DNA from: Desulfomonilia bacterium
GTDB lineage: Bacteria > Desulfobacterota > Desulfomonilia > UBA1062
Assembly (NCBI GenBank): GCA_036567785.1
Contig: DATCTV010000004.1
Span: 124,001 to 188,000 of the forward strand
DNA: 64,000 bases
Direction of reading: 5' to 3'
Positions 1 to 64,000 of this stretch are shown here, in pieces (within the stretch, counting starts at the first letter, position 1; the number at the start of each line of letters is the position of its first letter). A program made the translations under genes and the position numbers. Under the pieces are notes generated by a model that did not search any database, was not told the DNA's origin, and saw only the letters and a program-made list of their open reading frames with translations.

Positions 1-1140
1 AACAAAGACATGACGGTAATCTATGACAGGACTAAGTTTATGTTCGCCTCCGTTAGCATTCAAGTAGAGCTCAAGCGCCTTGTCAAACTGTCTTTTGCCA
101 AGCTCCTTGGTATGCTGCCAGTCGTATATTCCAGTCTTGCTGGGGGGGCCGTACATGATGTTTCCGGAGACGTCTCCGCAATTCGCCTGGGCGAAGGCAC
201 CGGTCATGTAAGGAAAGCGCCGCTCCCACAGGGATTCGGCATATCCCTTGCTGTCGCCGGAAACAAACCGGAAATTGGTACCGAGAGATGTCGGGTGCAG
301 CGCAAACCAGTTTACCATGGCGTTTTCGCCGATTTTCAGTAGGGTCATGCGTTTGTTGGTGTTGTTCCAGTCAACACCGTTAACGTAACCTGTGGAAAGA
401 CCGTTTTCAAGGTGTTCCCTGTCTTCAGGATCAAGATTTTCCAGGTTGCTGAAGCCGGCCTCATTATCTATGGAAGTGATGTCGGAAACACGACCGTAAT
501 GCTTGAGTTCGGTCAGCGGATTATTAATGTAGGCCCGAGGCGAACGATTCCATCCGCACTGGAACAGATTGTCCTCATTGATTCTCAAATCCGCCGGCTG
601 CAGGGATGCTTCCGCTAACCGTATGGCCTTGACGATGCCGCTGACCTGCACATCGAAATTAATTTTATTAAATCCTCCGCCGCCCAGATTATACATGGGA
701 GACAGTGAAGCACCGCCTGGCGCCGCATGGGTGTGCGTTCCCTGGAGCATGATGTTATCATCAGACCATCCTTCGTCCTTCAATGACCTGACTACTTCCT
801 GCTTGACACCCTGAAAAATCATGCAGACATCGGATGTAACATAGGCCATCTTCTTATCGCCCTGCCTGAAGACAAATGCCCTGGCGTAAGTACGGGAAAG
901 CAGTCCTTCGCCCTTCTGCGAAGGTTCGGCCATTCCCATGAACTGCGCCATGGCCGGCGGCCCTGTTACATCTGCCTTGCCCACACCTGCGTACAGGATA
1001 TCCGGAACATCCTGTCCGGACGAATCTTCAGCCTGGCCTGCCGGACTAACAGGATTATCACTGCCGCCTGAAGAACAGCCTGATAAAAGTAAAAACAGGA
1101 TAAGCGAGATTACAGGTCCGGATTTAAGGATAGTCCTCAT
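1..1140 (-). CDS. Neutral ceramidase lipoprotein, cut by window edge
   Basis: Reading left from the ATG at 1138-1140, the frame stays open for 380 codons to the window edge, so the C-terminal part is missing. The product resembles neutral/alkaline (non-lysosomal) ceramidases, which hydrolyse ceramide to sphingosine and fatty acid outside the cytoplasm. Visible landmarks are a lipoprotein signal ending LLSGC (Cys22), the family opening GVGKADVTGP followed by FMGMA, the metal-site stretch GTHTHAAPGG, NWFALHPTS, and VSGDSKGYA, whose Ser (about residue 294) lies where the family nucleophile is expected, then FAQANCGDVSGN. A GAGGAGGT ribosome site lies about nine bases before the ATG. The gene follows the HEAT-repeat gene on the same strand after a 215-base gap. 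Family call is firm; substrate is inferred from the family. Confidence 0.85.
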   Translation of the reverse strand, partial: MRTILKSGPVISLILFLLLSGCSSGGSDNPVSPAGQAEDSSGQDVPDILYAGVGKADVTGPPAMAQFMGMAEPSQKGEGLLSRTYARAFVFRQGDKKMAYVTSDVCMIFQGVKQEVVRSLKDEGWSDDNIMLQGTHTHAAPGGASLSPMYNLGGGGFNKINFDVQVSGIVKAIRLAEASLQPADLRINEDNLFQCGWNRSPRAYINNPLTELKHYGRVSDITSIDNEAGFSNLENLDPEDREHLENGLSTGYVNGVDWNNTNKRMTLLKIGENAMVNWFALHPTSLGTNFRFVSGDSKGYAESLWERRFPYMTGAFAQANCGDVSGNIMYGPPSKTGIYDWQHTKELGKRQFDKALELYLNANGGEHKLSPVIDYRHVFV

Positions 1141-1355
1141 TGCCACTTCTTACCTCCTCACGAACGGATGAGCGTGATCAGCCATCAACGCTATTAAAAT
1201 CAACTATAAAATAAAGGAAAAGAAGAGAAAAAACAAGAGGTCACAACTCCCCGAATTTGGCTTGACATAACGTTGTGCATGACAAGGTATTATTCTCCCG
1301 TGAGTATCTGTCAAATCGGATTAATATTTTTGTATAAACAGCAGACCGGGCTTTT

Positions 1356-2495
1356 TTACGGCTTGACGCCATTCCGGCCCTCCATATTTTCTCCCAGCCT
1401 GTTATCAATTATTATCACATTGATCTTTCTGTAATCAAAAAAGGCATCTTCCGAATTCCTCTGGAGTATCCTCTCACGCAAACGTTTGAGTTCGGGTTCG
1501 TTCTTAACTGTGCTTGAAGCGGCCAGAACCTCGTAGTCACCTTCTTTCCCGGCTGACTTATAGATATTATCGTATTCTTTTCTGAAGGCCTCTGCAGAGA
1601 CCTTCTTCTTTTTCATAAACGATTCGACGTCCGCTTTCATATTTTTCATGTTATCCAGGGTATTCCGGGCCAGATTCAGAAGATCATTGTTCTTCTCCCT
1701 GGCCGTGACCTCTTTAAAATATTTCGTCATAACGGAAAAATCCGGAACAGTTGAAGTAAGTGAGCCAAGTATCATCCCGCTTATTCCCGTATCCGTTTCT
1801 TTCCAGTAATGCTCGAACATCGGCTGTGCAGCTTCGGTAGATATAAGCAATTGTCCCAGAACATTTATTGCATTGGCCCGGATGTTTCGGTCAGGATCAT
1901 TTATCTTCTCTATGAGGAACGAAACCGATTTATCGCCCATCTTTCCGAATACCAGCATGTTAAGCCAGTAATAGTTCTTTATATCCAGCTTCAATATCTC
2001 CACGGTCTGCGGCAATGCCTTCTCATATTGCATCTGGCCGAGCAGGTTCAGAATGTTGTAGCGCATTTCAACATCCTTGGTTGATTCAAGGGTTGAGAGA
2101 AGAAAATCGCCTGATTTATTCCCTCCGATATTTGCCAGTGCGCCAAGGCAATTCCCCTGAACCTGACTGGATTGAGTCTTCTTATAAACGTCGATTACGG
2201 CATCAACCGCATCAGGGTCCTTTGTCATTCCCAGAACCCATATATAAACCGCCAGTTGAACTTCAGGCAGGTCCTTGTCCTTGAGCTTGCGGATGATGGC
2301 TGCCGATATTTCATTCGGATTTTTTTCGGCTTGACCCACTACGGATTTGACAAGAGACGACTCCGCCTTTTCACCGAGAGAGGCCATCTTATCTATATCT
2401 TTCAAGACATCCTTGGTCTCCGCGGCGGATGCAGGCACATATAAAGCAACCGATATGAATATCGTCACGGCTGTAATATACAGTATTCGTTTCAT
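1356..2495 (-). CDS. Exported HEAT-repeat protein
   Basis: This 379-residue protein has a clear signal peptide (cleavage near ASAA, residue 25) and then successive helical pairs of about 35 residues from roughly residue 60 to 270. Examples are NIGGNKSGDFLLSTLES, KMGDKSVSFLIEKI and DRNIRANAINVLGQLL, the pattern of HEAT/PBS-lyase-type repeats. The C-terminal 100 residues are charged and not obviously repetitive. No catalytic motif is visible, so it is probably a periplasmic scaffold or binding protein. An AAGGAG site lies seven bases before the ATG. It sits between the inverse autotransporter and the ceramidase on the same strand. Its partner is unknown. Confidence 0.75.
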   Translation of the reverse strand: MKRILYITAVTIFISVALYVPASAAETKDVLKDIDKMASLGEKAESSLVKSVVGQAEKNPNEISAAIIRKLKDKDLPEVQLAVYIWVLGMTKDPDAVDAVIDVYKKTQSSQVQGNCLGALANIGGNKSGDFLLSTLESTKDVEMRYNILNLLGQMQYEKALPQTVEILKLDIKNYYWLNMLVFGKMGDKSVSFLIEKINDPDRNIRANAINVLGQLLISTEAAQPMFEHYWKETDTGISGMILGSLTSTVPDFSVMTKYFKEVTAREKNNDLLNLARNTLDNMKNMKADVESFMKKKKVSAEAFRKEYDNIYKSAGKEGDYEVLAASSTVKNEPELKRLRERILQRNSEDAFFDYRKINVIIIDNRLGENMEGRNGVKP

Positions 2496-2906
2496 TTTAT
2501 TACTCCTTGCCTTTTCTGATTTTTCATTTTGGTTCTGCTCTAAAAAACCCTTTGTCTAAAATAAATAGGCATATCGAACATGAATGTCAAAACACTTTCA
2601 AAAACTTTATCCGTACGACCGTATCGAGCTAAAAAATAAAGACCCTGCACAACTTCCCAAGTTTTTTGATTGAGGAAACTTGTCATCAAAAATCATTTTC
2701 TTAAATAAAAACTCTGCCATGTCAGCAATTATTCATGAATTGTAGAGGAGTTGTGCAGGGGTCTTTATTCAATTCTAAATTCGCCTTTTTCAAAAAAGAT
2801 CTGTCTGAGCTTACAGGAAGTGTCACCTGTTATTAGGCGCAGCGCTGAATCTTTTCCGTTTTCTGGAGATTGGATCGGCGCTGAATCAGCCCCTGCTTTA
2901 TGTCAT
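2496..2906. other. Gene-free stretch carrying a small inverted-repeat element
   Basis: No credible gene is visible here. The middle (2635-2769) is the MITE-like element described separately. The flanks at 2496-2634 and 2770-2906 show only the ribosome site of the HEAT-repeat gene and nothing else that can be named. On the minus strand, the paired ends of the element are followed by a T-rich run near 2631-2637, so it could terminate transcription coming from the autotransporter gene. Confidence 0.6.
2635..2769. repeat. MITE-like element with 20-base terminal inverted repeats
   Basis: The left end (2635-2655) and the reverse complement of the right end (2749-2769) match over about 20 bases with a single one-base indel; the shared core is AAAGACCC-TGCACAACT. 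The 135-base element has no coding capacity and contains a smaller internal hairpin, AAGTTT...AAACTT, near 2659-2681. The inner sequence CTCTGCCATGTCAGCAATTA recurs at about 9837-9856 with a degraded right end, so this is a dispersed repeat. No target-site duplication was recognised. Confidence 0.7.
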
Positions 2907-5900
2907 TCAGGGTTCCGAATGAAGATACGGGCTGTAGGTTATATTGTCCTTTGAATTGATGTTGGCTTCTATGATTTTCGAATCTGTTGTCCCCCACCAG
3001 TTGTTTTGAGCGTTGATATTTGTGAGAGTCTGATTGTCAATGTCATAATAGGCACCGCCTTCTATATTGTTGGCATATATGGAATTATAGCCGCCCGAAA
3101 CGCCGTCGCCCAGATTTATGCGGCTCATCGTCCCGCCTGCTTCATTATTGAATACCATGCCGTTTTGGTAATTGCCGATAATGGTGTTGCGTGTGAAAGT
3201 GAAGTTATCTATCGTGCCGGTGCCGCCTCTGTCGCCATTACCTGTCATTGTTATTCCGTTAGCGTGATTATTGCTTAAAGTGTTATGCATGAAAGTGAAG
3301 TTTTCTATTGTGCCTGTGCCCTGATAACCGTTGTCCTTTATGCGTATGCCGTTTGACCTGTTATCGGATATGATGTTTCCGGAAAAGACAAAGCCACTCA
3401 TTGTGCCTTCACCGCGCAAACCATTATCAGATATCAGTATGCCATCACCGCCAGATGGGGAAAGAGATCTAAAACCGTTGCCGGTAATAGTGTTTTCAGT
3501 GAAGGTGAAGTTTTCCATGATGCCTCTGTTGCTAAAATATATAGGATTGCCACCATTATACGATATATCTATGCCTATAAGCCCATTGTTGTTAATGGTG
3601 TTGCCGGAAAGGACAAAGCCCGTCATGATTCCATAACCGTTAGAGCCGTTTGTAGATAAATTTATTCCTGTCATTTGATTGCCATTTATGGTGTTGCCGG
3701 AAATCGTGAAATTGGACATGTCACCGTCTCCTTCGGAACCGTTATCAAAAAAGGTTAATCCGACAAAACCATTATCGTTGAACGTATTGCCGGAAATCGT
3801 GAAATCCTTCATTACGGCAACGCCTCCGGGTCTTGCATTTCCACCCAAAGATAAACCTTCGGTGTTCAGGTTGCATGTATTATCCGATATTAAAAATCCC
3901 TCTATTTTGCCCTTGTTTTTATAAAAACTTATTCCGGTGCCTCCTTCATAGCCGTTCGCGGTGTTGCCTGATATTGTGAATCCTGACATTGTGCCGGTAT
4001 TGCTGACCCCGATTATCCCACCGACATAGTCTGAAATACTGCCACCTCCCTGGCTGTCACAGGCAATATTGTTCAGTATATTGAAGTTCTGCATCGTGCC
4101 GCTGTTGTTTGATAAATCTATTCCCCTCCAATAGCTGCCGGTTATCGAATTATCAGAAATGGTAAATCCAGAGATCGTGCCGGTGTTTTCTGAAAGGTTT
4201 ATGCCATCCCAACCGCTGTCTTTTATCGAATTATTGGAAATGGTAAAGCCCGTCATTGTTCCGCTGTTTTCTGAAAGGTTTATGCCGTAATGGCCGCTGC
4301 CTGTAATGGTATTATGCGAAATCGTAAAATCAGACATTGTGCCTATGCCGCCTCTCTCTCCATTTCTGGTTATGGATATGCCATTAATTTTATTATTATT
4401 AATGGAGTTATATGTGAATGAGAAATTTTTCATTACACCTTCCCCATTAGAACCGTTTGCATTTATATTTATGCCGTTTGACCTGTTATCGGATATGATG
4501 TTTCGGGAAAAGACAAAACCGCTCATTTCTCCATAACCGTTCAATCCATTATCATCTATTATAATACCGTACCCACCACTTGAAGAAGGATATTTATAAC
4601 CATTTCCAGTGATAGTATTTCCGGTAAATGTGAAGTTTGTCATGATGCCTCTGCTGCCTAAAGAAATAGGATTGCCACCATTAAACGACAAACTCATGCC
4701 ATCTTTCCCGTTATTGCTTATGGTGTTTTCCGAGAAGATAAAGTCAGACATAGTGCCATAATGCTCAGAGCCGTTTCCAATGATTATTCCCCTCAAATGA
4801 TTTTCATTGACGGTGTTGCGGGAAATAATGAAATTAATCATATCGCCATCGCCTTTTCTGCTGCCATTGTCAACTAAATCTATTCCTACAAATCCATTTC
4901 CGTTGAATGTGTTGTCGGAAATCGTGAAATTCTTCATTATTGCCACACCGTGTGGACTTCCATTTCCATGTAAATACAAACCATAAGAGTTTATGTTGCA
5001 TTCGTTATTGGATATAATGAAATCTGAAAGTGTTCCCATATTATAACCAAAACTTATTCCGCCCCCCCCCAAATAGCCATTTGCTATGTTGCCAGATATA
5101 GTAAATCCTGACATTGTACCAGTATTTTCCACCGCAATTATACCGCCGGTATCAAATGATTCATCCCCCCCACCTCCCTGGCTGTCACAGGCGATATTGT
5201 TCAGTATGCTGAAGTTCTGCATCGTGCCGCTGTTATTTGATAAATCTATTCCCCTCCAATAGCTGCCGGTTATGGAATTATCAGAAATGGTAAATCCAGA
5301 GATGGTGCCGGTGTTATTAGAAAGGTTTATGCCGTCCCAACCGCTGTCTTTGATAATGTTATTGTTGATTGTGCCTGTTGAAGTTATGCCGTCGGTAAAT
5401 ATGATGCCGTTGCTCGGGGCGTTCTGCAAATGAAGCCCCATTACCGTATTGTTGTCTCTGATGGTCACGAGGCTGGAATCGCCCGGCAGGCCCGTGCCGT
5501 CGATCACGGGATAGCCCGTGGCTAAAATCCCTTTGAATCCCCCGTCGTATCCGCTGCCCCATAGGACAGTATCGTCGCTTAGTTTGACAACTTCATTATA
5601 TCCGTCGTTGCCCTGCCTCACATATACCCACTTGTCTCCGAACGCATTGTCAACACCTTCCTGTATGGTCCTGTAGGGGTGTTCATATGAGCCGTCTTCG
5701 ATGCCAGTGGTGTTGGAGTTGTCGACATAGGTTAGGCCGTCGATCACCTTTGTTTCGACAGGCGCTGGCGTAATCTCTTTTACAAGGACATCCATGTCCC
5801 TCATGACCATGTCTGTCATACGGTCTCTCAAAGGCCTTGCGCCTTTGCCGAAAGAAAAGAACTTTTCCATGCTTTCAAAAGGATTTCCGCTTTTGAGCAT

Positions 5901-6692
5901 ATTGCCGATGGAGAATGGCAGCGTCACATAGCCGCCCACATACGCCTCTGTCGAGGATACATTGTCATTCGAGACCTTGACATCCAATGTCAGGAGGGGG
6001 ATCGGCATTATCTCTAGCCTTGCCTTTATGCCGTTGATGTCCGGGCCAAGGTCTGCGGTGTAGTTATAGCCTCCTATGAAGGCCCTTGTCTCGACATAAT
6101 CGGATATGAAAGGGATCAACGCCCCTGCCTCGTAATCGACGCCTTGCATGGGCTCTTCGTAAGTGCTTGTTGTTAGCTTGTTCAGGCTTCTTGAGGCGAA
6201 TTCATGGGTTATTTCCTGATCGAGCACGATTTTTGATGACTGCGGGAAATAAAAATTGGCCCTTACATCCACCCACCTGGAAAGGGCCTCCACACCGAAA
6301 CCCCACTGCTCGAAGCGGTTTCCGTAATAGCTTTTAAAAAAATCATAATACAGATTGGCACCAAGGATAACGTTTTCCTCAAACGCCATATGCCTCAAGC
6401 CGATACCGATATTCTGCTCGTTTGCATCATGGTCGTCCCAGTTAAGTTTGGGGTTTATGAACACAAGCAGGTTTTCCGTCCCTACGGCGGGAATCAAAAA
6501 GTCGGAATAATAAATGGTTCTGCCGCCTCCGCCCATTATTCCGGGGCGTATCATCGCAGGCCATTCGGACGGCGAATCGAGAATCCATATTTTGCTGTCC
6601 TTGATATGGGCGGCAGTCGGTGCCGATTCCTCGGCTTTTGCATTGGAAACTAACAGTAATGGAATTATAATTATGATAATTAGTTTTTTCAT
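2907..6692 (-). CDS. Inverse autotransporter with beta-helix passenger
   Basis: This is a 1261-residue outer-membrane protein. Residues 1-20 form a signal peptide (ending SNAKA). Residues about 70-285 resemble the intimin/invasin-type barrel of inverse autotransporters, for example IGIGLRHMAFEENVILGAN and GNRFEQWGFGVEALSRWVD. A linker with GSYEHPYRTIQEGVDNA (about 335-352) leads into a long right-handed beta-helix of repeated units such as GTMSGFTISGNTANG, with asparagine ladders (NN, NT, NS), to about residue 1250. The passenger contains two copies of a 376-residue supermodule (about 446-821 and 822-1197). The barrel-first order fits type Ve secretion, leaving the helix outside the cell. No LysM domain precedes the barrel. 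The ATG lacks a clear Shine-Dalgarno sequence. Ligand or substrate is unknown. Confidence 0.85.
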   Translation of the reverse strand: MKKLIIIIIIPLLLVSNAKAEESAPTAAHIKDSKIWILDSPSEWPAMIRPGIMGGGGRTIYYSDFLIPAVGTENLLVFINPKLNWDDHDANEQNIGIGLRHMAFEENVILGANLYYDFFKSYYGNRFEQWGFGVEALSRWVDVRANFYFPQSSKIVLDQEITHEFASRSLNKLTTSTYEEPMQGVDYEAGALIPFISDYVETRAFIGGYNYTADLGPDINGIKARLEIMPIPLLTLDVKVSNDNVSSTEAYVGGYVTLPFSIGNMLKSGNPFESMEKFFSFGKGARPLRDRMTDMVMRDMDVLVKEITPAPVETKVIDGLTYVDNSNTTGIEDGSYEHPYRTIQEGVDNAFGDKWVYVRQGNDGYNEVVKLSDDTVLWGSGYDGGFKGILATGYPVIDGTGLPGDSSLVTIRDNNTVMGLHLQNAPSNGIIFTDGITSTGTINNNIIKDSGWDGINLSNNTGTISGFTISDNSITGSYWRGIDLSNNSGTMQNFSILNNIACDSQGGGGDESFDTGGIIAVENTGTMSGFTISGNIANGYLGGGGISFGYNMGTLSDFIISNNECNINSYGLYLHGNGSPHGVAIMKNFTISDNTFNGNGFVGIDLVDNGSRKGDGDMINFIISRNTVNENHLRGIIIGNGSEHYGTMSDFIFSENTISNNGKDGMSLSFNGGNPISLGSRGIMTNFTFTGNTITGNGYKYPSSSGGYGIIIDDNGLNGYGEMSGFVFSRNIISDNRSNGININANGSNGEGVMKNFSFTYNSINNNKINGISITRNGERGGIGTMSDFTISHNTITGSGHYGINLSENSGTMTGFTISNNSIKDSGWDGINLSENTGTISGFTISDNSITGSYWRGIDLSNNSGTMQNFNILNNIACDSQGGGSISDYVGGIIGVSNTGTMSGFTISGNTANGYEGGTGISFYKNKGKIEGFLISDNTCNLNTEGLSLGGNARPGGVAVMKDFTISGNTFNDNGFVGLTFFDNGSEGDGDMSNFTISGNTINGNQMTGINLSTNGSNGYGIMTGFVLSGNTINNNGLIGIDISYNGGNPIYFSNRGIMENFTFTENTITGNGFRSLSPSGGDGILISDNGLRGEGTMSGFVFSGNIISDNRSNGIRIKDNGYQGTGTIENFTFMHNTLSNNHANGITMTGNGDRGGTGTIDNFTFTRNTIIGNYQNGMVFNNEAGGTMSRINLGDGVSGGYNSIYANNIEGGAYYDIDNQTLTNINAQNNWWGTTDSKIIEANINSKDNITYSPYLHSEP
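3102..5357 (-). repeat. Tandem 1128-base duplication inside the autotransporter gene
   Basis: Two adjacent copies of about 1128 bases (376 codons) lie at roughly 4230-5357 and 3102-4229. Anchor points are GCCGTCCCAA at 5331 and GCCATCCCAA at 4203, each preceding the same CCGCTGTCTTT. The encoded segments begin KDSGWDGINLS and run in the same order through ITGSYWRGIDLSNNSGTMQNF, NNIACDSQGGG, NGGNPI and ISDNRSNGI. Some stretches are nearly identical while others have diverged, which suggests either a fairly old duplication or one patchily homogenised by gene conversion. Confidence 0.85.
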
Positions 6693-6839
6693 TCATAATT
6701 TATTAGAGATTAATAAATGCAAATGCAACAAAAACCGGCTATTTTATAAAAAACATTTCGTAATCACTGATGGGATAATCTTGAATGAAGCATAAACGAA
6801 AATGTTCCTGATTATATTTTATAAGGGAGGGATAAGGAG

Positions 6840-7145
6840 ATGCTTATAAGGATTCTCATTTTAGTTCTATCGCTACTTTTAGCGGCCGTCGTATATGTAT
6901 GACTGACACCTTTCGGGTGTGAATTCCTCATAATCGCAAGATATTCATGGGTGCTTGCGGCATTTGCGGTATTGCTTGCAGCCTTTTCAATATATGGCCT
7001 TGTCAGTCAGGCGAAGGGCAATGGAACCCAACAGGTGCCCGCTTATGCAAGGGTCTTTATAAATAAATATGTGTCAATGCAAGACCCCATAAGGCATTAT
7101 ATGAGCTTACATCTTTTTGAATCTGAATTTCGAACCAAATTCTGA
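6840..7145 (+). pseudogene. Small membrane-protein frame interrupted by TGA
   Basis: An ATG at 6840, preceded by the purine-rich ribosome site AAGGGAGG/AAGGAG, opens a 20-codon hydrophobic peptide that ends at TGA 6900-6902. The same frame continues without a further stop to 7145 and encodes a second hydrophobic segment (WVLAAFAVLLAAFSIYGLV). The simplest reading is a two-helix membrane protein broken by a Trp-to-stop change. Alternatives are a genuine 20-residue peptide or UGA decoding. A short stem, ACACC-TTTCG-GGTGT, lies just after the TGA, but it does not clearly match a bacterial SECIS. The last 40 residues look like non-coding sequence. Confidence 0.35.
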
Positions 7146-7146
7146 T

Positions 7147-9255
7147 TTAATTGTAATACCTGTTTTTTTTAAGCCATTTCTGCGCTTCACCCATGCAGTA
7201 GATGAAATAAAGTTCATGAAGTGTTTTTTCCTTTGCAAGTGTTTTGGTGATAAATCTTGTTGAAGAAAAATCTTCATGAATTATATTTAACTCACATTGT
7301 GGAAATGTTTCCTTCATCTTTCTGCTGTTATCCGACGGCACACAGTCATCGTTGGTTCCATGAATGAGCATTACCTTTGTTGATGGATTCATTGTCCATC
7401 CAGAATCGAGATCATTTTCCCTAAGTTTTTCATAGAATTTTCCGGTCCCTGCATCCATTTGAGCCCTGATGCCCGTTTCGAATATATCGCGCGGCTTTTT
7501 CGAAGATGGCTCATATTTATCGACTTCTTTATCCGAATGGTATCCGTCTATCAGATTATAAAGTTCAGTATAGCTTGGAGCAAAAAGTTCCGCGGGACTG
7601 TAATTCAAGTCGGTTGTCTTGTTTAACGTGGCAATCAGATAAGGGGCGAAGTAGAATACTGGAAACTCGGAATCCGCCATGAGTTTCTTGCGCATCACAT
7701 TAGAAAGCGAGTATGGTCCTGCCTGTGCAGCCACTGCTATAACGCTTAAACCCGGATAGCTTGCCGCGTTCAGAGAAAGCTCCTTGAAAAGAGCCATAGT
7801 TGCATAGCCGCCTTCAGAATACCCCGTCAGGAAAACCCTTCCGTTGCTTCTGCTGAACTTCGCACCCGTAATCCATCTGTCAGGATAATAAAAATCGTTA
7901 TAGAAGTTGGACTGTCCAAGGGTTTTAAGCATATCTGCGCATGCATATCCAATCGGCTTCGACTGACAGTAGGGGTGTAGATCATTTTTGTGTAGGCTTG
8001 CCAATCCCATCCCAGGAAGATCAGGAACAAGCGTGATATACCCGGTTGCAGCAAAGAGGGTCGCATAGGCAAGTTCAGGCCCCCATGACGCACTTGGCGC
8101 TTCCTTTTTGGTAAGCAAAGTGCCATGCTGGAAGCTCAATACAGGCATATCCGACATGCTGCGGCCGTCCGGATCATAGGGAATTATCATAACACCGGAT
8201 GAATCAATCTTTTTCCCCTGAGCGTCCCTTGTTGTGTACTGAACATCAAACATTGCAATAGGATAATCCATGTCCTTGAAATTAAATCCTGATTGACCCA
8301 TCATATGTTCAACGATCGCTTTTTTTGAAAGCTCATGTTCAGCTATAATACTCGCTGCATTGTCCAGAGCCTTGTGAATTTTTTCCTTTGAGAGTCTATA
8401 TTTGCCATATCTCCAGGAAATTCCCAAAGTCCCTCTTTGAGCTATTGAGAATATCTTGCCTGTCCCATATTCATCTTCTCCGCGCAGGCTTTCAGAAAAA
8501 CCATCATCAGGCACATCGCTGAAAGCCTCCAGACTTATCATTCCACGGCCGTTGTCGCTGTCTATAATAATCCATGGGTCAATCCATGTTGCAGGCGTTG
8601 AGGGCAATATAATCCTAAGATGACTTTGTCCATCCGATACATCCATTGGAAAATTTTCATCCGAATCATCATAAGGATCATCAATTTCTTCAGGATTTTC
8701 GATAATCGTACACTTTTCAATCTTTTTTTCGCCGCCTTCTCTTTCCATGTATTCAAGATAGACATTCTGCGTTTTGCCGAAAAAGGAGCCTGTCAAATCT
8801 ACTGTCTCCCCGGGAGAGATTACACCTTGACTGGAAACAATATGTGGAGTTCTCACTTCAAGAGTTTTGTCAATTAGATAGATATCATCATTACCCTCTA
8901 TGCTCATATTAAGCTCATAGATTCCAGGCGCTAACTCGCCTTCAATTCGGAGAACCGCTTTCCCTTGCGATATTGAGCATTGGCTCAAATCATAATGTTT
9001 GTCTTCCGAGTCTTCAAGCCAGAAATTGGCAGTACCATCAATTGCAGCCTGTTTCAGTTCAGGATAGTCATCCCCAAAATCGATGGTATAGACCATGTCA
9101 TCACATACGCTCTTGAATTCACCTTGGAATATTTCTGTGTCAATAATGGCTCTGTCGTTATTTGAACTTTCACCGCACCCGGAAAGAAATAATGTGATTG
9201 ACAAAATTACCATAAAGTAATCGATCCATTGTGACGTCCTGGATGTTGATAGCAT
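7147..9255 (-). CDS. Secreted alpha/beta-hydrolase lipoprotein
   Basis: A 702-residue protein with a lipoprotein signal ending LFLSGC (Cys about 27), so it is probably anchored to a membrane outside the cytoplasm. Residues about 135-185 resemble an IPT/TIG-like Ig fold (SPGETVDLTGSFFGKTQNV). The C-terminal 400 residues are an alpha/beta hydrolase: oxyanion-region SFQHGTLLTKKE, YITLVPDLPGMG, nucleophile elbow GYSEGG (Ser about 479), acid-loop HGTNDDCVP, and a late His (LHEL). It resembles secretory lipase/esterase-type enzymes, but the substrate cannot be read from sequence. The annotated ATG has GGGGTGAG upstream; an internal Met at residue 15 would also leave a complete signal. Confidence 0.8.
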   Translation of the reverse strand: MLSTSRTSQWIDYFMVILSITLFLSGCGESSNNDRAIIDTEIFQGEFKSVCDDMVYTIDFGDDYPELKQAAIDGTANFWLEDSEDKHYDLSQCSISQGKAVLRIEGELAPGIYELNMSIEGNDDIYLIDKTLEVRTPHIVSSQGVISPGETVDLTGSFFGKTQNVYLEYMEREGGEKKIEKCTIIENPEEIDDPYDDSDENFPMDVSDGQSHLRIILPSTPATWIDPWIIIDSDNGRGMISLEAFSDVPDDGFSESLRGEDEYGTGKIFSIAQRGTLGISWRYGKYRLSKEKIHKALDNAASIIAEHELSKKAIVEHMMGQSGFNFKDMDYPIAMFDVQYTTRDAQGKKIDSSGVMIIPYDPDGRSMSDMPVLSFQHGTLLTKKEAPSASWGPELAYATLFAATGYITLVPDLPGMGLASLHKNDLHPYCQSKPIGYACADMLKTLGQSNFYNDFYYPDRWITGAKFSRSNGRVFLTGYSEGGYATMALFKELSLNAASYPGLSVIAVAAQAGPYSLSNVMRKKLMADSEFPVFYFAPYLIATLNKTTDLNYSPAELFAPSYTELYNLIDGYHSDKEVDKYEPSSKKPRDIFETGIRAQMDAGTGKFYEKLRENDLDSGWTMNPSTKVMLIHGTNDDCVPSDNSRKMKETFPQCELNIIHEDFSSTRFITKTLAKEKTLHELYFIYCMGEAQKWLKKNRYYN

Positions 9256-9327
9256 AATCTCACCCCATATGTTTTATATATTTAATAATATCGACAATAA
9301 TTTGTATTCTAATAAATTGAATTTCGA

Positions 9328-9501
9328 ATGAAACTTAAGATTGTACTCGTAATCACAAGGTCGAGAATAAACGCGCCGGGAGTTCTGAATCATATTATCA
9401 TCCGAGGAATTGAGCGCAGGTACATTTTTGAAGATGATCTTGACAGGAACGACTTTGTGAACCGTCTGTCGGTTATTTTCACTAAGACTAAGACAAGATG
9501 C
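9328..9501 (+). pseudogene. REP-associated Y1 (IS200-like) transposase, 5' fragment
   Basis: The stretch INAPGVLNHIIIRGIERRYI followed by FEDDLDRNDFVNRL is the characteristic N terminus of IS200-like tyrosine transposases of the REP-associated (RAYT) type. Those proteins are normally several times longer. Here the homology ends after about 50 residues, before the HUH metal site and the catalytic Tyr, so the fragment cannot be active. The frame opens at 9328, but the recognisable sequence starts near 9352. Confidence 0.7.
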
Positions 9502-9510
9502 CAGACTAAT

Positions 9511-9585
9511 AGGGGGCGCTGATTGGTAAATTGATTTAAAGTTTTAAATCTGCTTATTCTTATTATCCAATCAGCGTTACCCCAA
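9511..9585. repeat. Long palindrome beside the transposase remnants
   Basis: GCGCTGATTGG at about 9517-9527 pairs with CCAATCAGCG at 9568-9577, with further matches in the flanking G/C runs. The centre is itself a perfect palindrome, GATTTAAA-GT-TTTAAATC (9533-9550). This nested hairpin lies directly downstream of the Y1-transposase fragment, where REP-like hairpins mobilised by such enzymes are often found. It is read from sequence; activity is not implied. Confidence 0.65.
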
Positions 9586-9729
9586 GGGGTTCCCACCCTT
9601 TGGATCTATATCATTTTTTTGTATGCCGGTAAGCATCTTCCTGAACCTTGACCAGTCTATCATCTTTCAAATCCTTATAAGTCTGTTGTCATTAAGCTTG
9701 TCTTCAACCCCCAGCATGAACAGATTCAT
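9577..9729 (-). pseudogene. IS5-like transposase, N-terminal remnant
   Basis: From an ATG at 9727-9729 with AGAAGG upstream, the minus strand reads MNLFMLGVEDKLNDNRLIRI, stops at TGA (9667-9669), then continues in the same frame as KMIDWSRFRKMLTGIQKNDI up to a TAA at 9577. The pattern IDW..FR..L followed by a GG-rich motif is typical of the N terminus of IS5/IS1182-type transposases. Only about 50 codons remain and one is a stop, so this is a dead fragment. The family call rests on a short match. Confidence 0.45.
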
Positions 9730-9835
9730 TGAAATCCTTCTGAATAATTTATTCAATTATTACAATTGGTTATAACAAACAAACAGCAATACCGCAAGTT
9801 ATTTCAAGGGGTTAAAATTATTTTTTTAAACAAAA

Positions 9836-9895
9836 CCTCTGCCATGTCAGCAATTATTCATGAATTGAAGGAGGGGGGTGTGCATGGGTCTTTTA
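9836..9895. repeat. Degraded half copy of the MITE-like element
   Basis: The segment repeats about 30 bases of the element at 2635-2769 (its 2712-2742 part, around GCCATGTCAGCAATTATTCA) and then a diverged right end, TGTGCATGGGTCTTT against TGTGCAGGGGTCTTT. The matching left end is missing. It supports the view that the 2635-2769 sequence is a dispersed repeat. Confidence 0.6.
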
Positions 9896-10120
9896 TATAC
9901 GGTTGTTGCAGCCTTACCTGAACACAAAACAGGCTAACGGTTTTAAGATTTTTTAGTTATAATATCAGAGTTTCAAACATCAGCAGAAGGATTCTGCACA
10001 AGATCCGTGTTGGGGAACAGGATAAAAAGCTTACGGCAAATGCCGGGCAAAATTTAACCTGCAGGGATTTAAAAAATTTAATAAGGGCTTAACAGTTGCT
10101 GCCCGTTTGAGGAGTATTAA

Positions 10121-10582
10121 ATGGAAGAAATTAAAGAAACCGTCGGGTTTGACAGACGCAGAAAGATTATTCTTACTGCCATCTTCGCCGTATTTGTAAT
10201 TTCCGGTCTCAGCATTCAGTTTCCGAACATGATACATGACTACCGCGCAAAAGGATTTGTCAAGGAATGGGCCCCTGTATTCTCAAGCTGCAAGTCAATA
10301 GATTGTGTCTATACAACATCGGGCAAAAATCCGGATTATTTCTACAAGAGGACTTTTGAAAACGGCGAATGGGTCATTGCCGTAAATTCTAATTCCTGCG
10401 AAGGATTGGCCAATTTCAATGCCTCGGTGTTTTACGGAAGCGACGGCGCCATTTATTATCAGACCGGATACAAATACTGCGGTCAGTCCGCCTTCAAAGA
10501 GGCCCTCGACAGCATCAGGGAAGGAGACCTTACGCGGTTCTATGACAAGCTCCCCTATAAACTTCACTATTGGAAAGGTTAA
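10121..10582 (+). CDS. Single-pass membrane protein of unknown function
   Basis: A 153-residue protein with one N-terminal membrane segment (about residues 15-35, IILTAIFAVFVISGLSI) and a C-terminal domain of about 115 residues on the outer side. That domain has four Cys residues (SSCKSIDCVY, NSCEG, KYCGQS), which could form disulphides. The start has GAGGAG nine bases upstream. Codon pattern and length look genuine. I do not recognise the family, and the neighbours (transposon remnants and a 5'-nucleotidase-type lipoprotein) give no role. Confidence 0.6.
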   Translation: MEEIKETVGFDRRRKIILTAIFAVFVISGLSIQFPNMIHDYRAKGFVKEWAPVFSSCKSIDCVYTTSGKNPDYFYKRTFENGEWVIAVNSNSCEGLANFNASVFYGSDGAIYYQTGYKYCGQSAFKEALDSIREGDLTRFYDKLPYKLHYWKG

Positions 10583-10923
10583 TGTGTCGGCTGTTTAACG
10601 CAGGAGAATAATAGCAAAACGAGATTCAGAAAACGACTTCACCGAGGTCTGACAAAAGAGTTTTTTGTATGGAAAGATTGGCGACTTTAAAGGCTGATCC
10701 TGATGAATGCTTCTGACTTTCAAACCCGTTATTGGAAATGCTTATACGCAATTGACATAGGTATTCTTCAATTATAGTATAGACCATATTTTTGATTCCA
10801 GTGATGTATATGAATTCTAACATATTGAGGCAGCAAGGTTTTCTATTCCTGTTTAAGCGAGTACCGGGTAACCTCAAGTGTACATTACGGGCATCAATCA
10901 TAATATCAGCCAAGGAGGGTGAT
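10583..10923. other. Upstream region of the 5'-nucleotidase gene
   Basis: This 341-base gap holds a sigma70-type promoter candidate (10752-10780) and the AAGGAGG ribosome site at 10913-10919 for the following gene. An open frame runs through 10792-10923 but has no ribosome site and encodes no recognisable sequence, so I treat it as leader. The rest shows nothing I can name. Confidence 0.5.
10752..10780 (+). promoter_or_regulatory. Sigma70-type promoter candidate
   Basis: TTGACA at 10752-10757 is followed after 17 bases by TAGTAT at 10775-10780. It would give a leader of roughly 135 bases before the ATG at 10924. It is assigned by consensus match only. Confidence 0.5.
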
Positions 10924-12846
10924 ATGCACAATGGTAATAATATCATGAGGAGAGTTCTTATCCCGGCCGTAATTCTGGCATTCATGATGATTTCAGCAGG
11001 CTGCAGAGAAGGAGCGTCAGGAAAGCTTACCGTCCTCAGCACAAATGACAGCCATTCGCACACGATAGGCGCACCGGCTGAGCAGTATGACCCGTCTTCA
11101 ACAGGAGACGGGACCATCGGCGGCGCTTCCCGCGCAGCAGCTGTAATAGATGCCGAGAGGCTCATAAATCCCGACCTTATGGCGTTTTCCGCAGGAGACT
11201 TCACCGACGGGACCATATTCATAACGGGAGAAAACGGTGCCGCTGATTTCAACCTGCTGTCCGACATGGGATTCACGGCAGCGTGCCTCGGTAACCACGA
11301 AATGGGCATGGGGCCGGAAGGTCTCGCCCATGCGATACTCAATGCAAGGCAACCAGTAATTCCGCTCGTATGCTCCAATTTCAGTTTCAGTAATGATGAC
11401 ACGCCCGAGGGGCATTCTGACGACCTGCTTGAATCGCTTCACTCAGAGACAGAGAAGCCCGGCAAATATATCTTCGATTACATTATCCGCACAACCCCGT
11501 CCGGGATAAAGGTCGGCATCTTCGGCCTGATCGGAGGCAGTGTCCTTATGCCTGATGCCCTGCCTGTGAAATTCAAAATCAACAATCTCAAGATACAGAC
11601 GCTTGTCAACAAGCTGCGGAATAAGGAGAAGGTCGATGTCGTCGTATGCCTAATGCACGCCGGATTTTCGATTGACGGTTCAGGAACCCCGAGCGGAGAG
11701 GTGCCTGACCTTGCAAAGAACGTATACGGTATAGACATAATCTGCTCGGGACATTCACACACGCTGGGAACTGCTGTTGTTAAATACTGGGCGCCATGGA
11801 GCACCTGGAAGACAACCATCATGGAGGCCGATGACGAGTTCAAGTATGTGGCCGCATCGAACCTGTTCGTGGAAAAAGGCAGGGTGAACACCGCACTCAC
11901 CGAAACACGCCATATCAAGGTCGATGACACCATAGCCGGATTGCCTTCGGTCAACGCCAGGGTTGATGAAATCACAAGCGATATCGAGACGAAATACCTG
12001 AGCCGTTATCCGGTTCTGGGAGACGGCACGATCTTCGCAACACTGGCTCATTCTGATTTTGCACTATCGAGCTTGAACTCCATGAACCTCGTGACTGACG
12101 CCATGCGCGGCATTGCAGGCACCGACATTGCGGTATGCACGCCGGGAGCGGATACCGCTTATGTTCAGACGTCTCCTGGCGGTGCGATAAACGTATATGA
12201 GGCCTTTGCCGCCATGCCTCACAGCATCGGCCGCGACGGAACACCCGGGGGGGCACTTTATGCATATTATCTCAAAGGCTCGGATATCCTTTCTCTATTC
12301 GAGCTGGGGACCTGCCTGCTGGGACAGTTGACCAGCGACCTGTTTGTAGTGCCCTCTGGAATACGGATAGTCTTTGATTCGAGCGGCACCATAGGCAAAC
12401 GGGTCCTTCAGATGTATGAAATTTCAGCGGATGAAGGTACTGAAACACTAATTTATGACAGCGAAAATCCCAAATATCTCTTAAGGGGCGGATGGGTCAC
12501 CGATTCAAAGAAAAACTATTCCGTAAGTTCGAGCCTTCTTGTTCTCATAGGCATCAGATATGTCACTAATCTGTTGCCTCTGGTCGATATCTGGCCGAGG
12601 GATGTGAGCGGCAACAAGGTGAAATGGGAGGTCGTATCCGATCTCGACCAGTTCGTCGTACACGGAATCAACCCTTTAACCGGAGAATCCTATGAGGTAA
12701 AGGCCTGGTACAGCCTTGCGCAGTGGCTTCTGAATCTTCCCGGCGGAGAGGTCCCGTCACGCTTTAATGATGATGCCGCGATAAACCCGGCAGGTCCTGC
12801 CTGGCGCAGGGTATGGGACGTAAAAAAATACGGTGAGCCTTATTAA
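10924..12846 (+). CDS. 5'-nucleotidase/UDP-sugar hydrolase-type lipoprotein
   Basis: A 640-residue exported metallophosphatase. I start it at ATG 10924, because AAGGAGG lies six bases upstream and the protein then begins with a lipoprotein signal ending MISAGC. The N-terminal two-metal phosphoesterase core shows the conserved series STNDSHSH, AGDFTDG, LGNHEMG and CSGHSHT. Residues about 350-560 match the 5'-nucleotidase C-terminal substrate domain. Family members hydrolyse nucleotides or related phosphate esters outside the cytoplasm to recover nucleoside and phosphate. A promoter candidate lies upstream and a strong terminator downstream, so it is probably transcribed alone. Confidence 0.85.
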   Translation: MHNGNNIMRRVLIPAVILAFMMISAGCREGASGKLTVLSTNDSHSHTIGAPAEQYDPSSTGDGTIGGASRAAAVIDAERLINPDLMAFSAGDFTDGTIFITGENGAADFNLLSDMGFTAACLGNHEMGMGPEGLAHAILNARQPVIPLVCSNFSFSNDDTPEGHSDDLLESLHSETEKPGKYIFDYIIRTTPSGIKVGIFGLIGGSVLMPDALPVKFKINNLKIQTLVNKLRNKEKVDVVVCLMHAGFSIDGSGTPSGEVPDLAKNVYGIDIICSGHSHTLGTAVVKYWAPWSTWKTTIMEADDEFKYVAASNLFVEKGRVNTALTETRHIKVDDTIAGLPSVNARVDEITSDIETKYLSRYPVLGDGTIFATLAHSDFALSSLNSMNLVTDAMRGIAGTDIAVCTPGADTAYVQTSPGGAINVYEAFAAMPHSIGRDGTPGGALYAYYLKGSDILSLFELGTCLLGQLTSDLFVVPSGIRIVFDSSGTIGKRVLQMYEISADEGTETLIYDSENPKYLLRGGWVTDSKKNYSVSSSLLVLIGIRYVTNLLPLVDIWPRDVSGNKVKWEVVSDLDQFVVHGINPLTGESYEVKAWYSLAQWLLNLPGGEVPSRFNDDAAINPAGPAWRRVWDVKKYGEPY

Positions 12847-12864
12847 CTGAGAATAAAATCCTAG

Positions 12865-12906
12865 AAGGCAGGAGTCAGACTTACAAAGACCCCTGCCTTT
12901 TATTTT
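12865..12906 (+). terminator. Intrinsic terminator after the 5'-nucleotidase gene
   Basis: AAGGCAGG (12865-12872) pairs with CCTGCCTT (12892-12899), followed by TTTTATTTT. The right arm lies inside the last codons of the convergent msrAB gene, so the two genes share these bases. Confidence 0.75.
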
Positions 12907-13927
12907 CATCAAAGAGCTTCAGATACTCACCATACCCGGCTTTTTCCATATCCTCTTTTGGTATGAATTTCAGCGATGCCGAGTTTATGCAGTATCTAAG
13001 GCCTGTTGGTCCCGGCCCGTCATCAAATACATGGCCGAGATGAGAACCGGCTTTACTGCTCCTGACCTCCGTCCTTCCCATGAAGCCCTTTTCCTTCTTC
13101 TCAATGATGTTCTTGCTTTCGACCGGCCTGGTAAAACTCGGCCAGCCGGTACCGGAATCGAACTTGTCTCTCGAGCTGAAGAGCACCTCGCCTGAAACTA
13201 TGTCCAAATATATGCCTTCGCGCTTGTTGTCCCAGTATTCATTTCTGAAAGGAGGCTCTGTTCCGCAGTTCTGGGTCACCTCGTACTGCATGGGTGTAAG
13301 TTTCTTTTTCAGGTTTTCTTTTCCCCATGTCTTTTCCAGCCAGCCCTTTCTGCCTGAACCCTCCTTGTAAAGCCTGTATTTGACAGGGCAGGTCCTTGCA
13401 TAATTCTGATGATAGTCTTCGGCCTTATAAAATACCGATGCCGGTAGAATTTCAGTGGCGACAGGCTTGTCGAACATCCCTGAATTTTCGAGCCTGTTCT
13501 TCGATCCCACGGCCGCCTTTTTTTGATTTTCGTCCTTATAGAATATTGCGGTCCTATACTGCCTGCCCCTGTCTGAAAATTGACCGGAAGGATCGGTAGG
13601 ATCGATATTCCTCCAGAATATGTCCAGAAGCCTTTCGTAAGAAATAAGGACCGGATCGAATGTCACCTCGACCGCTTCATAATGACCTGTCGTCCCCGAG
13701 CATACCTGTTCATATGAGGGGTTGGCAACGGATCCTCCCGTATATCCCGAAACAGCCTTTATCACACCTTTCTCCCCGCTGAAGGCAGCCTCCATGCACC
13801 AGAAGCAGCCGCCGGCGAACACCGCGGTTTGCTGATTATTCGTCATAACTGTCTTTTCCTTCTCTTCGCTCTGGGTGCAGGAGAAAGCAAAAAACATCAA
13901 CCCTGCAATGAGCATTGATTTCTTCAT
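12881..13927 (-). CDS. msrAB: Exported bifunctional methionine sulfoxide reductase A/B
   Basis: A 348-residue fusion that repairs oxidised methionine. The N terminus has a lipoprotein-like signal (FFAFSC, Cys17), placing it outside the cytoplasm. The MsrA domain (about residues 35-190) has GGCFWC with catalytic Cys41 and reduces the S epimer. The MsrB domain (about 210-340) has the GTGWPSF and [10 protein letters not shown] motifs and [11 protein letters not shown] with catalytic Cys313, and reduces the R epimer. The Cys often seen in the MsrB GCGWPSF motif is Thr here, and no CxxC zinc pairs are visible. A dedicated electron donor such as thioredoxin or a CcdA-type protein is not encoded nearby. 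The gene is divergent from the hydrolase at 13999. Confidence 0.93.
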
Positions 13928-13998
13928 ATGAATTCAGTAGGAATTGGAGTTGAGAATCTCAAGGCCCGATGTCAGATTCTAATTTTCAAGGAGAGCAA

Positions 13999-14856
13999 AT
14001 GGAGCAAACGAATATCAGTCCCAGGGCATCATCTGCAGGGATAGGCGATGCGGAAATTTCATACCTCGAGTACGAGGGCACCGGGAAAACAATTATATTT
14101 CTTCATGCGACAGGCTTCATGCCATGGATATGGCACCCGATCGCAAGGGAATTTGCGGGCAGGCATCATGTGCTGGCGCCGTATTTCTGCGATCACCGCT
14201 CAGTAGATCCGTATGAAGGCGGCCTCAACTGGCTCCAGCTCGCCGATGACCTGACAAAATTCTGCAATGTACTTAATATAGACAAGCCCTACCTTATCGG
14301 ACACTCGATGGGTGCAACGGTCATAACCATGGCGGCGGCAGTTTCCGGGCTTGAAACCTCCGGCATGGTTCTTATTGAGCCCATATTCCTTCCTGAAGAC
14401 ATTTATGCAATGGATCTGGGTGTCGAGCAGCATCCGCTTGCATCAAAATCGATCAAGCGCCGCAACGGATGGGCCGACTCCGACGAGGCTTTTGCGTATC
14501 TTAAATCAAGGCCTCTGTTTAAAAGATGGGATGAAGAAATGCTTCACCTTTACCTGGAACACGGCATGAAGCCTGATGAGGAAGGGTTGAAGCTCACATG
14601 CTCGCCTGTAAAGGAGGCATCCCTGTTCATGGGTGGAACACATTTCAACCCCTGGCCTGTTCTGCATAAAGTCTCTCAACCGGTGCTTGTGGTTGAAGGG
14701 TCGCTGAGCGAAAACAGGGGCTTCATCGAATATGAAAAGGCGGCAGGCCTTTTTCCTGAGGGGCGATATCTTCTCGTGGAAGATGCCGGACATCTCATTC
14801 CGATGGAAAAACCTGCTTTGATTACAGAGATAATTCAATCTTTTCTCCCCGAATAA
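13999..14856 (+). CDS. Alpha/beta hydrolase
   Basis: A cytoplasmic alpha/beta-fold hydrolase of 285 residues. I prefer the ATG at 13999, since AAGGAG lies five bases before it; the frame can be extended to 13969 but without a ribosome site. Visible elements are IIFLHATGFMPWIWHP (oxyanion region), the nucleophile elbow GHSMGA, a strand followed by an acidic turn (VVEGSLSENRG) and the late catalytic His in VEDAGHLIPMEKP. This arrangement is common to esterases, haloalkane dehalogenase-like and ring-cleavage-product hydrolases; the substrate cannot be chosen. It is divergent from msrAB. Confidence 0.8.
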   Translation: MEQTNISPRASSAGIGDAEISYLEYEGTGKTIIFLHATGFMPWIWHPIAREFAGRHHVLAPYFCDHRSVDPYEGGLNWLQLADDLTKFCNVLNIDKPYLIGHSMGATVITMAAAVSGLETSGMVLIEPIFLPEDIYAMDLGVEQHPLASKSIKRRNGWADSDEAFAYLKSRPLFKRWDEEMLHLYLEHGMKPDEEGLKLTCSPVKEASLFMGGTHFNPWPVLHKVSQPVLVVEGSLSENRGFIEYEKAAGLFPEGRYLLVEDAGHLIPMEKPALITEIIQSFLPE

Positions 14857-14957
14857 GGCTTTTCGAAGTTATAAATCAGTAATTTCCTGATTGTGGCGTT
14901 ACTGCTGAATTCTATAAATGATAAAATACAGCTGGGTATCAGCGCCTTGAGTTAATG

Positions 14958-14975
14958 TCTGGCTGAAAAGCCAGA
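14958..14975 (+). other. Perfect hairpin with GAAA tetraloop
   Basis: TCTGGCT-GAAA-AGCCAGA forms a seven-pair stem with a GNRA tetraloop 48 bases before the PEP-CTERM gene. There is no T-run, so it is more likely a leader structure or mRNA stabiliser than a terminator. No known riboswitch pattern was recognised. Confidence 0.5.
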
Positions 14976-15022
14976 AAACAGATCGAGTATTTATAACATA
15001 GCGGTTAAAGGAGGAACAGATA

Positions 15023-15340
15023 ATGAAAGACTGTCTCTTTAAAATATTGTTGGTTCTTGCGCTGGCGCTCCCGGTCTCAGTCCAGGTTTATGCTGCACCG
15101 TTCCATTACAGCGATATTTACGGTCAATATGATATCAATATATCCACGACAGAACCCTATATCGCATTCGATGGCCGGGCTGATACAGAAAACACATATG
15201 TCATATATGGACAGACAGCTGCTCTTCCCGATGGAAACAGGCCGATAACCTCTGCTCCCGTCCCTGAACCGATGACTCTTGTCCTTTTCGGCATAGGCAT
15301 GATCGGTATAGGCTTTCTTGCAAGAAAAGGAACAATATAA
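15023..15340 (+). CDS. Very small PEP-CTERM sorting-signal protein
   Basis: A 105-residue exported protein: signal peptide 1-24 (cleavage after VYA), a mature region of only about 55 residues, then the exosortase sorting signal beginning VPEPMTLVLFGIGMIG and ending in the basic tail ARKG. Such proteins are cut and anchored by exosortase (XrtA) in biofilm/EPS-forming Gram-negatives. No exosortase gene lies in this window, but an XrtA-type polysaccharide deacetylase does (38518). AAAGGAGG precedes the ATG by eight bases. The following PilZ gene starts 45 bases after its stop. Function of the mature part is unknown. Confidence 0.85.
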   Translation: MKDCLFKILLVLALALPVSVQVYAAPFHYSDIYGQYDINISTTEPYIAFDGRADTENTYVIYGQTAALPDGNRPITSAPVPEPMTLVLFGIGMIGIGFLARKGTI

Positions 15341-15355
15341 AAAAGAAGGTGGAGT

Positions 15356-15385
15356 ATGTTTGAACCTACAAGCGGGTGGATGTAA
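15356..15385 (+). CDS. Possible nine-codon leader peptide before the PilZ gene
   Basis: AAGGTGGAG is followed by ATG 15356 and nine codons (MFEPTSGWM) ending in TAA at 15383-15385. The stop overlaps the ATG of the PilZ gene as TAATG, the arrangement used for translational coupling. It could also be chance, since only nine codons are involved. Confidence 0.25.
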   Translation: MFEPTSGWM

Positions 15386-15756
15386 TGCCCAGAATCAGCA
15401 AAAATACTGTAACCTCCCTGAAGCTGGCCGGTATATTACTTGAAAATCGCCTTGAGAACAGAGGTAAAGATCCGGTCTCAGAAAATGAAAAGGCCCCAGC
15501 TCAGAATGATCGACGAAAGGCGAAACGTCTCAACCTTGAAAAGGACATAATGTTCAGACATGCCAACGGCAAAAATGCTTTCGGCCATATAATAAATATC
15601 AGCAGAAGAGGAATGTACATCATAACAGACACACCTCTTGATAACGGCGAAGAAATCCATGCGAACCTTTTTCGGGTAAACCTCAAGGGCATTACAGGCA
15701 TCGATGGCCGCATCGTAAGAAAGGGAGATAACGGGGTCGCGGTCCGTTTTGTCTGA
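15385..15756 (+). CDS. PilZ-domain protein, candidate c-di-GMP receptor
   Basis: A 123-residue soluble protein with a single PilZ domain (about residues 40-123). The c-di-GMP-binding signature is visible: basic RRKAKR followed by NISRRGMYI, close to the RxxxR and (D/N)xSxxG consensus, and GRIVRKGDNGVAVRF at the end. It would act as a c-di-GMP effector for motility or matrix production. It follows the PEP-CTERM gene, which fits a surface or biofilm context. The start is uncertain: ATG 15385 overlaps the stop of a nine-codon leader frame, and a GTG at 15376 is possible. Confidence 0.8.
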   Translation: MPRISKNTVTSLKLAGILLENRLENRGKDPVSENEKAPAQNDRRKAKRLNLEKDIMFRHANGKNAFGHIINISRRGMYIITDTPLDNGEEIHANLFRVNLKGITGIDGRIVRKGDNGVAVRFV

Positions 15757-15961
15757 AGAGAAACGAGCACTCAATATCGCAAATATCCTTAATTACTGAA
15801 AAACCATATTCTTCTTTAAAAAAAACCATTTTTGTCCATAACCATTGCACTTTAGAACCGGTTTAATACAATTGGTTCTCAATCATTATTGACTGATCCT
15901 TTTTTTTAAGCATAAAGTCATACATGACTGAACAGCCATTCATTTTGTAAAGGAGAAGGAT

Positions 15962-17512
15962 ATGAGCAACATTATCAGCAGGGATACAATCGGAGACATT
16001 ACAAGAAAGGCAGCCACAAAATACGGGGACAAGACAGCCATTATTTTCAGGGATATAAAACTTTCTTATTACGAACTTGAAAAAGAGGCTAGGCGCTTCG
16101 CGAATCTCATGACCAGTTACGGAATAAAGAAGGGTGACAGGGTAGCCATTTATTCCTACAACTCTCATTACTATCCCATCAGCATGATTGGTCTTTCGAA
16201 AATCGGCGCAATACAGGTTCCCATAAACTACATGCTGAACGCCGAAGAAATCGCATATATAGTCAATCATTCCGGTTCCAGGTTGTTCATCGTCGAAGAT
16301 GCGCTCTACCCCATCATTGCTAAGGCCCAGGACAAATTCACCACTGTCGAAAAATGGGGTTTTCTTCCTCTTGCGGATACAGAGATACCGGCTGGCTTCT
16401 TCAACCTCATAAAAGAAATGGAATCGATGAATTATGATGAGTCCTATGTAGAGGTGAATGCGGAAGACATAGCCCAGATTCCATACACGAGCGGTACGGA
16501 GTCCAAGCCCAAAGGGGCAATGCTCTCACACCGTGCGCTCATGTCGGAATATTACAGCTGCATATTTGACGGCCAGTATGACACCTATGATGTAAGCCTT
16601 AACGCCCTGCCGCTCTTCCACTGCGCACAGCTGCACTGCTTCCTGATGCCGTACCTTTATGTGGGTGCAACCAATGTCATCATGCACAAGGCAGACCCTC
16701 TTGAGATGATCAGGGCAATCGAAAAGTATCAGATAACTCATACATTCGCACCTCCTACCGTCTGGATTGGCATTCTCAACCATCCCGAATTCAAGAACCA
16801 CAACCATAGCAGCCTGAAGAAGGCTGCCTACGGGGCCAGCATCATGCCGGTTGAAATAATAAAACAGCTCTCGGTCGCTTTCAGGGGTTTGAAGCTCTGG
16901 AACTATTACGGCCAGACCGAAATGGGTCCGGTCGCGACAATACTGAAGCCCGAAGACCAGCTTTTAAAGCCCGGCTCCGCAGGCAAGCCTGTCCTTAATG
17001 TCGAAACGAGATTGATGGATTTTGAAGGCAATTTCGTTCCGAACGGTGAAGTGGGCGAGATAGTCCACCGCTCAGGGCAGGTCATGACCGGATATCTCAA
17101 TGACCCTGAAAAAACCGCAGAAGCGTTCGAGTACGGATGGTTCCACAGCGGAGATCTCGGCCGCTTCGACGAAGACGGATATCTTTATGTCGTTGACCGT
17201 AAAAAGGACATGATCAAGACAGGCGGTGAAAACGTCGCATCACGTGAGGTCGAGGAAGTGCTCTACAAGCATCCCGGCATTGAAGAGGTGGCAGTAATAG
17301 GCCTCCCCGATCCCAAATGGATCGAAATCGTAGCGGCAGTGATCGTTCCGAAAAAGGGCATTGTCCTTTCAGAAAAAGACATCATCTCATTCTGCAAGGA
17401 AAACCTCGCCGGATTCAAATGCCCGAAGAAAATTCATATCACGGACAAACTGCCGAAGAACCCTTCCGGAAAGATATTAAAGCGCGAACTGAAAGAGGAA
17501 TTGGGGAAATAA
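15962..17512 (+). CDS. AMP-forming fatty acyl-CoA ligase
   Basis: A 516-residue member of the ANL adenylating superfamily that activates a carboxylic acid with ATP and CoA. The P-loop-like motif is YTSGTESKPKGAMLSHRAL, the A5 motif YYGQTEMGP, the hinge DRKKDMIKTGGENV and the catalytic C-terminal Lys lies in NPSGKILKREL. It is closest in style to medium/long-chain fatty acid-CoA ligases of the FadD13/FadK kind. AAAGGAGAAGG lies before the ATG. UbiA starts 30 bases after its stop and the radical SAM gene follows with overlap, so it is the first gene of a three-gene operon. Whether it feeds beta-oxidation or supplies an acyl group to the operon's product is open. Confidence 0.88.
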   Translation: MSNIISRDTIGDITRKAATKYGDKTAIIFRDIKLSYYELEKEARRFANLMTSYGIKKGDRVAIYSYNSHYYPISMIGLSKIGAIQVPINYMLNAEEIAYIVNHSGSRLFIVEDALYPIIAKAQDKFTTVEKWGFLPLADTEIPAGFFNLIKEMESMNYDESYVEVNAEDIAQIPYTSGTESKPKGAMLSHRALMSEYYSCIFDGQYDTYDVSLNALPLFHCAQLHCFLMPYLYVGATNVIMHKADPLEMIRAIEKYQITHTFAPPTVWIGILNHPEFKNHNHSSLKKAAYGASIMPVEIIKQLSVAFRGLKLWNYYGQTEMGPVATILKPEDQLLKPGSAGKPVLNVETRLMDFEGNFVPNGEVGEIVHRSGQVMTGYLNDPEKTAEAFEYGWFHSGDLGRFDEDGYLYVVDRKKDMIKTGGENVASREVEEVLYKHPGIEEVAVIGLPDPKWIEIVAAVIVPKKGIVLSEKDIISFCKENLAGFKCPKKIHITDKLPKNPSGKILKRELKEELGK

Positions 17513-17542
17513 CATGGCAGAAGATAACAGGAGGCAACCAGC

Positions 17543-18475
17543 ATGACGACAAGAACCGCTTCATTCAACATCTCGGACTGGACTACTGCCATGAGGATAC
17601 CTTTCGCTACAGTCGCTGTTGTGCCGTTCTGTGTAGGGATTCTGCTGGCAATCTTCAACGGCGTGCCGGTATCATTGCCTGCATCGATTTCGGGAGTCAT
17701 AGCGGTTTTCCTTATATGCACGGGATGCCACCTGATAGGTGAAACGGCCGATAAGGCCGAAGATGCGATAACCCTGAAAACGGGCCGGACAAAATTCTCA
17801 GGAGGCACACTATCGGTAGTGCAGGGCAAGCTGAATGAAAAAAAGGTAATGAAAGCCGCTTTTGTCTGTTTTACTGTTTCAGCCATTCTTGGCGGTATTA
17901 TCTTTTACATCCACAGATCGTTCTGGCTGGTAGGACTCGGCTCCTTTGGAGCCGCGGCCGCGATATTCTATTCCATGCCGCCCGTAAGGCTTGCCAAGCG
18001 TGGAATGGGCGAGCTTGTCATTGGCGTATGCTACGGATGGCTCACAATTGTTACGGGTTATGCATGCGCATCAAACACAATGCCGCCGGATTCGTATATC
18101 TGGTGCTGGCCGGTTGCGCTTACGGTATTCAACATCATTCTCATAAATGAATTCCCGGATTACATACCTGACTCGACAACCGGCAAAAGAAATATCGTGG
18201 TCAGGATAGGAATGGAAAAAAGCCAGTGGATATACACATCCGCATCAATCCTTACCGGGATATCAATATTCAGCATCTGGTTAAGGTACAGGCCATTTGA
18301 GTTTGCCTTTCTTGCTGTGGCATTACCCGGTATTTTGCTTTCCTTTGCACTTGCATACCTTGTTGCCGTAAAAAAATTATGGAAATCACACAGCACGATC
18401 GAGCCGGTATGTGCGCTCACAATAGTGCTCAATCATATATCATCCATAACGATAGCGCTCCTGGTAAGATGGTAG
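17543..18475 (+). CDS. UbiA-family prenyltransferase
   Basis: A 310-residue integral membrane protein with about eight or nine hydrophobic segments. It belongs to the UbiA/MenA superfamily, which transfers a prenyl chain from prenyl diphosphate to an aromatic or other acceptor. The first acidic motif is present in variant form as GETADKAEDAITLKTGRTKF, and the second as NEFPDYIPDSTTGKRN, the positions that bind magnesium diphosphate. AGGAGG precedes the ATG at 17543. It overlaps the radical SAM gene by seven bases. The acceptor cannot be predicted: a quinone, haem-like or lipid acceptor are all possible. Confidence 0.83.
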   Translation: MTTRTASFNISDWTTAMRIPFATVAVVPFCVGILLAIFNGVPVSLPASISGVIAVFLICTGCHLIGETADKAEDAITLKTGRTKFSGGTLSVVQGKLNEKKVMKAAFVCFTVSAILGGIIFYIHRSFWLVGLGSFGAAAAIFYSMPPVRLAKRGMGELVIGVCYGWLTIVTGYACASNTMPPDSYIWCWPVALTVFNIILINEFPDYIPDSTTGKRNIVVRIGMEKSQWIYTSASILTGISIFSIWLRYRPFEFAFLAVALPGILLSFALAYLVAVKKLWKSHSTIEPVCALTIVLNHISSITIALLVRW

Positions 18476-19734
18476 TTGCCCCCTATTTATCCGTTCATAA
18501 TCTCATCAGACAGTTCGCTTCATCTCTCCTGCTGATGAGGACCGCCAGATGGAAACACTTTCCATTGTGGCTCTCTAAAAACGCCTGGAAATCCATACCT
18601 GTTGCAGGAGGTGCTGTCGGTATGGGCTGCATCGGTTTCGGATATCATGCGGTATGGGAAGTGACTGAAGCATGCAATCTCAGGTGCAGGCATTGCCATG
18701 CAACCAGCAGCGTGGCATCCCCGGATGAGCTCGACACCATGGAGGGCTTCAGGCTGCTTGAGCAGATATACGGGCTCAAGGGCTTCCAGATGCTCGCATA
18801 TTCGGGAGGAGAACCGCTTGTAAGAAAAGATATCAATGACCTTCTTGCATATGGAAAGAAGCTGGGACTTGTCAATGTAATCGCTACTAACGGCACATTG
18901 ATCGATTATCCGCGTGCAAAAGAGCTGAAAAAACTTGGCGTAAAAGGCGTAGCCGTAAGTTTCGACTCCACAGACCCACAGATACATAACAGTATCAGAC
19001 AGAGTCCTACAGCGTTTGACCGGGCTATAAGCGGAATAGAGGCGTGCAGGAAGGCCGGGATAATCGTTCAGCTCAACTATACTGCGATGAAAGAAAATAT
19101 TGAGACACTGCCCGAAGTGGTGAAGTTCGCACATGATGTCAATGCGGCAATCATGCTCTGCTATCAGCTCGTACCTATGGGAAGAGGCGGCGCTATTGCA
19201 TGTTCTGCTCTTTCTCCCGAGGACAACAGGCTACTTATGAAAAGCATAAAAGAGCTTCAGTCCGATGCGGTCACCATCGTCGAGCCGGTTGCAGGTCCGC
19301 AGTACTGGCCTCACCTTCTCGGCAGGGACAACAATGACCCAAAGCGTCTGATAAAACACAGCCTTTTCCACGGCTGCGCGGCAGGATGGGGCCTCATATA
19401 CGTCAAGCCGAACGGTGATGTATGGCCCTGCCCGTTCGTCCCCGTGAGCGGCGGGAATGTAAGGTCTATGGGCCTTTCAGATATTCACAGAAAAAGTGAC
19501 ATATTTTTTAAACTCTCAGACAGGGACAATCTGAAAGGCAAATGCGGCGAATGCGAAAACAGGCACATATGTGGCGGTTGCCGGGGAAAGGCGTATGCAG
19601 CCTTCGGGGACGCTCTGGAAACAGATCCCACATGCTACAGTCACCATACTGTAATGCCCCAATATCTGAAATGGTCTTCTAACGGTGCATTTTTTGGCGA
19701 TACGCCCGGAGGAGGCACAGGAACCTGCGGCTGA
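18469..19734 (+). CDS. Radical SAM/SPASM enzyme coupled to UbiA
   Basis: A 421-residue radical SAM protein. I start it at ATG 18469, which overlaps the UbiA stop (ATGGTAG); a longer frame from 18379 would run inside UbiA. The SAM cluster motif CNLRCRHC (CxxxCxxC) is followed by YSGGEPL. The C-terminal SPASM-type region has CAAGWGLIYVKPNGDVWPCP, CGECENRHICGGCRGKAY and a final Cys near DPTCYS, enough to bind auxiliary Fe-S clusters. The Gly-rich tail ends GTGTCG. SPASM enzymes modify peptides, tetrapyrroles or other substrates; it resembles haem-pathway (AhbC/NirJ-like) proteins in layout, but no peptide gene is next to it. Confidence 0.85.
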   Translation: MVVAPYLSVHNLIRQFASSLLLMRTARWKHFPLWLSKNAWKSIPVAGGAVGMGCIGFGYHAVWEVTEACNLRCRHCHATSSVASPDELDTMEGFRLLEQIYGLKGFQMLAYSGGEPLVRKDINDLLAYGKKLGLVNVIATNGTLIDYPRAKELKKLGVKGVAVSFDSTDPQIHNSIRQSPTAFDRAISGIEACRKAGIIVQLNYTAMKENIETLPEVVKFAHDVNAAIMLCYQLVPMGRGGAIACSALSPEDNRLLMKSIKELQSDAVTIVEPVAGPQYWPHLLGRDNNDPKRLIKHSLFHGCAAGWGLIYVKPNGDVWPCPFVPVSGGNVRSMGLSDIHRKSDIFFKLSDRDNLKGKCGECENRHICGGCRGKAYAAFGDALETDPTCYSHHTVMPQYLKWSSNGAFFGDTPGGGTGTCG

Positions 19735-19769
19735 TAAATACTTTCATCTCGTCTTATAACTTTTATCAA

Positions 19770-19799
19770 ATGACAATCAGGCATCATTACTGATATAAT
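19770..19799 (+). promoter_or_regulatory. Sigma70-type promoter candidate
   Basis: ATGACA (19770-19775) and TATAAT (19794-19799) are 18 bases apart, with the start codon of the endoglycoceramidase-like gene 28 bases beyond. Consensus match only. Confidence 0.55.
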
Positions 19800-19826
19800 T
19801 GTCGTATTCAATATGAGGAGATTGAT

Positions 19827-21194
19827 ATGAGGAAGACAAAGGGGTCATTTTTTATCCTGACGGTTACGGTGCTGCTGATGCTATGCGCCTGCAGAAACAG
19901 CTTCGAGCGGCAATATATAACGGATGATCAGGGTCGCGCCTTGATACTTCACGGTCTTAATGTCAGCTGCTCTTCGAAATATTACGAGGACAGGGTCGGC
20001 TGGACCAAGAAGGAAGATATCCTGAGAATGTCCCGCGACTGGGGGTTTAATTTCGCCCGTATGCTTGTGCTGTGGGACGGTATCGAACCCGAGAAGGGCG
20101 TATTCGATGAGGCCTATCTTGACAGGATTGCAGAACGCCTCGGCTGGTATGAAGAGGCGGGCATACATGTTGTCCTCGATATGCACCAGGACCTCTATTC
20201 CATACACTTCGGCGGTGACGGGGCCCCATCCTGGGCTATCGAAGACAACGGCTGGGCGTTCGAATATCATAACCCCTGGTCGATCAACTATCTTGCACCA
20301 GCCGTAATCGCCGCATTCGGTAACTTCTGGGATTATGAGAATCCCGAATATGCCTATCTGCAGGAACATTATACAATGGCGGTCATGAAGATTGTAGAGC
20401 GCTTCCACGACCATCCGGCTGTAATAGGCTATGACCTGATGAACGAGCCCTACCCTGGCTACCATAAGCCTTTTACCTTTGAATCTCAGGTGCTCAGGCC
20501 TTTTTATGAAAGACTGACAGCGGCCATCAGGACTGTAGATAACGACAACTGGGTATTTTTCGAGCCGATTGCCATCCCGGTAAACCAGGGAACACCCTCA
20601 TATCTGGGAGTTGTCAAAGACGTCAGGCCCGGAGGGGACAGGCTTGCATACTTCCCTCATATATATGCCTTCAGCCTGTCCACCATCCTGCTGTGGGAAG
20701 AAACCAGGAAGAATGAGGCGGCCAGACAGCAATCCCCAATGCTTATCGGTGAACTTGGCTTCTCCGGTAACGGAACCGCAGCCGACACATATCTGAAACA
20801 GGTCATGGCAATGGCGGACCGCACCACAAGCGGCTGGGCGTACTGGTCTTATGACGTCGATCCGATGGGTGTAATAAACGCTGACGGGAGCGAACAGACA
20901 AAGATGAACGACCTTGTCAGGGTATATCCGAAGGCGGTGGCAGGTTTTCCAACCAGCTACGACTACAATCCGAATACCCGGAAATTCGTTCTTGTTTTCA
21001 ATGAAACCGGGGTCAATGCTCCTACCGAAATTTACATACCTGCAAAGCGTTTCTTCCCTGAAGGATGGAAACTTGAAACAAGCGACCCGGCAGGCTCGTG
21101 GTCAAGCGAATGGAACGCGGAATCGGAAGTGTTGAAGGTTTACACAGACCCGAATCAGGCGGTTCATACTATAAAAATATCGCCCGAAGTTTGA
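19827..21194 (+). CDS. Endoglycoceramidase-like GH5 lipoprotein
   Basis: A 455-residue glycoside hydrolase family 5 protein with a lipoprotein signal ending LMLCAC. The stretch LDMHQDLYS and the following GGDGAPSWA are hallmarks of the endoglycoceramidase branch, which cuts the bond between oligosaccharide and ceramide in glycosphingolipids. The acid/base Glu lies in LMNEPYPG (E207) and the nucleophile in IGELGF (E309); WAYWSYD closes the barrel. A C-terminal beta domain (about 370-455) is typical for this branch. GAGGAG precedes the ATG and a terminator follows, so it is transcribed alone. Related GH5 members act on other glycolipids (for example steryl glucosides), so the substrate is probable, not proven. 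Confidence 0.83.
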   Translation: MRKTKGSFFILTVTVLLMLCACRNSFERQYITDDQGRALILHGLNVSCSSKYYEDRVGWTKKEDILRMSRDWGFNFARMLVLWDGIEPEKGVFDEAYLDRIAERLGWYEEAGIHVVLDMHQDLYSIHFGGDGAPSWAIEDNGWAFEYHNPWSINYLAPAVIAAFGNFWDYENPEYAYLQEHYTMAVMKIVERFHDHPAVIGYDLMNEPYPGYHKPFTFESQVLRPFYERLTAAIRTVDNDNWVFFEPIAIPVNQGTPSYLGVVKDVRPGGDRLAYFPHIYAFSLSTILLWEETRKNEAARQQSPMLIGELGFSGNGTAADTYLKQVMAMADRTTSGWAYWSYDVDPMGVINADGSEQTKMNDLVRVYPKAVAGFPTSYDYNPNTRKFVLVFNETGVNAPTEIYIPAKRFFPEGWKLETSDPAGSWSSEWNAESEVLKVYTDPNQAVHTIKISPEV

Positions 21195-21200
21195 AAATAT

Positions 21201-21229
21201 AAGGAGGCGTGTAAGTGCCTCCTTTCTCA
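21201..21229 (+). terminator. Intrinsic terminator after the GH5 gene
   Basis: AAGGAGGC (21201-21208) pairs with GCCTCCTT (21217-21224) around an eight-base loop and runs into TTTCTC. It stands between the convergent GH5 and guaA genes. Confidence 0.75.
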
Positions 21230-21255
21230 CCACTCTTAACTCCCAAGCGGCTTTT

Positions 21256-22791
21256 TTATTCCCACTCTATCGTGCTCGGCGGTTTTGAGCTGATATCATA
21301 GACCACCCGGTTGACGCCTTTGACCTCATTGATGATGCGGGTCGAAATCCGTGCAAGTATTTCATACGGTATCTTAACCCAGTCTGCAGTCATGGCATCC
21401 ATGCTGTGTACGGCGCGTATCGCGATGGCGTTCGCATATGTCCGCTCGTCGCCCATAACACCCACGCTCTTTACCGGCAGCAGCACTGCGAATCCCTGCC
21501 AGATGTCCTTGTAGCCTTCCCATTTCTGGAGCTCTTCCTGCACCCTCAAATCCGCCTGGCGGAGAACGTCGAGCTGTTCTTTCGTTATTTCACCGAGAAG
21601 CCTCACGGCAAGGCCGGGGCCCGGGAACGGCTGGCGCTTCAAAAGCTTGTCGGGGAGCCCGAGTTCATGGCCGAGCACTCTGACCTCGTCCTTGAACAGT
21701 TCCTTGAGCGGTTCAATAAGTGTGAATTTCAAATCCTTTGGCAGGCCTCCGACATTGTGATGGCTTTTTATGGTTACCGAGGGCCCTCCTTTGGCCGAAC
21801 GGCTTTCGATAATATCCGGATAAAGTGTCCCCTGCGCCAGGAACTTTGCGCCGCCGATCCTGTCGGCTTCGCCATAAAATACATCGATAAAAGTCTTGCC
21901 TATTATCTTGCGTTTTTTCTCTGGGTCCGAGACACCTTTCAGCTCGTTGAGAAAGAGATCGCTTGCATCGACTATATCGAGGTTGATCGGATAATCATGT
22001 GTGAACATCTGCCTTATTTCGTCCACTTCATTGGCGCGCAAGAGCCCGTTGTCAACAAATATGGCCGTCATCTGTCTGCCTATCGCCTTATGTATAAGCG
22101 CTGCGGCAACGGATGAATCGACACCGCCAGAAAGCCCGCAGATCAAATTATCTTTTCCGACTGTGGCACGAATTTTAGCCACGGTCTCTTCTATGAAGCT
22201 GGCCATTGTCCATTCGCCCCTGCATCCGGCAATGTTGAACAGGAAATTTCTCAGCACCTCCATACCCCTCGGTGTATGGACAACCTCCGGATGGAACTGG
22301 ACACCGAATATCTTCCTTTTGAAATCGCCCATAGATGCGATGCACGACGATGTGTGCGCAAGGACGGCAAAGCCTGCCGGCGGCACTTTGACATGATCGC
22401 CATGGCTCATCCATACATCCATTCCCAGGCTGAATCCGTCAAAGAGACCTTTATGAGAATCGATTTCAATTGTTGCGGGACCGTACTCGCGGCTTTTACC
22501 GGCATCAACCGTTCCGCCTGAAACGAGCGTTATCAGCTGCATCCCGTAGCATATCCCGAGCAAGGGGATTCCGCTTTTAAGGAGCGCCGGATCCATGCCC
22601 GGATGATCTTCCTCAAGGACCGATGAGGGGCCGCCTGAAAGGACCACAGCTTTTACACCCATCTTTTTGAGCTCATCGGCGGTCGTATCATGCATAAGTA
22701 TTTCGCAGTAAACTCCAAGCTCTCTAATGCGTCTGGCAATAAGCTGTGCATACTGGCTGCCGAAATCAAGAACAGCTACCATCTCTCTCAT
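21256..22791 (-). CDS. guaA: GMP synthase (glutamine-hydrolysing)
   Basis: A 511-residue enzyme that converts XMP to GMP with glutamine and ATP. The class I amidotransferase domain (1-200) starts AVLDFGSQYAQLIARRIREL and has catalytic Cys in GICYGMQL and the His-Glu pair in FGVQFHPEVVH. The ATP pyrophosphatase domain carries the P-loop GLSGGVDSSV, and the C-terminal dimerisation domain ends SKPPSTIEWE. Length and ends are standard. It is the last gene of the leftward dapF-purF-guaA group, 73 bases after purF. An internal ATG three codons in is an equally possible start. Confidence 0.97.
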   Translation of the reverse strand: MREMVAVLDFGSQYAQLIARRIRELGVYCEILMHDTTADELKKMGVKAVVLSGGPSSVLEEDHPGMDPALLKSGIPLLGICYGMQLITLVSGGTVDAGKSREYGPATIEIDSHKGLFDGFSLGMDVWMSHGDHVKVPPAGFAVLAHTSSCIASMGDFKRKIFGVQFHPEVVHTPRGMEVLRNFLFNIAGCRGEWTMASFIEETVAKIRATVGKDNLICGLSGGVDSSVAAALIHKAIGRQMTAIFVDNGLLRANEVDEIRQMFTHDYPINLDIVDASDLFLNELKGVSDPEKKRKIIGKTFIDVFYGEADRIGGAKFLAQGTLYPDIIESRSAKGGPSVTIKSHHNVGGLPKDLKFTLIEPLKELFKDEVRVLGHELGLPDKLLKRQPFPGPGLAVRLLGEITKEQLDVLRQADLRVQEELQKWEGYKDIWQGFAVLLPVKSVGVMGDERTYANAIAIRAVHSMDAMTADWVKIPYEILARISTRIINEVKGVNRVVYDISSKPPSTIEWE

Positions 22792-22864
22792 ATTAAACCT
22801 CTGGATTATAGAATTGTTAATACAGCGGACAGCAGAAAACAGTTTCTATATTTTCCCTCTCCAG

Positions 22865-24298
22865 CTATTCCTGCCCTTCCATGCAGTCACAGCTTGAAAA
22901 TGCGAATTTGTCATAATCCGACGGTTTTGCAGTCGGATATTTGCCGGTAAAACAGGCCGTGCAAAAATCTGTGGGATTGACCACGGTTGCAAGCATGGCG
23001 TCAATGCTGAGGTATTTCAGGCTGTCCGCTTCAATAAATTCACGAATTTCCTCTACCGTCTGCTGCGACCCGATAAGTTCACCCTTGCTGGATATGTCGA
23101 TACCGTAAAAGCATGGGCATTTGACCGGAGGCGAACTTATCCTTACATGAACCTCTTTAGCACCGCCCTCCCTGATAAGCTTCACAAGCTTTTTCATGGT
23201 GGTTCCCCTGACAATCGAGTCATCCACAACAACGACCCGCCTGTCCTGGAGCACGCCGCCAACTGGATTGAATTTTATCTTGACGCTGTCCTGCCTTGAC
23301 TTCTGGTATGGTGAGATGAATGTACGCCCAACATAATGGTTTCTGATAAGACCTATCTCGAAACGTTTTCCCGAGGCCTGGGCATATCCCAGCGCAGCGG
23401 TATTTGCAGAGTCCGGAATGGGGATTACGATGTCGGCTTCGGCAGGAGATTCATAAGCAAGCTGCTTCCCCAGCCTTCTCCTGATCTTGTCGACCTTTTC
23501 GCCGAATATCCAGCTGTCAGGACGGCTGAAATATATGTATTCGAATATGCATTGCGCCTTGTTGTGAGATTCATTAAGCCACAAGGATTTAACGCCTGAT
23601 GAATCTATGACTATCATCTCTCCTGGTTCGAGCGATCTGATATATTCAGCCCCCACAATATCGAAGGCACAGGTTTCGGATGCTACCATATATCCTGAGG
23701 AAGTCCTGCCGAGGCTGAGCGGTCTGAATCCCATCGGGTCTCTCGCAGCTATAACCTTATCGTTGGTAAGAAATACATAGCAGTATGCGCCGACCATCTG
23801 CGAGAGTGCTTCAATAATCTGTTCTTCGATAGTTGTTTTCTGAGACCTCGCAATAAGATGCATCACTATCTCGCTGTCCGATGTGGTCTGGAATATCGAG
23901 CCTGCGCTTTCCATTTCAGATCTGAGACTCGGCGCATTAATCATATTCCCGTTGTGCGCAGACGCAAGCTGTCCTGATTTGCACTGAATAACAAGGGGCT
24001 GGGCATTTGCTATATTCGTACCGCCCCTTGTCGAATAGCGGTTATGGCCGATTGCCGAATGTCCGTGAAGCCTCGGCATTATCCTCGAATCAGAAAAGAC
24101 CGACCTGACCAGACCGAGGCCCTTGTGATATCTTATATCGTGACCGTCTGAGGCAGCAATGCCTGCGCTCTCCTGCCCCCGGTGCTGAAGGGCGTAAAGC
24201 CCCAGATAAACCTTTTCCGAGGCATCCTCATCGCCATAAATGCCTACTATTCCACAGTATTCCTTTAATGAATCATCATGATCGACCGGATTATACAT
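22865..24298 (-). CDS. purF: Amidophosphoribosyltransferase, Fe-S type
   Basis: The first enzyme of purine synthesis: PRPP plus glutamine gives phosphoribosylamine. I start it at ATG 24298, one base after the dapF stop; the frame can extend to 24340 inside dapF. This leaves a short propeptide before Cys15 (EYCGIVGIYG), which becomes the N-terminal nucleophile after cleavage. The PRPP-binding loop is VVVDDSIVRGTT. Cysteines in AQCIFEYIYF, CPCFYGIDI and TDFCTACFTG fit the 4Fe-4S-containing Bacillus-type enzyme. Close packing with dapF and guaA suggests co-transcription. Confidence 0.96.
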   Translation of the reverse strand: MYNPVDHDDSLKEYCGIVGIYGDEDASEKVYLGLYALQHRGQESAGIAASDGHDIRYHKGLGLVRSVFSDSRIMPRLHGHSAIGHNRYSTRGGTNIANAQPLVIQCKSGQLASAHNGNMINAPSLRSEMESAGSIFQTTSDSEIVMHLIARSQKTTIEEQIIEALSQMVGAYCYVFLTNDKVIAARDPMGFRPLSLGRTSSGYMVASETCAFDIVGAEYIRSLEPGEMIVIDSSGVKSLWLNESHNKAQCIFEYIYFSRPDSWIFGEKVDKIRRRLGKQLAYESPAEADIVIPIPDSANTAALGYAQASGKRFEIGLIRNHYVGRTFISPYQKSRQDSVKIKFNPVGGVLQDRRVVVVDDSIVRGTTMKKLVKLIREGGAKEVHVRISSPPVKCPCFYGIDISSKGELIGSQQTVEEIREFIEADSLKYLSIDAMLATVVNPTDFCTACFTGKYPTAKPSDYDKFAFSSCDCMEGQE

Positions 24299-24299
24299 A

Positions 24300-25115
24300 T
24301 TACAGGCAGACTTCTCCTTTGAAAGCGACGTCCACAGCACCTATAAGCCACACATCGGTAAATGAACCGTCTTTATATTTAAAGTCTATCTTGAGTTCAC
24401 CGCCGGGTACTACCACCTTTATAGGAGTGTCTGACACATCTTTCAAGGCGGCGCTCAAAAGGGCCGAGGCTGTCGCGCCCGTTCCGCATGCGAATGTTTC
24501 GTCTTCTACGCCCCGTTCATAGGTGCGTACCCTGATAGTCCCCTTATCAACCACCTGGACAAAATTGACATTTGTCCCGGCAGGCCTGAACGCTTCATGA
24601 TGGCGGATCATACCGCCTAATATCCTGACCGGTACCGACTCCACATCGTCCATGAAGAGAACGGCGTGTGGCACACCCGTATTTATGAACTGGACCATAT
24701 ATTCCATGCCTTTGATGGTGACTGGTATGTCTTTTTTCATTCCGGCCGGATCGGTGAGTTTTATTGCTGCACCGTCTCTATTGAGCTCAGCCTCGATTAT
24801 TCCTGCAAGTGTCTTGAATTTCATCCTGTTTCCGGCGATTCCCTGTCCCGCGGCAAACCTGGCGGCACATCTTGATCCGTTTCCGCACATTTCAGCCTCG
24901 CTGCCGTCCGAGTTGAAAATCCGCATGGTGAAATCCGCCTCGTTCGACGGTTCAATGAGTATGATGCCGTCAGCGCCGATCCCGAACCGTCTGTGGCAGA
25001 GCCTCAGTGCAAGATTGCTCAAATCAGTCTTCAGGCCGAGGTTCATATTGTCTATCATGATGAAATCATTGCCCGTGCCTGACATTTTCACAAAGGAAAG
25101 ACAGTTACCGCTCAT
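24300..25115 (-). CDS. dapF: Diaminopimelate epimerase
   Basis: A 271-residue enzyme converting LL- to meso-diaminopimelate for lysine and peptidoglycan. Both catalytic cysteines are present in their motifs: MCGNGSRC (first half) and FACGTGATA (second half). The N-terminal FVKMSGTGNDF is also diagnostic. The length is normal. Its TAA stop lies one base before the purF ATG, so the two are probably translated in series. No other lysine gene is nearby. Confidence 0.97.
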   Translation of the reverse strand: MSGNCLSFVKMSGTGNDFIMIDNMNLGLKTDLSNLALRLCHRRFGIGADGIILIEPSNEADFTMRIFNSDGSEAEMCGNGSRCAARFAAGQGIAGNRMKFKTLAGIIEAELNRDGAAIKLTDPAGMKKDIPVTIKGMEYMVQFINTGVPHAVLFMDDVESVPVRILGGMIRHHEAFRPAGTNVNFVQVVDKGTIRVRTYERGVEDETFACGTGATASALLSAALKDVSDTPIKVVVPGGELKIDFKYKDGSFTDVWLIGAVDVAFKGEVCL

Positions 25116-25245
25116 AAATAACTCCTAGTCTATATTCTGAAACATTTAGAAAGATTGTGCCCAGGTGATAGCTTCGATTAACAGACCATTATTATCCGGT
25201 CAAGAGACAGTTGAACACGTTATCGATTGTATTAATAAACCTGGA

Positions 25246-26250
25246 CTACCCGAAGCTGTAGCCCTTTGTGATGAAGTAATTGATCCTGTCATAGAAAAAT
25301 ATGATGCGGTTGTTAAGTTCGAGAGTTGAGTATATTTCAAGGGGAGATGAGAGTATCCGCTTCTTTATTACAGACAGCCATATGGATTTCCTGCTTAGAG
25401 CAAGCGCCGTCAGAATTTCAGCAAGCATGAAGGTCTCTTTCCTGATGTTCTTTCCGAACTCGACATACTTTTTATAATCTACCTCGCTTCCCTTCAGCCA
25501 TGATCTGACATCACTTAAAACCATGCTGTTCAGCCTGGAAAGCTCAACCTTAAGAATCCCGGCTCCGGGAATACTGTCCAGCACGTCCTTAATCCACCCG
25601 CTGGAAATTTCATCCATATCCATATCAATAATCTTTATCAGAAGATTCGAAAGGAAGGCCCCGGACTTTTCATTCCCCGCCGAGATGCCTTCGATATTCA
25701 ATGCGCCGGGAAAGAGCTGCCTGAAAGAATCCATCATCGCCCAAGTATCCTTATAAAGCATCCTGAAGATTTCGAGCGCCTTTTCATTCGATGACCAGGC
25801 AAGTTCAGGAAGGCTGCTTATGGGAAAGTATGCTGCATCGGTAGCGTCATCTCCCGGTTTGAGCACACCCCCTGTTGCCCTGACCTCATAAGTGACAATA
25901 GCAAGACTGCCGTAAAAGTAATTTTCGACGGTATCAACATCAATAAGCCTGACGATCTCTCCGGTAAGGCCGGTCTCTTCAGACAATTCCCTCAGGGCGG
26001 CCTGGCTTACTTCTTCGCCTGACTCCGCAAAACCTATGGGCAGGCACCACATGTCCTTATAAGGGTCTTTTTTTCTCTTCACGAGAAGCACTTCCCGGTT
26101 CTCGTTAGAAACGATGCAGCAGGCAACAGGAAGCGGGTTTTCATAAAACACGGTTTTACAGTTTCTACAGTAGTCCCTTTTCCTGCCATCGATCGTCTTT
26201 CTCGATATGGTACCGCCACAGAAACAACAGTATTTTTTCTTTTTTTTCAT
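25246..26250 (-). CDS. NUDIX hydrolase with zinc ribbon and extra helical domain
   Basis: The N terminus is a zinc ribbon (CCFCGG and YCRNCK), followed by a NUDIX domain (about 35-165) with the catalytic box intact: GFAESGEE, then RELSEETGL. This layout resembles NADH pyrophosphatase-like or ADP-ribose hydrolases acting on nucleoside diphosphate derivatives. Unusually, about 165 further residues follow, predicted mainly helical, with YKKYVEFGKNIRKETFMLAE and a final FFYDRINYFITKGY. That pattern recalls small helical domains at the N termini of sigma-factor regulators and sensor kinases (RsbR-like), but I cannot name it with certainty. It is the third gene of the M23-capA-NUDIX group, 37 bases after capA. 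Confidence 0.8.
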   Translation of the reverse strand: MKKKKKYCCFCGGTISRKTIDGRKRDYCRNCKTVFYENPLPVACCIVSNENREVLLVKRKKDPYKDMWCLPIGFAESGEEVSQAALRELSEETGLTGEIVRLIDVDTVENYFYGSLAIVTYEVRATGGVLKPGDDATDAAYFPISSLPELAWSSNEKALEIFRMLYKDTWAMMDSFRQLFPGALNIEGISAGNEKSGAFLSNLLIKIIDMDMDEISSGWIKDVLDSIPGAGILKVELSRLNSMVLSDVRSWLKGSEVDYKKYVEFGKNIRKETFMLAEILTALALSRKSIWLSVIKKRILSSPLEIYSTLELNNRIIFFYDRINYFITKGYSFG

Positions 26251-26287
26251 TGCCTGCCCCGAGCCTTATTTTTTCTGCTTTTTAATA

Positions 26288-27436
26288 TTATCTTAAAACA
26301 AAGCAGCAATCCTGTTTTTTGCCGCTTTTCTCCATATCGACTGTTCCCACCCCATCCCTAAAGATTATTACGGTTCCGAAAGGTCTGGATATCTCTTCAA
26401 GATGGCATATGATTTCTTCTGCCCTGTTTCCTCTTGCAGATGCAGGTTTGAACATCACCTCATAATTATCAACGATAACGGGATAAAGCCTGACACTGTA
26501 AATTCTGTCCTTTTTCATAATAATTTCTGCAGCAAAACTTACAGGGGTTTTCCTGCTGTAGGACCCGAATGCATAATTCCCCATACTGTAAAAAACAGGT
26601 TTCCCTTTATATATTTCCACGGGCTGCGGGACATGGGGATGATGCCCGAATATGATATCAGCCCCATAATCTATTGCAGTATGTGCCATTTCTATCTGAT
26701 ATCCTTTCGGTGCGAATGCCAGTTCCGAACCCCAGTGAAAGCTTACAATCACTACATCCGCTTCTTTTTTTGCATTCATGACATCTTCGATTACCGCGCT
26801 CCTTTCTCCATAAGCGGTGCCTGCTTTTCCGGATGTAGCCCAGAACTCACCGGGAAAGGTCATCGAATATGAAAGAAGCCCGTATGTGATGCCCTTTCTT
26901 TTGATAATACTCAACCTGCGCGCTTTTGTTATATCCATACCTGCACCGGAACATGCCAAACCTGATTTCAGACAGTATTCCTCAGTGGATGTAAGACCGC
27001 TGACCCCATAATCCATCATGTGGTTATTGGCCAGTGAAAGCATATCGAATCCGGCTCTTCTGACGGCCTTTATCGATGCAGGATCAGCCCTGAACACGAA
27101 CTCCTTATCTTTAAACGCATTTCCTCCTTTCGTGACCGGACATTCAAGGTTTGCAAAAGCAAGGTCTGCATTCCTTATCAGCTTTGAAAGTCCGTTATCC
27201 CCGAACGAATAATCATAGCCTTTTTTTCTCAGAAGAGGTTTTGCGCTTCCGGAAAGCATTATATCTCCGACACCGATAATTGTCTGTATTCCGGATGGGT
27301 CTGGTTTTTCTGCGGCTTCAGTTTCGTTTATGATTATAAGGCTTGTGGCAATAACGATAAAAATAAACTTTCTGAACGGAAATCCGTCACCATGAACGGA
27401 CTTTTCATGAATGAACGATTTGATTATCGGATTCAC
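26288..27436 (-). CDS. CapA-type exported metallophosphatase
   Basis: A 382-residue protein of the CapA (poly-gamma-glutamate synthesis, PGA_cap) family, a calcineurin-like fold. An N-terminal hydrophobic stretch (about 25-40) acts as signal or anchor. The family motifs are GVGDIMLSGSA, FANLECPVT, SLANNHMMDYG, VVSFHWGSE and IFGHHPHVPQPVE, with metal ligands in place. The biochemical role of free-standing CapA proteins is unsettled; a cell-wall or polymer-release function is usual speculation. It overlaps the M23 peptidase gene by four bases, which supports an envelope role. Confidence 0.88.
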   Translation of the reverse strand: MNPIIKSFIHEKSVHGDGFPFRKFIFIVIATSLIIINETEAAEKPDPSGIQTIIGVGDIMLSGSAKPLLRKKGYDYSFGDNGLSKLIRNADLAFANLECPVTKGGNAFKDKEFVFRADPASIKAVRRAGFDMLSLANNHMMDYGVSGLTSTEEYCLKSGLACSGAGMDITKARRLSIIKRKGITYGLLSYSMTFPGEFWATSGKAGTAYGERSAVIEDVMNAKKEADVVIVSFHWGSELAFAPKGYQIEMAHTAIDYGADIIFGHHPHVPQPVEIYKGKPVFYSMGNYAFGSYSRKTPVSFAAEIIMKKDRIYSVRLYPVIVDNYEVMFKPASARGNRAEEIICHLEEISRPFGTVIIFRDGVGTVDMEKSGKKQDCCFVLR

Positions 27437-28794
27437 CTGAACTTTGCGACAGTTGTCTTTGAACGGTGTCTGGCATTTGTCTGATAATTTGTATTAGTCC
27501 TTATCTTGTGGGAAGAATATTTTTTTGAATCTCTATTTTTTTCATGCTTGTTTAATGAAAGCGGATTTACATACACCCCTGATTTCATAACTCTCAGATC
27601 AAGATGAGGGCCTGTTGACATTCCTGAAGAGCCGACATAACCGATCACTTCACCGCGCTTTACGGCTTTGCCTTCTGTTATGCCCTTACCAAAACGGCTC
27701 AGATGCGCATACTGAGATATATAACCGTTATAGTGCCTGACCTGAATGGTATTGCCGTATCCATTCCGCCAGCCTGTGAAAATTACCTTTCCATATCCTA
27801 TTGTTTTAACCGGAGTGCCATAGGGTGCGGCATAATCAACCCCGGTATGGTGTTCAGAGTTACCCGTGATCGGATTGACCCTCCATGCAAACTTGGATGT
27901 TATCTTTCTGTAGGCCAGAGGCGCCTTCAGGAATTCGCGCTTTGCTGCAAGCTTAGCCCTCAGGAACATCTGCCTTTCCCTGTATATTTCATTTCTTAAT
28001 CTGTTCTTGAGAGATTTCGGCGCATTGAATATCGACAGATGATCATAGTCTCTATCGATATCATGAGGCATATAGGATTTATCCGATATTTCCCAGGGCA
28101 CCATTCCGGGTATGAAACTGAGGTCTGCCGCAAGAAGTTCCGCCGGCCCTGGTACGGAATCATTCTGAAATACATCTTTTACTGTCCATACAGGAGAATG
28201 GCTGTAGCCTTTTGACGACAATGGTATTTTTATGCTTCCGCCTTTTCCCAGAAATTCAGTCCTTGGATTGAATGCCTCGACAACCGATGACGTCTTTGAT
28301 GTTTTTGCAGGGCCAGCAACATTTGCATTATTGTATCCGGTCAGTGATGCCTGTCCGGGTGAGGAAACCGGTAATCCCTTTCCTGAATACAACACCTTTC
28401 TCTTTTCATCCCTGAATGTATACCCTATTTCCATTATTGCCGTTCTGTCTTTATTATAAGAAAGGTCAATGATACCGCCAGGTTTAATTTTTTTCAGTGT
28501 CTTTTTATCTATTTTTTTTGCAGCGGCAAGAGCATCGCCAGTGGATACATCATATCTTTTTAATATTGAAATCAGTATATCCCCGTTTTTGACTTCATAT
28601 ATGATTCCGGCTTTATCCGGACAGCTTTTCTTCAATCCGGAAATACCCGGTTGCACCTTTTGAGGATAATCGGACAGCTTTTCTATGCTTGCCTGTATGC
28701 CTGATGTAATAAAAAGGAAGCATGATACAGATACTGCTGCAAGAAACCATTTTAGTGATGGCCGTCTATCCTTGCCCAAAAATAACCTCCACAA
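27433..28794 (-). CDS. M23-family peptidase with altered HxH motif
   Basis: A 453-residue envelope protein: membrane signal at 15-35, then a LysM/opacity-associated-like region (about 60-110, EVKNGDILISILKRYDVSTG), and a C-terminal M23 domain (about 300-425). The zinc motif HxxxD is present (HHTGVDYAAPYGTP), but the second motif, normally GPHLHFEV, reads GPHLDLRV, so the HxH histidine that binds zinc is Asp. The protein may be a weak or inactive amidase-activator type (EnvC/NlpD-like) or use Asp as ligand. A basic tail follows the domain. It is the first gene of the group with capA and NUDIX. Confidence 0.87.
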   Translation of the reverse strand: MWRLFLGKDRRPSLKWFLAAVSVSCFLFITSGIQASIEKLSDYPQKVQPGISGLKKSCPDKAGIIYEVKNGDILISILKRYDVSTGDALAAAKKIDKKTLKKIKPGGIIDLSYNKDRTAIMEIGYTFRDEKRKVLYSGKGLPVSSPGQASLTGYNNANVAGPAKTSKTSSVVEAFNPRTEFLGKGGSIKIPLSSKGYSHSPVWTVKDVFQNDSVPGPAELLAADLSFIPGMVPWEISDKSYMPHDIDRDYDHLSIFNAPKSLKNRLRNEIYRERQMFLRAKLAAKREFLKAPLAYRKITSKFAWRVNPITGNSEHHTGVDYAAPYGTPVKTIGYGKVIFTGWRNGYGNTIQVRHYNGYISQYAHLSRFGKGITEGKAVKRGEVIGYVGSSGMSTGPHLDLRVMKSGVYVNPLSLNKHEKNRDSKKYSSHKIRTNTNYQTNARHRSKTTVAKFR

Positions 28795-28971
28795 CCCGTC
28801 TTTAAAAAACTGCTAATATTCAAGATTGTTTTGATTCTTAGGGCCATATACACTAATAAAAATCTTCAAGTCAAATCTGCATGTTTTTACTTTATATAAT
28901 CAATAAGTTAGCATATTTATTTACTTGAGCTGTTTTATAAACTATTCTCACAAAGTAAAGACGAGGTGAAA

Positions 28972-30435
28972 ATGAGCAAGGAAAAGATATATCTTGATCA
29001 TGCTGCGACAACGCCTGTGCACCCTGATGCGCTTGCCGCCATGCTGCCATGCTTCGGTTACCATTACGGCAATCCTGGCAGTCTCTATTCGCTCGGGAAA
29101 AAAGCCGGAAATCTTATTGATGAAGCAAGGTCACGTACAGCCTCTCTGATTGGAGCCTGTCCTGAAGATATCATATTCACCTCAGGAGGGACGGAAGCAG
29201 ACAATCTGGCTATCAAGGGGGCGGCACTCGCCAGCTGGAAAAAAGGCGGGCATATAATAACCTGTGCAAGCGAGCATCATGCGGTTCTCAATACCTGCGA
29301 ATGGCTTGAGGACAAAGGGTTCACGGTCACATACCTTCCGGTCGACTCATATGGAATCCTGAATCCCGATGATGTAAAAAAGGCAATAACAAAAGATACA
29401 ATTCTCATTTCCATCATGCACGCCAACAATGAGACCGGAACAGTGCAGCCGGTTGAGGATATAGGAAAAATCGCCGGTGAGAATGGTATTCTTTTCCATT
29501 CCGATGCAGTCCAGAGCGCAGGCAAAATCCCGATCGATGTCGCCAGCATGAATGTCGATCTTCTGAGTATTTCATCACATAAGATTTACGGTCCCAAGGG
29601 TGCAGGGGCACTTTATGTAAAAAATAAAGCTGTTCTCTCCCCTCTCTTTTCAGGCGGAGGTCAGGAAAACGGCCTCAGATCCGGAACGGAAAATGTCACC
29701 GGAATAGTGGGTTTCGGCCGCGCCTGTGAAATAGCGCTCGGCAACCTTTCCCATAACATTCTGCATGTCAAATCATTGAGAGACTGCCTCGAACAGCTTC
29801 TGCTTGAAAAAATACCCGATGCCAGGATCAACGGCCACCCGACAGAGAGACTTCCCCATATACTGAGCGTCTCATTTGAAGGCATAGAGGCTGCAAGCAT
29901 AATTGCAGCTCTGGATGCATCCGGAATCTGTGCCTCAGCCGGCGCCGCCTGCACCTCAGGATATGTTAAACCTTCTCACGTGCTCGCTGCAATGCAGGTT
30001 CCTCCAGGAATGCTGTATGGAACCATCAGGCTGAGTCCGGGCTTGGAGAATACAGAGGACCAGATGCTTGAAGTATCTGATGCCATCCATAAGGCAGTCA
30101 GCGAGTTCAGGGAATTTGCCGCCAGAAGATATTCAGAGACAACCTACCTTTTATTCTCTGACGAAAAAAAGGCCAGGAGGGCTAAACTGGCAATCAATAA
30201 AGCTGGTATTGACTGTATTTTTGCATCCGTTCCTCCACAGTTCAGGCGTCTTTCTGCAAGCAACACATCTGCGGCAATCCCATCCGCAAAGAAAGCGGCT
30301 TCATTGAAGACCTTGTCAGGCATATCTCTCGAACCCCTGGCTGTTTATGACATAAAGGGCGTTGGAATCCACACAAGGAGTTCTCAACTGTCAAAAAAAG
30401 AACATTCTTTCTGGGAGGATGTTACGGAGTCTTGA
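28972..30435 (+). CDS. Cysteine desulfurase fused to DUF3343-like domain
   Basis: A 487-residue PLP enzyme of the NifS/IscS group. I start it at ATG 28972, with GAGGTG just upstream. The first 390 residues show YLDHAATTPVHPDAL, the PLP Lys in SSHKIYGPKGAGALY and the sulfur-accepting Cys in SAGAACTSG. From about residue 400 a second domain starts (TTYLLFSDEKKARRAKLAIN) that resembles DUF3343, a small domain thought to carry sulfur or selenium. The conserved Cys usually seen in stand-alone DUF3343 proteins is not obvious; one Cys is present (DCIFASVPPQF). The fusion suggests sulfur or selenium delivery. No iscU or selD is nearby. Confidence 0.88.
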   Translation: MSKEKIYLDHAATTPVHPDALAAMLPCFGYHYGNPGSLYSLGKKAGNLIDEARSRTASLIGACPEDIIFTSGGTEADNLAIKGAALASWKKGGHIITCASEHHAVLNTCEWLEDKGFTVTYLPVDSYGILNPDDVKKAITKDTILISIMHANNETGTVQPVEDIGKIAGENGILFHSDAVQSAGKIPIDVASMNVDLLSISSHKIYGPKGAGALYVKNKAVLSPLFSGGGQENGLRSGTENVTGIVGFGRACEIALGNLSHNILHVKSLRDCLEQLLLEKIPDARINGHPTERLPHILSVSFEGIEAASIIAALDASGICASAGAACTSGYVKPSHVLAAMQVPPGMLYGTIRLSPGLENTEDQMLEVSDAIHKAVSEFREFAARRYSETTYLLFSDEKKARRAKLAINKAGIDCIFASVPPQFRRLSASNTSAAIPSAKKAASLKTLSGISLEPLAVYDIKGVGIHTRSSQLSKKEHSFWEDVTES

Positions 30436-30495
30436 CTTGATGCCGATTATACAGGTAATAGTTTTGCGAGGTTATCTTACCGGCAAGGAGAAAGT

Positions 30496-31122
30496 ATGAA
30501 ATTCAGATTTTTACCTAAAGGTTTTGATTTCTTTACATTATTTGACAAACAGGCAAATTATGCAGTTGATGCCGCGAAACTGTTCACGGAACTTGTACTT
30601 AAGGGAACATACGACAGTGAATCAGTACAGCAAATGCGTGAAATAGAACACCTGGCCGATGAAGTCACTCATGACATCATGAAAAATCTCAACCTTACAT
30701 TCATCACGCCGTTCGACCGCGAAGACATCCATGCCCTGGCAAGCGAAATGGACAGTGTCATAGACATGATGTACACAATCGTAAACAGAATGAGCGTTTA
30801 CAAGATTACAGGAGTCAATCAGGACCTTCTCCAGTTCTCGAATGTCATAGAGCGCTCCGTCAGGACACTGGCTACAGCAGTAAAAAGCCTTAACAACTCC
30901 AAAAATTATGAATCAACGATAGAAGCCTGTATAGAGGTAAACAGGCTTGAAAATATAGGTGACACAATGAGAGACGCCATTATCGGAAAGCTCTTTGAAA
31001 ACAGTACCGACACGATATACATATTAAAATGGAAAGAGATATATCAGTTTGCCGAAAGCGTTCTCGACATATGTGAAGACGTGGCTAATGTCGTTGAATC
31101 AATAGTGGTTAAGCAGGCCTAG
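30496..31122 (+). CDS. DUF47/PhoU-like protein
   Basis: A 208-residue all-helical protein of the DUF47 family (FDFFTLFDKQANYAVDAAKL, EHLADEVTHDIMKNL, TFITPFDREDIHALASEMD). Family members resemble PhoU and usually stand next to a Pit-type low-affinity phosphate transporter, whose activity they are thought to control. Here no pit gene is adjacent; the neighbours are the cysteine desulfurase and a sensor kinase. AAGGAG precedes the ATG. The function in this setting is inferred only from the family. Confidence 0.88.
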   Translation: MKFRFLPKGFDFFTLFDKQANYAVDAAKLFTELVLKGTYDSESVQQMREIEHLADEVTHDIMKNLNLTFITPFDREDIHALASEMDSVIDMMYTIVNRMSVYKITGVNQDLLQFSNVIERSVRTLATAVKSLNNSKNYESTIEACIEVNRLENIGDTMRDAIIGKLFENSTDTIYILKWKEIYQFAESVLDICEDVANVVESIVVKQA

Positions 31123-31208
31123 AGTCTGGCTTGAGAAATGTTTACTTTTATTGACTTGCTACAATTAAACGGTATCTTGATCACAGAATTGTTAGTGCTG
31201 GTTCCTTG

Positions 31209-34200
31209 ATGAAAATAAATGAATCCGCCCAGATTAAGAGTAATTCCGAATCTCCTGACGAGAGAAATGCCCTCCTTGAAAATCTGATCGAGGAGTATGA
31301 AGACATCAAAGACAAGTACGAATGTCTATATGACAGGTCAATAGAAAGCATTTACATACATGACCTGAAAGGCCGCTTTCTTGAAGTCAACAAGGCAGGT
31401 CTTGACCTTACAGGATATACGAAAGAAGAAATTTCCAAGATGAGCCTGCCCGACATCCTGAAAGAAAACCAGATACAGCAGGCGCTCGACCTGATCGATG
31501 AAGTAATCAGCGATGAAAGTCCATCTTACCCTGTGGAATTCAAGATAAAAAGGAAAGACGGCTCCTGGCTGGATGTGGAGGTATTCCCCTCAGCTGTTTA
31601 TAAAAACGGTGCCCCTTTTGCAATAATGGGAGTTTGCAGGGACATTACGGACAGAAAAAATTACGAAGAAGCCATTCAGGAGAGTGAAAAGAACTTCAGG
31701 GCGATAGCCGAAAATGCAGGTGCAGGAATCCTTGTCATAACAGGCATTGAAGGCAGACTCTCCTACATAAACAGGATGTTCTCGACACTTTCAGGATACA
31801 ATCTGCAGGAACTCAGACACAAAACCATCACGGACCTGCTGACGGCCGACTGCAGCAATGCAATAACGGGCAGGCACAAGACCATTCTCAGGGGAGGCGT
31901 TTTCAAAAAGACGATCGAAGCCGGGATACTCAGGAAAGACGGTTCTGCAGTCCCGGTGGAAATGATAAGCGCCCGCACATACTGGAAAGGCGAACATGCG
32001 GAACTTGTTCTGATACATGACATTTCAGCAAGAAAAGCAGCTGCCGGACATGAAGACTTCAGCCAGGACGAAGACCTTTATAAGCTTGCAATAGAGGCAG
32101 GCGGCTTGAGGTTCTGGAAATGGGATTCTGAAACAGAAGAAATAGTCACGCCCAGAGGCAGTACGGATTGGAAATTCAAAGGCCTTCTGGAATCTTTTAT
32201 GGCGATCATACACCCTGATGACAGATGGATGCTTGAACAGCTGGAAAAGGAAGCAAGGGCAGGCAAGAACCAGTTCACCTTCAAGGCGAGGATATACAAG
32301 GATCCGACCACTTATAACTGGGTGCAGGTTGACGGAAGGGTTTACAGGGACGATTCGGGAAACCCGAAGAGGGTCGTCGGGATTGCAAAAAACATCACGG
32401 ATCAGGTCAATGCCGAAATGGAGAATGCCAGGCTCCTTCGTGAAAAGACCAATATCCTTGACGTCATGGATGACGGGCTCTTTGCGTGTGACATAAAAGG
32501 AAAGATCATAGAGGCAAATCCTGCACTAATGAACATGACCGGGCTCAACAGAGATGAACTTATAAGCAAGTACGCGCCGGAAATCATTGAGAGATCGGTC
32601 GAACATGAAGATGCTGAATTATTAAGGAGCTTATATCCTGATGTCCTTTCAGGAGTAAAGCAGCCAAGTTTTGAAGTTACCATCATACACAAGAACGGCA
32701 AAAAAACGCCCGTACACTTCTCAACATCTTTTTTCAAAGACAGCGAAGGCAAACCGGGAGGCATTGTCTGTGTAATAAAAGATATCACCTATCAGAAAAA
32801 GACCTGGGATTTTCTCAAGTTCTCCTGTGACGAACTCGAGTATAAACTCAGTGATGCAAACACCGCGCTGAAAGATAAGATTGAAATGCTGGATGAGCAG
32901 ATAGCCCGGAAAACCAGGCTCGAGGAACTGGTTAAGCAGCAACGCGATCTTGCAATAAAATTAAGCGCCTCAATTGATTATGATGACCTGATGACCCAGA
33001 CGATAGACATGGCTATGGGCATCCCCGGCATTGATTGTGCCGGGGTTTATATAATCAACAGGGAAACAGGCTATATGGAAATGAAGGCCAGTAAAGGCTG
33101 TTCAGAAAAATTCATAAAAAGGGTTTCACGCTTCGCCCCGGGCAGCCCTCAGATACAGATGATCGAAAAAGGGATACCGGTATATGGTCTGTATTCGGTT
33201 CTGTTCCCCACCAGTGATAAGGTCAGGATAAGGGAGGGATTGAAGGCCTTTTCATTGATACCCGCTGTCCATGAAGGAAAGGTGATTGCAGCCCTTGCAA
33301 TTGCATCTCGCACACTGGATGAAATACCCCTTTATGCCAGGGAATTTTTTGATACGGTGGCTGCCCAGACCGGTGCGGCATTGTTCAGAATGTGGACGGA
33401 AGACGACCTCGATAAGAAGCAGATCGAACTGGCAGAAAGTGAAAACAAATACAGGTCTCTCGTCGAAAGCATGAACGAGATATTCTTTATCATAAATTCT
33501 CAGGGTGCATTCAGTTATCTGAGCCCTTCCGTCGAAAAAATACTCGGTTATTCCGTTGATAAAATGCTGAGCGAATCCCCTTTCACATTCGTGCACCCTG
33601 ATGACAGAAAAACGCTCAGCGATCTTATACCCGATGTCATTTCAGGAAAGGCCAGCAAACACGAATTCAGGGTACTGGACATTCAGGGAAATATACGATG
33701 GGTCAATATCTCAATTAAAACATTATACGAAAACGGTCAATTTGCCGGCATTCAGGGTATTTTTTCAGATATAACTGAAAGCAAGGTCCTTCAGCAGAGG
33801 CTATTTGTTTCAGAACGTCTTGCGGCAACAGGCCAGCTCGCGGCGTCTGTGGCGCATGAAATCAATTCGCCTCTTCAGGCAATTACCATAACACTTTCAT
33901 CAATGAAAAAGATGGCGCATGACAAACCCGATCTGCTGGAAGGCATAGAACTTTTAAAAGGTGCATTTTCAAGCATCAGCAATACGGTAAGAAACCTGCT
34001 CGATCTTAACAGGCCTGGCATGATCGAAAAGAGGTCAGCTGACATCAACGATATTCTCACCAAGACCGCTTCTCTTGTAAAATCACAATTGAAACAGAAC
34101 AGGATCAGGGTGCTGATGGAACTGGGAAAAGACCTTCCGTTTGTAAAAGTTTCCACGCAACATATAGGACAGGTTTTCCTGAATCTCATCAATAATGCAA

Positions 34201-34520
34201 TCGATGCAATAGCCGGTGAGGCAAGAAGCAATACCGACTATAACCGGGACCTCGAAGGTGGGACCATAAAAATCACCTCTCTGATGGAAGACGACGCTGT
34301 TACGGTCAGGATCGAAGATACAGGCTCAGGCATAAAAGAGACGGATATTGACAGGATCTTCAATCCTTTCTTTTCCACCAAAAACGGGGCCGGCATGGGC
34401 ATAGGGCTTGCCATATGCAAGACAATCGTTGAAGAAAACGGTGGAATCATTACGGCTGCCAATTCATCAGAACATAAAGGCGCGGTTTTCACTATAAAAC
34501 TACCTCAAAACAAGGATTGA
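31209..34520 (+). CDS. Multi-PAS/GAF sensor histidine kinase
   Basis: A soluble 1103-residue kinase with no membrane segment. In order I see PAS domains at about 38-150, 155-272, 290-398, 408-528, a coiled coil, a GAF domain at about 583-735, a fifth PAS at 745-858, then HisKA with LAASVAHEINSPLQAIT (phosphorylated His) and a HATPase with the N box FLNLINNAIDAI and G boxes DTGSGIKETD and GMGIGLAI. It senses cytoplasmic signals, possibly redox or ligand, through the PAS/GAF array. The response regulator starts four bases after its stop. A TTG three bases earlier could also start it, and no good ribosome site is visible. Confidence 0.92.
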   Translation: MKINESAQIKSNSESPDERNALLENLIEEYEDIKDKYECLYDRSIESIYIHDLKGRFLEVNKAGLDLTGYTKEEISKMSLPDILKENQIQQALDLIDEVISDESPSYPVEFKIKRKDGSWLDVEVFPSAVYKNGAPFAIMGVCRDITDRKNYEEAIQESEKNFRAIAENAGAGILVITGIEGRLSYINRMFSTLSGYNLQELRHKTITDLLTADCSNAITGRHKTILRGGVFKKTIEAGILRKDGSAVPVEMISARTYWKGEHAELVLIHDISARKAAAGHEDFSQDEDLYKLAIEAGGLRFWKWDSETEEIVTPRGSTDWKFKGLLESFMAIIHPDDRWMLEQLEKEARAGKNQFTFKARIYKDPTTYNWVQVDGRVYRDDSGNPKRVVGIAKNITDQVNAEMENARLLREKTNILDVMDDGLFACDIKGKIIEANPALMNMTGLNRDELISKYAPEIIERSVEHEDAELLRSLYPDVLSGVKQPSFEVTIIHKNGKKTPVHFSTSFFKDSEGKPGGIVCVIKDITYQKKTWDFLKFSCDELEYKLSDANTALKDKIEMLDEQIARKTRLEELVKQQRDLAIKLSASIDYDDLMTQTIDMAMGIPGIDCAGVYIINRETGYMEMKASKGCSEKFIKRVSRFAPGSPQIQMIEKGIPVYGLYSVLFPTSDKVRIREGLKAFSLIPAVHEGKVIAALAIASRTLDEIPLYAREFFDTVAAQTGAALFRMWTEDDLDKKQIELAESENKYRSLVESMNEIFFIINSQGAFSYLSPSVEKILGYSVDKMLSESPFTFVHPDDRKTLSDLIPDVISGKASKHEFRVLDIQGNIRWVNISIKTLYENGQFAGIQGIFSDITESKVLQQRLFVSERLAATGQLAASVAHEINSPLQAITITLSSMKKMAHDKPDLLEGIELLKGAFSSISNTVRNLLDLNRPGMIEKRSADINDILTKTASLVKSQLKQNRIRVLMELGKDLPFVKVSTQHIGQVFLNLINNAIDAIAGEARSNTDYNRDLEGGTIKITSLMEDDAVTVRIEDTGSGIKETDIDRIFNPFFSTKNGAGMGIGLAICKTIVEENGGIITAANSSEHKGAVFTIKLPQNKD

Positions 34521-34523
34521 ACA

Positions 34524-35099
34524 ATGATAAAAAATGAACTTCTGATTGTCGATGATGACGCCAATATCAGAAAAGCAATCGGCCTGAGCCTGTCGGCGGA
34601 CGACAGGAACATAACACTGGCCGCAAGTGCTGAAGAGGCAATCAGCCTGATCAAGAGCAGGTACTTTGACCTTGTCATTACAGATCTTCTGATGGGTGAA
34701 CTTGGCGGCATCGACGTATTGAGAGAAACAAAGAGCGTTTCCCCTGGCACAATGGTTATAATCCTGACCGGCTATGGAGACCTGTCTTCCGCAATAGATG
34801 CCCTCAGGCTTCATGCCGACGATTTCCTCATCAAGCCATGCGAGGAAGAGGAGATGCTGGAACGGGTCGAAAAATGCCTTGAAACGGCCTCCATGAAGAA
34901 AAGACTCAATATTTATGAAAACATGCTCGCAGTCTGCTGCAAGTGCAAAAAAATCCGGGATGACGAAGGCCAGGAAAAAGGCGAAGGCAAATGGGTGAGT
35001 GTCGAGGATTATATGTACACGAAGGCCAAGCTCATGCCGACAAGCACCTATTGCCCGGTTTGTGCAGCAAAGGCCCAGGAGGAGCTGGACAAAAAATGA
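34524..35099 (+). CDS. Response regulator with Cys-rich C-terminal tail
   Basis: A 191-residue partner of the upstream kinase. The receiver domain (1-120) has the acidic pair DDD near the start, phospho-acceptor Asp in DLVITDLLMG, Thr in ILTGYG and Lys in FLIKPCEE. Instead of a DNA-binding domain there is a tail with CCKCKKIRDDEG, WVSVEDYM and YCPVCAAKAQ. These cysteines form two CxxC pairs that could bind a metal; the same tail occurs in other receiver and PAS proteins. It probably acts by protein contact. It follows the kinase by three bases and is clearly co-transcribed. Confidence 0.9.
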   Translation: MIKNELLIVDDDANIRKAIGLSLSADDRNITLAASAEEAISLIKSRYFDLVITDLLMGELGGIDVLRETKSVSPGTMVIILTGYGDLSSAIDALRLHADDFLIKPCEEEEMLERVEKCLETASMKKRLNIYENMLAVCCKCKKIRDDEGQEKGEGKWVSVEDYMYTKAKLMPTSTYCPVCAAKAQEELDKK

Positions 35100-35140
35100 G
35101 GGGCATTTTTTAAACTACAAACTCCTTACAGGCTTTATTA

Positions 35141-36793
35141 TTACATGTATCTTTTTTTAAGCCTGATATCGGTATATGCCTCAATCATACTGATTATATC
35201 TTCTCTGTGTCTTATAAGAACGGGATTGCCCTTCAAATACTCATCAAGGAATCCCGTTCTCTTTTCCCTGCTTAGGCTCATGCAGAACGACGCATTCAGA
35301 TAAGTCAGGTTTTTGATGATGTTATCAAGAGACAGGTAACTCTTTACCTTGAGCCTGTCCAGGTCAATCAGATATATTTTTCCCTTATCATCACAAAGGA
35401 GGTTCTCTCCCTTGAAATCCACATGGGAAACCCCTGTTTCATGCATCCTTCTTACATATTGAGCGACATCGGATATTAATCCGTCAGTACAGGAGCCGCC
35501 GGTTACTACTTCCACCAGGTTTCTGGCATTTACGGCCCTGGTTGCAATAAATGATTTCATGAGAATGCCAAGAACCCTTTTTTCGCAGGCAAAAATTACT
35601 TCAGGGGTATCGAGCCCGATTTCTTTAACCTTAAGTGCCGCTTCCATTGCTTTGAGCGCCCTGCTCTTTCTGAACAGATTTTTACATGAGTCCTTGATAC
35701 CCTTGTAGTTGTAGCGTTTCAGAAAAACCATCTCTCCTTCAACATCGCCGCTTTTGACAAACGTTGTCCTGGATCGGTTATGCACTTCAGGCATCAGGTT
35801 CAGAATCTCGTCCGGGGTCTTATCAGGAATCCTGCCTCCTTGGGGTATAAACCATCTGTATCCTGATCTCTTTTCAATCGAATATACAGGTTCAATCCTT
35901 TCAAGTCCGAAACCCCGGGGCCTGCCAGAAATAATCCATATAAAAACCGAGGCTGAGCGGATCACCTTTTTCCTTTTTTTATCGATGAAGCAAAGAGGCA
36001 GATTTGTGATGACTTCGATAAGAGACTTCATGAGCGTCAATATTAAAAAGACATGCGACTTTAATTCTCCGCCATACTTCATAAAAAAACGGTTCATGGA
36101 GCGTATGAACTCTATAGTCCTGGCAATGTCATATTTTCTCGCCGATACGCCCTGATAATGAACCATTTTCAGATGAGGAAGATGCCATACCTCAAATCCG
36201 GCATCAATTGCCCTTTTGCACAGATCGGTTTCTTCCAGGTAGAAGAAAAAGCCTTCGTCCAGAAGGCCTGTCTTTTCAAGCATCGAGCTTCTTATCATCA
36301 TGAATGCGCCGATGACAGAAGGGACTTTTACCGCTTGGGCGTAACCGGAGCGCTTACCGGGATAAGCGCCGGGAAACATTATTTTCAGAGCGGATTTATT
36401 GATGAACTGATTTGCAAGATTGGGGATAATATCAACCGAGTTCTGGAGTTTCCCGTCAGGGAATATAAGCTGAATGCCGCATATGCCGGCCTTTTCATTC
36501 ATTTCCATAAAATCAACGACCGGACTGACCACATCCGAATCGAATCTGGTATCAGAATTCAGCAGCAGCAGCCATTCCCCCTTTGCTTCTCTGATTCCTC
36601 TGTTGACCGCCCTGGCAAAACCGAGATTCCGGCCGTTTTCGATTATCTTATCCGCATATGAAGATTCAATTGTATTTCTTGAGTTATTTACCAGAATTAT
36701 CTCATGATCCGTTCTTAGGTGATTTCTGATTGATTCCAGGCATCGTCTTAGCTCCAAATCGACACCCATCGTAACGATTATTATGCTGACCAC
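35141..36793 (-). CDS. Glycosyltransferase family 2 fused to a Kdo/WaaP-like kinase
   Basis: A 550-residue two-domain protein. Residues about 1-230 form a GT2 transferase of the rhamnosyltransferase type (VSIIIVTMG, ILVNNS, LLLLNSDTRF with the DxD-like site, FFFYLEETDLCKRA). Residues about 320-540 resemble the lipopolysaccharide kinases: VFLKRYNYKG (ATP Lys), catalytic HVDFKGENLL, and metal-binding LIDLDRLKVK. The enzyme could add a sugar and phosphorylate the growing glycan or lipid core in one chain. It overlaps the GT9 gene by 13 bases. The fusion is uncommon in my experience; the order and motifs are seen directly, the activity is inferred. Confidence 0.87.
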   Translation of the reverse strand: MVSIIIVTMGVDLELRRCLESIRNHLRTDHEIILVNNSRNTIESSYADKIIENGRNLGFARAVNRGIREAKGEWLLLLNSDTRFDSDVVSPVVDFMEMNEKAGICGIQLIFPDGKLQNSVDIIPNLANQFINKSALKIMFPGAYPGKRSGYAQAVKVPSVIGAFMMIRSSMLEKTGLLDEGFFFYLEETDLCKRAIDAGFEVWHLPHLKMVHYQGVSARKYDIARTIEFIRSMNRFFMKYGGELKSHVFLILTLMKSLIEVITNLPLCFIDKKRKKVIRSASVFIWIISGRPRGFGLERIEPVYSIEKRSGYRWFIPQGGRIPDKTPDEILNLMPEVHNRSRTTFVKSGDVEGEMVFLKRYNYKGIKDSCKNLFRKSRALKAMEAALKVKEIGLDTPEVIFACEKRVLGILMKSFIATRAVNARNLVEVVTGGSCTDGLISDVAQYVRRMHETGVSHVDFKGENLLCDDKGKIYLIDLDRLKVKSYLSLDNIIKNLTYLNASFCMSLSREKRTGFLDEYLKGNPVLIRHREDIISMIEAYTDIRLKKRYM

Positions 36794-37785
36794 AAGGCCT
36801 CCATTTTCTCAAAAACATCCTGCGGAGTTATCCCGCGCATGCATTTCGGATCGTCGCAGCTGCGCCTGTTGCATGGCGAACAGTCAAGGGCTTTCTGAAT
36901 CACCGTGCCATGGAGCGGCCCGGTCCTTGCAGGATCGGACGGTCCGAACAGGGCTATGACCTGTCTTTTCAGGGCAACGGCCAGATGCATTGGTCCAGTG
37001 TCGCAGGAAACAACCATCTTTGCGCCTGCCAAAACTTCCTTCAGTTCAGGTATTGTGGTTTTGCCTGCAAGATTTATAACACAGTCTCCGGCTTTTTCCG
37101 TGATGGCTGCCGAAGAATTTTCATCCTCCCTGCCGCCTGTAATTACGCTAACGACCCCGAAACGCGATTTTATTATCCGAGCCAGCATTGAAAAATTATC
37201 TTCAGGCCACAGGTTTGCTTTTTTCGTGGCTCCTATATTCAGCACGACATATTTTTCCGGTAGACTGAACGGTATTGCACCTGAAACGGGTATGTCCCAT
37301 TTTATCTGATCGGAATCCACTCCGAGGTGCCGGGCGAAATCAAGGTACTGGACAGCCATATGCCTTCCCGGGTCTCCCATTGCTATCCTTTCGAAAGGGA
37401 AAAGCCATGTCATTTCCTTGCATCTCCTCTTGTCGAAGCCTATACGTCTCGAGGCTTTTGACACCATTGCAAAGGATGCCGATTTCAATATCCGTTGAAG
37501 GTCCATTACAATATCAAAGCGTTTTTCTCTCAATTTCCCCAGCACATCCGGCAGGGATTGCCTCCAGTTCTTCTTATCAAAAAGAATCACTTTATCGACA
37601 GCGGGATGTCCGTTTACAATCGGAAAACTGAGCGGCTCGACCAGCCATGTTATCCCGGCATCCAGATTGTTCTTCAGGCTTACGGCAAGAGGAAGCGTGT
37701 TGATCACATCTCCGAGCGCACCGAGTTTGACAAAAAGGATATCCATCAGGCCTTGATATTTCATAATCATGACTTTGGCAAGCAT
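36781..37785 (-). CDS. Glycosyltransferase family 9 (heptosyltransferase-like)
   Basis: A protein of up to 334 residues in the ADP-heptose:LPS heptosyltransferase family, which builds the inner core of lipopolysaccharide at the cytoplasmic face. Family features are ILFVKLGALGDVINTLPLA at the start, WPEDNFSMLARII, the nucleotide-sugar region VSCDTGPMHLAVALKRQVIALFGPSDPARTGP and Cys-rich CSPCNRRSC near the end. The start is uncertain; ATG codons at residues 1, 6, 8 and 14 are all possible, and MDILFVKLG with AAGG upstream is attractive. It is translated before the GT2-kinase fusion, with overlapping ends. Confidence 0.88.
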   Translation of the reverse strand: MLAKVMIMKYQGLMDILFVKLGALGDVINTLPLAVSLKNNLDAGITWLVEPLSFPIVNGHPAVDKVILFDKKNWRQSLPDVLGKLREKRFDIVMDLQRILKSASFAMVSKASRRIGFDKRRCKEMTWLFPFERIAMGDPGRHMAVQYLDFARHLGVDSDQIKWDIPVSGAIPFSLPEKYVVLNIGATKKANLWPEDNFSMLARIIKSRFGVVSVITGGREDENSSAAITEKAGDCVINLAGKTTIPELKEVLAGAKMVVSCDTGPMHLAVALKRQVIALFGPSDPARTGPLHGTVIQKALDCSPCNRRSCDDPKCMRGITPQDVFEKMEALWSA

Positions 37786-37872
37786 ATGAAATTCGCAGGT
37801 TCCGTTTAAATAAACAAGGAATCATTTTTTTATGGCAACCTTGTGTTGTCTTCTTATAACTGGTTTTTTATC

Positions 37873-38514
37873 ATGATAAAGGCCATATTCTGGGATAATG
37901 ACGGGGTGCTTGTAGATACGGAAGAAATCTATTTCCAGGCAAACAGAGACACTCTTGCCGGGGCAGGCATTGAACTCACAAGGCAGGATTTTCTTGAACT
38001 CAGCCTTATCAGGGGAAAAGGTGTCTGGGGTCTGGCGGAAATGAACGGCATGTCTCATGATGAGATTGAACGGCTGAAAGAAAAAAGAAACCGGATATAC
38101 AATAAAGAGCTCGAATCAGGAATTCCTCTTATCAATGGCGTCAAAGAAGTGCTCGAAATCCTTGATGGAAAATACATCATGGGTATTGTCACAAGCGCGT
38201 ATAGACATGACTTTGAGATAATCCACAGATCAACGGGCATTCTGCAATATTTCAATTTTGTCCTTGCAGGCGGCGAATACGAATATTACAAACCCCACCC
38301 TGCACCTTACCTGAGGGCTATTGAATTATCCGGATGCAAACCCTGGGAATGCATGGCAATAGAAGATTCGCCGCGGGGTGTTGAATCTGCGGTTAAAGCG
38401 GGAATCAGGTGCATAGCCGTACCGCACGGCATTACTGAAGGGCTCGATTTCCCAGGAGCGTGGAAGATAATGTCCCATATATCTCAGGTCCCTCAAGCCC
38501 TGTCCCTTGCCTGA
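37873..38514 (+). CDS. HAD-family phosphatase (beta-phosphoglucomutase-like)
   Basis: A 213-residue hydrolase starting at ATG 37873. Motif I is FWDNDGVLVDTE (nucleophile and acid/base Asp), followed by a small helical cap, motif II in GIVTSAYR, motif III Lys in YYKPHPAPYL and motif IV in AIEDSPRGVESAVKAG. This fits the beta-phosphoglucomutase/phosphoglycolate phosphatase branch; the substrate is probably a sugar phosphate. A 14-codon frame at 37832-37876 with AAGGAATC upstream ends in TGA overlapping this ATG (ATGA), which may couple translation. The first motif Asp-x-Asp reads DND, normal for the family. Confidence 0.87.
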   Translation: MIKAIFWDNDGVLVDTEEIYFQANRDTLAGAGIELTRQDFLELSLIRGKGVWGLAEMNGMSHDEIERLKEKRNRIYNKELESGIPLINGVKEVLEILDGKYIMGIVTSAYRHDFEIIHRSTGILQYFNFVLAGGEYEYYKPHPAPYLRAIELSGCKPWECMAIEDSPRGVESAVKAGIRCIAVPHGITEGLDFPGAWKIMSHISQVPQALSLA

Positions 38515-38517
38515 GAA

Positions 38518-39357
38518 TCAGACCCCTATCAGGCCCATCCCGGCAAGAACATTCGAGGCGGTTGTAAAAGAAAAATCGGATATGAGCTTTCTGAAACGTC
38601 CCTTCGTTCTGGAAAGGTTGACATAAGTCCTGAAACCGGAAAGTACAGGCAACCCTTCGATCTTCAAGGAGTCCGGGTTGAACTCCCAGGGATGAATATA
38701 AAAAACGAAGGGTTTCCTTTCCCTTTCTATTGTTTTCAGCCCGAGCTTTGTGAGCATATACGGGAACAATCTGAAATAACCGCCTCCGGCAATCGGGAAA
38801 TTGATATTGCCCAGTTTCATTGTCGAAATCGGAAACTCGGCAAGATTTCCTCCTTCGATCCTGTAAGGAAACCTCGGGGCTGAAGGAATTCCATAATTGT
38901 CGTGATGAACCGGGAATATGCTGGAGTCATAGGCAAAACCAAACTCATCAATGATATCAAGTGCCCACAATGTCTTTTCAGTTATGGAATAAGTGGGCGC
39001 CCTGTAGCCGAGAACAGGCTTTCCAGTGATATCTTCAATGATTTTCTTCGATTCGGCAACATCTTTTCTGAACGCATCCGGGGTCTGATTGTAAATGACC
39101 TGATGGTTGTAGCCGTGGCATGCTATTTCGTGGCCGTCATCACAGATACGTCTTATCAGGGGCCCGTGTTTCCGTGCGATCCACCCTAGGCAGAAAAAGG
39201 TGGCCTTCGTATCATTCTCTTTCAGCATATCAAGGATAATGGATGTGTTCGACTCCACGCTGGAGGCAAATCCGTCCCAGTCCTCAATCTTCACGACGTC
39301 TGAGAGGGCATGCACTTGAAAAATTTCTTCAACATCGATTGTAAGAGCATTCCTCAT
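38518..39357 (-). CDS. XrtA-type polysaccharide deacetylase
   Basis: A 279-residue carbohydrate esterase 4 protein. The opening ALTIDVEEIFQVHAL and the ends YFRLFPYMLTKLGL and FYIHPWEFNPD are typical of the branch with a DUF3473-like C terminus that accompanies PEP-CTERM/exosortase loci. Metal and catalytic residues are visible: TIDVEE (Asp), HEIACHGYNHQ (the His pair) and GYRAPTYSI. It would remove acetyl groups from an exopolysaccharide or peptidoglycan. The convergent HAD gene ends three bases away. With the PEP-CTERM protein at 15023 it indicates that an exosortase system exists elsewhere in the genome. Confidence 0.88.
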   Translation of the reverse strand: MRNALTIDVEEIFQVHALSDVVKIEDWDGFASSVESNTSIILDMLKENDTKATFFCLGWIARKHGPLIRRICDDGHEIACHGYNHQVIYNQTPDAFRKDVAESKKIIEDITGKPVLGYRAPTYSITEKTLWALDIIDEFGFAYDSSIFPVHHDNYGIPSAPRFPYRIEGGNLAEFPISTMKLGNINFPIAGGGYFRLFPYMLTKLGLKTIERERKPFVFYIHPWEFNPDSLKIEGLPVLSGFRTYVNLSRTKGRFRKLISDFSFTTASNVLAGMGLIGV

Positions 39358-39472
39358 TTCAAACCTATCGGATTAACGCTCAATAAGGATTAGAGGTAAA
39401 ACATCTTGAGCTTTGGCTCTCTTTGATGTAATCCGGAATCGCTTCAATACCGTCTTATCAATGGAGGGCTTG

Positions 39473-41284
39473 ATGAATTTTTCCGAATCTACGATAGCAG
39501 GAATTTTCCTGAACAGGGCAGAAAAATACCATTATCGGACCTGCATCCGCCACAAGGAAGACGGAAAATACAAAGATATAAGCTTCACGGAAATGAAAAG
39601 AAACGTGATGAACCTCGGGCTCGGCCTTATCTCTCTTGGAGTCAGAAAGGGGGACATCGTTGCAATCTTCTCGGAAAACAGGTGGGAATGGCTTGTTTCG
39701 GACCTGGCGATCTTATCCATAGGCGCAGCTGATGCTCCGATATATTCGACATGTTCGGGAGAGGAAGCTGCATATATAATCAATGATTCGGGTTCAAAAG
39801 TTGTATTCGTCTCGAATAAGGAACATCTGGATAGACTTTTGAGCGTCAAATCAAAAATAAAAGGGGTAAAGAAAATCATCTGTTTTGAAAATGCCGCTGC
39901 AAAGGGGAAAAGCATCATTACCTTCAGTGATGTCATTGAAACCGGTGCCTCTGCAAAGGACAGAAAGATATTTGAAACATGCATTGGCGAAATCGAACCG
40001 CAGGACCTGGCAACACTCATTTATACGGCAGGAACGACCGGGAATCCGAAAGGGGTGATGCTCACGCATGATAACATTGTGACCACCGTCCATCAATGTC
40101 ATGCATCACATCCCATGCTGAGCCAGAATGACGAAACACTCTCTCTCCTTCCCTGGAGCCATTCGCTTGGCAGAATCGTAGGCATTTATCTCATGTATCA
40201 TGTCGGTGCAGTGATATCGCTTGCGGAAAGTTTTGCTACAGCATTGACCAATCTCGTTGAAATCAGACCCACCTTGCTTGTCAGTGTGCCGCGTATTTTC
40301 GAAAAAATGTATTCGTCAATACTCTCAAAAGAACAGAATTCACCTCCTCTCAGGCAGAAGCTGTTCAACTGGGCAAGAGAGGTGGCGGACAGGTCGGTTG
40401 ACTATATCGTACAGAAGAAGCAGATACCGTTCGGACTCAGAATACAATATGATCTGGCAGAGAAGCTTGTCTTCTCACGTATCAGGGCTGCTCTCGGCCT
40501 CGACAGGCTCACTGTTTCGGTAAACGGAGGCGGCCCTCTGGCAAACGGAATTGAAAGGTTTTTTAACGGGGCAGGCATAGCTCTTCATAACGGCTACGGC
40601 CTCACGGAGACCTCAACGGTCACAAATACCAACACGTTCGATGCATTCGAATTCGGCTCAGTCGGCAGGCCGGTGGCAGAAACGAAGGTCAAACTTGCAG
40701 ATGACGGTGAAATACTCATCAAAGGCCCCCAGGTGATGAAAGGATACTGGGAAAAGCCAGATGAAACAAAAGCGTCTTTCGACAGCGAGGGGTGGCTTAT
40801 GACCGGCGATATAGGCAGAATAGATGAAAGAGGTTTCCTGTATATTACCGACAGGAAGAAAGACATAATCATAACCTCGGGCGCAAAAAACATCTCTCCA
40901 CAGAATATCGAGAATACTCTGATAACGGATGCATATATCGAGCAGGCTGTTGTAGTGGGTGAAGGAAGGAAGTACCTGAGCGCGCTTATAGTACCCAACT
41001 ATATTGAACTGTCTTCCTGGGCAAGGTCGGAGCGCCTGACGTTCGATTCAAATGAGGAACTTGTCTCAAGGCCTGACGTAATCGAGTTTTATAGAAAAAG
41101 GATTGAAAATGCCATGAAAAAATATGCCCGGGTTGAACAGATCAGAAAATTCCGTCTTCTCTCCAGCGAATTCAGCATAGACGGCGGTGAACTGACGCCT
41201 ACATTAAAGCTTAAACGTAAATTCATTAATGAAAAATACTCAGATGTCATCGAGGGCATGTATCTCGAAAAAAAAGGTGAATAG
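39473..41284 (+). CDS. Long-chain acyl-CoA synthetase
   Basis: A 603-residue AMP-forming ligase of the FadD15/ACSL type. I choose ATG 39473, since GGAGGG lies five bases upstream and the protein then lines up with its paralogue at 60265; the frame can extend to 39413. Key motifs are IYTAGTTGNPKGVMLTHDN, GYGLTETSTVTNTN, the hinge DRKKDIIITSGAKNISPQ and the final Lys region LTPTLKLKRK. It activates long-chain fatty acids with CoA, or, run backwards in syntrophic anaerobes, may recover ATP from acyl-CoA. Neighbours are the deacetylase (divergent) and nrdD. Confidence 0.9.
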   Translation: MNFSESTIAGIFLNRAEKYHYRTCIRHKEDGKYKDISFTEMKRNVMNLGLGLISLGVRKGDIVAIFSENRWEWLVSDLAILSIGAADAPIYSTCSGEEAAYIINDSGSKVVFVSNKEHLDRLLSVKSKIKGVKKIICFENAAAKGKSIITFSDVIETGASAKDRKIFETCIGEIEPQDLATLIYTAGTTGNPKGVMLTHDNIVTTVHQCHASHPMLSQNDETLSLLPWSHSLGRIVGIYLMYHVGAVISLAESFATALTNLVEIRPTLLVSVPRIFEKMYSSILSKEQNSPPLRQKLFNWAREVADRSVDYIVQKKQIPFGLRIQYDLAEKLVFSRIRAALGLDRLTVSVNGGGPLANGIERFFNGAGIALHNGYGLTETSTVTNTNTFDAFEFGSVGRPVAETKVKLADDGEILIKGPQVMKGYWEKPDETKASFDSEGWLMTGDIGRIDERGFLYITDRKKDIIITSGAKNISPQNIENTLITDAYIEQAVVVGEGRKYLSALIVPNYIELSSWARSERLTFDSNEELVSRPDVIEFYRKRIENAMKKYARVEQIRKFRLLSSEFSIDGGELTPTLKLKRKFINEKYSDVIEGMYLEKKGE

Positions 41285-41431
41285 ATATCCCATTTATTTA
41301 TAAAATTAATTATGAAATATCAAAGATTTACATATTACATACGTCTGCCTCTTTTTATTTATGAATCTCGGCCTTAAATTTTTTTTAAAAAATTTTATTT
41401 TTTTCTAAATATTCTTGTAAGCCCTGCCGAA

Positions 41432-41479
41432 ACACTATATATGGTTGATTATCTCGGCCATCAACACTATATATAGCGC
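41432..41479 (+). promoter_or_regulatory. Tandem NrdR boxes over the nrdD promoter
   Basis: Two copies of ACACTATATATGGTTG (41432-41447) and ACACTATATATAGCGC (41464-41479) match the NrdR consensus ACACWATATATWGTGT at 13 and 14 of 16 positions. They start exactly 32 bases apart, three helical turns, the usual spacing for cooperative NrdR binding. A promoter fits inside: TTGATT at 41445-41450 and TATATA at 41468-41473, 17 bases apart. NrdR with ATP/dATP would repress nrdD here. The nrdR gene is not in the window. Confidence 0.85.
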
Positions 41480-41490
41480 AGGAGGATGGT

Positions 41491-43707
41491 ATGTTTGATA
41501 AAATTATAAAGAGGGATGGAAGGGAAGCGATATTCGATGCATCAAAGATCACCGATGCCATCGCAAAGGCCGGGAAGGCTACAGGTGAATTCGGGGATGA
41601 TGTTGCAGGCAGGCTTACACTGCAGGTTCTGAACTTCGCGCAGCAGACTATCAAGGGAGTACCCACGGTCGAGGGAATCCAGGATATAGTGGAGTATGTC
41701 CTGACTACTTCACCTTTCAAGGCAACCGCAAAATCCTATATAATTTATCGAGACCAGCACGCCAAGATGAGGGAAATAAAGGCCGGCATCGGTGTCGACC
41801 TTATCGATCAATACCTTCAGCAGCTCGACTGGCAGGTAAATGAAAACAGCAATATGGCCTTTTCGCTGCAGGGGCTTAACAACTACATATCTTCCGAGAT
41901 CAGTAAGATATACTGGCTAAATAAGATATATCCCCCTGAGGTAAGGAATGCACATTCGGAAGGCGATTTTCATCTTCACGATCTGAATATCCTTTCCGTT
42001 TACTGTGTCGGATGGGACCTGTACAACCTTCTGCTTCAGGGATTCAAAGGTGCTGCAGGCAAGGTGGAAAGCAAGCCTGCAAAACACTTCAGAACAGCTC
42101 TCGGACAGATAGTGAACTTCTTCTACACACTTCAGGGCGAGGCGGCCGGTGCACAGGCGTTTTCCAATTTCGATACGCTTCTGGCACCGTTCATCCGGTA
42201 TGACAATCTGGACTACAGCCAGGTTAAGCAGTCGCTCCAGGAATTCATCTTCAACATCAATGTGCCGACCCGTGTGGGTTTCCAGACGCCCTTCACCAAC
42301 GTTACCCTGGACCTGAAAGTGCCATCGTTCTATAAAAATCAGGGAGTGGTCATAGGCGGAAAGATAAAGGATGCCGTATACGGTGATTTCCAGAATGAAA
42401 TGGACATGTTCAACAAGGCCTTCGTCGAGGTCATGTCAGAAGGTGATGCGATGGGCAGGGTCTTCACGTTCCCGATACCCACCTACAACATCACTTCAGA
42501 TTTCGAATGGGAAAATCCCGATCTAGACGGCCTGTGGAAGATGACGGCCAAATACGGCGTGCCCTATTTTTCCAACTTCATCAATTCCGACATGAAGCCA
42601 GATGATGCGAGAAGCATGTGCTGCAGGCTGAGGATAGACAACCGCGAACTCCAGAAAAGGGGCGGCGGCCTTTTCGGTTCCAATCCGCTCACGGGTTCCA
42701 TCGGAGTAGTGACCATAAACCTGCCCAGACTCGGTTATATAAGCAGCGATAAGGATGACTTCAAAAGGCATCTTGAAAAGCTTATAGATATAGCCAGCGT
42801 AAGCCTTGAAATGAAGCGCAAGATTCTCGAGATGTACACCGACGGAAATCTCTACCCTTATACCAGGTTCTATCTCAATGACATAAAGGAGAGGTTCGGC
42901 GAATACTGGAAGAACCATTTCTCCACGATAGGTATAGTCGGCATGAACGAGGCCTGCCTCAACCTCCTAGGAAAGGATATAGCAAGCAGTGAAGGCATGG
43001 CGTTCGCCCTTGAAATTTCCGATTTCATAAGGGACAAGCTGGTTACGCTGCAGGAAACGACAGGCAACAATTACAACTTCGAGGCAACACCTGCCGAAGG
43101 CACTTCATACCGTCTGGCAAAGATGGACAAGAAAAAATTCCCCGACATCATCTGCGCAAACGAGGATGCCTTCAAGAACGGGCATGAGCCCTTCTACACG
43201 AATTCCACCCAGCTGCCGGTCAATTATACGGATGACATCTTCGAGGCATTCGATCTGCAGGACGAAATACAGACAAAATACACCGGCGGCACGGTGCTCC
43301 ATATATATGCAGGAGAGCAGGTGAATGAGCCTGTCGTGATCAGGGAGCTTGTAAGAAGGCTGTGTTCGACCTACCACCTGCCTTATTTTACTTTCAGCCC
43401 CACTTTCAGCGTCTGCCAGTCTCACGGCTACCTATCGGGGCAGCAGCCTCTTTGCCCTCACTGCCATGCCCAGACCGAGGTGTATTCGCGCGTTACGGGC
43501 TATCTCAGGCCTGTGGCTCAGTGGAACAACGGTAAAAAGGAAGAGTTCACGCTGAGAAAGACCTTCGAGGTTAAAAAGGTCTCTCATTCAAAACTGATCG
43601 AACCCTTTAAGATGGCAAAAAAGGATGCAAGACCGGGTACTGCCTTTGTAAGCGTCTTCGAAAAAATGAAAGGGCTTTCAGCCGGCTGCGCAATGATAGT
43701 AGTATGA
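41491..43707 (+). CDS. nrdD: Anaerobic ribonucleoside-triphosphate reductase
   Basis: A 738-residue class III reductase that makes dNTPs without oxygen. Residues 1-95 form an ATP-cone (IIKRDGREAIFDASKITDAI), the allosteric activity switch. The large catalytic barrel follows, then the zinc site (VCQSHGYLSG, CPHCHAQTE) and the glycyl-radical loop RVTGYLR with Gly670. About 68 residues follow that Gly, more than in the E. coli enzyme (31), ending SAGCAMIVV. AGGAGG precedes the ATG; NrdR boxes lie immediately upstream. The activase nrdG follows after 50 bases. Confidence 0.96.
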   Translation: MFDKIIKRDGREAIFDASKITDAIAKAGKATGEFGDDVAGRLTLQVLNFAQQTIKGVPTVEGIQDIVEYVLTTSPFKATAKSYIIYRDQHAKMREIKAGIGVDLIDQYLQQLDWQVNENSNMAFSLQGLNNYISSEISKIYWLNKIYPPEVRNAHSEGDFHLHDLNILSVYCVGWDLYNLLLQGFKGAAGKVESKPAKHFRTALGQIVNFFYTLQGEAAGAQAFSNFDTLLAPFIRYDNLDYSQVKQSLQEFIFNINVPTRVGFQTPFTNVTLDLKVPSFYKNQGVVIGGKIKDAVYGDFQNEMDMFNKAFVEVMSEGDAMGRVFTFPIPTYNITSDFEWENPDLDGLWKMTAKYGVPYFSNFINSDMKPDDARSMCCRLRIDNRELQKRGGGLFGSNPLTGSIGVVTINLPRLGYISSDKDDFKRHLEKLIDIASVSLEMKRKILEMYTDGNLYPYTRFYLNDIKERFGEYWKNHFSTIGIVGMNEACLNLLGKDIASSEGMAFALEISDFIRDKLVTLQETTGNNYNFEATPAEGTSYRLAKMDKKKFPDIICANEDAFKNGHEPFYTNSTQLPVNYTDDIFEAFDLQDEIQTKYTGGTVLHIYAGEQVNEPVVIRELVRRLCSTYHLPYFTFSPTFSVCQSHGYLSGQQPLCPHCHAQTEVYSRVTGYLRPVAQWNNGKKEEFTLRKTFEVKKVSHSKLIEPFKMAKKDARPGTAFVSVFEKMKGLSAGCAMIVV

Positions 43708-43718
43708 CAAAAAAACAA

Positions 43719-43745
43719 GGGACAGGTTAACAGGCCTGTCCCGGT
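43719..43745 (+). terminator. Hairpin between nrdD and nrdG
   Basis: GGGACAGG (43719-43726) pairs with CCTGTCCC (43735-43742), followed only by GGTTT. With a weak T-run it probably attenuates or stabilises the mRNA more than it terminates, setting less nrdG than nrdD. Confidence 0.5.
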
Positions 43746-43757
43746 TTCTGATAAGTA

Positions 43758-44447
43758 ATGAAAATTGCACATCTTCAGAAAACCTCATTTATTGAATATC
43801 CGGGAAAAATTTCGGCAGTTATCTTCACCCAGGGCTGCAATTTAAAATGCCCGTATTGCCACAACCCCGAACTGGTCGAGCCCGGGCTGTTCACTACCCC
43901 GCTTTCTCAGGATGAAATCCTGTCGTTTATGATGAAAAGAAAAGGCAAACTTGACGGAGTCGTGATTACCGGAGGCGAACCGGCCCTTCAGAAAGGTCTG
44001 ATCGAATTCATGCATAAGATAAAGGATATTGGCTTTCTTATAAAATTCGACACAAACGGGACATTTCCGGATGTCCTTGAAAACATTATTGAACAGCGGC
44101 TTGCGGATTATATTGCAATGGACATAAAAGGCCCTGCCTATAAATACCCGGCAATTACAGGTGCTCGGGTTGACATGGACTTAATCTTGAGGAGCATCCG
44201 CTTGGTAATGAATTCCGGTATTGATTACGAGTTCAGAACAACATGGGCCATAGAGCAGCTGACCCTGACAGACATCGAAGAAACCGCAACGATGATCAGG
44301 GATGCAAAACGTTTTGCCCTGCAGCGCTTCAATCCGTCAAAGCATCTTGACCCTTCAACACTCAATTTTCGTGCTCCGACGGATGACATGATCAGAAAGG
44401 CTGTTGATTATGCCGGCAATCTTGTCGGGGAATGTATCATCAGATAG
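43758..44447 (+). CDS. nrdG: Anaerobic ribonucleotide reductase activating protein
   Basis: A 229-residue radical SAM enzyme that makes the glycyl radical on NrdD. The cluster motif is CNLKCPYCHNPELV and the SAM-contact GGE is in ITGGEPALQKG. It begins KTSFIEYPGKISAVIFTQGC, the pattern of the NrdG2-type activases, which are longer than E. coli NrdG. It is on the same strand as nrdD, 50 bases downstream, and presumably under the same NrdR control. Confidence 0.94.
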   Translation: MKIAHLQKTSFIEYPGKISAVIFTQGCNLKCPYCHNPELVEPGLFTTPLSQDEILSFMMKRKGKLDGVVITGGEPALQKGLIEFMHKIKDIGFLIKFDTNGTFPDVLENIIEQRLADYIAMDIKGPAYKYPAITGARVDMDLILRSIRLVMNSGIDYEFRTTWAIEQLTLTDIEETATMIRDAKRFALQRFNPSKHLDPSTLNFRAPTDDMIRKAVDYAGNLVGECIIR

Positions 44448-44460
44448 GATTTTATGAGAA

Positions 44461-44491
44461 AGTTCCGGCCATATCAGACCGGGCCGGAACT
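44461..44491. terminator. Strong hairpin between nrdG and a convergent gene
   Basis: AGTTCCGGCC (44461-44470) pairs perfectly with GGCCGGAACT (44482-44491) around 11 bases. It lies 13 bases after the nrdG stop and 33 bases before the end of the convergent gene. There is no clear T-run on the plus strand; on the minus strand the stem is followed by TTCTC. Probably a bidirectional stop. Confidence 0.55.
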
Positions 44492-44524
44492 GTCCTAAAG
44501 GAAGGTCTCTTATGCCACCCTTAA

Positions 44525-45112
44525 TCAGGGCTTCACTACGTCGATTGCAAGGGCCTGGGTTATGCGCAGGGTAATGTCATCGCCCTTCTTGATATCGCCC
44601 AGTTTTTCCACCCTCTTGTCCACCTTGAATTTCTTTGTCTTTCCTTCCGGACCGGCAAGAGTGATGGTCCTTTTCTTAACATCGACAGCATTTACTTTCG
44701 CAGTCAACTCGTCCGTCTGTACCATGACCATTCCGGGCTTGGCACCCTTCGGGGCCACTCCTACCGCATCAAGTTCACCCGCACTGGGAGGATCGCTTGT
44801 CTTGCGCACAAATACCGCTATGGACTCCAGGTATTTTGCCACAACCTTGTCTCCGGCCTTTACTTTATCAAGGTTCTTCACATCATCACTGACTTTGAAT
44901 GTGACCGAGTTACCTTCTGGACCTTTAAGAGTGATCATCCGTGTCTGCAGGTCAATCTTATCCACTGTCGCAGTAATCTTTGTGACATCAACTATTGCGC
45001 CTCCTATCGGCTTGTCTGACGCTTTCGCATCCGTTTTACCCTGGGCGAAAGAAACAGAGGTAAAACAAAGAACAAGCATGCCAACAATAAGTAACGACGA
45101 TACCTTTTTCAT
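44525..45112 (-). CDS. Exported protein with two tandem 70-residue repeats
   Basis: A 195-residue periplasmic protein (signal ending VSFAQG). The mature part is two copies of one unit: ATVDKIDLQTRMITLKGPEG at about residue 48 and AKVNAVDVKKRTITLAGPEG at about 133. Each continues with a K-rich strand, KAGDK or KKGDD, and a strand ending in IAVFV or LAIDV. The pattern recalls DUF5666-like small beta barrels. No catalytic residues are visible; cations or polyanions might be bound. AGGAGG precedes the ATG. It is downstream of the DUF4139 gene on the same strand (39-base gap), so the two may be co-transcribed. Confidence 0.75.
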   Translation of the reverse strand: MKKVSSLLIVGMLVLCFTSVSFAQGKTDAKASDKPIGGAIVDVTKITATVDKIDLQTRMITLKGPEGNSVTFKVSDDVKNLDKVKAGDKVVAKYLESIAVFVRKTSDPPSAGELDAVGVAPKGAKPGMVMVQTDELTAKVNAVDVKKRTITLAGPEGKTKKFKVDKRVEKLGDIKKGDDITLRITQALAIDVVKP

Positions 45113-45151
45113 AAACGCCTCCTGATATTTTTTATTTCTTCTGTAACCTGC

Positions 45152-46639
45152 TCAATCCATATAGCCGGGGACAGAGCCTGTTACTGAAAACACAAACATA
45201 ACTGTTACCTTGGTTTTCGGTTCCAGGCTGATAGCCCAGTTAAGCATTCCTTCTTCATCGGGCTTCACCTGAGGGGCTGATTCTTTCATATCCACCTTTA
45301 TCCCTTCATCATCAGATACTGGAATCTGATCTTTTATTTTAAGATCAATTTTTTTATCTCTCAAATTTTCGAGTGTTATTGTAACAGTCTTTGTATATCT
45401 GTTTTTGCCTGTCAGCGTCTTTTCCGTAAATGTCTTTTCCTTGCGGTCAATCTTTATGCCCTCATCCCTGCCGAGATCCACCATGATATTCCCACCGGGC
45501 TCGACTGTTTCCAGATATCCCTTGCCGCAGTACTCACCATCGACAAAGGCCGTATAATCTCCCGCCATAAGAGGCGCATTTCCCTGCCATGCACCCTCGG
45601 CCCTGAGGTATGCAGCCCCGGATATTTTCGGCACAGCCGCCCTTGTAAAGTTCGAGTTGATGCGCTCTTTCAACAAACTTATTACCCTCGGACTGCCGTC
45701 CCCCGGGATTGTTACATTTCTGGCGGCACCGATAACATAGGATGTCTCGGTCGCCTTCACGGATGGGGCATATTCCCTGTCAGCCCCTCCATCCATCTCG
45801 AGAGGCGCCGCTGCCATGGCCTCAGCCTTCAGCATGTTTCTTCGCGGCCTTACAGGTGATATATGCCAGGGAGAAAGCTCCGGAGCTTGTATCCCGTATG
45901 AAGGTGTGCCCGTAGAGACGAGGACTTCTTCAGCGGTAATGTCCGCTCCGGTCGACTGCCATATCCTGGCTTGTATTTCCAAAAGGAGCATGTCCTTTGA
46001 AGGCCATGCCTGTATCGCGTATTCAGGTTTCCATCCAATGTTCCTGACGGCATAGGATACATCGGCAGAACCGTCAGCCCCGATTGTTATCCGGTATCCC
46101 TGAAGCCTTGAAACACCTTTAAGCTGCTCTTCCAGTTCCCTGATCCGGGTCTTAAGATCATCACGCTCTTTCCCGAGCTTTATATATCTCGCATTGAGCG
46201 CACCAACCTTATCATCAATATAAGAAATGGATTCATTCAGGCGCGACCTTGGAAAAGCCGCCTCTTTCTTTACCCCGCCTGCAATATCATAGATAATCTC
46301 CATCTCCCTTTCTATGGTTTCCTGCTGGCGCTTCTTCAGAGTCTGCTGAGCTTTCATCTGATCGATCTGGTCCTGAATATCCCTGGCCTTACCGTTAAGA
46401 CCGCTTCCGGGTTTGACCTCGATTGAACGTATAGAGCCCCCCGTCTGAGCAGGCTGAGCCATAATGGATTCCTGAAGCAGCCCGGCAGGTGCATCAACGA
46501 TTATGCTGCCGCCTGCGGCCGTTTTATGAATGGTAATGTATGCCACATCCCGATAGATAACCAGACGCTTTACAGTTTCCGCACCTGCATAAGAGAATAT
46601 CCCGAGAATGAAGAGTATCGTTATCACAACCTTTTTCAT
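45152..46639 (-). CDS. DUF4139/DUF4140 (MuiA-like) exported protein
   Basis: A 495-residue protein with signal peptide (ending YAGA). Residues 22-110 match the DUF4140 N-terminal region (VKRLVIYRDVAYITIHKTA), followed by a coiled coil (about 90-180) and the DUF4139 beta domain (YRITIGADGSADVSYAVRN, AEEVLVSTGTPSYG, and GAAYLRAEGAW to the end). Relatives are annotated as mucoidy inhibitor MuiA, but the molecular role is unknown. GGGAGG precedes the ATG. It is followed on the same strand by the tandem-repeat protein at 44525. Confidence 0.85.
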   Translation of the reverse strand: MKKVVITILFILGIFSYAGAETVKRLVIYRDVAYITIHKTAAGGSIIVDAPAGLLQESIMAQPAQTGGSIRSIEVKPGSGLNGKARDIQDQIDQMKAQQTLKKRQQETIEREMEIIYDIAGGVKKEAAFPRSRLNESISYIDDKVGALNARYIKLGKERDDLKTRIRELEEQLKGVSRLQGYRITIGADGSADVSYAVRNIGWKPEYAIQAWPSKDMLLLEIQARIWQSTGADITAEEVLVSTGTPSYGIQAPELSPWHISPVRPRRNMLKAEAMAAAPLEMDGGADREYAPSVKATETSYVIGAARNVTIPGDGSPRVISLLKERINSNFTRAAVPKISGAAYLRAEGAWQGNAPLMAGDYTAFVDGEYCGKGYLETVEPGGNIMVDLGRDEGIKIDRKEKTFTEKTLTGKNRYTKTVTITLENLRDKKIDLKIKDQIPVSDDEGIKVDMKESAPQVKPDEEGMLNWAISLEPKTKVTVMFVFSVTGSVPGYMD

Positions 46640-46708
46640 GGTTTCCTCCCTTGATGTGAAATATCGATTTCCGGACAGGACAAAACCTACACGAGCAAGA
46701 GATAAAAA

Positions 46709-47614
46709 TCAAAGGTTCCTGCAAATTTCAAGATTCGCCATAAATTTTTCATATGATATTCTTTCAATCGACGTTCCCATGCTCAATTTTTTGAAATCAT
46801 CCTCATTCAATCTGAGAAGCTCTTCCCTGCCTAGCAAAAAAAGGCCGTTACTTTCCATAAAAGAAGGTTCCCTTGTCCTTACGGCGTTTCTGTTCCATGG
46901 ACATGCCTCCTGGCAGATATCGCAGCCATAGACATAAGGATGACATATCATGCCGCTTCCAGGAAAAGAGCCTGACCCTCTTTCCTCTATCGTTATGTAA
47001 GATATGCATCTGCCGGCATCTATTGTCCTATCTTCTCTTATCGCTCCTGTAGGACACGCCTTTATGCATTCCCGGCACTCACCGCATTTACCGGAAACCG
47101 GCGTATCAGGTTCATACTCCCTGTCAATTATAAGTTCTGCCAGGAAAAACCATGACCCGAGCTTTTCATTGACAAGAAGTGAATTCCTGCCGATCCAGCC
47201 TGCTCCAGATCTAGCTGCAAATGATTTTTCGGCGATCACCGATGAATCGACACATATCTTCGCCTTAATCGTCGGATCATTCTTTTTTAAAAAGGCCTTA
47301 ATTCTTTCAAGCTTTTTAGTGAGGACAACATGATAGTCCTTTCCCGATACATATCTTGAAATCGCTGCCGGGGCTTTGCCGGTATTGTAGCTGACTGCCG
47401 CCGTAATAACAGTTTTTGCATCCTTAAGGCCAAGACGGGGGTCGAATCTTTTTTCAACGCTTCGCTCAAGCCATTTCATTCCTGCATTGCAGCCGTTTTT
47501 TATCCATTCTTCAAAACGGCGTTTCTCTTCTTCTAACCTTTCAGCTTTACTGAAGCGGATTAAATCGATGTTCAGCGACATCGCAAAATCGATTATTTCC
47601 TGTTTATCAGGCAT
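46709..47614 (-). CDS. queG: Epoxyqueuosine reductase
   Basis: A 301-residue Fe-S/cobalamin enzyme for the last step of tRNA queuosine synthesis. Two 4Fe-4S motifs are seen, CGECRECIKACPTGAI and CDICQEACPWN, with the family sequence CISYITIEERG between them and the cobalamin-binding N-terminal domain (GWIGRNSLLVNEKLGSWFFL). The C-terminal HEAT repeats found in longer homologues are absent, a known short form. It starts 23 bases after the stop of the hybrid kinase gene and is probably its downstream partner in one transcript. Confidence 0.93.
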   Translation of the reverse strand: MPDKQEIIDFAMSLNIDLIRFSKAERLEEEKRRFEEWIKNGCNAGMKWLERSVEKRFDPRLGLKDAKTVITAAVSYNTGKAPAAISRYVSGKDYHVVLTKKLERIKAFLKKNDPTIKAKICVDSSVIAEKSFAARSGAGWIGRNSLLVNEKLGSWFFLAELIIDREYEPDTPVSGKCGECRECIKACPTGAIREDRTIDAGRCISYITIEERGSGSFPGSGMICHPYVYGCDICQEACPWNRNAVRTREPSFMESNGLFLLGREELLRLNEDDFKKLSMGTSIERISYEKFMANLEICRNL

Positions 47615-47637
47615 CTGATACGGATTTGTATGATCAG

Positions 47638-49518
47638 TCAGACTAATTTTGAAAGCACCCTTGTAAGCTCATGGACGGTGAAAGGCTTGTTAAGGCTCGC
47701 AATTACCAGAGGATTTGATGTTATCTCCTCGAATTCGTTGCCTGAATGGAATCCTGTAGAAACAATGACCTTTTTTTCTATCTTTTTTGCGCTCATTTCT
47801 GCCAGGGTGTGCAAACCGTCAAGTCCGGGCATTATCATGTCCAGTATTATGACATCGAAATTGTTCTTGTCATTTGAAAGCATTTCCAGACATTCTATTC
47901 CGTTGCTTGCCGTGGCTACTCTGTGGCCGATGGATTCCAGTATTTCCTTTCCGATATCCCTTATCATGGGCTCGTCATCAACAAGGAGAATGCTGATGCC
48001 TTTCATGGTTTCTATGGCTGTCTTCTCTTCATCTGCATCTTCACAGCTTTCATCAGACAGCGGCAGGAGAATGGTAAATCGTGATCCCTTGCCCTTTTCA
48101 GAACTCACTTTAATATTGCCGGAGGCGTTTTTTATAACCGTATATGTAATCGAGAGCCCCAGGCCGGTTCCTTCCTTCTTGTCCTTGGTTGTGAAAAAAG
48201 GATCGAATATTTTTTCCATTGTCGCCTGATCCATTCCGCTTCCGTTATCAGTGACATCGATCCTGACAAAGTTGCCCGTAGCATGAAGCATATTGCGGCG
48301 TTTTGTCTGCTCGTCAACCCATATGTTCTGAACTTTGATATTAATCAAACCGTCCTGGTTTTTACCGATTGCATCACGGGCATTGACTATAAGGTTGAGC
48401 ATCACCTGCGTAAACTGCGTGAAATCCATCTTGAGTATCATTTTTTCCTGAGGCAGTTCCAGCTTCAGACTTATGTTCTTGGGTATAGACCTGGATGTTA
48501 TGTCGATAACCTCATCAAGGGCCTTTTTTACCGAGAAGTTCTGGAGATTCCCCGCCCTGTTGCTCGAAAGCATGAGAATTTTGGATATCAGGTCTTTTGC
48601 ACGGTTTGTAATATGGTCCATGTTGTCAAGATACTTCTGTTTTTTTGCCTCGTCGGACGACAGCCTCATCATGGCAATATTACCTACAACACCTGTAAGA
48701 ATATTGTTGAAATCATGCGCAAACCCGCTTGACAGAAGTCCTATGGTTTCCATCTTCTGGGCATGGATCAGTTCGGCCTGCATTTTTTTCTTTTCGGTTA
48801 TATTGATAGCGGTTATTACAACCCCTCCCTTCGGACTTGCTGTAAGGGGATAAATTATGAGGTTATAAATATTGTTGTCGGGAAAGACTTCATCCACAAG
48901 AAACTTCGATGACTTGTTTTCCCATGCCCATTTTATTCCTTCACTGAACTTCTCCATAAAAGGGCATACCTCAGTCAGTCTATGCCCGGTGAGTTCGCTC
49001 AACGGCAGCAGAAGGATGCGTTCGGTGACAGGATTGCTGATCTCAACAATCCCGGAACTGTCAAGACAGATTATCATATTCGGACTGGATTCGATGATGC
49101 TCTTCAAATGATTTTTCAGCTCGATGATTGTTTCCTGAGCCTCTTTGATATCGTTGATAAGCTGGGCGTTATACTGCATTTCGAGTATTTCATCGCCATC
49201 TTTTATTATGCTGCCGCTGGCGACGAGATACCCGGTTTGACCTTCCTTGCCAATGACTGAGAGTTCATGGCGCGTCGGCCGTCCATCCAGCAGTTCTTTC
49301 CAGAACGTGATAAAGTCTTCCCTGCTTTCAGGGGCGGCAATGAGAAGTATGCTTTTACCGATAAGCTCTTCTCTGCTGTATCCGGAGACTTCCTCGACTT
49401 TTCTGTTCAGTTTTGTGATCATTCCATATTTGTCTGTGGTAATGATCAGCTCGTTGGCGTTTTCAAAGAGCGCCTCATAGCTTCTCAATCTCTGATCCAG
49501 AAGTTTATCATCAGACAT
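47638..49518 (-). CDS. Hybrid PAS histidine kinase with receiver domain
   Basis: A 626-residue soluble hybrid kinase. Two PAS domains (about 12-125 and 130-243) precede HisKA with LLSSGFAHDFNNILTGVVGN (phospho-His), HATPase (N box MLNLIVNARDAI, G boxes DNGSGMDQAT and GTGLGLSI), and a C-terminal receiver (about 505-626) with LLVDDEPMIRD, acceptor Asp in VIILDMIMPGLDG and Lys in LNKPFTVHE. It probably passes phosphate to an unlinked regulator or limits its own output. No cognate effector is next to it; queG follows on the same strand. Confidence 0.93.
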   Translation of the reverse strand: MSDDKLLDQRLRSYEALFENANELIITTDKYGMITKLNRKVEEVSGYSREELIGKSILLIAAPESREDFITFWKELLDGRPTRHELSVIGKEGQTGYLVASGSIIKDGDEILEMQYNAQLINDIKEAQETIIELKNHLKSIIESSPNMIICLDSSGIVEISNPVTERILLLPLSELTGHRLTEVCPFMEKFSEGIKWAWENKSSKFLVDEVFPDNNIYNLIIYPLTASPKGGVVITAINITEKKKMQAELIHAQKMETIGLLSSGFAHDFNNILTGVVGNIAMMRLSSDEAKKQKYLDNMDHITNRAKDLISKILMLSSNRAGNLQNFSVKKALDEVIDITSRSIPKNISLKLELPQEKMILKMDFTQFTQVMLNLIVNARDAIGKNQDGLINIKVQNIWVDEQTKRRNMLHATGNFVRIDVTDNGSGMDQATMEKIFDPFFTTKDKKEGTGLGLSITYTVIKNASGNIKVSSEKGKGSRFTILLPLSDESCEDADEEKTAIETMKGISILLVDDEPMIRDIGKEILESIGHRVATASNGIECLEMLSNDKNNFDVIILDMIMPGLDGLHTLAEMSAKKIEKKVIVSTGFHSGNEFEEITSNPLVIASLNKPFTVHELTRVLSKLV

Positions 49519-49761
49519 AGTTAATTTTATCGGTAAACAAAGTTCAATACTTAATTTTTTTTTAATGAAATTAGAAAATTACATAAAGAAAAATCACACA
49601 TCAAGGGGATAAGAATCCGGCACATATTAATTCAATCCTTTGTTCATCGAAATTTGCAGCAGATTCAGAATGTGGTGCCCGCAGAGGCCTCAATATTTTA
49701 TCCCAATTTTGTCCTCAAGAAATATCGGTTTTATCTCGATACTATTTATGGGAGGAGTTCT

Positions 49762-50673
49762 GTGTCAAAAAAAGGCATACAGGAAATAACAGAACAGATG
49801 CAGGATATAATCCTGGGACAGGGCGATGTTGTCAGATATGTCCTTTGCGCTCTTTTTGCAGGCGGCAACGTCCTGCTTGAAGGAGTGCCCGGCGTCGGTA
49901 AAACGCTTATAGGATTATCTCTTGCAAGGCTTCTCGACCTCAGTTTCAGGCGCATTCAATTCACAAACGATCTTCTGCCGTCAGACATAATGGGGTTTCA
50001 TGATTTCAGGAAGGGGATAGGCGAACCCGAACTCATGAAAGGTCCTGTTTTCGCAAGCATCGTTCTGGTCGACGAGATAAACCGAACTTCGCCTAAAACA
50101 CAGTCCGCTCTGCTTGAGGCAATGGAGGAAAGGCAGGTGACGATCGACGGAATATCGTATCCGCTGCCTGAACCATTCATGGTCATCGCCACACAGAATC
50201 CCATCGAGGTGGCCGGCACATTTCCTCTGCCTGAAAGCCAGCTCGACAGGTTCCTTCTGAAGATAAAGGTGGGCTACCCTCCTCTTGAGCATGAAAAGCA
50301 GATTCTTCTGAGATCTATAGACCACAAGAAGGCTCTCAATCTGAAACCGGTAATCAGCATGGACCTCATTTCGGACATGATCGTTCAGGCTTCAGAGATT
50401 AAGGTCCATGACGATGTGCTCGGCTATATAACATCGATTATTCGTGCCACCCGCGTCCATCCCAAGATAGAACTCGGCGTCTCTCCAAGGGGCGGACTGG
50501 CCCTCAAAAAGGCGGCGCAGGCCTTTGCCTTCATATCGGACAGGGATTACGTCACACCCGCAGACGTCAGAAAGGTGAGCGTACCCGTACTTGCCCACAG
50601 AGTTCTTACAAGGGGCGCCAGCTCTGAAAACGCCATAGAGGATATACTGCGTGAGGTTCAAGCGCCTCTTTAA
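49762..50673 (+). CDS. MoxR-type AAA+ ATPase
   Basis: A 303-residue ATPase. I prefer the GTG at 49762, because GGAGGAG lies five bases upstream; a longer frame to 49654 has no ribosome site. Walker A is EGVPGVGKT, Walker B VLVDEINRTSPKTQSALLEAMEE, sensor 1 IATQNP, and the arginine finger ESQLDRF. MoxR proteins help to mature or activate large enzymes or surface proteins, nearly always beside DUF58 (VWA-like) proteins, as here. DUF58 starts 23 bases before its stop. Confidence 0.92.
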   Translation: MSKKGIQEITEQMQDIILGQGDVVRYVLCALFAGGNVLLEGVPGVGKTLIGLSLARLLDLSFRRIQFTNDLLPSDIMGFHDFRKGIGEPELMKGPVFASIVLVDEINRTSPKTQSALLEAMEERQVTIDGISYPLPEPFMVIATQNPIEVAGTFPLPESQLDRFLLKIKVGYPPLEHEKQILLRSIDHKKALNLKPVISMDLISDMIVQASEIKVHDDVLGYITSIIRATRVHPKIELGVSPRGGLALKKAAQAFAFISDRDYVTPADVRKVSVPVLAHRVLTRGASSENAIEDILREVQAPL

Positions 50674-51574
50674 ATTTCTTAAACCTCCCAGAGGATTCAG
50701 GCTCACAAAGGCCGGAAAGGTGTTTTTTGTTTTCATGTTCGCCATAATAGTCGTGGCAATGGTTACCGGAAACAACCTTCTGTTCCTGATCCTCGCGTTC
50801 ATGCTTGCCTTCATGATCGTCTCAGGCGTCGAATCGGAAAGGAACCTGCGCTATCTCGAGATAGAGCGCGTCATTCAGAGTGAAATCTTTGCAGGCATTC
50901 CCGCCAGAATGGGATACCATGTCAAAAACCCGAAAAATGCCTCAGTCAGGCTCGTTATCAGCGAACTGGGAAAAATCAATGTGGAAAACCTGCCGAAAGG
51001 TCCAGGTGAGGTCGTTTTCACCGAATACACTTTCCCCAAGAGGGGAAAAACCGCACTGGGCGAAATAAAGATATTCACTTCATTCCCCTATGGTCTATTC
51101 GAGAAATCCATAAGGTTTGATGCTTTTGAGGACATAATCGTATTCCCAAGACCCGTCCCTGTAATAAGCACCGCCAGTTCCGGCATGGAAGGGATAGGCG
51201 AAGGCCGCGCCGCTGACAGCATATCCCACATAAGGCCATATGCGCCGGGTGACCCCGGTTCTCAGATCATCTGGAAAAAACTGCATCTGGGACTTTTTTC
51301 AAGGGTCGTCGAAGGGGGCTCGGGACTTAAAGGCGTTGTTGTACTCTCGCCCGGAGGAAATATAGAAGAAAAGCTCTCAAAGGCCACATATCTGATCAGC
51401 GAACTCTTCAACAAAGGCGTGCAGTTCGGCCTTGCCGTGGGGTCATACTATAGCGGCCTCGCAATAAGCAGGACGCACAAGACAGATATTTTAAAACGTC
51501 TGGCAATTATCGAACGTATCGGAGACCCCCCTGATGAAAGCCTCTATGGCGATGCGGCGCGCATTTATATCTGA
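50651..51574 (+). CDS. DUF58 membrane protein
   Basis: A 307-residue protein with two adjacent membrane segments (about 25-60, VFFVFMFAIIVVAMVTG and NLLFLILAFMLAFMIVSG) and a DUF58 domain containing IRPYAPGDPGSQIIWKKLHL. GTG 50651 lies inside the end of the MoxR gene. DUF58 proteins work with MoxR ATPases and transglutaminase-like proteins; together they form a conserved but poorly understood membrane module. The next gene overlaps it by 41 bases. Confidence 0.88.
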   Translation: MRFKRLFKFLKPPRGFRLTKAGKVFFVFMFAIIVVAMVTGNNLLFLILAFMLAFMIVSGVESERNLRYLEIERVIQSEIFAGIPARMGYHVKNPKNASVRLVISELGKINVENLPKGPGEVVFTEYTFPKRGKTALGEIKIFTSFPYGLFEKSIRFDAFEDIIVFPRPVPVISTASSGMEGIGEGRAADSISHIRPYAPGDPGSQIIWKKLHLGLFSRVVEGGSGLKGVVVLSPGGNIEEKLSKATYLISELFNKGVQFGLAVGSYYSGLAISRTHKTDILKRLAIIERIGDPPDESLYGDAARIYI

Positions 51575-53393
51575 TATTCCGTTTCTTACGACCGTAGTCT
51601 CCTTCTGCGGCGTTTTATCACTGACGCTTGCAGGCATGATGCCCTGGCCGATGCTGGCCGCCATTGCGGCAATACATATCGCCGCCTATCTCTGGCTCTT
51701 TGAAAGAGAGATACTGCCGTCTTATTTTTTCGGGATATTCATGGGTGCCGTTTTTCTCGGTGAATGCATAAGGATATTCGTGGCGGGAAGCGAGGGAGTG
51801 CTGCCGGCATTGAGAGACATAATCCTCATCCTTGCCATGGGAAGACTTATCCTTAAAAAGACTGCAAGGGAAATATATCAGATTCTCGGAATAAGTCTGG
51901 CACAATGCATACTTGCAACGGTTTTCACCATAAGCCCGGTATTTCTCATAGGCCTGATGATTGATGCATTTCTTATCCCTGTTGTCCTTTATCTGCTGGA
52001 CAGCTATGAATTCGAGAAGAAGGAGCCTTCATCGACCCCTTCCTCCGGACACTGGCTGCTGGTTTTTATCTCAATCATCGCGGTAAGCGTTGTCATGTTC
52101 TTTGTGATACCAAGGCCTTCGTCGACACTTCTTTCAATGAACCTTATCAAAAAACACAGGACAGGTTTTTCTGAAGAGGTAAACCTTGCACGTGAGGACA
52201 CTCTTGAACAGGACAGGGGCATCATCATGCGAATTGTCTGGAAGGAAGGCCGTCCCGAAGACAGGATTTACCTTTCCGGCGCAAGACTTGAAGTAATCGA
52301 CAGGAGCGGGTTCAAAAAAAGCCCGGCCCCGGTTGAGAGCATCGATTCATATGCAGACAAAACCGACACGCTCACGATTTATCCTACGGATATCGAATCG
52401 AAGAATGTCTTCTTCACCTATTCCCTTGTCTCGACATACCCTGCGTCAGCACACAAAGAAGGGGTCAATTACTATTGGAACAGGGATGTACCCCCTGTTT
52501 ACGATGTACATCTCGCAAGGGTGGAAGACACATCCGGAAATAGAATTACCGATGTGCCGGAAAGCCTCGTTAAAGTCGCAGGGCTTGGGAAAGAGGTTGC
52601 AGGTACCGGCTCGGCAGGAATAAGGGTGGAGAGGATTATTCAATATCTCCGCTCCCATTGTTCATACAGCCTTGAGGGCATGCAGGTGCCTCGGAACAAG
52701 ACACCGGTCGAGGTCTTTCTCGAAAAAAGGAAAGGCGCATGCGAACACTTCGCAAGCGCGATGGCGGTTATGCTCAGAGGCGCGGGCATTCCTTCACGCG
52801 TAGTGACCGGCTTTCTGGTAACCGAGTTCAATACGGCGGGCAACTATTACATGGTAAGGGCAAGCGATGCACATGCCTGGGTGGAATACTGGGACGGCGC
52901 ATGGATAATGGCCGACCCTACGCCTTCCGGGGGTGTTCAGCCGGGAAGAGCACGCACGAACCTGCTCGATGCGATGCGTTTCAGATGGATACGTTGGGTC
53001 ATACAGTATTCGCTTAATGACCAGATCAATTTTGCAAAATATGTCAGGTTCAACGCACCTAAAATCCCGAAGGCTGCCGCCACCCCAAGATGGCTCTCAT
53101 TCCTGATTCCGGCGTTTCTTCTTGGGACTTCTGTGTTTTTATTTATCCGGTACAAAAGATTGTCTCTTTATGAAAAAGCCCTTTTATCGCTCAGGCGCAA
53201 GGGGCTCAAGCTCGATGAAGGCGCAGAGCATGAAACACATCTCAGGCAGGTCAGGGAACAGCGGCCCGAACTTTCGGATGCGTTCGAGGCCTATCAGAAA
53301 AAATACCTTTCATGGCGCTTCGGCGGCAGAAAGATCGACATGCAGACATTGACGGAAGAGTTTATCAGACGCATCTCCGGCCTTGGGAAATAA
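51534..53393 (+). CDS. Transglutaminase-like membrane protein (TgpA type)
   Basis: A 619-residue protein. The N-terminal half has about six membrane segments (residues 15-195, DUF3488-like). A periplasmic transglutaminase domain (about 370-480) follows with catalytic Cys in KGACEHFASAMAVMLRGAG, His in ASDAHAWVEYW and Asp in MADPTPSGG. One more membrane segment at about 525-540 and a short cytoplasmic tail (DUF4129-like) end the protein. TgpA relatives may cross-link or hydrolyse cell-wall or surface peptides. It overlaps DUF58 and completes the MoxR-DUF58-TgpA operon. Confidence 0.9.
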   Translation: MKASMAMRRAFISDIPFLTTVVSFCGVLSLTLAGMMPWPMLAAIAAIHIAAYLWLFEREILPSYFFGIFMGAVFLGECIRIFVAGSEGVLPALRDIILILAMGRLILKKTAREIYQILGISLAQCILATVFTISPVFLIGLMIDAFLIPVVLYLLDSYEFEKKEPSSTPSSGHWLLVFISIIAVSVVMFFVIPRPSSTLLSMNLIKKHRTGFSEEVNLAREDTLEQDRGIIMRIVWKEGRPEDRIYLSGARLEVIDRSGFKKSPAPVESIDSYADKTDTLTIYPTDIESKNVFFTYSLVSTYPASAHKEGVNYYWNRDVPPVYDVHLARVEDTSGNRITDVPESLVKVAGLGKEVAGTGSAGIRVERIIQYLRSHCSYSLEGMQVPRNKTPVEVFLEKRKGACEHFASAMAVMLRGAGIPSRVVTGFLVTEFNTAGNYYMVRASDAHAWVEYWDGAWIMADPTPSGGVQPGRARTNLLDAMRFRWIRWVIQYSLNDQINFAKYVRFNAPKIPKAAATPRWLSFLIPAFLLGTSVFLFIRYKRLSLYEKALLSLRRKGLKLDEGAEHETHLRQVREQRPELSDAFEAYQKKYLSWRFGGRKIDMQTLTEEFIRRISGLGK

Positions 53394-53768
53394 CCAAATT
53401 TTTCTGAAATCTTTAATGAAACAATCTCAAGGTTACGTGCCAGAATTTACAAATTAGCTGAAATTGACAAGTACGAACATCTTCACAAGAAATCATATTT
53501 ACCAAGAAGGACATGAAGAACACGAAGGTAATAAATGTCAAGAGGTATAATCGGTTTTCTATAAATCCTTACAGGCTTTTCTTCGTGCTCTTCGTGGTGA
53601 ACAATCATTTTGATATATAGCTTTTAGAACCATCCGCCAACAGACAATTATACCGGAATCCATATTACTGTATGAACTCGCTGTTCAGATTTTCCATAGG
53701 TACAACAACCGGTAATATTTTTAGCGCATGGCCTTGCATTTGAAATTCATCTGAGATATTGCGCGGAT
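53394..53768. other. Gene-free stretch with inverted repeat
   Basis: This 375-base gap holds an imperfect inverted repeat at 53501-53601 (listed separately). The remainder, including the 168 bases before the radical SAM start, shows no gene, clear promoter or terminator that I can defend. Confidence 0.5.
53501..53601. repeat. Imperfect inverted repeat of ACCAAGAAGG type
   Basis: The left arm (53501-53529) reads ACCAAGAAGGACATGAAGAA then CACGAAGG; the right arm (53576-53601) read backwards is TTCACCACGAAGAGCACGAA then GAAAAG. The arms match at most positions with a central spacer of about 46 bases. Similar ACCACGAAG-type intergenic repeats occur in many environmental bacterial genomes. It is probably a non-coding dispersed element. 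Confidence 0.45.
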
Positions 53769-55028
53769 ATGTTTGAAGAGAGCCCTTCACTTATTTTTGC
53801 GGATTCCAAAGGCAATATCATGGACTTTGAACCACTCGCCATGGCGGGCAGAACATGGGACTACATCGAGCCTGTTGAAGACACAGACTTGATACCCATG
53901 CCGAAAGGTTCCCAGCTCTACGTACTGCCGGAAAGGCATCCCATGGGGTTCGATAGGCATACCGGCGAACTTATTGTGCTTTATGAGAACCCTTTCGAAC
54001 CCGGTACACCGGCCTATGCTGTAAGCGTGTTCCTGCCTGCCGCTTATTCACAGACCTATATCGCGGCCTGGGACAAGGAAGAAGGCGCCTGCACGCTGCC
54101 TCTTTTCCCGTATACGGCCCTCGGCTGGCAGGGTGAAGGTTTCGTCGCTGCCGGGATGAGAGTCGATGAATCCAGGCGGCAGGACCCGGAGATGTTCGAC
54201 CATGAAAAAATTCGCAAAGGAATTGCCGAATGGAGGAAAGACCTTCCGGAAAACAGGCTTGTCAGACACCTCTCAAACTGCGCGGAATGTTATGCCTGCC
54301 CGGCCGCACTTAACCTGTTTCAGGGCCGCGAGGAGGCCCCTCTTCCAACATCTCCTGCATGTAACGCAGCCTGCATCGGCTGCATTTCATTGCAGGAGAA
54401 GTGCGGACCCCCATCGCCTCAGCAGCGCATCGATTTCATCCCGACACCTGAAGAAATCGCCGAAGTTGCGCTGCGCCACATACATGCGGTAAAAGAACCT
54501 GTCGTAAGCTTCGGTCAGGGCTGTGAAGGCGAACCTCTGCTCGTTTCAGACGTCCTGAAAAAGGCGATTGCTCTTATAAGAAAGAGCACATCCAAAGGCA
54601 CAATCAATCTCAATTCTAATTCGAGCCTGCCTGAAAAGGTAGCCGAGCTTGCGGACACGGGACTGGACAGCCTGCGCATAAGCATGAACTCGCCTAAAGA
54701 GGCAACCTACCTTAAATATTTCAGGCCTAAATATCCTTTTGAGGCCCTCAAACAGAGCGCGCTTGAAATGAAGAACCGCGGAAAGTTCGTTTCGCTCAAC
54801 CTCTTTGTTTTTCCCGGCCTTACAGATGCACCGAGAGAGGTCAAGTCTCTGAAACGTTTTATAAATGAAACCGGCATCGACATGATACAGTGGCGCAACC
54901 TCAACATGGATCCCGATGTTTATATAGAAACACTCGATTTGAAGCTGGAGCCCGGCATCGGCATCAGAAACCTGATCGAATCCCTGCCTTTAAGAAGGGG
55001 CTATTTCAACCCGTTCATCCCGAAATGA
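53769..55028 (+). CDS. Radical SAM protein with Cys-rich approach
   Basis: A 419-residue radical SAM enzyme. The N-terminal 170 residues (MFEESPSLIFADSKGNIMDF and following) are a domain I do not recognise. CAECYACP (about residue 175) precedes the main cluster motif CNAACIGC (about 198), followed by VSFGQGCEGEPLL in place of the GGEP motif, and a TIM-barrel pattern (LNSNSSLPEK, LRISMNSPKE). No SPASM cysteines follow. The reaction is unknown. Its last bases overlap the next gene by ATGA, so the metallophosphoesterase is very likely its partner. Ribosome site is weak. Confidence 0.8.
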   Translation: MFEESPSLIFADSKGNIMDFEPLAMAGRTWDYIEPVEDTDLIPMPKGSQLYVLPERHPMGFDRHTGELIVLYENPFEPGTPAYAVSVFLPAAYSQTYIAAWDKEEGACTLPLFPYTALGWQGEGFVAAGMRVDESRRQDPEMFDHEKIRKGIAEWRKDLPENRLVRHLSNCAECYACPAALNLFQGREEAPLPTSPACNAACIGCISLQEKCGPPSPQQRIDFIPTPEEIAEVALRHIHAVKEPVVSFGQGCEGEPLLVSDVLKKAIALIRKSTSKGTINLNSNSSLPEKVAELADTGLDSLRISMNSPKEATYLKYFRPKYPFEALKQSALEMKNRGKFVSLNLFVFPGLTDAPREVKSLKRFINETGIDMIQWRNLNMDPDVYIETLDLKLEPGIGIRNLIESLPLRRGYFNPFIPK

Positions 55029-55903
55029 GAATCCTTTTCACCGCAGACCTTCACGGCCAGGTTACTTTGTATGAGCAGATGTTCGCCCTTTCAAAAAGCG
55101 GTGGCGCGGATGTGATAATCATGGGAGGCGACATCCTGCCCACCGTAATAGACGAACTTTTCGATCTTGCACGCGGGGTAAGCGCCTATAAAAAAAGCCT
55201 AGATGTTCAGATCGAATTTATCGACAGTTATTTCATCCCGGTAATAAGGGAGTTCAAAAAAGAAAATCCTGCTAAGGAAATTTTTTATATCCCGGGAAAT
55301 CACGACTGGAACATGGCGACATTACATCTTGAAAAAAATTACCCTGAAGCCGTGAACCTTCATGGCAGGACAGTACATTTTTCCGGCTACGACTTTACAG
55401 GCTATGGCTGCGTGATAGATTCCCATTTCTGGGTAAAGGACATGGTGAGAAGAGATACTCCGTCAGATACCGGATTTCCCGGAAGGTTTTCATGCGTAAG
55501 CACTCCGGAAGGCATGAAACTTTATAAAGACAATTCATACCTTGACCTTAACCCGAGCATCGAGGAAGAGCTTTCGTCCATAAAAATAATCGCCCCCGCA
55601 AAGACAGTCTGTGTATTTCACTCGCCTCCATATGATACCCGGATAGACACGCTCCACAACGGCAAGCCAATCGGCAGCAGGGCCATAAAGGATTATATCG
55701 ACAGATATCAGCCACTCATTTCCCTTCACGGCCACATCCACGAGGCGCCCTACATGACAGGCATTTACCGCACGGCAATCGGCAAAACCATCGCGATCAA
55801 TCCCGGGCATTTCAAGGACGACCTTCATGCAGTGATCATCGATATGTCGGAAGGCGAACCCGTAATAAGGCACACCCTCTTCAAAAACCCCGATTGCGGT
55901 TAA
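55025..55903 (+). CDS. Calcineurin-like metallophosphoesterase
   Basis: A 292-residue cytoplasmic phosphoesterase starting at ATG 55025, inside the stop of the radical SAM gene; a frame extension upstream to 54890 has no support. The two-metal site is complete: ILFTADLHGQ, IMGGDILP, PGNHDWN, VFHSPPYDT, and SLHGHIHEAP. Relatives include phosphodiesterases of cyclic nucleotides and DNA-repair phosphoesterases, but the substrate cannot be read here. The fused position suggests action on the radical SAM product or a phosphorylated precursor. Confidence 0.87.
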   Translation: MRILFTADLHGQVTLYEQMFALSKSGGADVIIMGGDILPTVIDELFDLARGVSAYKKSLDVQIEFIDSYFIPVIREFKKENPAKEIFYIPGNHDWNMATLHLEKNYPEAVNLHGRTVHFSGYDFTGYGCVIDSHFWVKDMVRRDTPSDTGFPGRFSCVSTPEGMKLYKDNSYLDLNPSIEEELSSIKIIAPAKTVCVFHSPPYDTRIDTLHNGKPIGSRAIKDYIDRYQPLISLHGHIHEAPYMTGIYRTAIGKTIAINPGHFKDDLHAVIIDMSEGEPVIRHTLFKNPDCG

Positions 55904-55905
55904 AG

Positions 55906-55926
55906 ACGCCTTTGACGGCGTTTATT
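55906..55926 (+). terminator. Weak terminator hairpin after the phosphoesterase gene
   Basis: ACGCC (55906-55910) pairs with GGCGT (55917-55921), followed by TTATT. The stem is short, but it lies directly after the stop codon at 55901-55903. Confidence 0.4.
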
Positions 55927-56021
55927 GCAACCGTCTTCATATCATCAGTCGAGATGCGGATCTGTCAGAAACAGACCCGCACCTTGAGATTTCAATTCGT
56001 TGATAACTGATGGAAAGGATT

Positions 56022-56585
56022 TTATTTCGTCCCTAGAGGCAGTATGGTCCTGCCGAAGCTCTCGTTGAGAACCTGGGCCATTGCACAGTAGATCGCGGAG
56101 AATCCGCAGAATACTCCATCCCAGCCGGTCAGTACCGCCCATGTACCTTTCCACCCGAAACCGTCCCTTGCCGCCAGCATGAAGAAGAGTATGGTAAGGC
56201 TCAGAAAAACCACCTGAAGTCCGCGGTTTGCCTTCCATGTACCTATCCACATGAAGAACGTGAACAGCCCCCACATGAACAGATAGGCCGTCATAAAGGC
56301 TTCACTGTTACTCTGAAGACCCACTTTGCCGTTGAAGAAAACGAGAAATACCAGGGACATCCAGAACAGACCGTATGAAGTGAACGCCGTGGTGCCGAAA
56401 GTATTGCCCTTCTTGTACTCCATGATACCTGCTATGACCTGTGCCAAACCGCCGTAGAAAATGCCCATTGCAAGTATACCCGCACCCAGTTCGAAAAATC
56501 CTGCATTGTGCAGATTCAGAAGAACGGTTGTCATACCGAAACCCATGAGACCCAGCGGTGCAGGATTAGCCAGATTGTCAGACAT
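56022..56585 (-). CDS. GPR1/FUN34/SatP-type acetate transporter
   Basis: A 187-residue membrane protein with six hydrophobic segments. The family signature NPAPLGLMGFGMTT lies near the N terminus and GIFYGGLAQVIAGIMEYKKG in the second/third segments. Members move acetate or succinate with protons. In an anaerobe it would export or take up acetate, an end product of acyl-CoA oxidation. AAGGAGGT precedes the ATG by six bases. It is not tightly linked to other genes. Confidence 0.92.
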   Translation of the reverse strand: MSDNLANPAPLGLMGFGMTTVLLNLHNAGFFELGAGILAMGIFYGGLAQVIAGIMEYKKGNTFGTTAFTSYGLFWMSLVFLVFFNGKVGLQSNSEAFMTAYLFMWGLFTFFMWIGTWKANRGLQVVFLSLTILFFMLAARDGFGWKGTWAVLTGWDGVFCGFSAIYCAMAQVLNESFGRTILPLGTK

Positions 56586-56717
56586 TGTAAACCTCCTTGC
56601 GCTTTCTTTAAGAATATCACAAACCGAAGAATTTTTGCTAGATATGAATGATCATTCAGTTGGAATAAAATAAACAATTTTCATGCGTTGTATTCCGGCA
56701 GATTCCGGATAACGTAT

Positions 56718-57188
56718 CTAATCCTTCACATCGACCCTCATAAGCCATCTTGTGAAGTCGAGGAAAATTCCCATCGGCCTTCCACCGATCGCCATCAGCA
56801 CGGTGGCCGAACTGCATGCCGTGATTATCTGGTGAAGGTTTGCGCCGGACAGTTTCAGGACAATCGAATATTGTGGAACCTGCATGGCTACGAAGGCTAT
56901 TACATCGGCTGTGATCTTCATTGCCCTTCCCCTTTCGCCCGACTTCAGGATCCTGTTTATCCAGTCACGGAACAGCCCGTAAGGCCTGGCAAGGATAAGA
57001 ATGACCGGTATCGCAATAAGTCTCGCGTGAATTGACTGGTTTACAGTCATTCCTGCGAGAAATATCTCGATTATCATGGAACAGACCGTATTGAAGGTCA
57101 GAACAGCAATCACATCCGCAAATATCCTCTTCATGGTCGGAATGTAATTGACCACATAAGACCGTTTAACGCAACCCTTTAAAATCAT
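56718..57188 (-). CDS. AlaE-like alanine exporter
   Basis: A 156-residue membrane protein with about four hydrophobic segments. It follows the E. coli AlaE pattern closely: VCSMIIEIFLAGMTVNQSIHARLIAIPV and ILARPYGLFRDW, ADVIAFVAMQVPQYSIVL, and FLDFTRWLMRV at the end. It would expel L-alanine when its internal level is high. The start is unsure; the ATG at 57134 (MKRIFADVIA) matches the E. coli N terminus, but no ribosome site is visible before either ATG. Confidence 0.83.
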   Translation of the reverse strand: MILKGCVKRSYVVNYIPTMKRIFADVIAVLTFNTVCSMIIEIFLAGMTVNQSIHARLIAIPVILILARPYGLFRDWINRILKSGERGRAMKITADVIAFVAMQVPQYSIVLKLSGANLHQIITACSSATVLMAIGGRPMGIFLDFTRWLMRVDVKD

Positions 57189-57594
57189 GAGACTTCATTA
57201 CTTTATCAAGAACGTGCTGCTGAAAATCGTATAGAAGGAAGATACATCGGATAACGAATACAGGATTTATGTTACTGCGTCCCATATGAATATGGTAACG
57301 AACATAGCAAGCACCTTCATGACGTCGTTCATCCTGTTGCCGAGACTGGAGCAGTGGGTCTCTTCGCTCACGAGTGACGGCATATTCCTCAAAAGCCTTG
57401 TATTTACTTTACGAAGAGGCCAGATGCCCTTTCTGAGCCGCAGGTTTATCGAGTCTTTTCCTGCCGATATGTTCAAGCGTGTACTGAAGCATGCCTGCTT
57501 TGGATGAAACCTGTTTCAAGAATTTGTCTATCTGGAATTTTACCTTATTATTCCTTTTTATTTATTCATTAAAAATACCGTAAATGCCGGTAAA
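57189..57594. other. Gene-free stretch, possible decayed reading frame
   Basis: In these 406 bases I find no defensible gene. The minus strand has two short overlapping open stretches in different frames at about 57267-57560. One ends with a hydrophobic segment (VLAMFVTIFIWDAV), and neither has a ribosome site or a normal start. They could be remains of one frameshifted small gene. The plus-strand frame at 57286-57507 also has no support. Confidence 0.35.
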
Positions 57595-58680
57595 TCAACT
57601 CGTCATAACCTTCATGAAATCTTCAATCTTTCCTTTTTCCGTAGCCACCCTGATACCCATGTCCTGAACTGTGGCTGGAATATCCGGTTCAACCGGACGC
57701 TTTACAAGCGAGATTGCGCTGACCGGACATGAAGAAACACAGAGCCCGCAGCCGATGCACATGTTCTCATCGATTGCTGATGATTCATCATCTATACTGA
57801 TCGCTACCATCGGACACCTTTCAGTACATACGCCGCAGGAAGTGCATTCGCCGGAGTCGAGCACGGCAAGATATGAGCTGGTATAAAAGGCATGCGGATT
57901 TTTAAGCTGCGTAAGGCCCCTCATGATTGTGCAGCAGCACGGACAGCAGTTGCATATGAAATAGGTCTTGCTTTTCGTGTTTCCGCTCATGTGCACGAGG
58001 CCCGCCTGTTCGCTTCTGTCGAGCACGGCGAACGCTTCATCCCTTGTGATCTCCCTCGCGTAACCTTTCTCGATGAGGAATTTAGCCCCGGCATCGAATA
58101 TCAGGCAGACATCTCTGGGTTTGTCACATTTTGCGACACTCACCCTGCATGCGCAATCGGCAAGCGCAAAACATTCGGACTGGGAAATGAACTCCTTGAC
58201 CTCTTCATAGGGATGAATATTGGAAACAGATTCAACCGAACTCCCGACGGGAATTACCCTGGCCAGAGGAGTCGGATTGCCTGAAAATGCGTTGCCAAGG
58301 GTATCTGCATGGTATTCTTCCCACAATCCGGCAAGTTTTTTAAGCTCCGGGCTTGTGATACCTTTCATGAAGGGAAACTCGAACAACCCCGGAATGGTCG
58401 GCAGCAGGGCATAGGCCTTACCTGTTTTGCCGCTTTTAGAAAATATAAGAGCCCTTGACGAAAGTGCATCTAGCGTCTTTTCGACCTCCTGCGCATCTAA
58501 ACCGGAGTCCTTTATTATTTCATTTACGGTTTTCATCCTGAAGCTCATACGGCACAGAAGTTCAGCCTCATCCGGCGTGAAATACATCCTCAGTATCTCG
58601 TCAAAATGTTTTGACTCAGGGGCGCCTGAGGGGTGGGTGTCCAGTATCCGCCTCAACTTCTCGTAAATCTCACTGCTCAT
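57595..58680 (-). CDS. 4Fe-4S protein with winged-helix-like N terminus
   Basis: A 361-residue cytoplasmic protein. Residues about 25-95 look like a winged-helix domain (ILRMYFTPDEAELLCRMSFR, VEKTLDALSSRALIF), then a Cys-bearing middle (ALADCACRVSVAKCDKP) and FICNCCPCCCTIMRG, a dense Cys run. Two ferredoxin-type clusters follow (CTSCGVCTERCP and CIGCGLCVSSCP, about 280-325). Similar proteins are common in anaerobic Desulfobacterota, but their role is undefined; redox sensing or electron transfer is plausible. AGGAGG precedes the ATG. Confidence 0.82.
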   Translation of the reverse strand: MSSEIYEKLRRILDTHPSGAPESKHFDEILRMYFTPDEAELLCRMSFRMKTVNEIIKDSGLDAQEVEKTLDALSSRALIFSKSGKTGKAYALLPTIPGLFEFPFMKGITSPELKKLAGLWEEYHADTLGNAFSGNPTPLARVIPVGSSVESVSNIHPYEEVKEFISQSECFALADCACRVSVAKCDKPRDVCLIFDAGAKFLIEKGYAREITRDEAFAVLDRSEQAGLVHMSGNTKSKTYFICNCCPCCCTIMRGLTQLKNPHAFYTSSYLAVLDSGECTSCGVCTERCPMVAISIDDESSAIDENMCIGCGLCVSSCPVSAISLVKRPVEPDIPATVQDMGIRVATEKGKIEDFMKVMTS

Positions 58681-58957
58681 ATTTCCTCCTGTCTTTATCT
58701 TTCAACAACCGAAGGCACGCCAAGAGTTCGTTTTTTGCTGAAACCCCATCGATTACCACGTCTGTTTTCTCCAGTATGAACACTGTCCTCATGTCCGGCA
58801 TGACATATCTCACATTTACATCTCAAAGCTCAAGCCCTTTGGCCTGACTCGATACATATTCACTGCATGACAGAATATTTTTTCAACAAAGATTTTATGC
58901 CAGACCTGAGTATTATATTCGATCAACAGATAAAAATATATTTTAATAAGAGCGGTA

Positions 58958-58985
58958 TTGATTATTTCATAAAATAAGGTATTAT
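58958..58985 (+). promoter_or_regulatory. Promoter candidate for the small RNA
   Basis: TTGATT (58958-58963) and TATTAT (58980-58985) are separated by 16 bases. Transcription would start near 58992, only about 70 bases before a strong terminator. Confidence 0.5.
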
Positions 58986-58991
58986 TAATTC

Positions 58992-59063
58992 AAGGTTCTT
59001 CAAGGTTCATTCCCCGTAGAACCTCCTCATATGTTGCAGATCGCCAAGATCTGCATTTTTTTT
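58992..59063 (+). ncRNA. Candidate 72-base small RNA
   Basis: Downstream of a promoter-like pair lies a short transcript unit. It begins with a doubled AAGGTTC, forms hairpin AGGTTC (59003-59008)/GAACCT (59019-59024) with a ten-base loop, carries a single-stranded CCTCCTC (59022-59028) complementary to Shine-Dalgarno sequences, and ends in the perfect hairpin GCAGATC-GCCAA-GATCTGC (59036-59054) with T8. No plus-strand gene lies upstream or downstream for which this would be a leader or terminator. It does not match any known RNA family I recognise. Confidence 0.45.
59036..59063 (+). terminator. Strong orphan intrinsic terminator
   Basis: GCAGATC (59036-59042) pairs with GATCTGC (59048-59054) around GCCAA, followed by A and eight T. 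It works only on the plus strand, yet both flanking genes run leftward, which is why a small RNA is proposed. Confidence 0.8.
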
Positions 59064-59138
59064 GTCTGTTTTAAGGACATCCGCACGGACAGCAACCCGG
59101 GTGAATTACAGAAAGATTTGCTATGCTTTGTTCCGCAT

Positions 59139-60107
59139 CTATATCTTGAATACCCTGTCTTCAGTGATTATTGCCGTAATAAGATTGTGCGGGGTAACAT
59201 CGAATGCAGGATTATATACCGGAACATCCGCTGAAACCTGAATGTCCCCGTACCGGGTAACCTCTTCGGCAGCCCTTTCTTCAATCGGGATTTCTTCACC
59301 GCTCAGACATTCGTGATCGAATGTCGACATGGGCGCTGCAATATAAAAGGGTATGCCATGCGAATGGGCCAGTACAGCCAGACTGTATGTCCCTATCTTG
59401 TTAGCTGTATCCATGTTCCCGGCTATCCTGTCCGCGCCTGTTATCACCGCATCTATCCTTTTTTGCTTCATGAGCCAGCCGGCCATGCTGTCCGCGATCA
59501 GGGTCACTGGGATATTGTCGGTTTTCAGCTCATAGGCCGTCAACCTCCCTCCCTGAAGAAGAGGTCTCGTTTCATCGGCATAAACCATTTTCAGCTGTTT
59601 CCTGTCATGAAGTTCTCTTATGACTCCCAGAGCTGTCCCGATCCCGCCAGTGGCTAGAGAGCCAGCATTGCAGTGTGTCAGAATGGAAAGGCCGTTTCTG
59701 CCTGCAAAAAGATCAGCACCATGCCTGGACATTTCCTTGTTCGCCCTCGCCTCCTCGACCCAGATGGCTTCGGCCTCTTTCTTTGCAGTTTTGAAGGCAT
59801 CAGATGAGCCTGCTCTTTCGATTGCGCTGATCACCCGCCTGACAGCCCATGAAAGATTAACAGCTGTGGGCCGGGATGATATTAAAACATCCGCCGCATT
59901 TTGAATATCGCCCCCTGTCCGGGCGGAAAGAGCCAGACCGTATGCAGCAGCTATGCCGATTGCGGGAGCGCCTCTGACTGCAAGTGTTTTTATTGCTTGG
60001 GATACATCATCAGCATTTTCGCACTTTATCCATGTCTCTTCCTTCGGAAGTTTTCTCTGGTCGAGGATATAAAAAGATGCCCCGTCAAAATAAAAAGGCC
60101 TTATCAT
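59139..60107 (-). CDS. mtnA: Methylthioribose-1-phosphate isomerase
   Basis: A 322-residue enzyme of methionine salvage that converts 5-methylthioribose 1-phosphate to the ribulose form. It belongs to the eIF2B-like fold. Diagnostic stretches are IKTLAVRGAPAIGIAAAYG, LTHCNAGSLATGGIGTALG (with the catalytic Cys), YADETRPLLQGGRLTAYEL and ITGADRIAGNMDTANKIGTY (with the catalytic Asp). Slightly shorter than usual (about 340-360). GGAGGGG precedes the ATG by about ten bases. Other salvage genes are not adjacent. Confidence 0.95.
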   Translation of the reverse strand: MIRPFYFDGASFYILDQRKLPKEETWIKCENADDVSQAIKTLAVRGAPAIGIAAAYGLALSARTGGDIQNAADVLISSRPTAVNLSWAVRRVISAIERAGSSDAFKTAKKEAEAIWVEEARANKEMSRHGADLFAGRNGLSILTHCNAGSLATGGIGTALGVIRELHDRKQLKMVYADETRPLLQGGRLTAYELKTDNIPVTLIADSMAGWLMKQKRIDAVITGADRIAGNMDTANKIGTYSLAVLAHSHGIPFYIAAPMSTFDHECLSGEEIPIEERAAEEVTRYGDIQVSADVPVYNPAFDVTPHNLITAIITEDRVFKI

Positions 60108-60189
60108 TTTTCAATCCCCTCCTCTGAAATGTTTTTCGTATTATTGGTTTTTTCGGTTTTTTAAAAACAGTTTTCTTTATCTTATTTCC

Positions 60190-60217
60190 TTGATTCTAAA
60201 TCAAACACTATTATAAT
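60190..60217 (+). promoter_or_regulatory. Sigma70-type promoter candidate
   Basis: TTGATT (60190-60195) and TATAAT (60212-60217) are 16 bases apart, about 48 bases before the ATG of the acyl-CoA synthetase gene. Consensus match only. Confidence 0.55.
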
Positions 60218-60264
60218 TATTCTGCGCTTATAATAAGACAAAAAAATCACACTTGGAGGTCTTA

Positions 60265-62085
60265 ATGGCAAAATACCAGGAAACTTCAATGGCGGCAATT
60301 TTTCAGAATCGTGTGGAAAAATGGGGTGATAAGGCAATGTGCGCCTATAAGAACGACAAAGGCGTTTACGAGGATATAAGCTGGAATCAGATGAACAAAA
60401 TGGTACTTGACCTTGCAGCTTATCTTCTCACAAGGGGGGTTAACATCCAGGACAAGGTGGGCCTTTTCTCCCCCAACAGATATGAATGGTGGGTATCTGA
60501 CCTTGCAATACTTACCACAGGCGCCGTCAATGTACCGATCTATCCCACAAATTCAGCCGAAGAGTCCCGCTACGTGATTGATAATTCCGACTCGAAGATC
60601 TGCATTGTCGGCACAAAATCCCATATGCAGAAAATACTAGAAGTCAAACCCCAGCTTCCCAACCTTACGGACATAATAATTCTTGACGACCTCGATACGC
60701 CGGTAGAAGGTGTCGTCACATTCAAGGAAGCGCTCAGGATCGGTGCTGCTGCAAACAAAAAAGACGAGTTGGACAAGAGAATCAATTCAATCAAGACAGA
60801 TGATATAGCAACCCTCATCTACACGTCAGGAACCACCGGAAACCCCAAGGGCGTCATGCTTACGCACAACAACTTTGTAAGCAACTGCAACCAGTGCTAT
60901 GACGTTGCACCGCATCTGTTTGAATTTGAACACACACTCCTCTCCTTCCTTCCTCTTTCTCATTCGCTCGAAAGAACGGTGGGTTATTATCTGCCTCTTT
61001 ATACCGGCAAAAAGGTCGTGTTTGCAGGCGATGTATCCAAGATACTCGAATACTTCCAGGAAGTGAGGCCTACATTCATCGTAAGCGTCCCCAGGATTTA
61101 TGAAAAGGTTCATTCGGGTGTAGTCTCAAAGGTTGGCGCGGAAAAACCTCTTAAACAGAAGATTTTTGCATGGGCCATGGATGTTGCGAAGAGAAACCTT
61201 CCGTATATCTGCAATGACAAGCCAAGAACCGGCCTCTTTGCAATCGAATATGCAATCGCGAACAAGATAATCTTTTCCAAACTGAAGGCAAGGCTTGGTC
61301 TTGACAGGCTTCAGTTTGCACTCTCAGGTGGAGGACCATTGTCAGTATCCGATGCGGAATTCTTCCTGGGCATGGACGTCAAAGTCCTCGAAGGATTCGG
61401 TCTCACCGAAACGACCCCTGTGACAAACGCCAACAAACCTGAGAAAATTAAACCCGGAACAGTCGGACCCCCTCTCAGGGATACAATCGTCAAGATATCA
61501 GAAGAAGGCGAGATCCTGATAAAAGGGCCTCAGGTCATGAAAGGATATTACAAGAACGAAGCGGCTACAAAAGAGGTGTTCACGGATGACGGCTTCTTCA
61601 AAACCGGCGATATCGGTGTAATTGACAGCGATAATTATCTCAAGATTACAGGCCGCATAAAAGACCTCATCATCACTTCGGGCGGCAAGAACATATCACC
61701 GCAGAACATCGAAAACAGCCTGAAAACATCACCATACATCGAGCAGGTTGCCGTTATCGGCGACAATAGAAAATATCTGTCCGCTCTCATTGTTCCGGTA
61801 TTTACAGAACTCGAAAACTGGGCCAAGGCAAACAATATCGCCTATACAAGCAAAAAAGACCTCATAGACAATCCGGAAGTCAACAAGCTGATACTTTCAG
61901 AGGTCGAAGCCAACATGAAGGATTATGCAAGGGTCGAACAGATCAGGAAAATAAAGCTCCTTGAAAACGAATGGTCGCAGCAGACCGATGAGCTGACACC
62001 AACACTCAAGATCAAGAGAAGGGTCATCAACCAGAAATACGCCGCTGAAATCGAAAGCCTATATCCGCCTGATACCGACGTATAA
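60265..62085 (+). CDS. Long-chain acyl-CoA synthetase (paralogue)
   Basis: A 606-residue AMP-forming ligase, clearly a paralogue of the protein at 39473 (shared ISPQNIEN, YLSALIVP, KDYARVEQIRK-type stretches). Motifs are IYTSGTTGNPKGVMLTHNN, GFGLTETTPVTNANKP, the hinge GRIKDLIITSGGKNISPQNI and LTPTLKIKRRV near the end. The start is ATG 60265 with GGAGG four to five bases farther than usual; a TTG at 60253 is less likely. Its own promoter and terminator indicate a single-gene unit. Substrate chain length is not determined by sequence. Confidence 0.92.
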   Translation: MAKYQETSMAAIFQNRVEKWGDKAMCAYKNDKGVYEDISWNQMNKMVLDLAAYLLTRGVNIQDKVGLFSPNRYEWWVSDLAILTTGAVNVPIYPTNSAEESRYVIDNSDSKICIVGTKSHMQKILEVKPQLPNLTDIIILDDLDTPVEGVVTFKEALRIGAAANKKDELDKRINSIKTDDIATLIYTSGTTGNPKGVMLTHNNFVSNCNQCYDVAPHLFEFEHTLLSFLPLSHSLERTVGYYLPLYTGKKVVFAGDVSKILEYFQEVRPTFIVSVPRIYEKVHSGVVSKVGAEKPLKQKIFAWAMDVAKRNLPYICNDKPRTGLFAIEYAIANKIIFSKLKARLGLDRLQFALSGGGPLSVSDAEFFLGMDVKVLEGFGLTETTPVTNANKPEKIKPGTVGPPLRDTIVKISEEGEILIKGPQVMKGYYKNEAATKEVFTDDGFFKTGDIGVIDSDNYLKITGRIKDLIITSGGKNISPQNIENSLKTSPYIEQVAVIGDNRKYLSALIVPVFTELENWAKANNIAYTSKKDLIDNPEVNKLILSEVEANMKDYARVEQIRKIKLLENEWSQQTDELTPTLKIKRRVINQKYAAEIESLYPPDTDV

Positions 62086-62107
62086 CTGACATTGCTTCTG
62101 AAAACCG

Positions 62108-62140
62108 GGGATGGGTGTATAGCACCCGTCCCTGACTTTT
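62108..62140 (+). terminator. Intrinsic terminator after the acyl-CoA synthetase gene
   Basis: GGGATGGGTG (62108-62117) pairs with CACCCGTCCC (62123-62132) with one G-U pair, followed after GACT by TTTT-AATT. It lies 23 bases after the stop. Confidence 0.7.
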
Positions 62141-62232
62141 AATTGAGGAATCATCAGAATCGCTCTTGTAAAAAGTTATATATGGAGATAAATAATCAGG
62201 AATCAATTAAACCCATTTAGGAGGAAATAATA

Positions 62233-62919
62233 ATGAAAAAACTTATTACTCTGGCTCTTGTATTTATGTTCGCATTACCGATTGCACTTTCAGCGGAGAC
62301 CCTGGCAAGCCTGAAGGCTGATGCAGATGCGGCAACAAAAGCAGCACTGGCTGCACCTACAAGCTATGAAGCCAACTGGAAGGCAGCAAAAGCATGGAGA
62401 CTCTACGGTGACAAGGCAGTTTCAGACAAAGTCAGCGGGTATAAGGAAATAGCAGAAAAGTCCGGCCAGGAAGGACTCAAGTTCGGCGAAATAGCCCAGA
62501 AAATCAATCCTAATGGAGTTGAAGGCTGGTATTATTACGGTCTCTGTGTCGGAACATATTCTGATGGTGTAAGCATTATCACGGCAATCAGAAAAGGCTT
62601 CAAAGGAAAGACTCAGAAGGCCTTCGAAACTGCATATTCCCTCAATAAAATGTATGATGATTGCGGTCCGATTCTTTCTCTTGGCCGTTTCTGGCAGGTC
62701 CTTCCCGGTATTGCAGGAAGAGACAGGGACAAGGCCGAAAAGCTTTTCAACGAATATATAAAGCTCATGGCTTCGAATAAAGACATAAATATGGATGTTT
62801 ATTACTATCGCGGAGAGCTCTACAAGGATCTCGGCAAAAAGGCTGAGGCAAAAGCCGACCTGACAAAGGCAGCTGCAGCCGGCAACAAAGAAGCAAAAGC
62901 GCTTCTTGCCGAGTTATAA
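62233..62919 (+). CDS. Exported TPR-like protein (TatT-like)
   Basis: A 228-residue periplasmic protein, signal peptide ending ALSA (about 20). The rest is helical and shows tetratricopeptide-like pairs, for example YEANWKAAKAWRLYGDKAV, GVEGWYYYGLCVGTYSDG, and MDVYYYRGELYKDLGKKAEA with AKADLTKAAAAGNKEAK at the end. It resembles the TatT proteins that accompany some TRAP-type transporters, but no transporter gene is present. AGGAGG precedes the ATG. It is followed by a strong terminator, so it stands alone. Confidence 0.75.
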   Translation: MKKLITLALVFMFALPIALSAETLASLKADADAATKAALAAPTSYEANWKAAKAWRLYGDKAVSDKVSGYKEIAEKSGQEGLKFGEIAQKINPNGVEGWYYYGLCVGTYSDGVSIITAIRKGFKGKTQKAFETAYSLNKMYDDCGPILSLGRFWQVLPGIAGRDRDKAEKLFNEYIKLMASNKDINMDVYYYRGELYKDLGKKAEAKADLTKAAAAGNKEAKALLAEL

Positions 62920-62946
62920 CAACATCTGATCATTTTTATACAGACG

Positions 62947-62978
62947 AAAAGGCGTCCGTTCGGACGCCTTTTTCTTTT
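62947..62978 (+). terminator. Intrinsic terminator after the TPR-like gene
   Basis: GGCGTCC-GTTC-GGACGCC (62951-62968), flanked by AAAA and TTTTT, is a textbook hairpin with a UUCG-like loop. The A-rich left flank makes it likely to work in both directions, serving the convergent gene as well. Confidence 0.9.
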
Positions 62979-63004
62979 AATGAATTCTAAAATGAACAAA
63001 CATA

Positions 63005-64000
63005 TCAGTCTTCCCTGTGCGTCAACATCATTTTGCACCTTCTGCAATCGAAACTCAGAAGATATGTCCTGCCGGAATTTTCAATGCCAAGGGGTTCCTC
63101 AAATATCTTATGATCTTTCTGCTTCGGACATGCATTCAGTTCTTTTCTCAGACACAGCCTTGTTTCCATGACCACAGGCGTTGAAGCCGGCCTTGATATC
63201 TCAAAGGCAGGTTCAATTTCTTTTACTCCATGTCTTAAATAAAACCTTCTTGAAGCCTCGTTGCTCACATTATACGTATAATCCAGACATTCATCAGGGT
63301 ATGCTGCATCGGGTCGTGGTGCCGGTTTTCTGAGAGGTCTTTCATATTCTTTCCTCCTCTGCTCGTCAAGCTTGCTGGTAAGCTCTCTTCTGAGGGCATT
63401 TAGCTGTGATGCGGCAAGGAAAAAACGGTTTGATAATATTTCAATTGAGTTGAGGCTGAAATGCGTGTCGCCAAGTTTTGAAAGCTGTTTTTTTATGGAA
63501 AGGGCAGCCGTTTCAGTATTTCTGGCCGGCTCTTTTTTGATATCCAGCCTGACTGAACAGCTTATTCCGTCTTCATCCGTGCCTTTAAGTTCAAAACCTT
63601 CGGTTGTTTCCTTAAAGACGAGGTTTAGACCTATCTTCCTTGAGGATGTGTCCGCTTCAAGCTGCCTGGAAAACACATGGTCATGATTCCTGTATATAAG
63701 TGCTCCCCTGACTAAACCCTCAGGCATGGCATGAATCTGCACCCTTCCGTCCACAACCTTGACGACCTGAAGACCTTTAAGCTCTGTGCCGCCCTTTAAA
63801 AAGCAGAGCCCGTCGCCGTTGCTGATTCTTGATGAAACTGTTTTTTCAGAAAATCTGAACCAGTTGAGACCAGTTTCCGAAACTATCCCCAGAGGTTCAC
63901 CTGTTGATTTTGGGGTTTGAGGCGACGCGATATCGTTATTATCGAAATACGGGGTTGCACCCCTGTGAAATGTCTTCCTCGCATCAGGCTCGAAAAAGAA
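63005..64000 (-). CDS. U32 peptidase-family protein, C-terminal part
   Basis: The frame is open from 63005 to the right window edge (332 codons), so the N-terminal part is outside; a start placed at 63754 would be artificial. Visible features are TFHRGATPYFDNN, GEPLGIVSE, ISNGDGLCFLKGG, then a region like DUF3656, and the end LRKELNACP followed by SGRTYLLSFDCRRCKM. This layout matches large U32 proteins such as RlhA, which hydroxylates 23S rRNA C2501 in E. coli. The radical-type Cys cluster region lies beyond the edge, so the exact branch cannot be fixed. Confidence 0.8.
   Translation of the reverse strand, partial: FFFEPDARKTFHRGATPYFDNNDIASPQTPKSTGEPLGIVSETGLNWFRFSEKTVSSRISNGDGLCFLKGGTELKGLQVVKVVDGRVQIHAMPEGLVRGALIYRNHDHVFSRQLEADTSSRKIGLNLVFKETTEGFELKGTDEDGISCSVRLDIKKEPARNTETAALSIKKQLSKLGDTHFSLNSIEILSNRFFLAASQLNALRRELTSKLDEQRRKEYERPLRKPAPRPDAAYPDECLDYTYNVSNEASRRFYLRHGVKEIEPAFEISRPASTPVVMETRLCLRKELNACPKQKDHKIFEEPLGIENSGRTYLLSFDCRRCKMMLTHRED

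Follow-up and report, generated by a model that had tools for sequence, protein, structure and literature searches.

We analysed a 64,000-nucleotide stretch of DNA from a Desulfomonilia bacterium (the window) and found a real, well-supported two-gene module, in which a UbiA-superfamily prenyltransferase is paired with a radical SAM/SPASM enzyme. UbiA was located directly 5' of the radical SAM gene in all distinct loci but one, among the loci with enough upstream sequence. The pair occurred in about eight phyla, in bacteria that are known mostly from metagenomes and apparently anaerobic. In our preferred reading, with a rough probability of 0.42, the two enzymes tailor a quinone-like membrane lipid that is polyprenylated, redox-active and so far undescribed. 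The module is apparently new to the literature; no paper joining UbiA, radical SAM, SPASM and prenyltransferase was found in the library searched.

Gene layout and conservation of the pair

The following features were located, all on the + strand.

15889..15918, +, candidate promoter 5' of the ligase, TTGACT-18-TAAAGT, weak (consensus scan)
15962..17512, +, acyl-CoA ligase, AMP-forming, PRK08316 type, 516 aa (Pfam, NCBI models)
17543..18475, +, UbiA-superfamily intramembrane prenyltransferase, 310 aa (Pfam; clade of pair UbiAs)
17738..17764, +, first Asp-rich motif of UbiA, residues 66-74, (G/N)E-x2-D-x3-D (50 pair UbiAs)
18146..18172, +, second Asp-rich motif of UbiA, residues 202-210, NE(F/Y)PD-x3-D (50 pair UbiAs)
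18469..19734, +, radical SAM/SPASM enzyme, 421 aa (Pfam; own clade)
18469..18627, +, family-specific N-terminal extension, predicted helices at residues 9-25 and 31-46 (model, Pfam)
18628..18630, +, extra invariant Cys54 (GMGCIG), 5' of the radical SAM motif (65/65 sequences)
18673..18696, +, CxxxCxxC cluster motif, C69, C73 and C76 (66/66 sequences)
19375..19635, +, SPASM domain, Cys 303, 321, 359, 362, 368, 371 and 389 (conserved Cys)

The earlier note had described three tightly packed genes, and the coordinates and Pfam families agreed with it. The ligase and UbiA were spaced by exactly 30 bases (17513-17542), and UbiA and the radical SAM gene overlapped by exactly 7 bases, ATGGTAG (18469-18475). 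The gene identities were based on Pfam scores well beyond chance: AMP-binding (306 bits) and AMP-binding_C (80 bits) for the ligase, 75.8 bits for UbiA (cut-off 34.2), and Radical_SAM (91 bits) and SPASM (29 bits, cut-off 21.5) for the third protein. A longer start for the radical SAM gene at 18379, taken from the mechanical ORF list, was not the likely start because the closest relative (L033/L056) begins at the equivalent of 18469. The ligase and the pair are probably co-transcribed in the window genome. The total of promoter-like matches in the consensus scan was not above that of shuffled sequence.

The ligase was rejected as a third member of the module. It is an ordinary PRK08316-type enzyme, and neither the closest relative (G008) nor any other locus looked at had it beside the pair. 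In G008, the gene 5' of the pair was a divergent enoyl-CoA hydratase. The three-gene system proposed in the earlier note was therefore retained in part: the UbiA-radical SAM pair recurs in other genomes, but the ligase is a local neighbour only, and acyl activation was dropped from the proposed chemistry.

Pair loci were found by contig searches with the radical SAM alignment; a search with UbiA only returned none. The recurrence of the neighbourhood elsewhere, on which the earlier note depended, was confirmed by these loci. The two proteins co-evolve (Mantel r = 0.89 over 66 loci, with 0 of 999 permutations as high). No third conserved gene was found within 10 kb of the pair, and any small ORF within 600 bases of it was common to near relatives at most. 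Gene families common to several of the surroundings were ordinary genes of related Syntrophaceae. Pair members were not found in archaea, where the scan matches were 35-37% identical and covered the radical SAM core only.

Properties of the two proteins

The first protein is a member of the UbiA superfamily, as indicated by its Pfam match, all-helical fold and two Asp-rich motifs. In the first motif, D70 and D74 were present in 50/50 pair UbiAs and E67 in 49/50. Residue 66 was G in 46 of the 50 and N in the other four, so that this motif reads (G/N)E-x2-D-x3-D in contrast to the usual ND-x2-D. In the second motif, N202, E203, D206 and D210 were invariant in all 50. The AlphaFold model (pLDDT 95.2) had as its nearest solved folds UBIAD1, the human menaquinone-4 synthase, and archaeal UbiA homologues; against 4tq4 it gave Z 23.8 over 276 residues with an rmsd of 3.7. 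When UbiA was placed among the MenA, UbiA and haem O synthase branches, the pair UbiAs of all loci formed one clade (SH-aLRT 91), beside but outside the MenA-containing group, in a quick tree with long reference branches. They did not group with MenA or COX10, and the branch of E. coli UbiA, which took in CyoE and BchG, was distant from them. Every cut-off of the curated MenA models was missed (81.9/264, 70.6/277, 58/225 and 36.9/102 bits). BchG/ChlG models gave 27-39 bits, far under their cut-offs, and CyoE models gave no match at E 0.001.

The second protein is a radical SAM enzyme with a SPASM domain, as assigned from the CxxxCxxC motif, the seven Cys and Pfam scores over the cut-offs. All seven SPASM Cys were invariant in the sequences spanning the region (62-65 sequences). 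Since the seven-Cys pattern is complete, two auxiliary [4Fe-4S] clusters are predicted for the domain. The auxiliary-cluster enzyme of the earlier note was upheld, with all cluster Cys conserved and the clusters themselves predicted. The structure model had a pLDDT of 89.4. NCBIfam radical SAM models started to match only at about residue 56-61, 3' of the N-terminal extension, whose hydrophobic moments were unconvincing for amphipathic membrane helices. The pair enzymes scored at least 506 bits and all other radical SAM proteins at most 296, which left a clean gap, and they formed their own clade (SH-aLRT 98). They did not group with AhbC or AhbD, and AhbC- and AhbD-like genes distinct from the pair gene were located elsewhere in the window genome. 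The best NCBIfam matches were TIGR04053 (261 bits), AhbD (261 bits) and NirJ2 (250 bits). All equivalog models were missed by about half or more (AhbD 261/500, AhbC 184/650, NirJ 160/515), and TIGR04053 was also under its cut-off (261/395). The pair stood outside any standard pathway, as the earlier note had supposed.

Proposed function and alternatives

The analysis gave a conserved pair, intact active-site motifs, co-evolution and a phylogenetic profile. For the profile, quinone genes were counted in the genomes bearing the pair. MqnA/MqnD were present in 0/17 Desulfobacterota bearers and in 233/394 genomes overall (hypergeometric 1.5e-7, phylogeny ignored). When stratified by family, using tallies read by hand with 46 unmatched genomes unlisted, p was 0.11, and a strong within-family exclusion law was unsupported. 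The effect was largely between families; therefore, lifestyle may explain the lack of MqnA/D in bearers. Among 50 bearers chosen across phyla, a raw count, uncorrected for background rates or genome completeness, gave MqnA/D in none and MenD in one, the Smithella SDB_sulfate1 genome. MenD was over the cut-off in 0/60 relatives. The window genome had no PF02621 match and no MenD match over the cut-off, and nearly all other bearers gave the same picture.

A PF02665 protein (NarI/DsrM/HdrE type) was present in 17/17 Desulfobacterota bearers; proteins of this type exchange electrons with quinones or methanophenazine. UbiE/MenG was over the cut-off in 10/10 bearers of the class. Most bearers, the window genome included, carried a second, MenA-like UbiA, which could serve the salvage of scavenged naphthoquinone. 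Members of the window family without the pair also lacked MqnA/D and MenD, yet kept UbiE and PF02665. Therefore, the pair is not a general answer to the missing quinone.

The neighbours of the pair were compared among loci. UbiE is a quinone methyltransferase, and a colinear UbiA-radical SAM-UbiE arrangement was found in one lineage among about 68 loci (L178 = L133; UbiE 225 bits, cut-off 158). Immediately 5' of the pair were glpBC in L092/L184, sdhA/frdA-frdB in L116 and a formate-dehydrogenase-like gene in L101, and a CydA-like gene was 6 kb away in L185. Most pairs stood alone, with neither UbiE nor a quinone-linked gene adjoining.

We propose the following steps, in hosts that are anaerobic bacteria without marker genes of either known menaquinone route. 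UbiA, with Mg2+ on its two Asp-rich motifs, would move a polyprenyl group from its diphosphate to an aromatic or heteroaromatic head group; prenyl transfer to a small head group as the putative reaction class is supported by the motifs and the modelled fold. The radical SAM enzyme would then reduce SAM at the CxxxCxxC cluster and take a hydrogen off the prenylated head group. Its two auxiliary clusters may relay an electron, so that the head group is oxidatively altered, for instance by decarboxylation or loss of a side chain. AhbD, AhbC and NirJ act on haem precursors in a comparable way. The conserved Cys indicate the cluster set, and we infer the substrate and the reaction. A UbiE/MenG-type methyltransferase might complete the ring, a step proposed because of the one UbiA-radical SAM-UbiE locus and the UbiE of all ten class bearers. 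The redox-lipid product, the order of the steps and the exact reaction are presumptive. The ring cannot come from two enzymes alone, and no head-group pathway was identified. The prenylated quinone- or lipid-like product suggested in the earlier note remained the best-supported guess; its acylated alternative had no support from conservation, as the ligase is unconserved at the pair.

It is unlikely that the pair instead serves the synthesis or modification of a membrane lipid with no redox role, such as an isoprenoid-tailed structural lipid or a hopanoid- or ether-lipid-like one. UbiA would then prenylate a polar acceptor, the radical SAM enzyme would form or cleave a C-H or C-C bond in the lipid, and the missing menaquinone genes would mean just fermentative life. 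The archaeal DGGGP synthase belongs to the UbiA superfamily, with the close structures 6m31 and 7bpu, but in the profile comparison UbiA was nearest to MenA, ChlG and UBIAD1 and not to DGGGP synthase. The distant similarity of the radical SAM enzyme to archaeal tetraether synthase (7tol/7tom) covered about 240 residues of the common radical SAM barrel. An SRD5A-family gene (polyprenol/steroid double-bond reductases) was immediately 5' of the pair in two Actinomycetota, whereas the colinear UbiE, in its one lineage, and the quinone-linked neighbours favoured quinones. Late tailoring of an ordinary menaquinone or naphthoquinone, scavenged or otherwise made, to a modified low-potential menaquinone with no new head group is distinctly unlikely. 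The UbiE kept by bearers and the usual second MenA-like UbiA would fit it, but a second dedicated prenyltransferase would be needless. The class-mate Desulfomonile tiedjei, studied by Louie and Mohn in 1999, reportedly requires 1,4-naphthoquinone and, in place of menaquinone, contains a quinoid of unidentified structure. This requirement is in line with late tailoring, but G028, which is perhaps D. tiedjei, lacked the pair.

The haem-type matches of both proteins were weighed as well. In a prenylated or lipid-linked tetrapyrrole route, the radical SAM enzyme would edit a haem-like side chain and UbiA would prenylate it as haem O or chlorophyll synthase does. The top NCBIfam matches of the radical SAM enzyme, the weak ChlG/BchG matches of UbiA (35-39 bits) and chlorophyll synthase as the second solved relative of UbiA were consistent with this route. 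We consider it very unlikely, given the missed AhbD, AhbC and NirJ cut-offs, the position of BchG and CyoE far from the pair clade and the AhbC-/AhbD-like genes elsewhere in the genome; no haem or haem d1 genes were recognised beside the pair in the loci examined. A haem or haem d1 route itself was rejected by the same cut-offs and genes. It is extremely improbable that the pair is a RiPP system, in which the SPASM enzyme would mature a small peptide and UbiA would prenylate or export it. The closest solved structures of the radical SAM enzyme were the peptide maturases PqqE, SuiB and SkfB, but the Pfam scan found no RRE/PqqD domain in it, and small ORFs near the pair were shared by near relatives at most. 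No RiPP prenyltransferase is known to be of the UbiA type. With no precursor peptide and no RRE, a RiPP maturase identity was rejected.

Chobert et al. 2026 (PMC13386864) surveyed over 26,000 bacterial genomes; known quinone pathways were missing from many lineages, and the authors suggested undiscovered quinones. The pair provides a concrete, easily searched marker in lineages of this kind, and it predicts enzyme classes (prenyl transfer and auxiliary-cluster radical chemistry) and genomes worth extracting. A broader proposal, which we regard as doubtful, is that the pair marks an undiscovered class of radical-matured isoprenoid redox carriers, which would take the place of menaquinone in numerous lineages of anaerobes. 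These lineages would then include Syntrophaceae/Smithella, Desulfomonile relatives, Aminicenantes, Anaerolineae, Dehalococcoidia and others, which are now scored as lacking a quinone pathway. A redox-lipid product would go some way to explaining how syntrophs and other anaerobes without menaquinone genes operate NarI/DsrM-type, glycerol-3-phosphate, succinate/fumarate or bd-type membrane enzymes. If the product is of another kind, the pair would still represent a newly identified lipid or cofactor pathway in about eight phyla.

Comparison with known systems

The preferred quinone-like reading was compared with known systems. The MenA/MqnP/UbiA steps of menaquinone and ubiquinone synthesis share with the pair UbiA the fold, the two Asp-rich motifs and the expected prenyl transfer, and a UbiE-type methyltransferase is found in these routes and also in bearer genomes. 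In contrast, the pair UbiA has a separate clade, a (G/N)ExxDxxxD first motif and scores under the MenA cut-offs; no men or mqn genes adjoin the pair, and MqnA/D were absent from every bearer tested. Methanophenazine of Methanosarcina is a prenylated non-quinone redox lipid of anaerobes that is thought to need UbiA/UbiE homologues (PMC6315138), whereas pair members were of bacterial origin only in our searches. AhbC and AhbD (siroheme-derived haem), NirJ (haem d1) and TIGR04053 are the nearest curated families to the pair radical SAM enzyme. They have the same full-SPASM architecture and act in small-molecule, not peptide, chemistry, whereas the pair enzyme differs from these families by its own clade, its N-terminal extension and the invariant extra Cys54. 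The methyl-plastoquinone and O2-independent ubiquinone pathways of Nitrospirota and Desulfobacterota use ubiA-E, -G and -X with ubiTUV or mpq, and 'radical SAM' is unmentioned in their description (PMC13386864). Like the setting of the pair, they combine a UbiA-type enzyme with UbiE-type methyltransferases, and they are likewise unexpected quinone routes outside the textbook taxa (PMC13386864).

Gene content of the locus and conservation of the pair

The genes lay in a 3.96 Mb genome of Desulfobacterota type and were assigned as follows.

15962-17512, + strand: AMP-forming acyl-CoA ligase (Pfam, above curated cut-offs)
17543-18475, + strand: UbiA-superfamily prenyltransferase (Pfam, above curated cut-off)
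18469-19734, + strand: radical SAM/SPASM enzyme, rSAM (Pfam, above curated cut-offs)
19827-21194, + strand: GH5 endoglycoceramidase-I-like lipoprotein, separated from rSAM by 92 bases (197/700 bits, well under the equivalog cut-off)

The tight packing of three genes at 15962-19734 described in the earlier note was exact in both its 30-base gap and its 7-base overlap. The rSAM start at 18469 matched that in the closest relative. Since a strong promoter-like site (19770-19799) preceded the GH5 lipoprotein gene, this gene was probably separate. Upstream of the ligase were genes for a small PEP-CTERM protein (15023-15340, +) and then a PilZ-domain protein (15376-15756, +).

The conserved unit was UbiA and rSAM. 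The earlier note had proposed a unit of three genes; UbiA and rSAM recurred together, but the ligase stood beside them in the window only, and no third gene was common to the pair loci whose neighbourhoods were compared. Pair-type rSAM scored at least 506 bits in 10 of 42 genomes of the class, while the next best rSAM scored 296, so the ortholog group was sharply bounded. Among 60 relatives, genomes with pair-type rSAM carried a pair-type UbiA directly upstream; the pair was absent from the relative G028. A scan across ~85,000 species genomes yielded 68 loci of the group, a lower bound because two exact peptide motifs served as the query. Their record titles named Deltaproteobacteria/Desulfobacterota, Myxococcota, Bacteroidetes/Kapaibacterium, Aminicenantes, Clostridia, Chloroflexi, Armatimonadetes and Actinomycetota. 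The bearer genomes were metagenome-assembled almost throughout, and the bearers were judged from named relatives to be anaerobes. UbiA lay no more than 400 bases from rSAM, in the same orientation, in 69 of 71 loci with at least 1 kb of upstream sequence, a set in which five loci were entered twice and the two exceptions were a single locus (L069 = L179) with no UbiA beside rSAM. UbiA and rSAM distances were correlated over 66 loci (r = 0.89), and none of 999 permutations was as high. A pair-clade UbiA without adjoining rSAM was seen at L037 (9495-10418, G048).

Properties of the two proteins

The earlier note had proposed placing UbiA among known branches. In a quick tree with long reference branches (E. 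coli UbiA, MenA and CyoE, plasmid-borne MenAs, BchG and other UbiAs of relatives), the pair UbiAs formed one group (SH-aLRT 91), outside but adjoining the MenA-containing group. Both Asp-rich motifs were intact in 50/50 pair UbiAs, the first in an unusual form, (G/N)ExxDxxxD. The AlphaFold model (pLDDT 95) was closest to structures of archaeal UbiA homologues and UBIAD1. A second, MenA-like UbiA directly followed ruvB at L045 (9242-10144, G000:C61) and L194 (6539-7438, G005; order ruvC-ruvA-ruvB-UbiA-epimerase), a recurrent link between prenyltransferase and Ruv genes.

In rSAM, the radical SAM triad, seven SPASM cysteines and an extra cysteine (GMGC54IG) were all invariant, and the N-terminal extension was family-specific. 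The protein was related by profile to TIGR04053, AhbD and NirJ2; however, it fell under every equivalog cut-off and formed its own clade (SH-aLRT 98). AhbC- and AhbD-like genes were located elsewhere in the genome. Peptide maturation was disfavoured, because the Pfam scan found no RRE domain in rSAM and no widely shared small ORF was found within 600 bases of the pair.

A possible redox lipid and its alternatives

The best-supported reading was that the pair is a module for an undescribed redox lipid. UbiA would prenylate a head group, rSAM would then alter it by radical chemistry, and the product would feed a methyltransferase. Prenyl transfer and radical SAM chemistry are predicted functions that follow from established families with intact motifs. 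That the product is redox-active is our inference, as are the step order and the exact reaction.

Gene neighbours were suggestive, each coming from one or two lineages. UbiA-rSAM-UbiE followed one another on one strand at L178/L133 (UbiE scored 225 bits; cut-off 158). Upstream of UbiA, glpBC (anaerobic glycerol-3-phosphate dehydrogenase) ended 71 bases ahead at L092/L184, sdhA/frdA and frdB ended ~120 bases ahead at L116, and a formate-dehydrogenase-like gene was present at L101. A CydA-like gene lay 6 kb from the pair at L185. In two Actinomycetota, an SRD5A-family (PF02544) reductase gene was immediately upstream (L095, 734-1495; L118, 1362-2123). In Desulfomonile relatives (L093/L117; G024, G034), the pair had as its neighbours ABC transporter genes of the branched-chain-amino-acid type and a gene for an acyl-CoA ligase.

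The phylogenetic profile covered 394 Desulfobacterota genomes with completeness of 90% or more. rSAM was present in 17 and the futalosine-route markers MqnA/MqnD (PF02621) in 233, with ~10 expected to carry both and 0 observed (hypergeometric 1.5e-7, phylogeny ignored). The exclusion lost significance once the genomes were stratified by family (p = 0.11), and most of the signal thus lay between families. Among 50 further bearers across phyla, other Desulfobacterota included (completeness unreported), PF02621 was found in none and MenD, the Men-route marker, in one Smithella genome. MenD exceeded its cut-off in 0/60 relatives, and the quinone methyltransferase UbiE/MenG in 51/60, including all ten class bearers. 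Characterised PF02665 members (NarI/DsrM/HdrE type) exchange electrons with quinones or methanophenazine. This subunit was present in 17/17 bearers vs 328/394 overall, with p only 0.04. A membrane redox lipid thus seems to be in use in the bearers, which lack the markers searched for from the two known menaquinone routes.

Against the redox-lipid reading, no head-group pathway was identified, a second MenA-like UbiA was usual in bearers, and other members of the window's family lacked menaquinone markers and the pair alike. The profile could therefore reflect naphthoquinone salvage or life by fermentation. An unidentified quinoid and a requirement for 1,4-naphthoquinone are reported for Desulfomonile tiedjei, a member of the same class. 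Among relatives G001-G041, most of the window's family lacked MqnA/D and MenD, yet had UbiE and a NarI/DsrM-type subunit, a quinone gap seen in genomes with and without the pair.

Comparison with known systems

A 2026 survey of bacterial quinones described many lineages as devoid of quinone pathways and suggested undiscovered quinones (PMC13386864); 'radical SAM' did not occur in its text. Our literature search found no paper joining the UbiA prenyltransferase and radical SAM/SPASM gene families. The pair would fall within a known field, isoprenoid cofactor biosynthesis, and its product may be a categorically new redox lipid.
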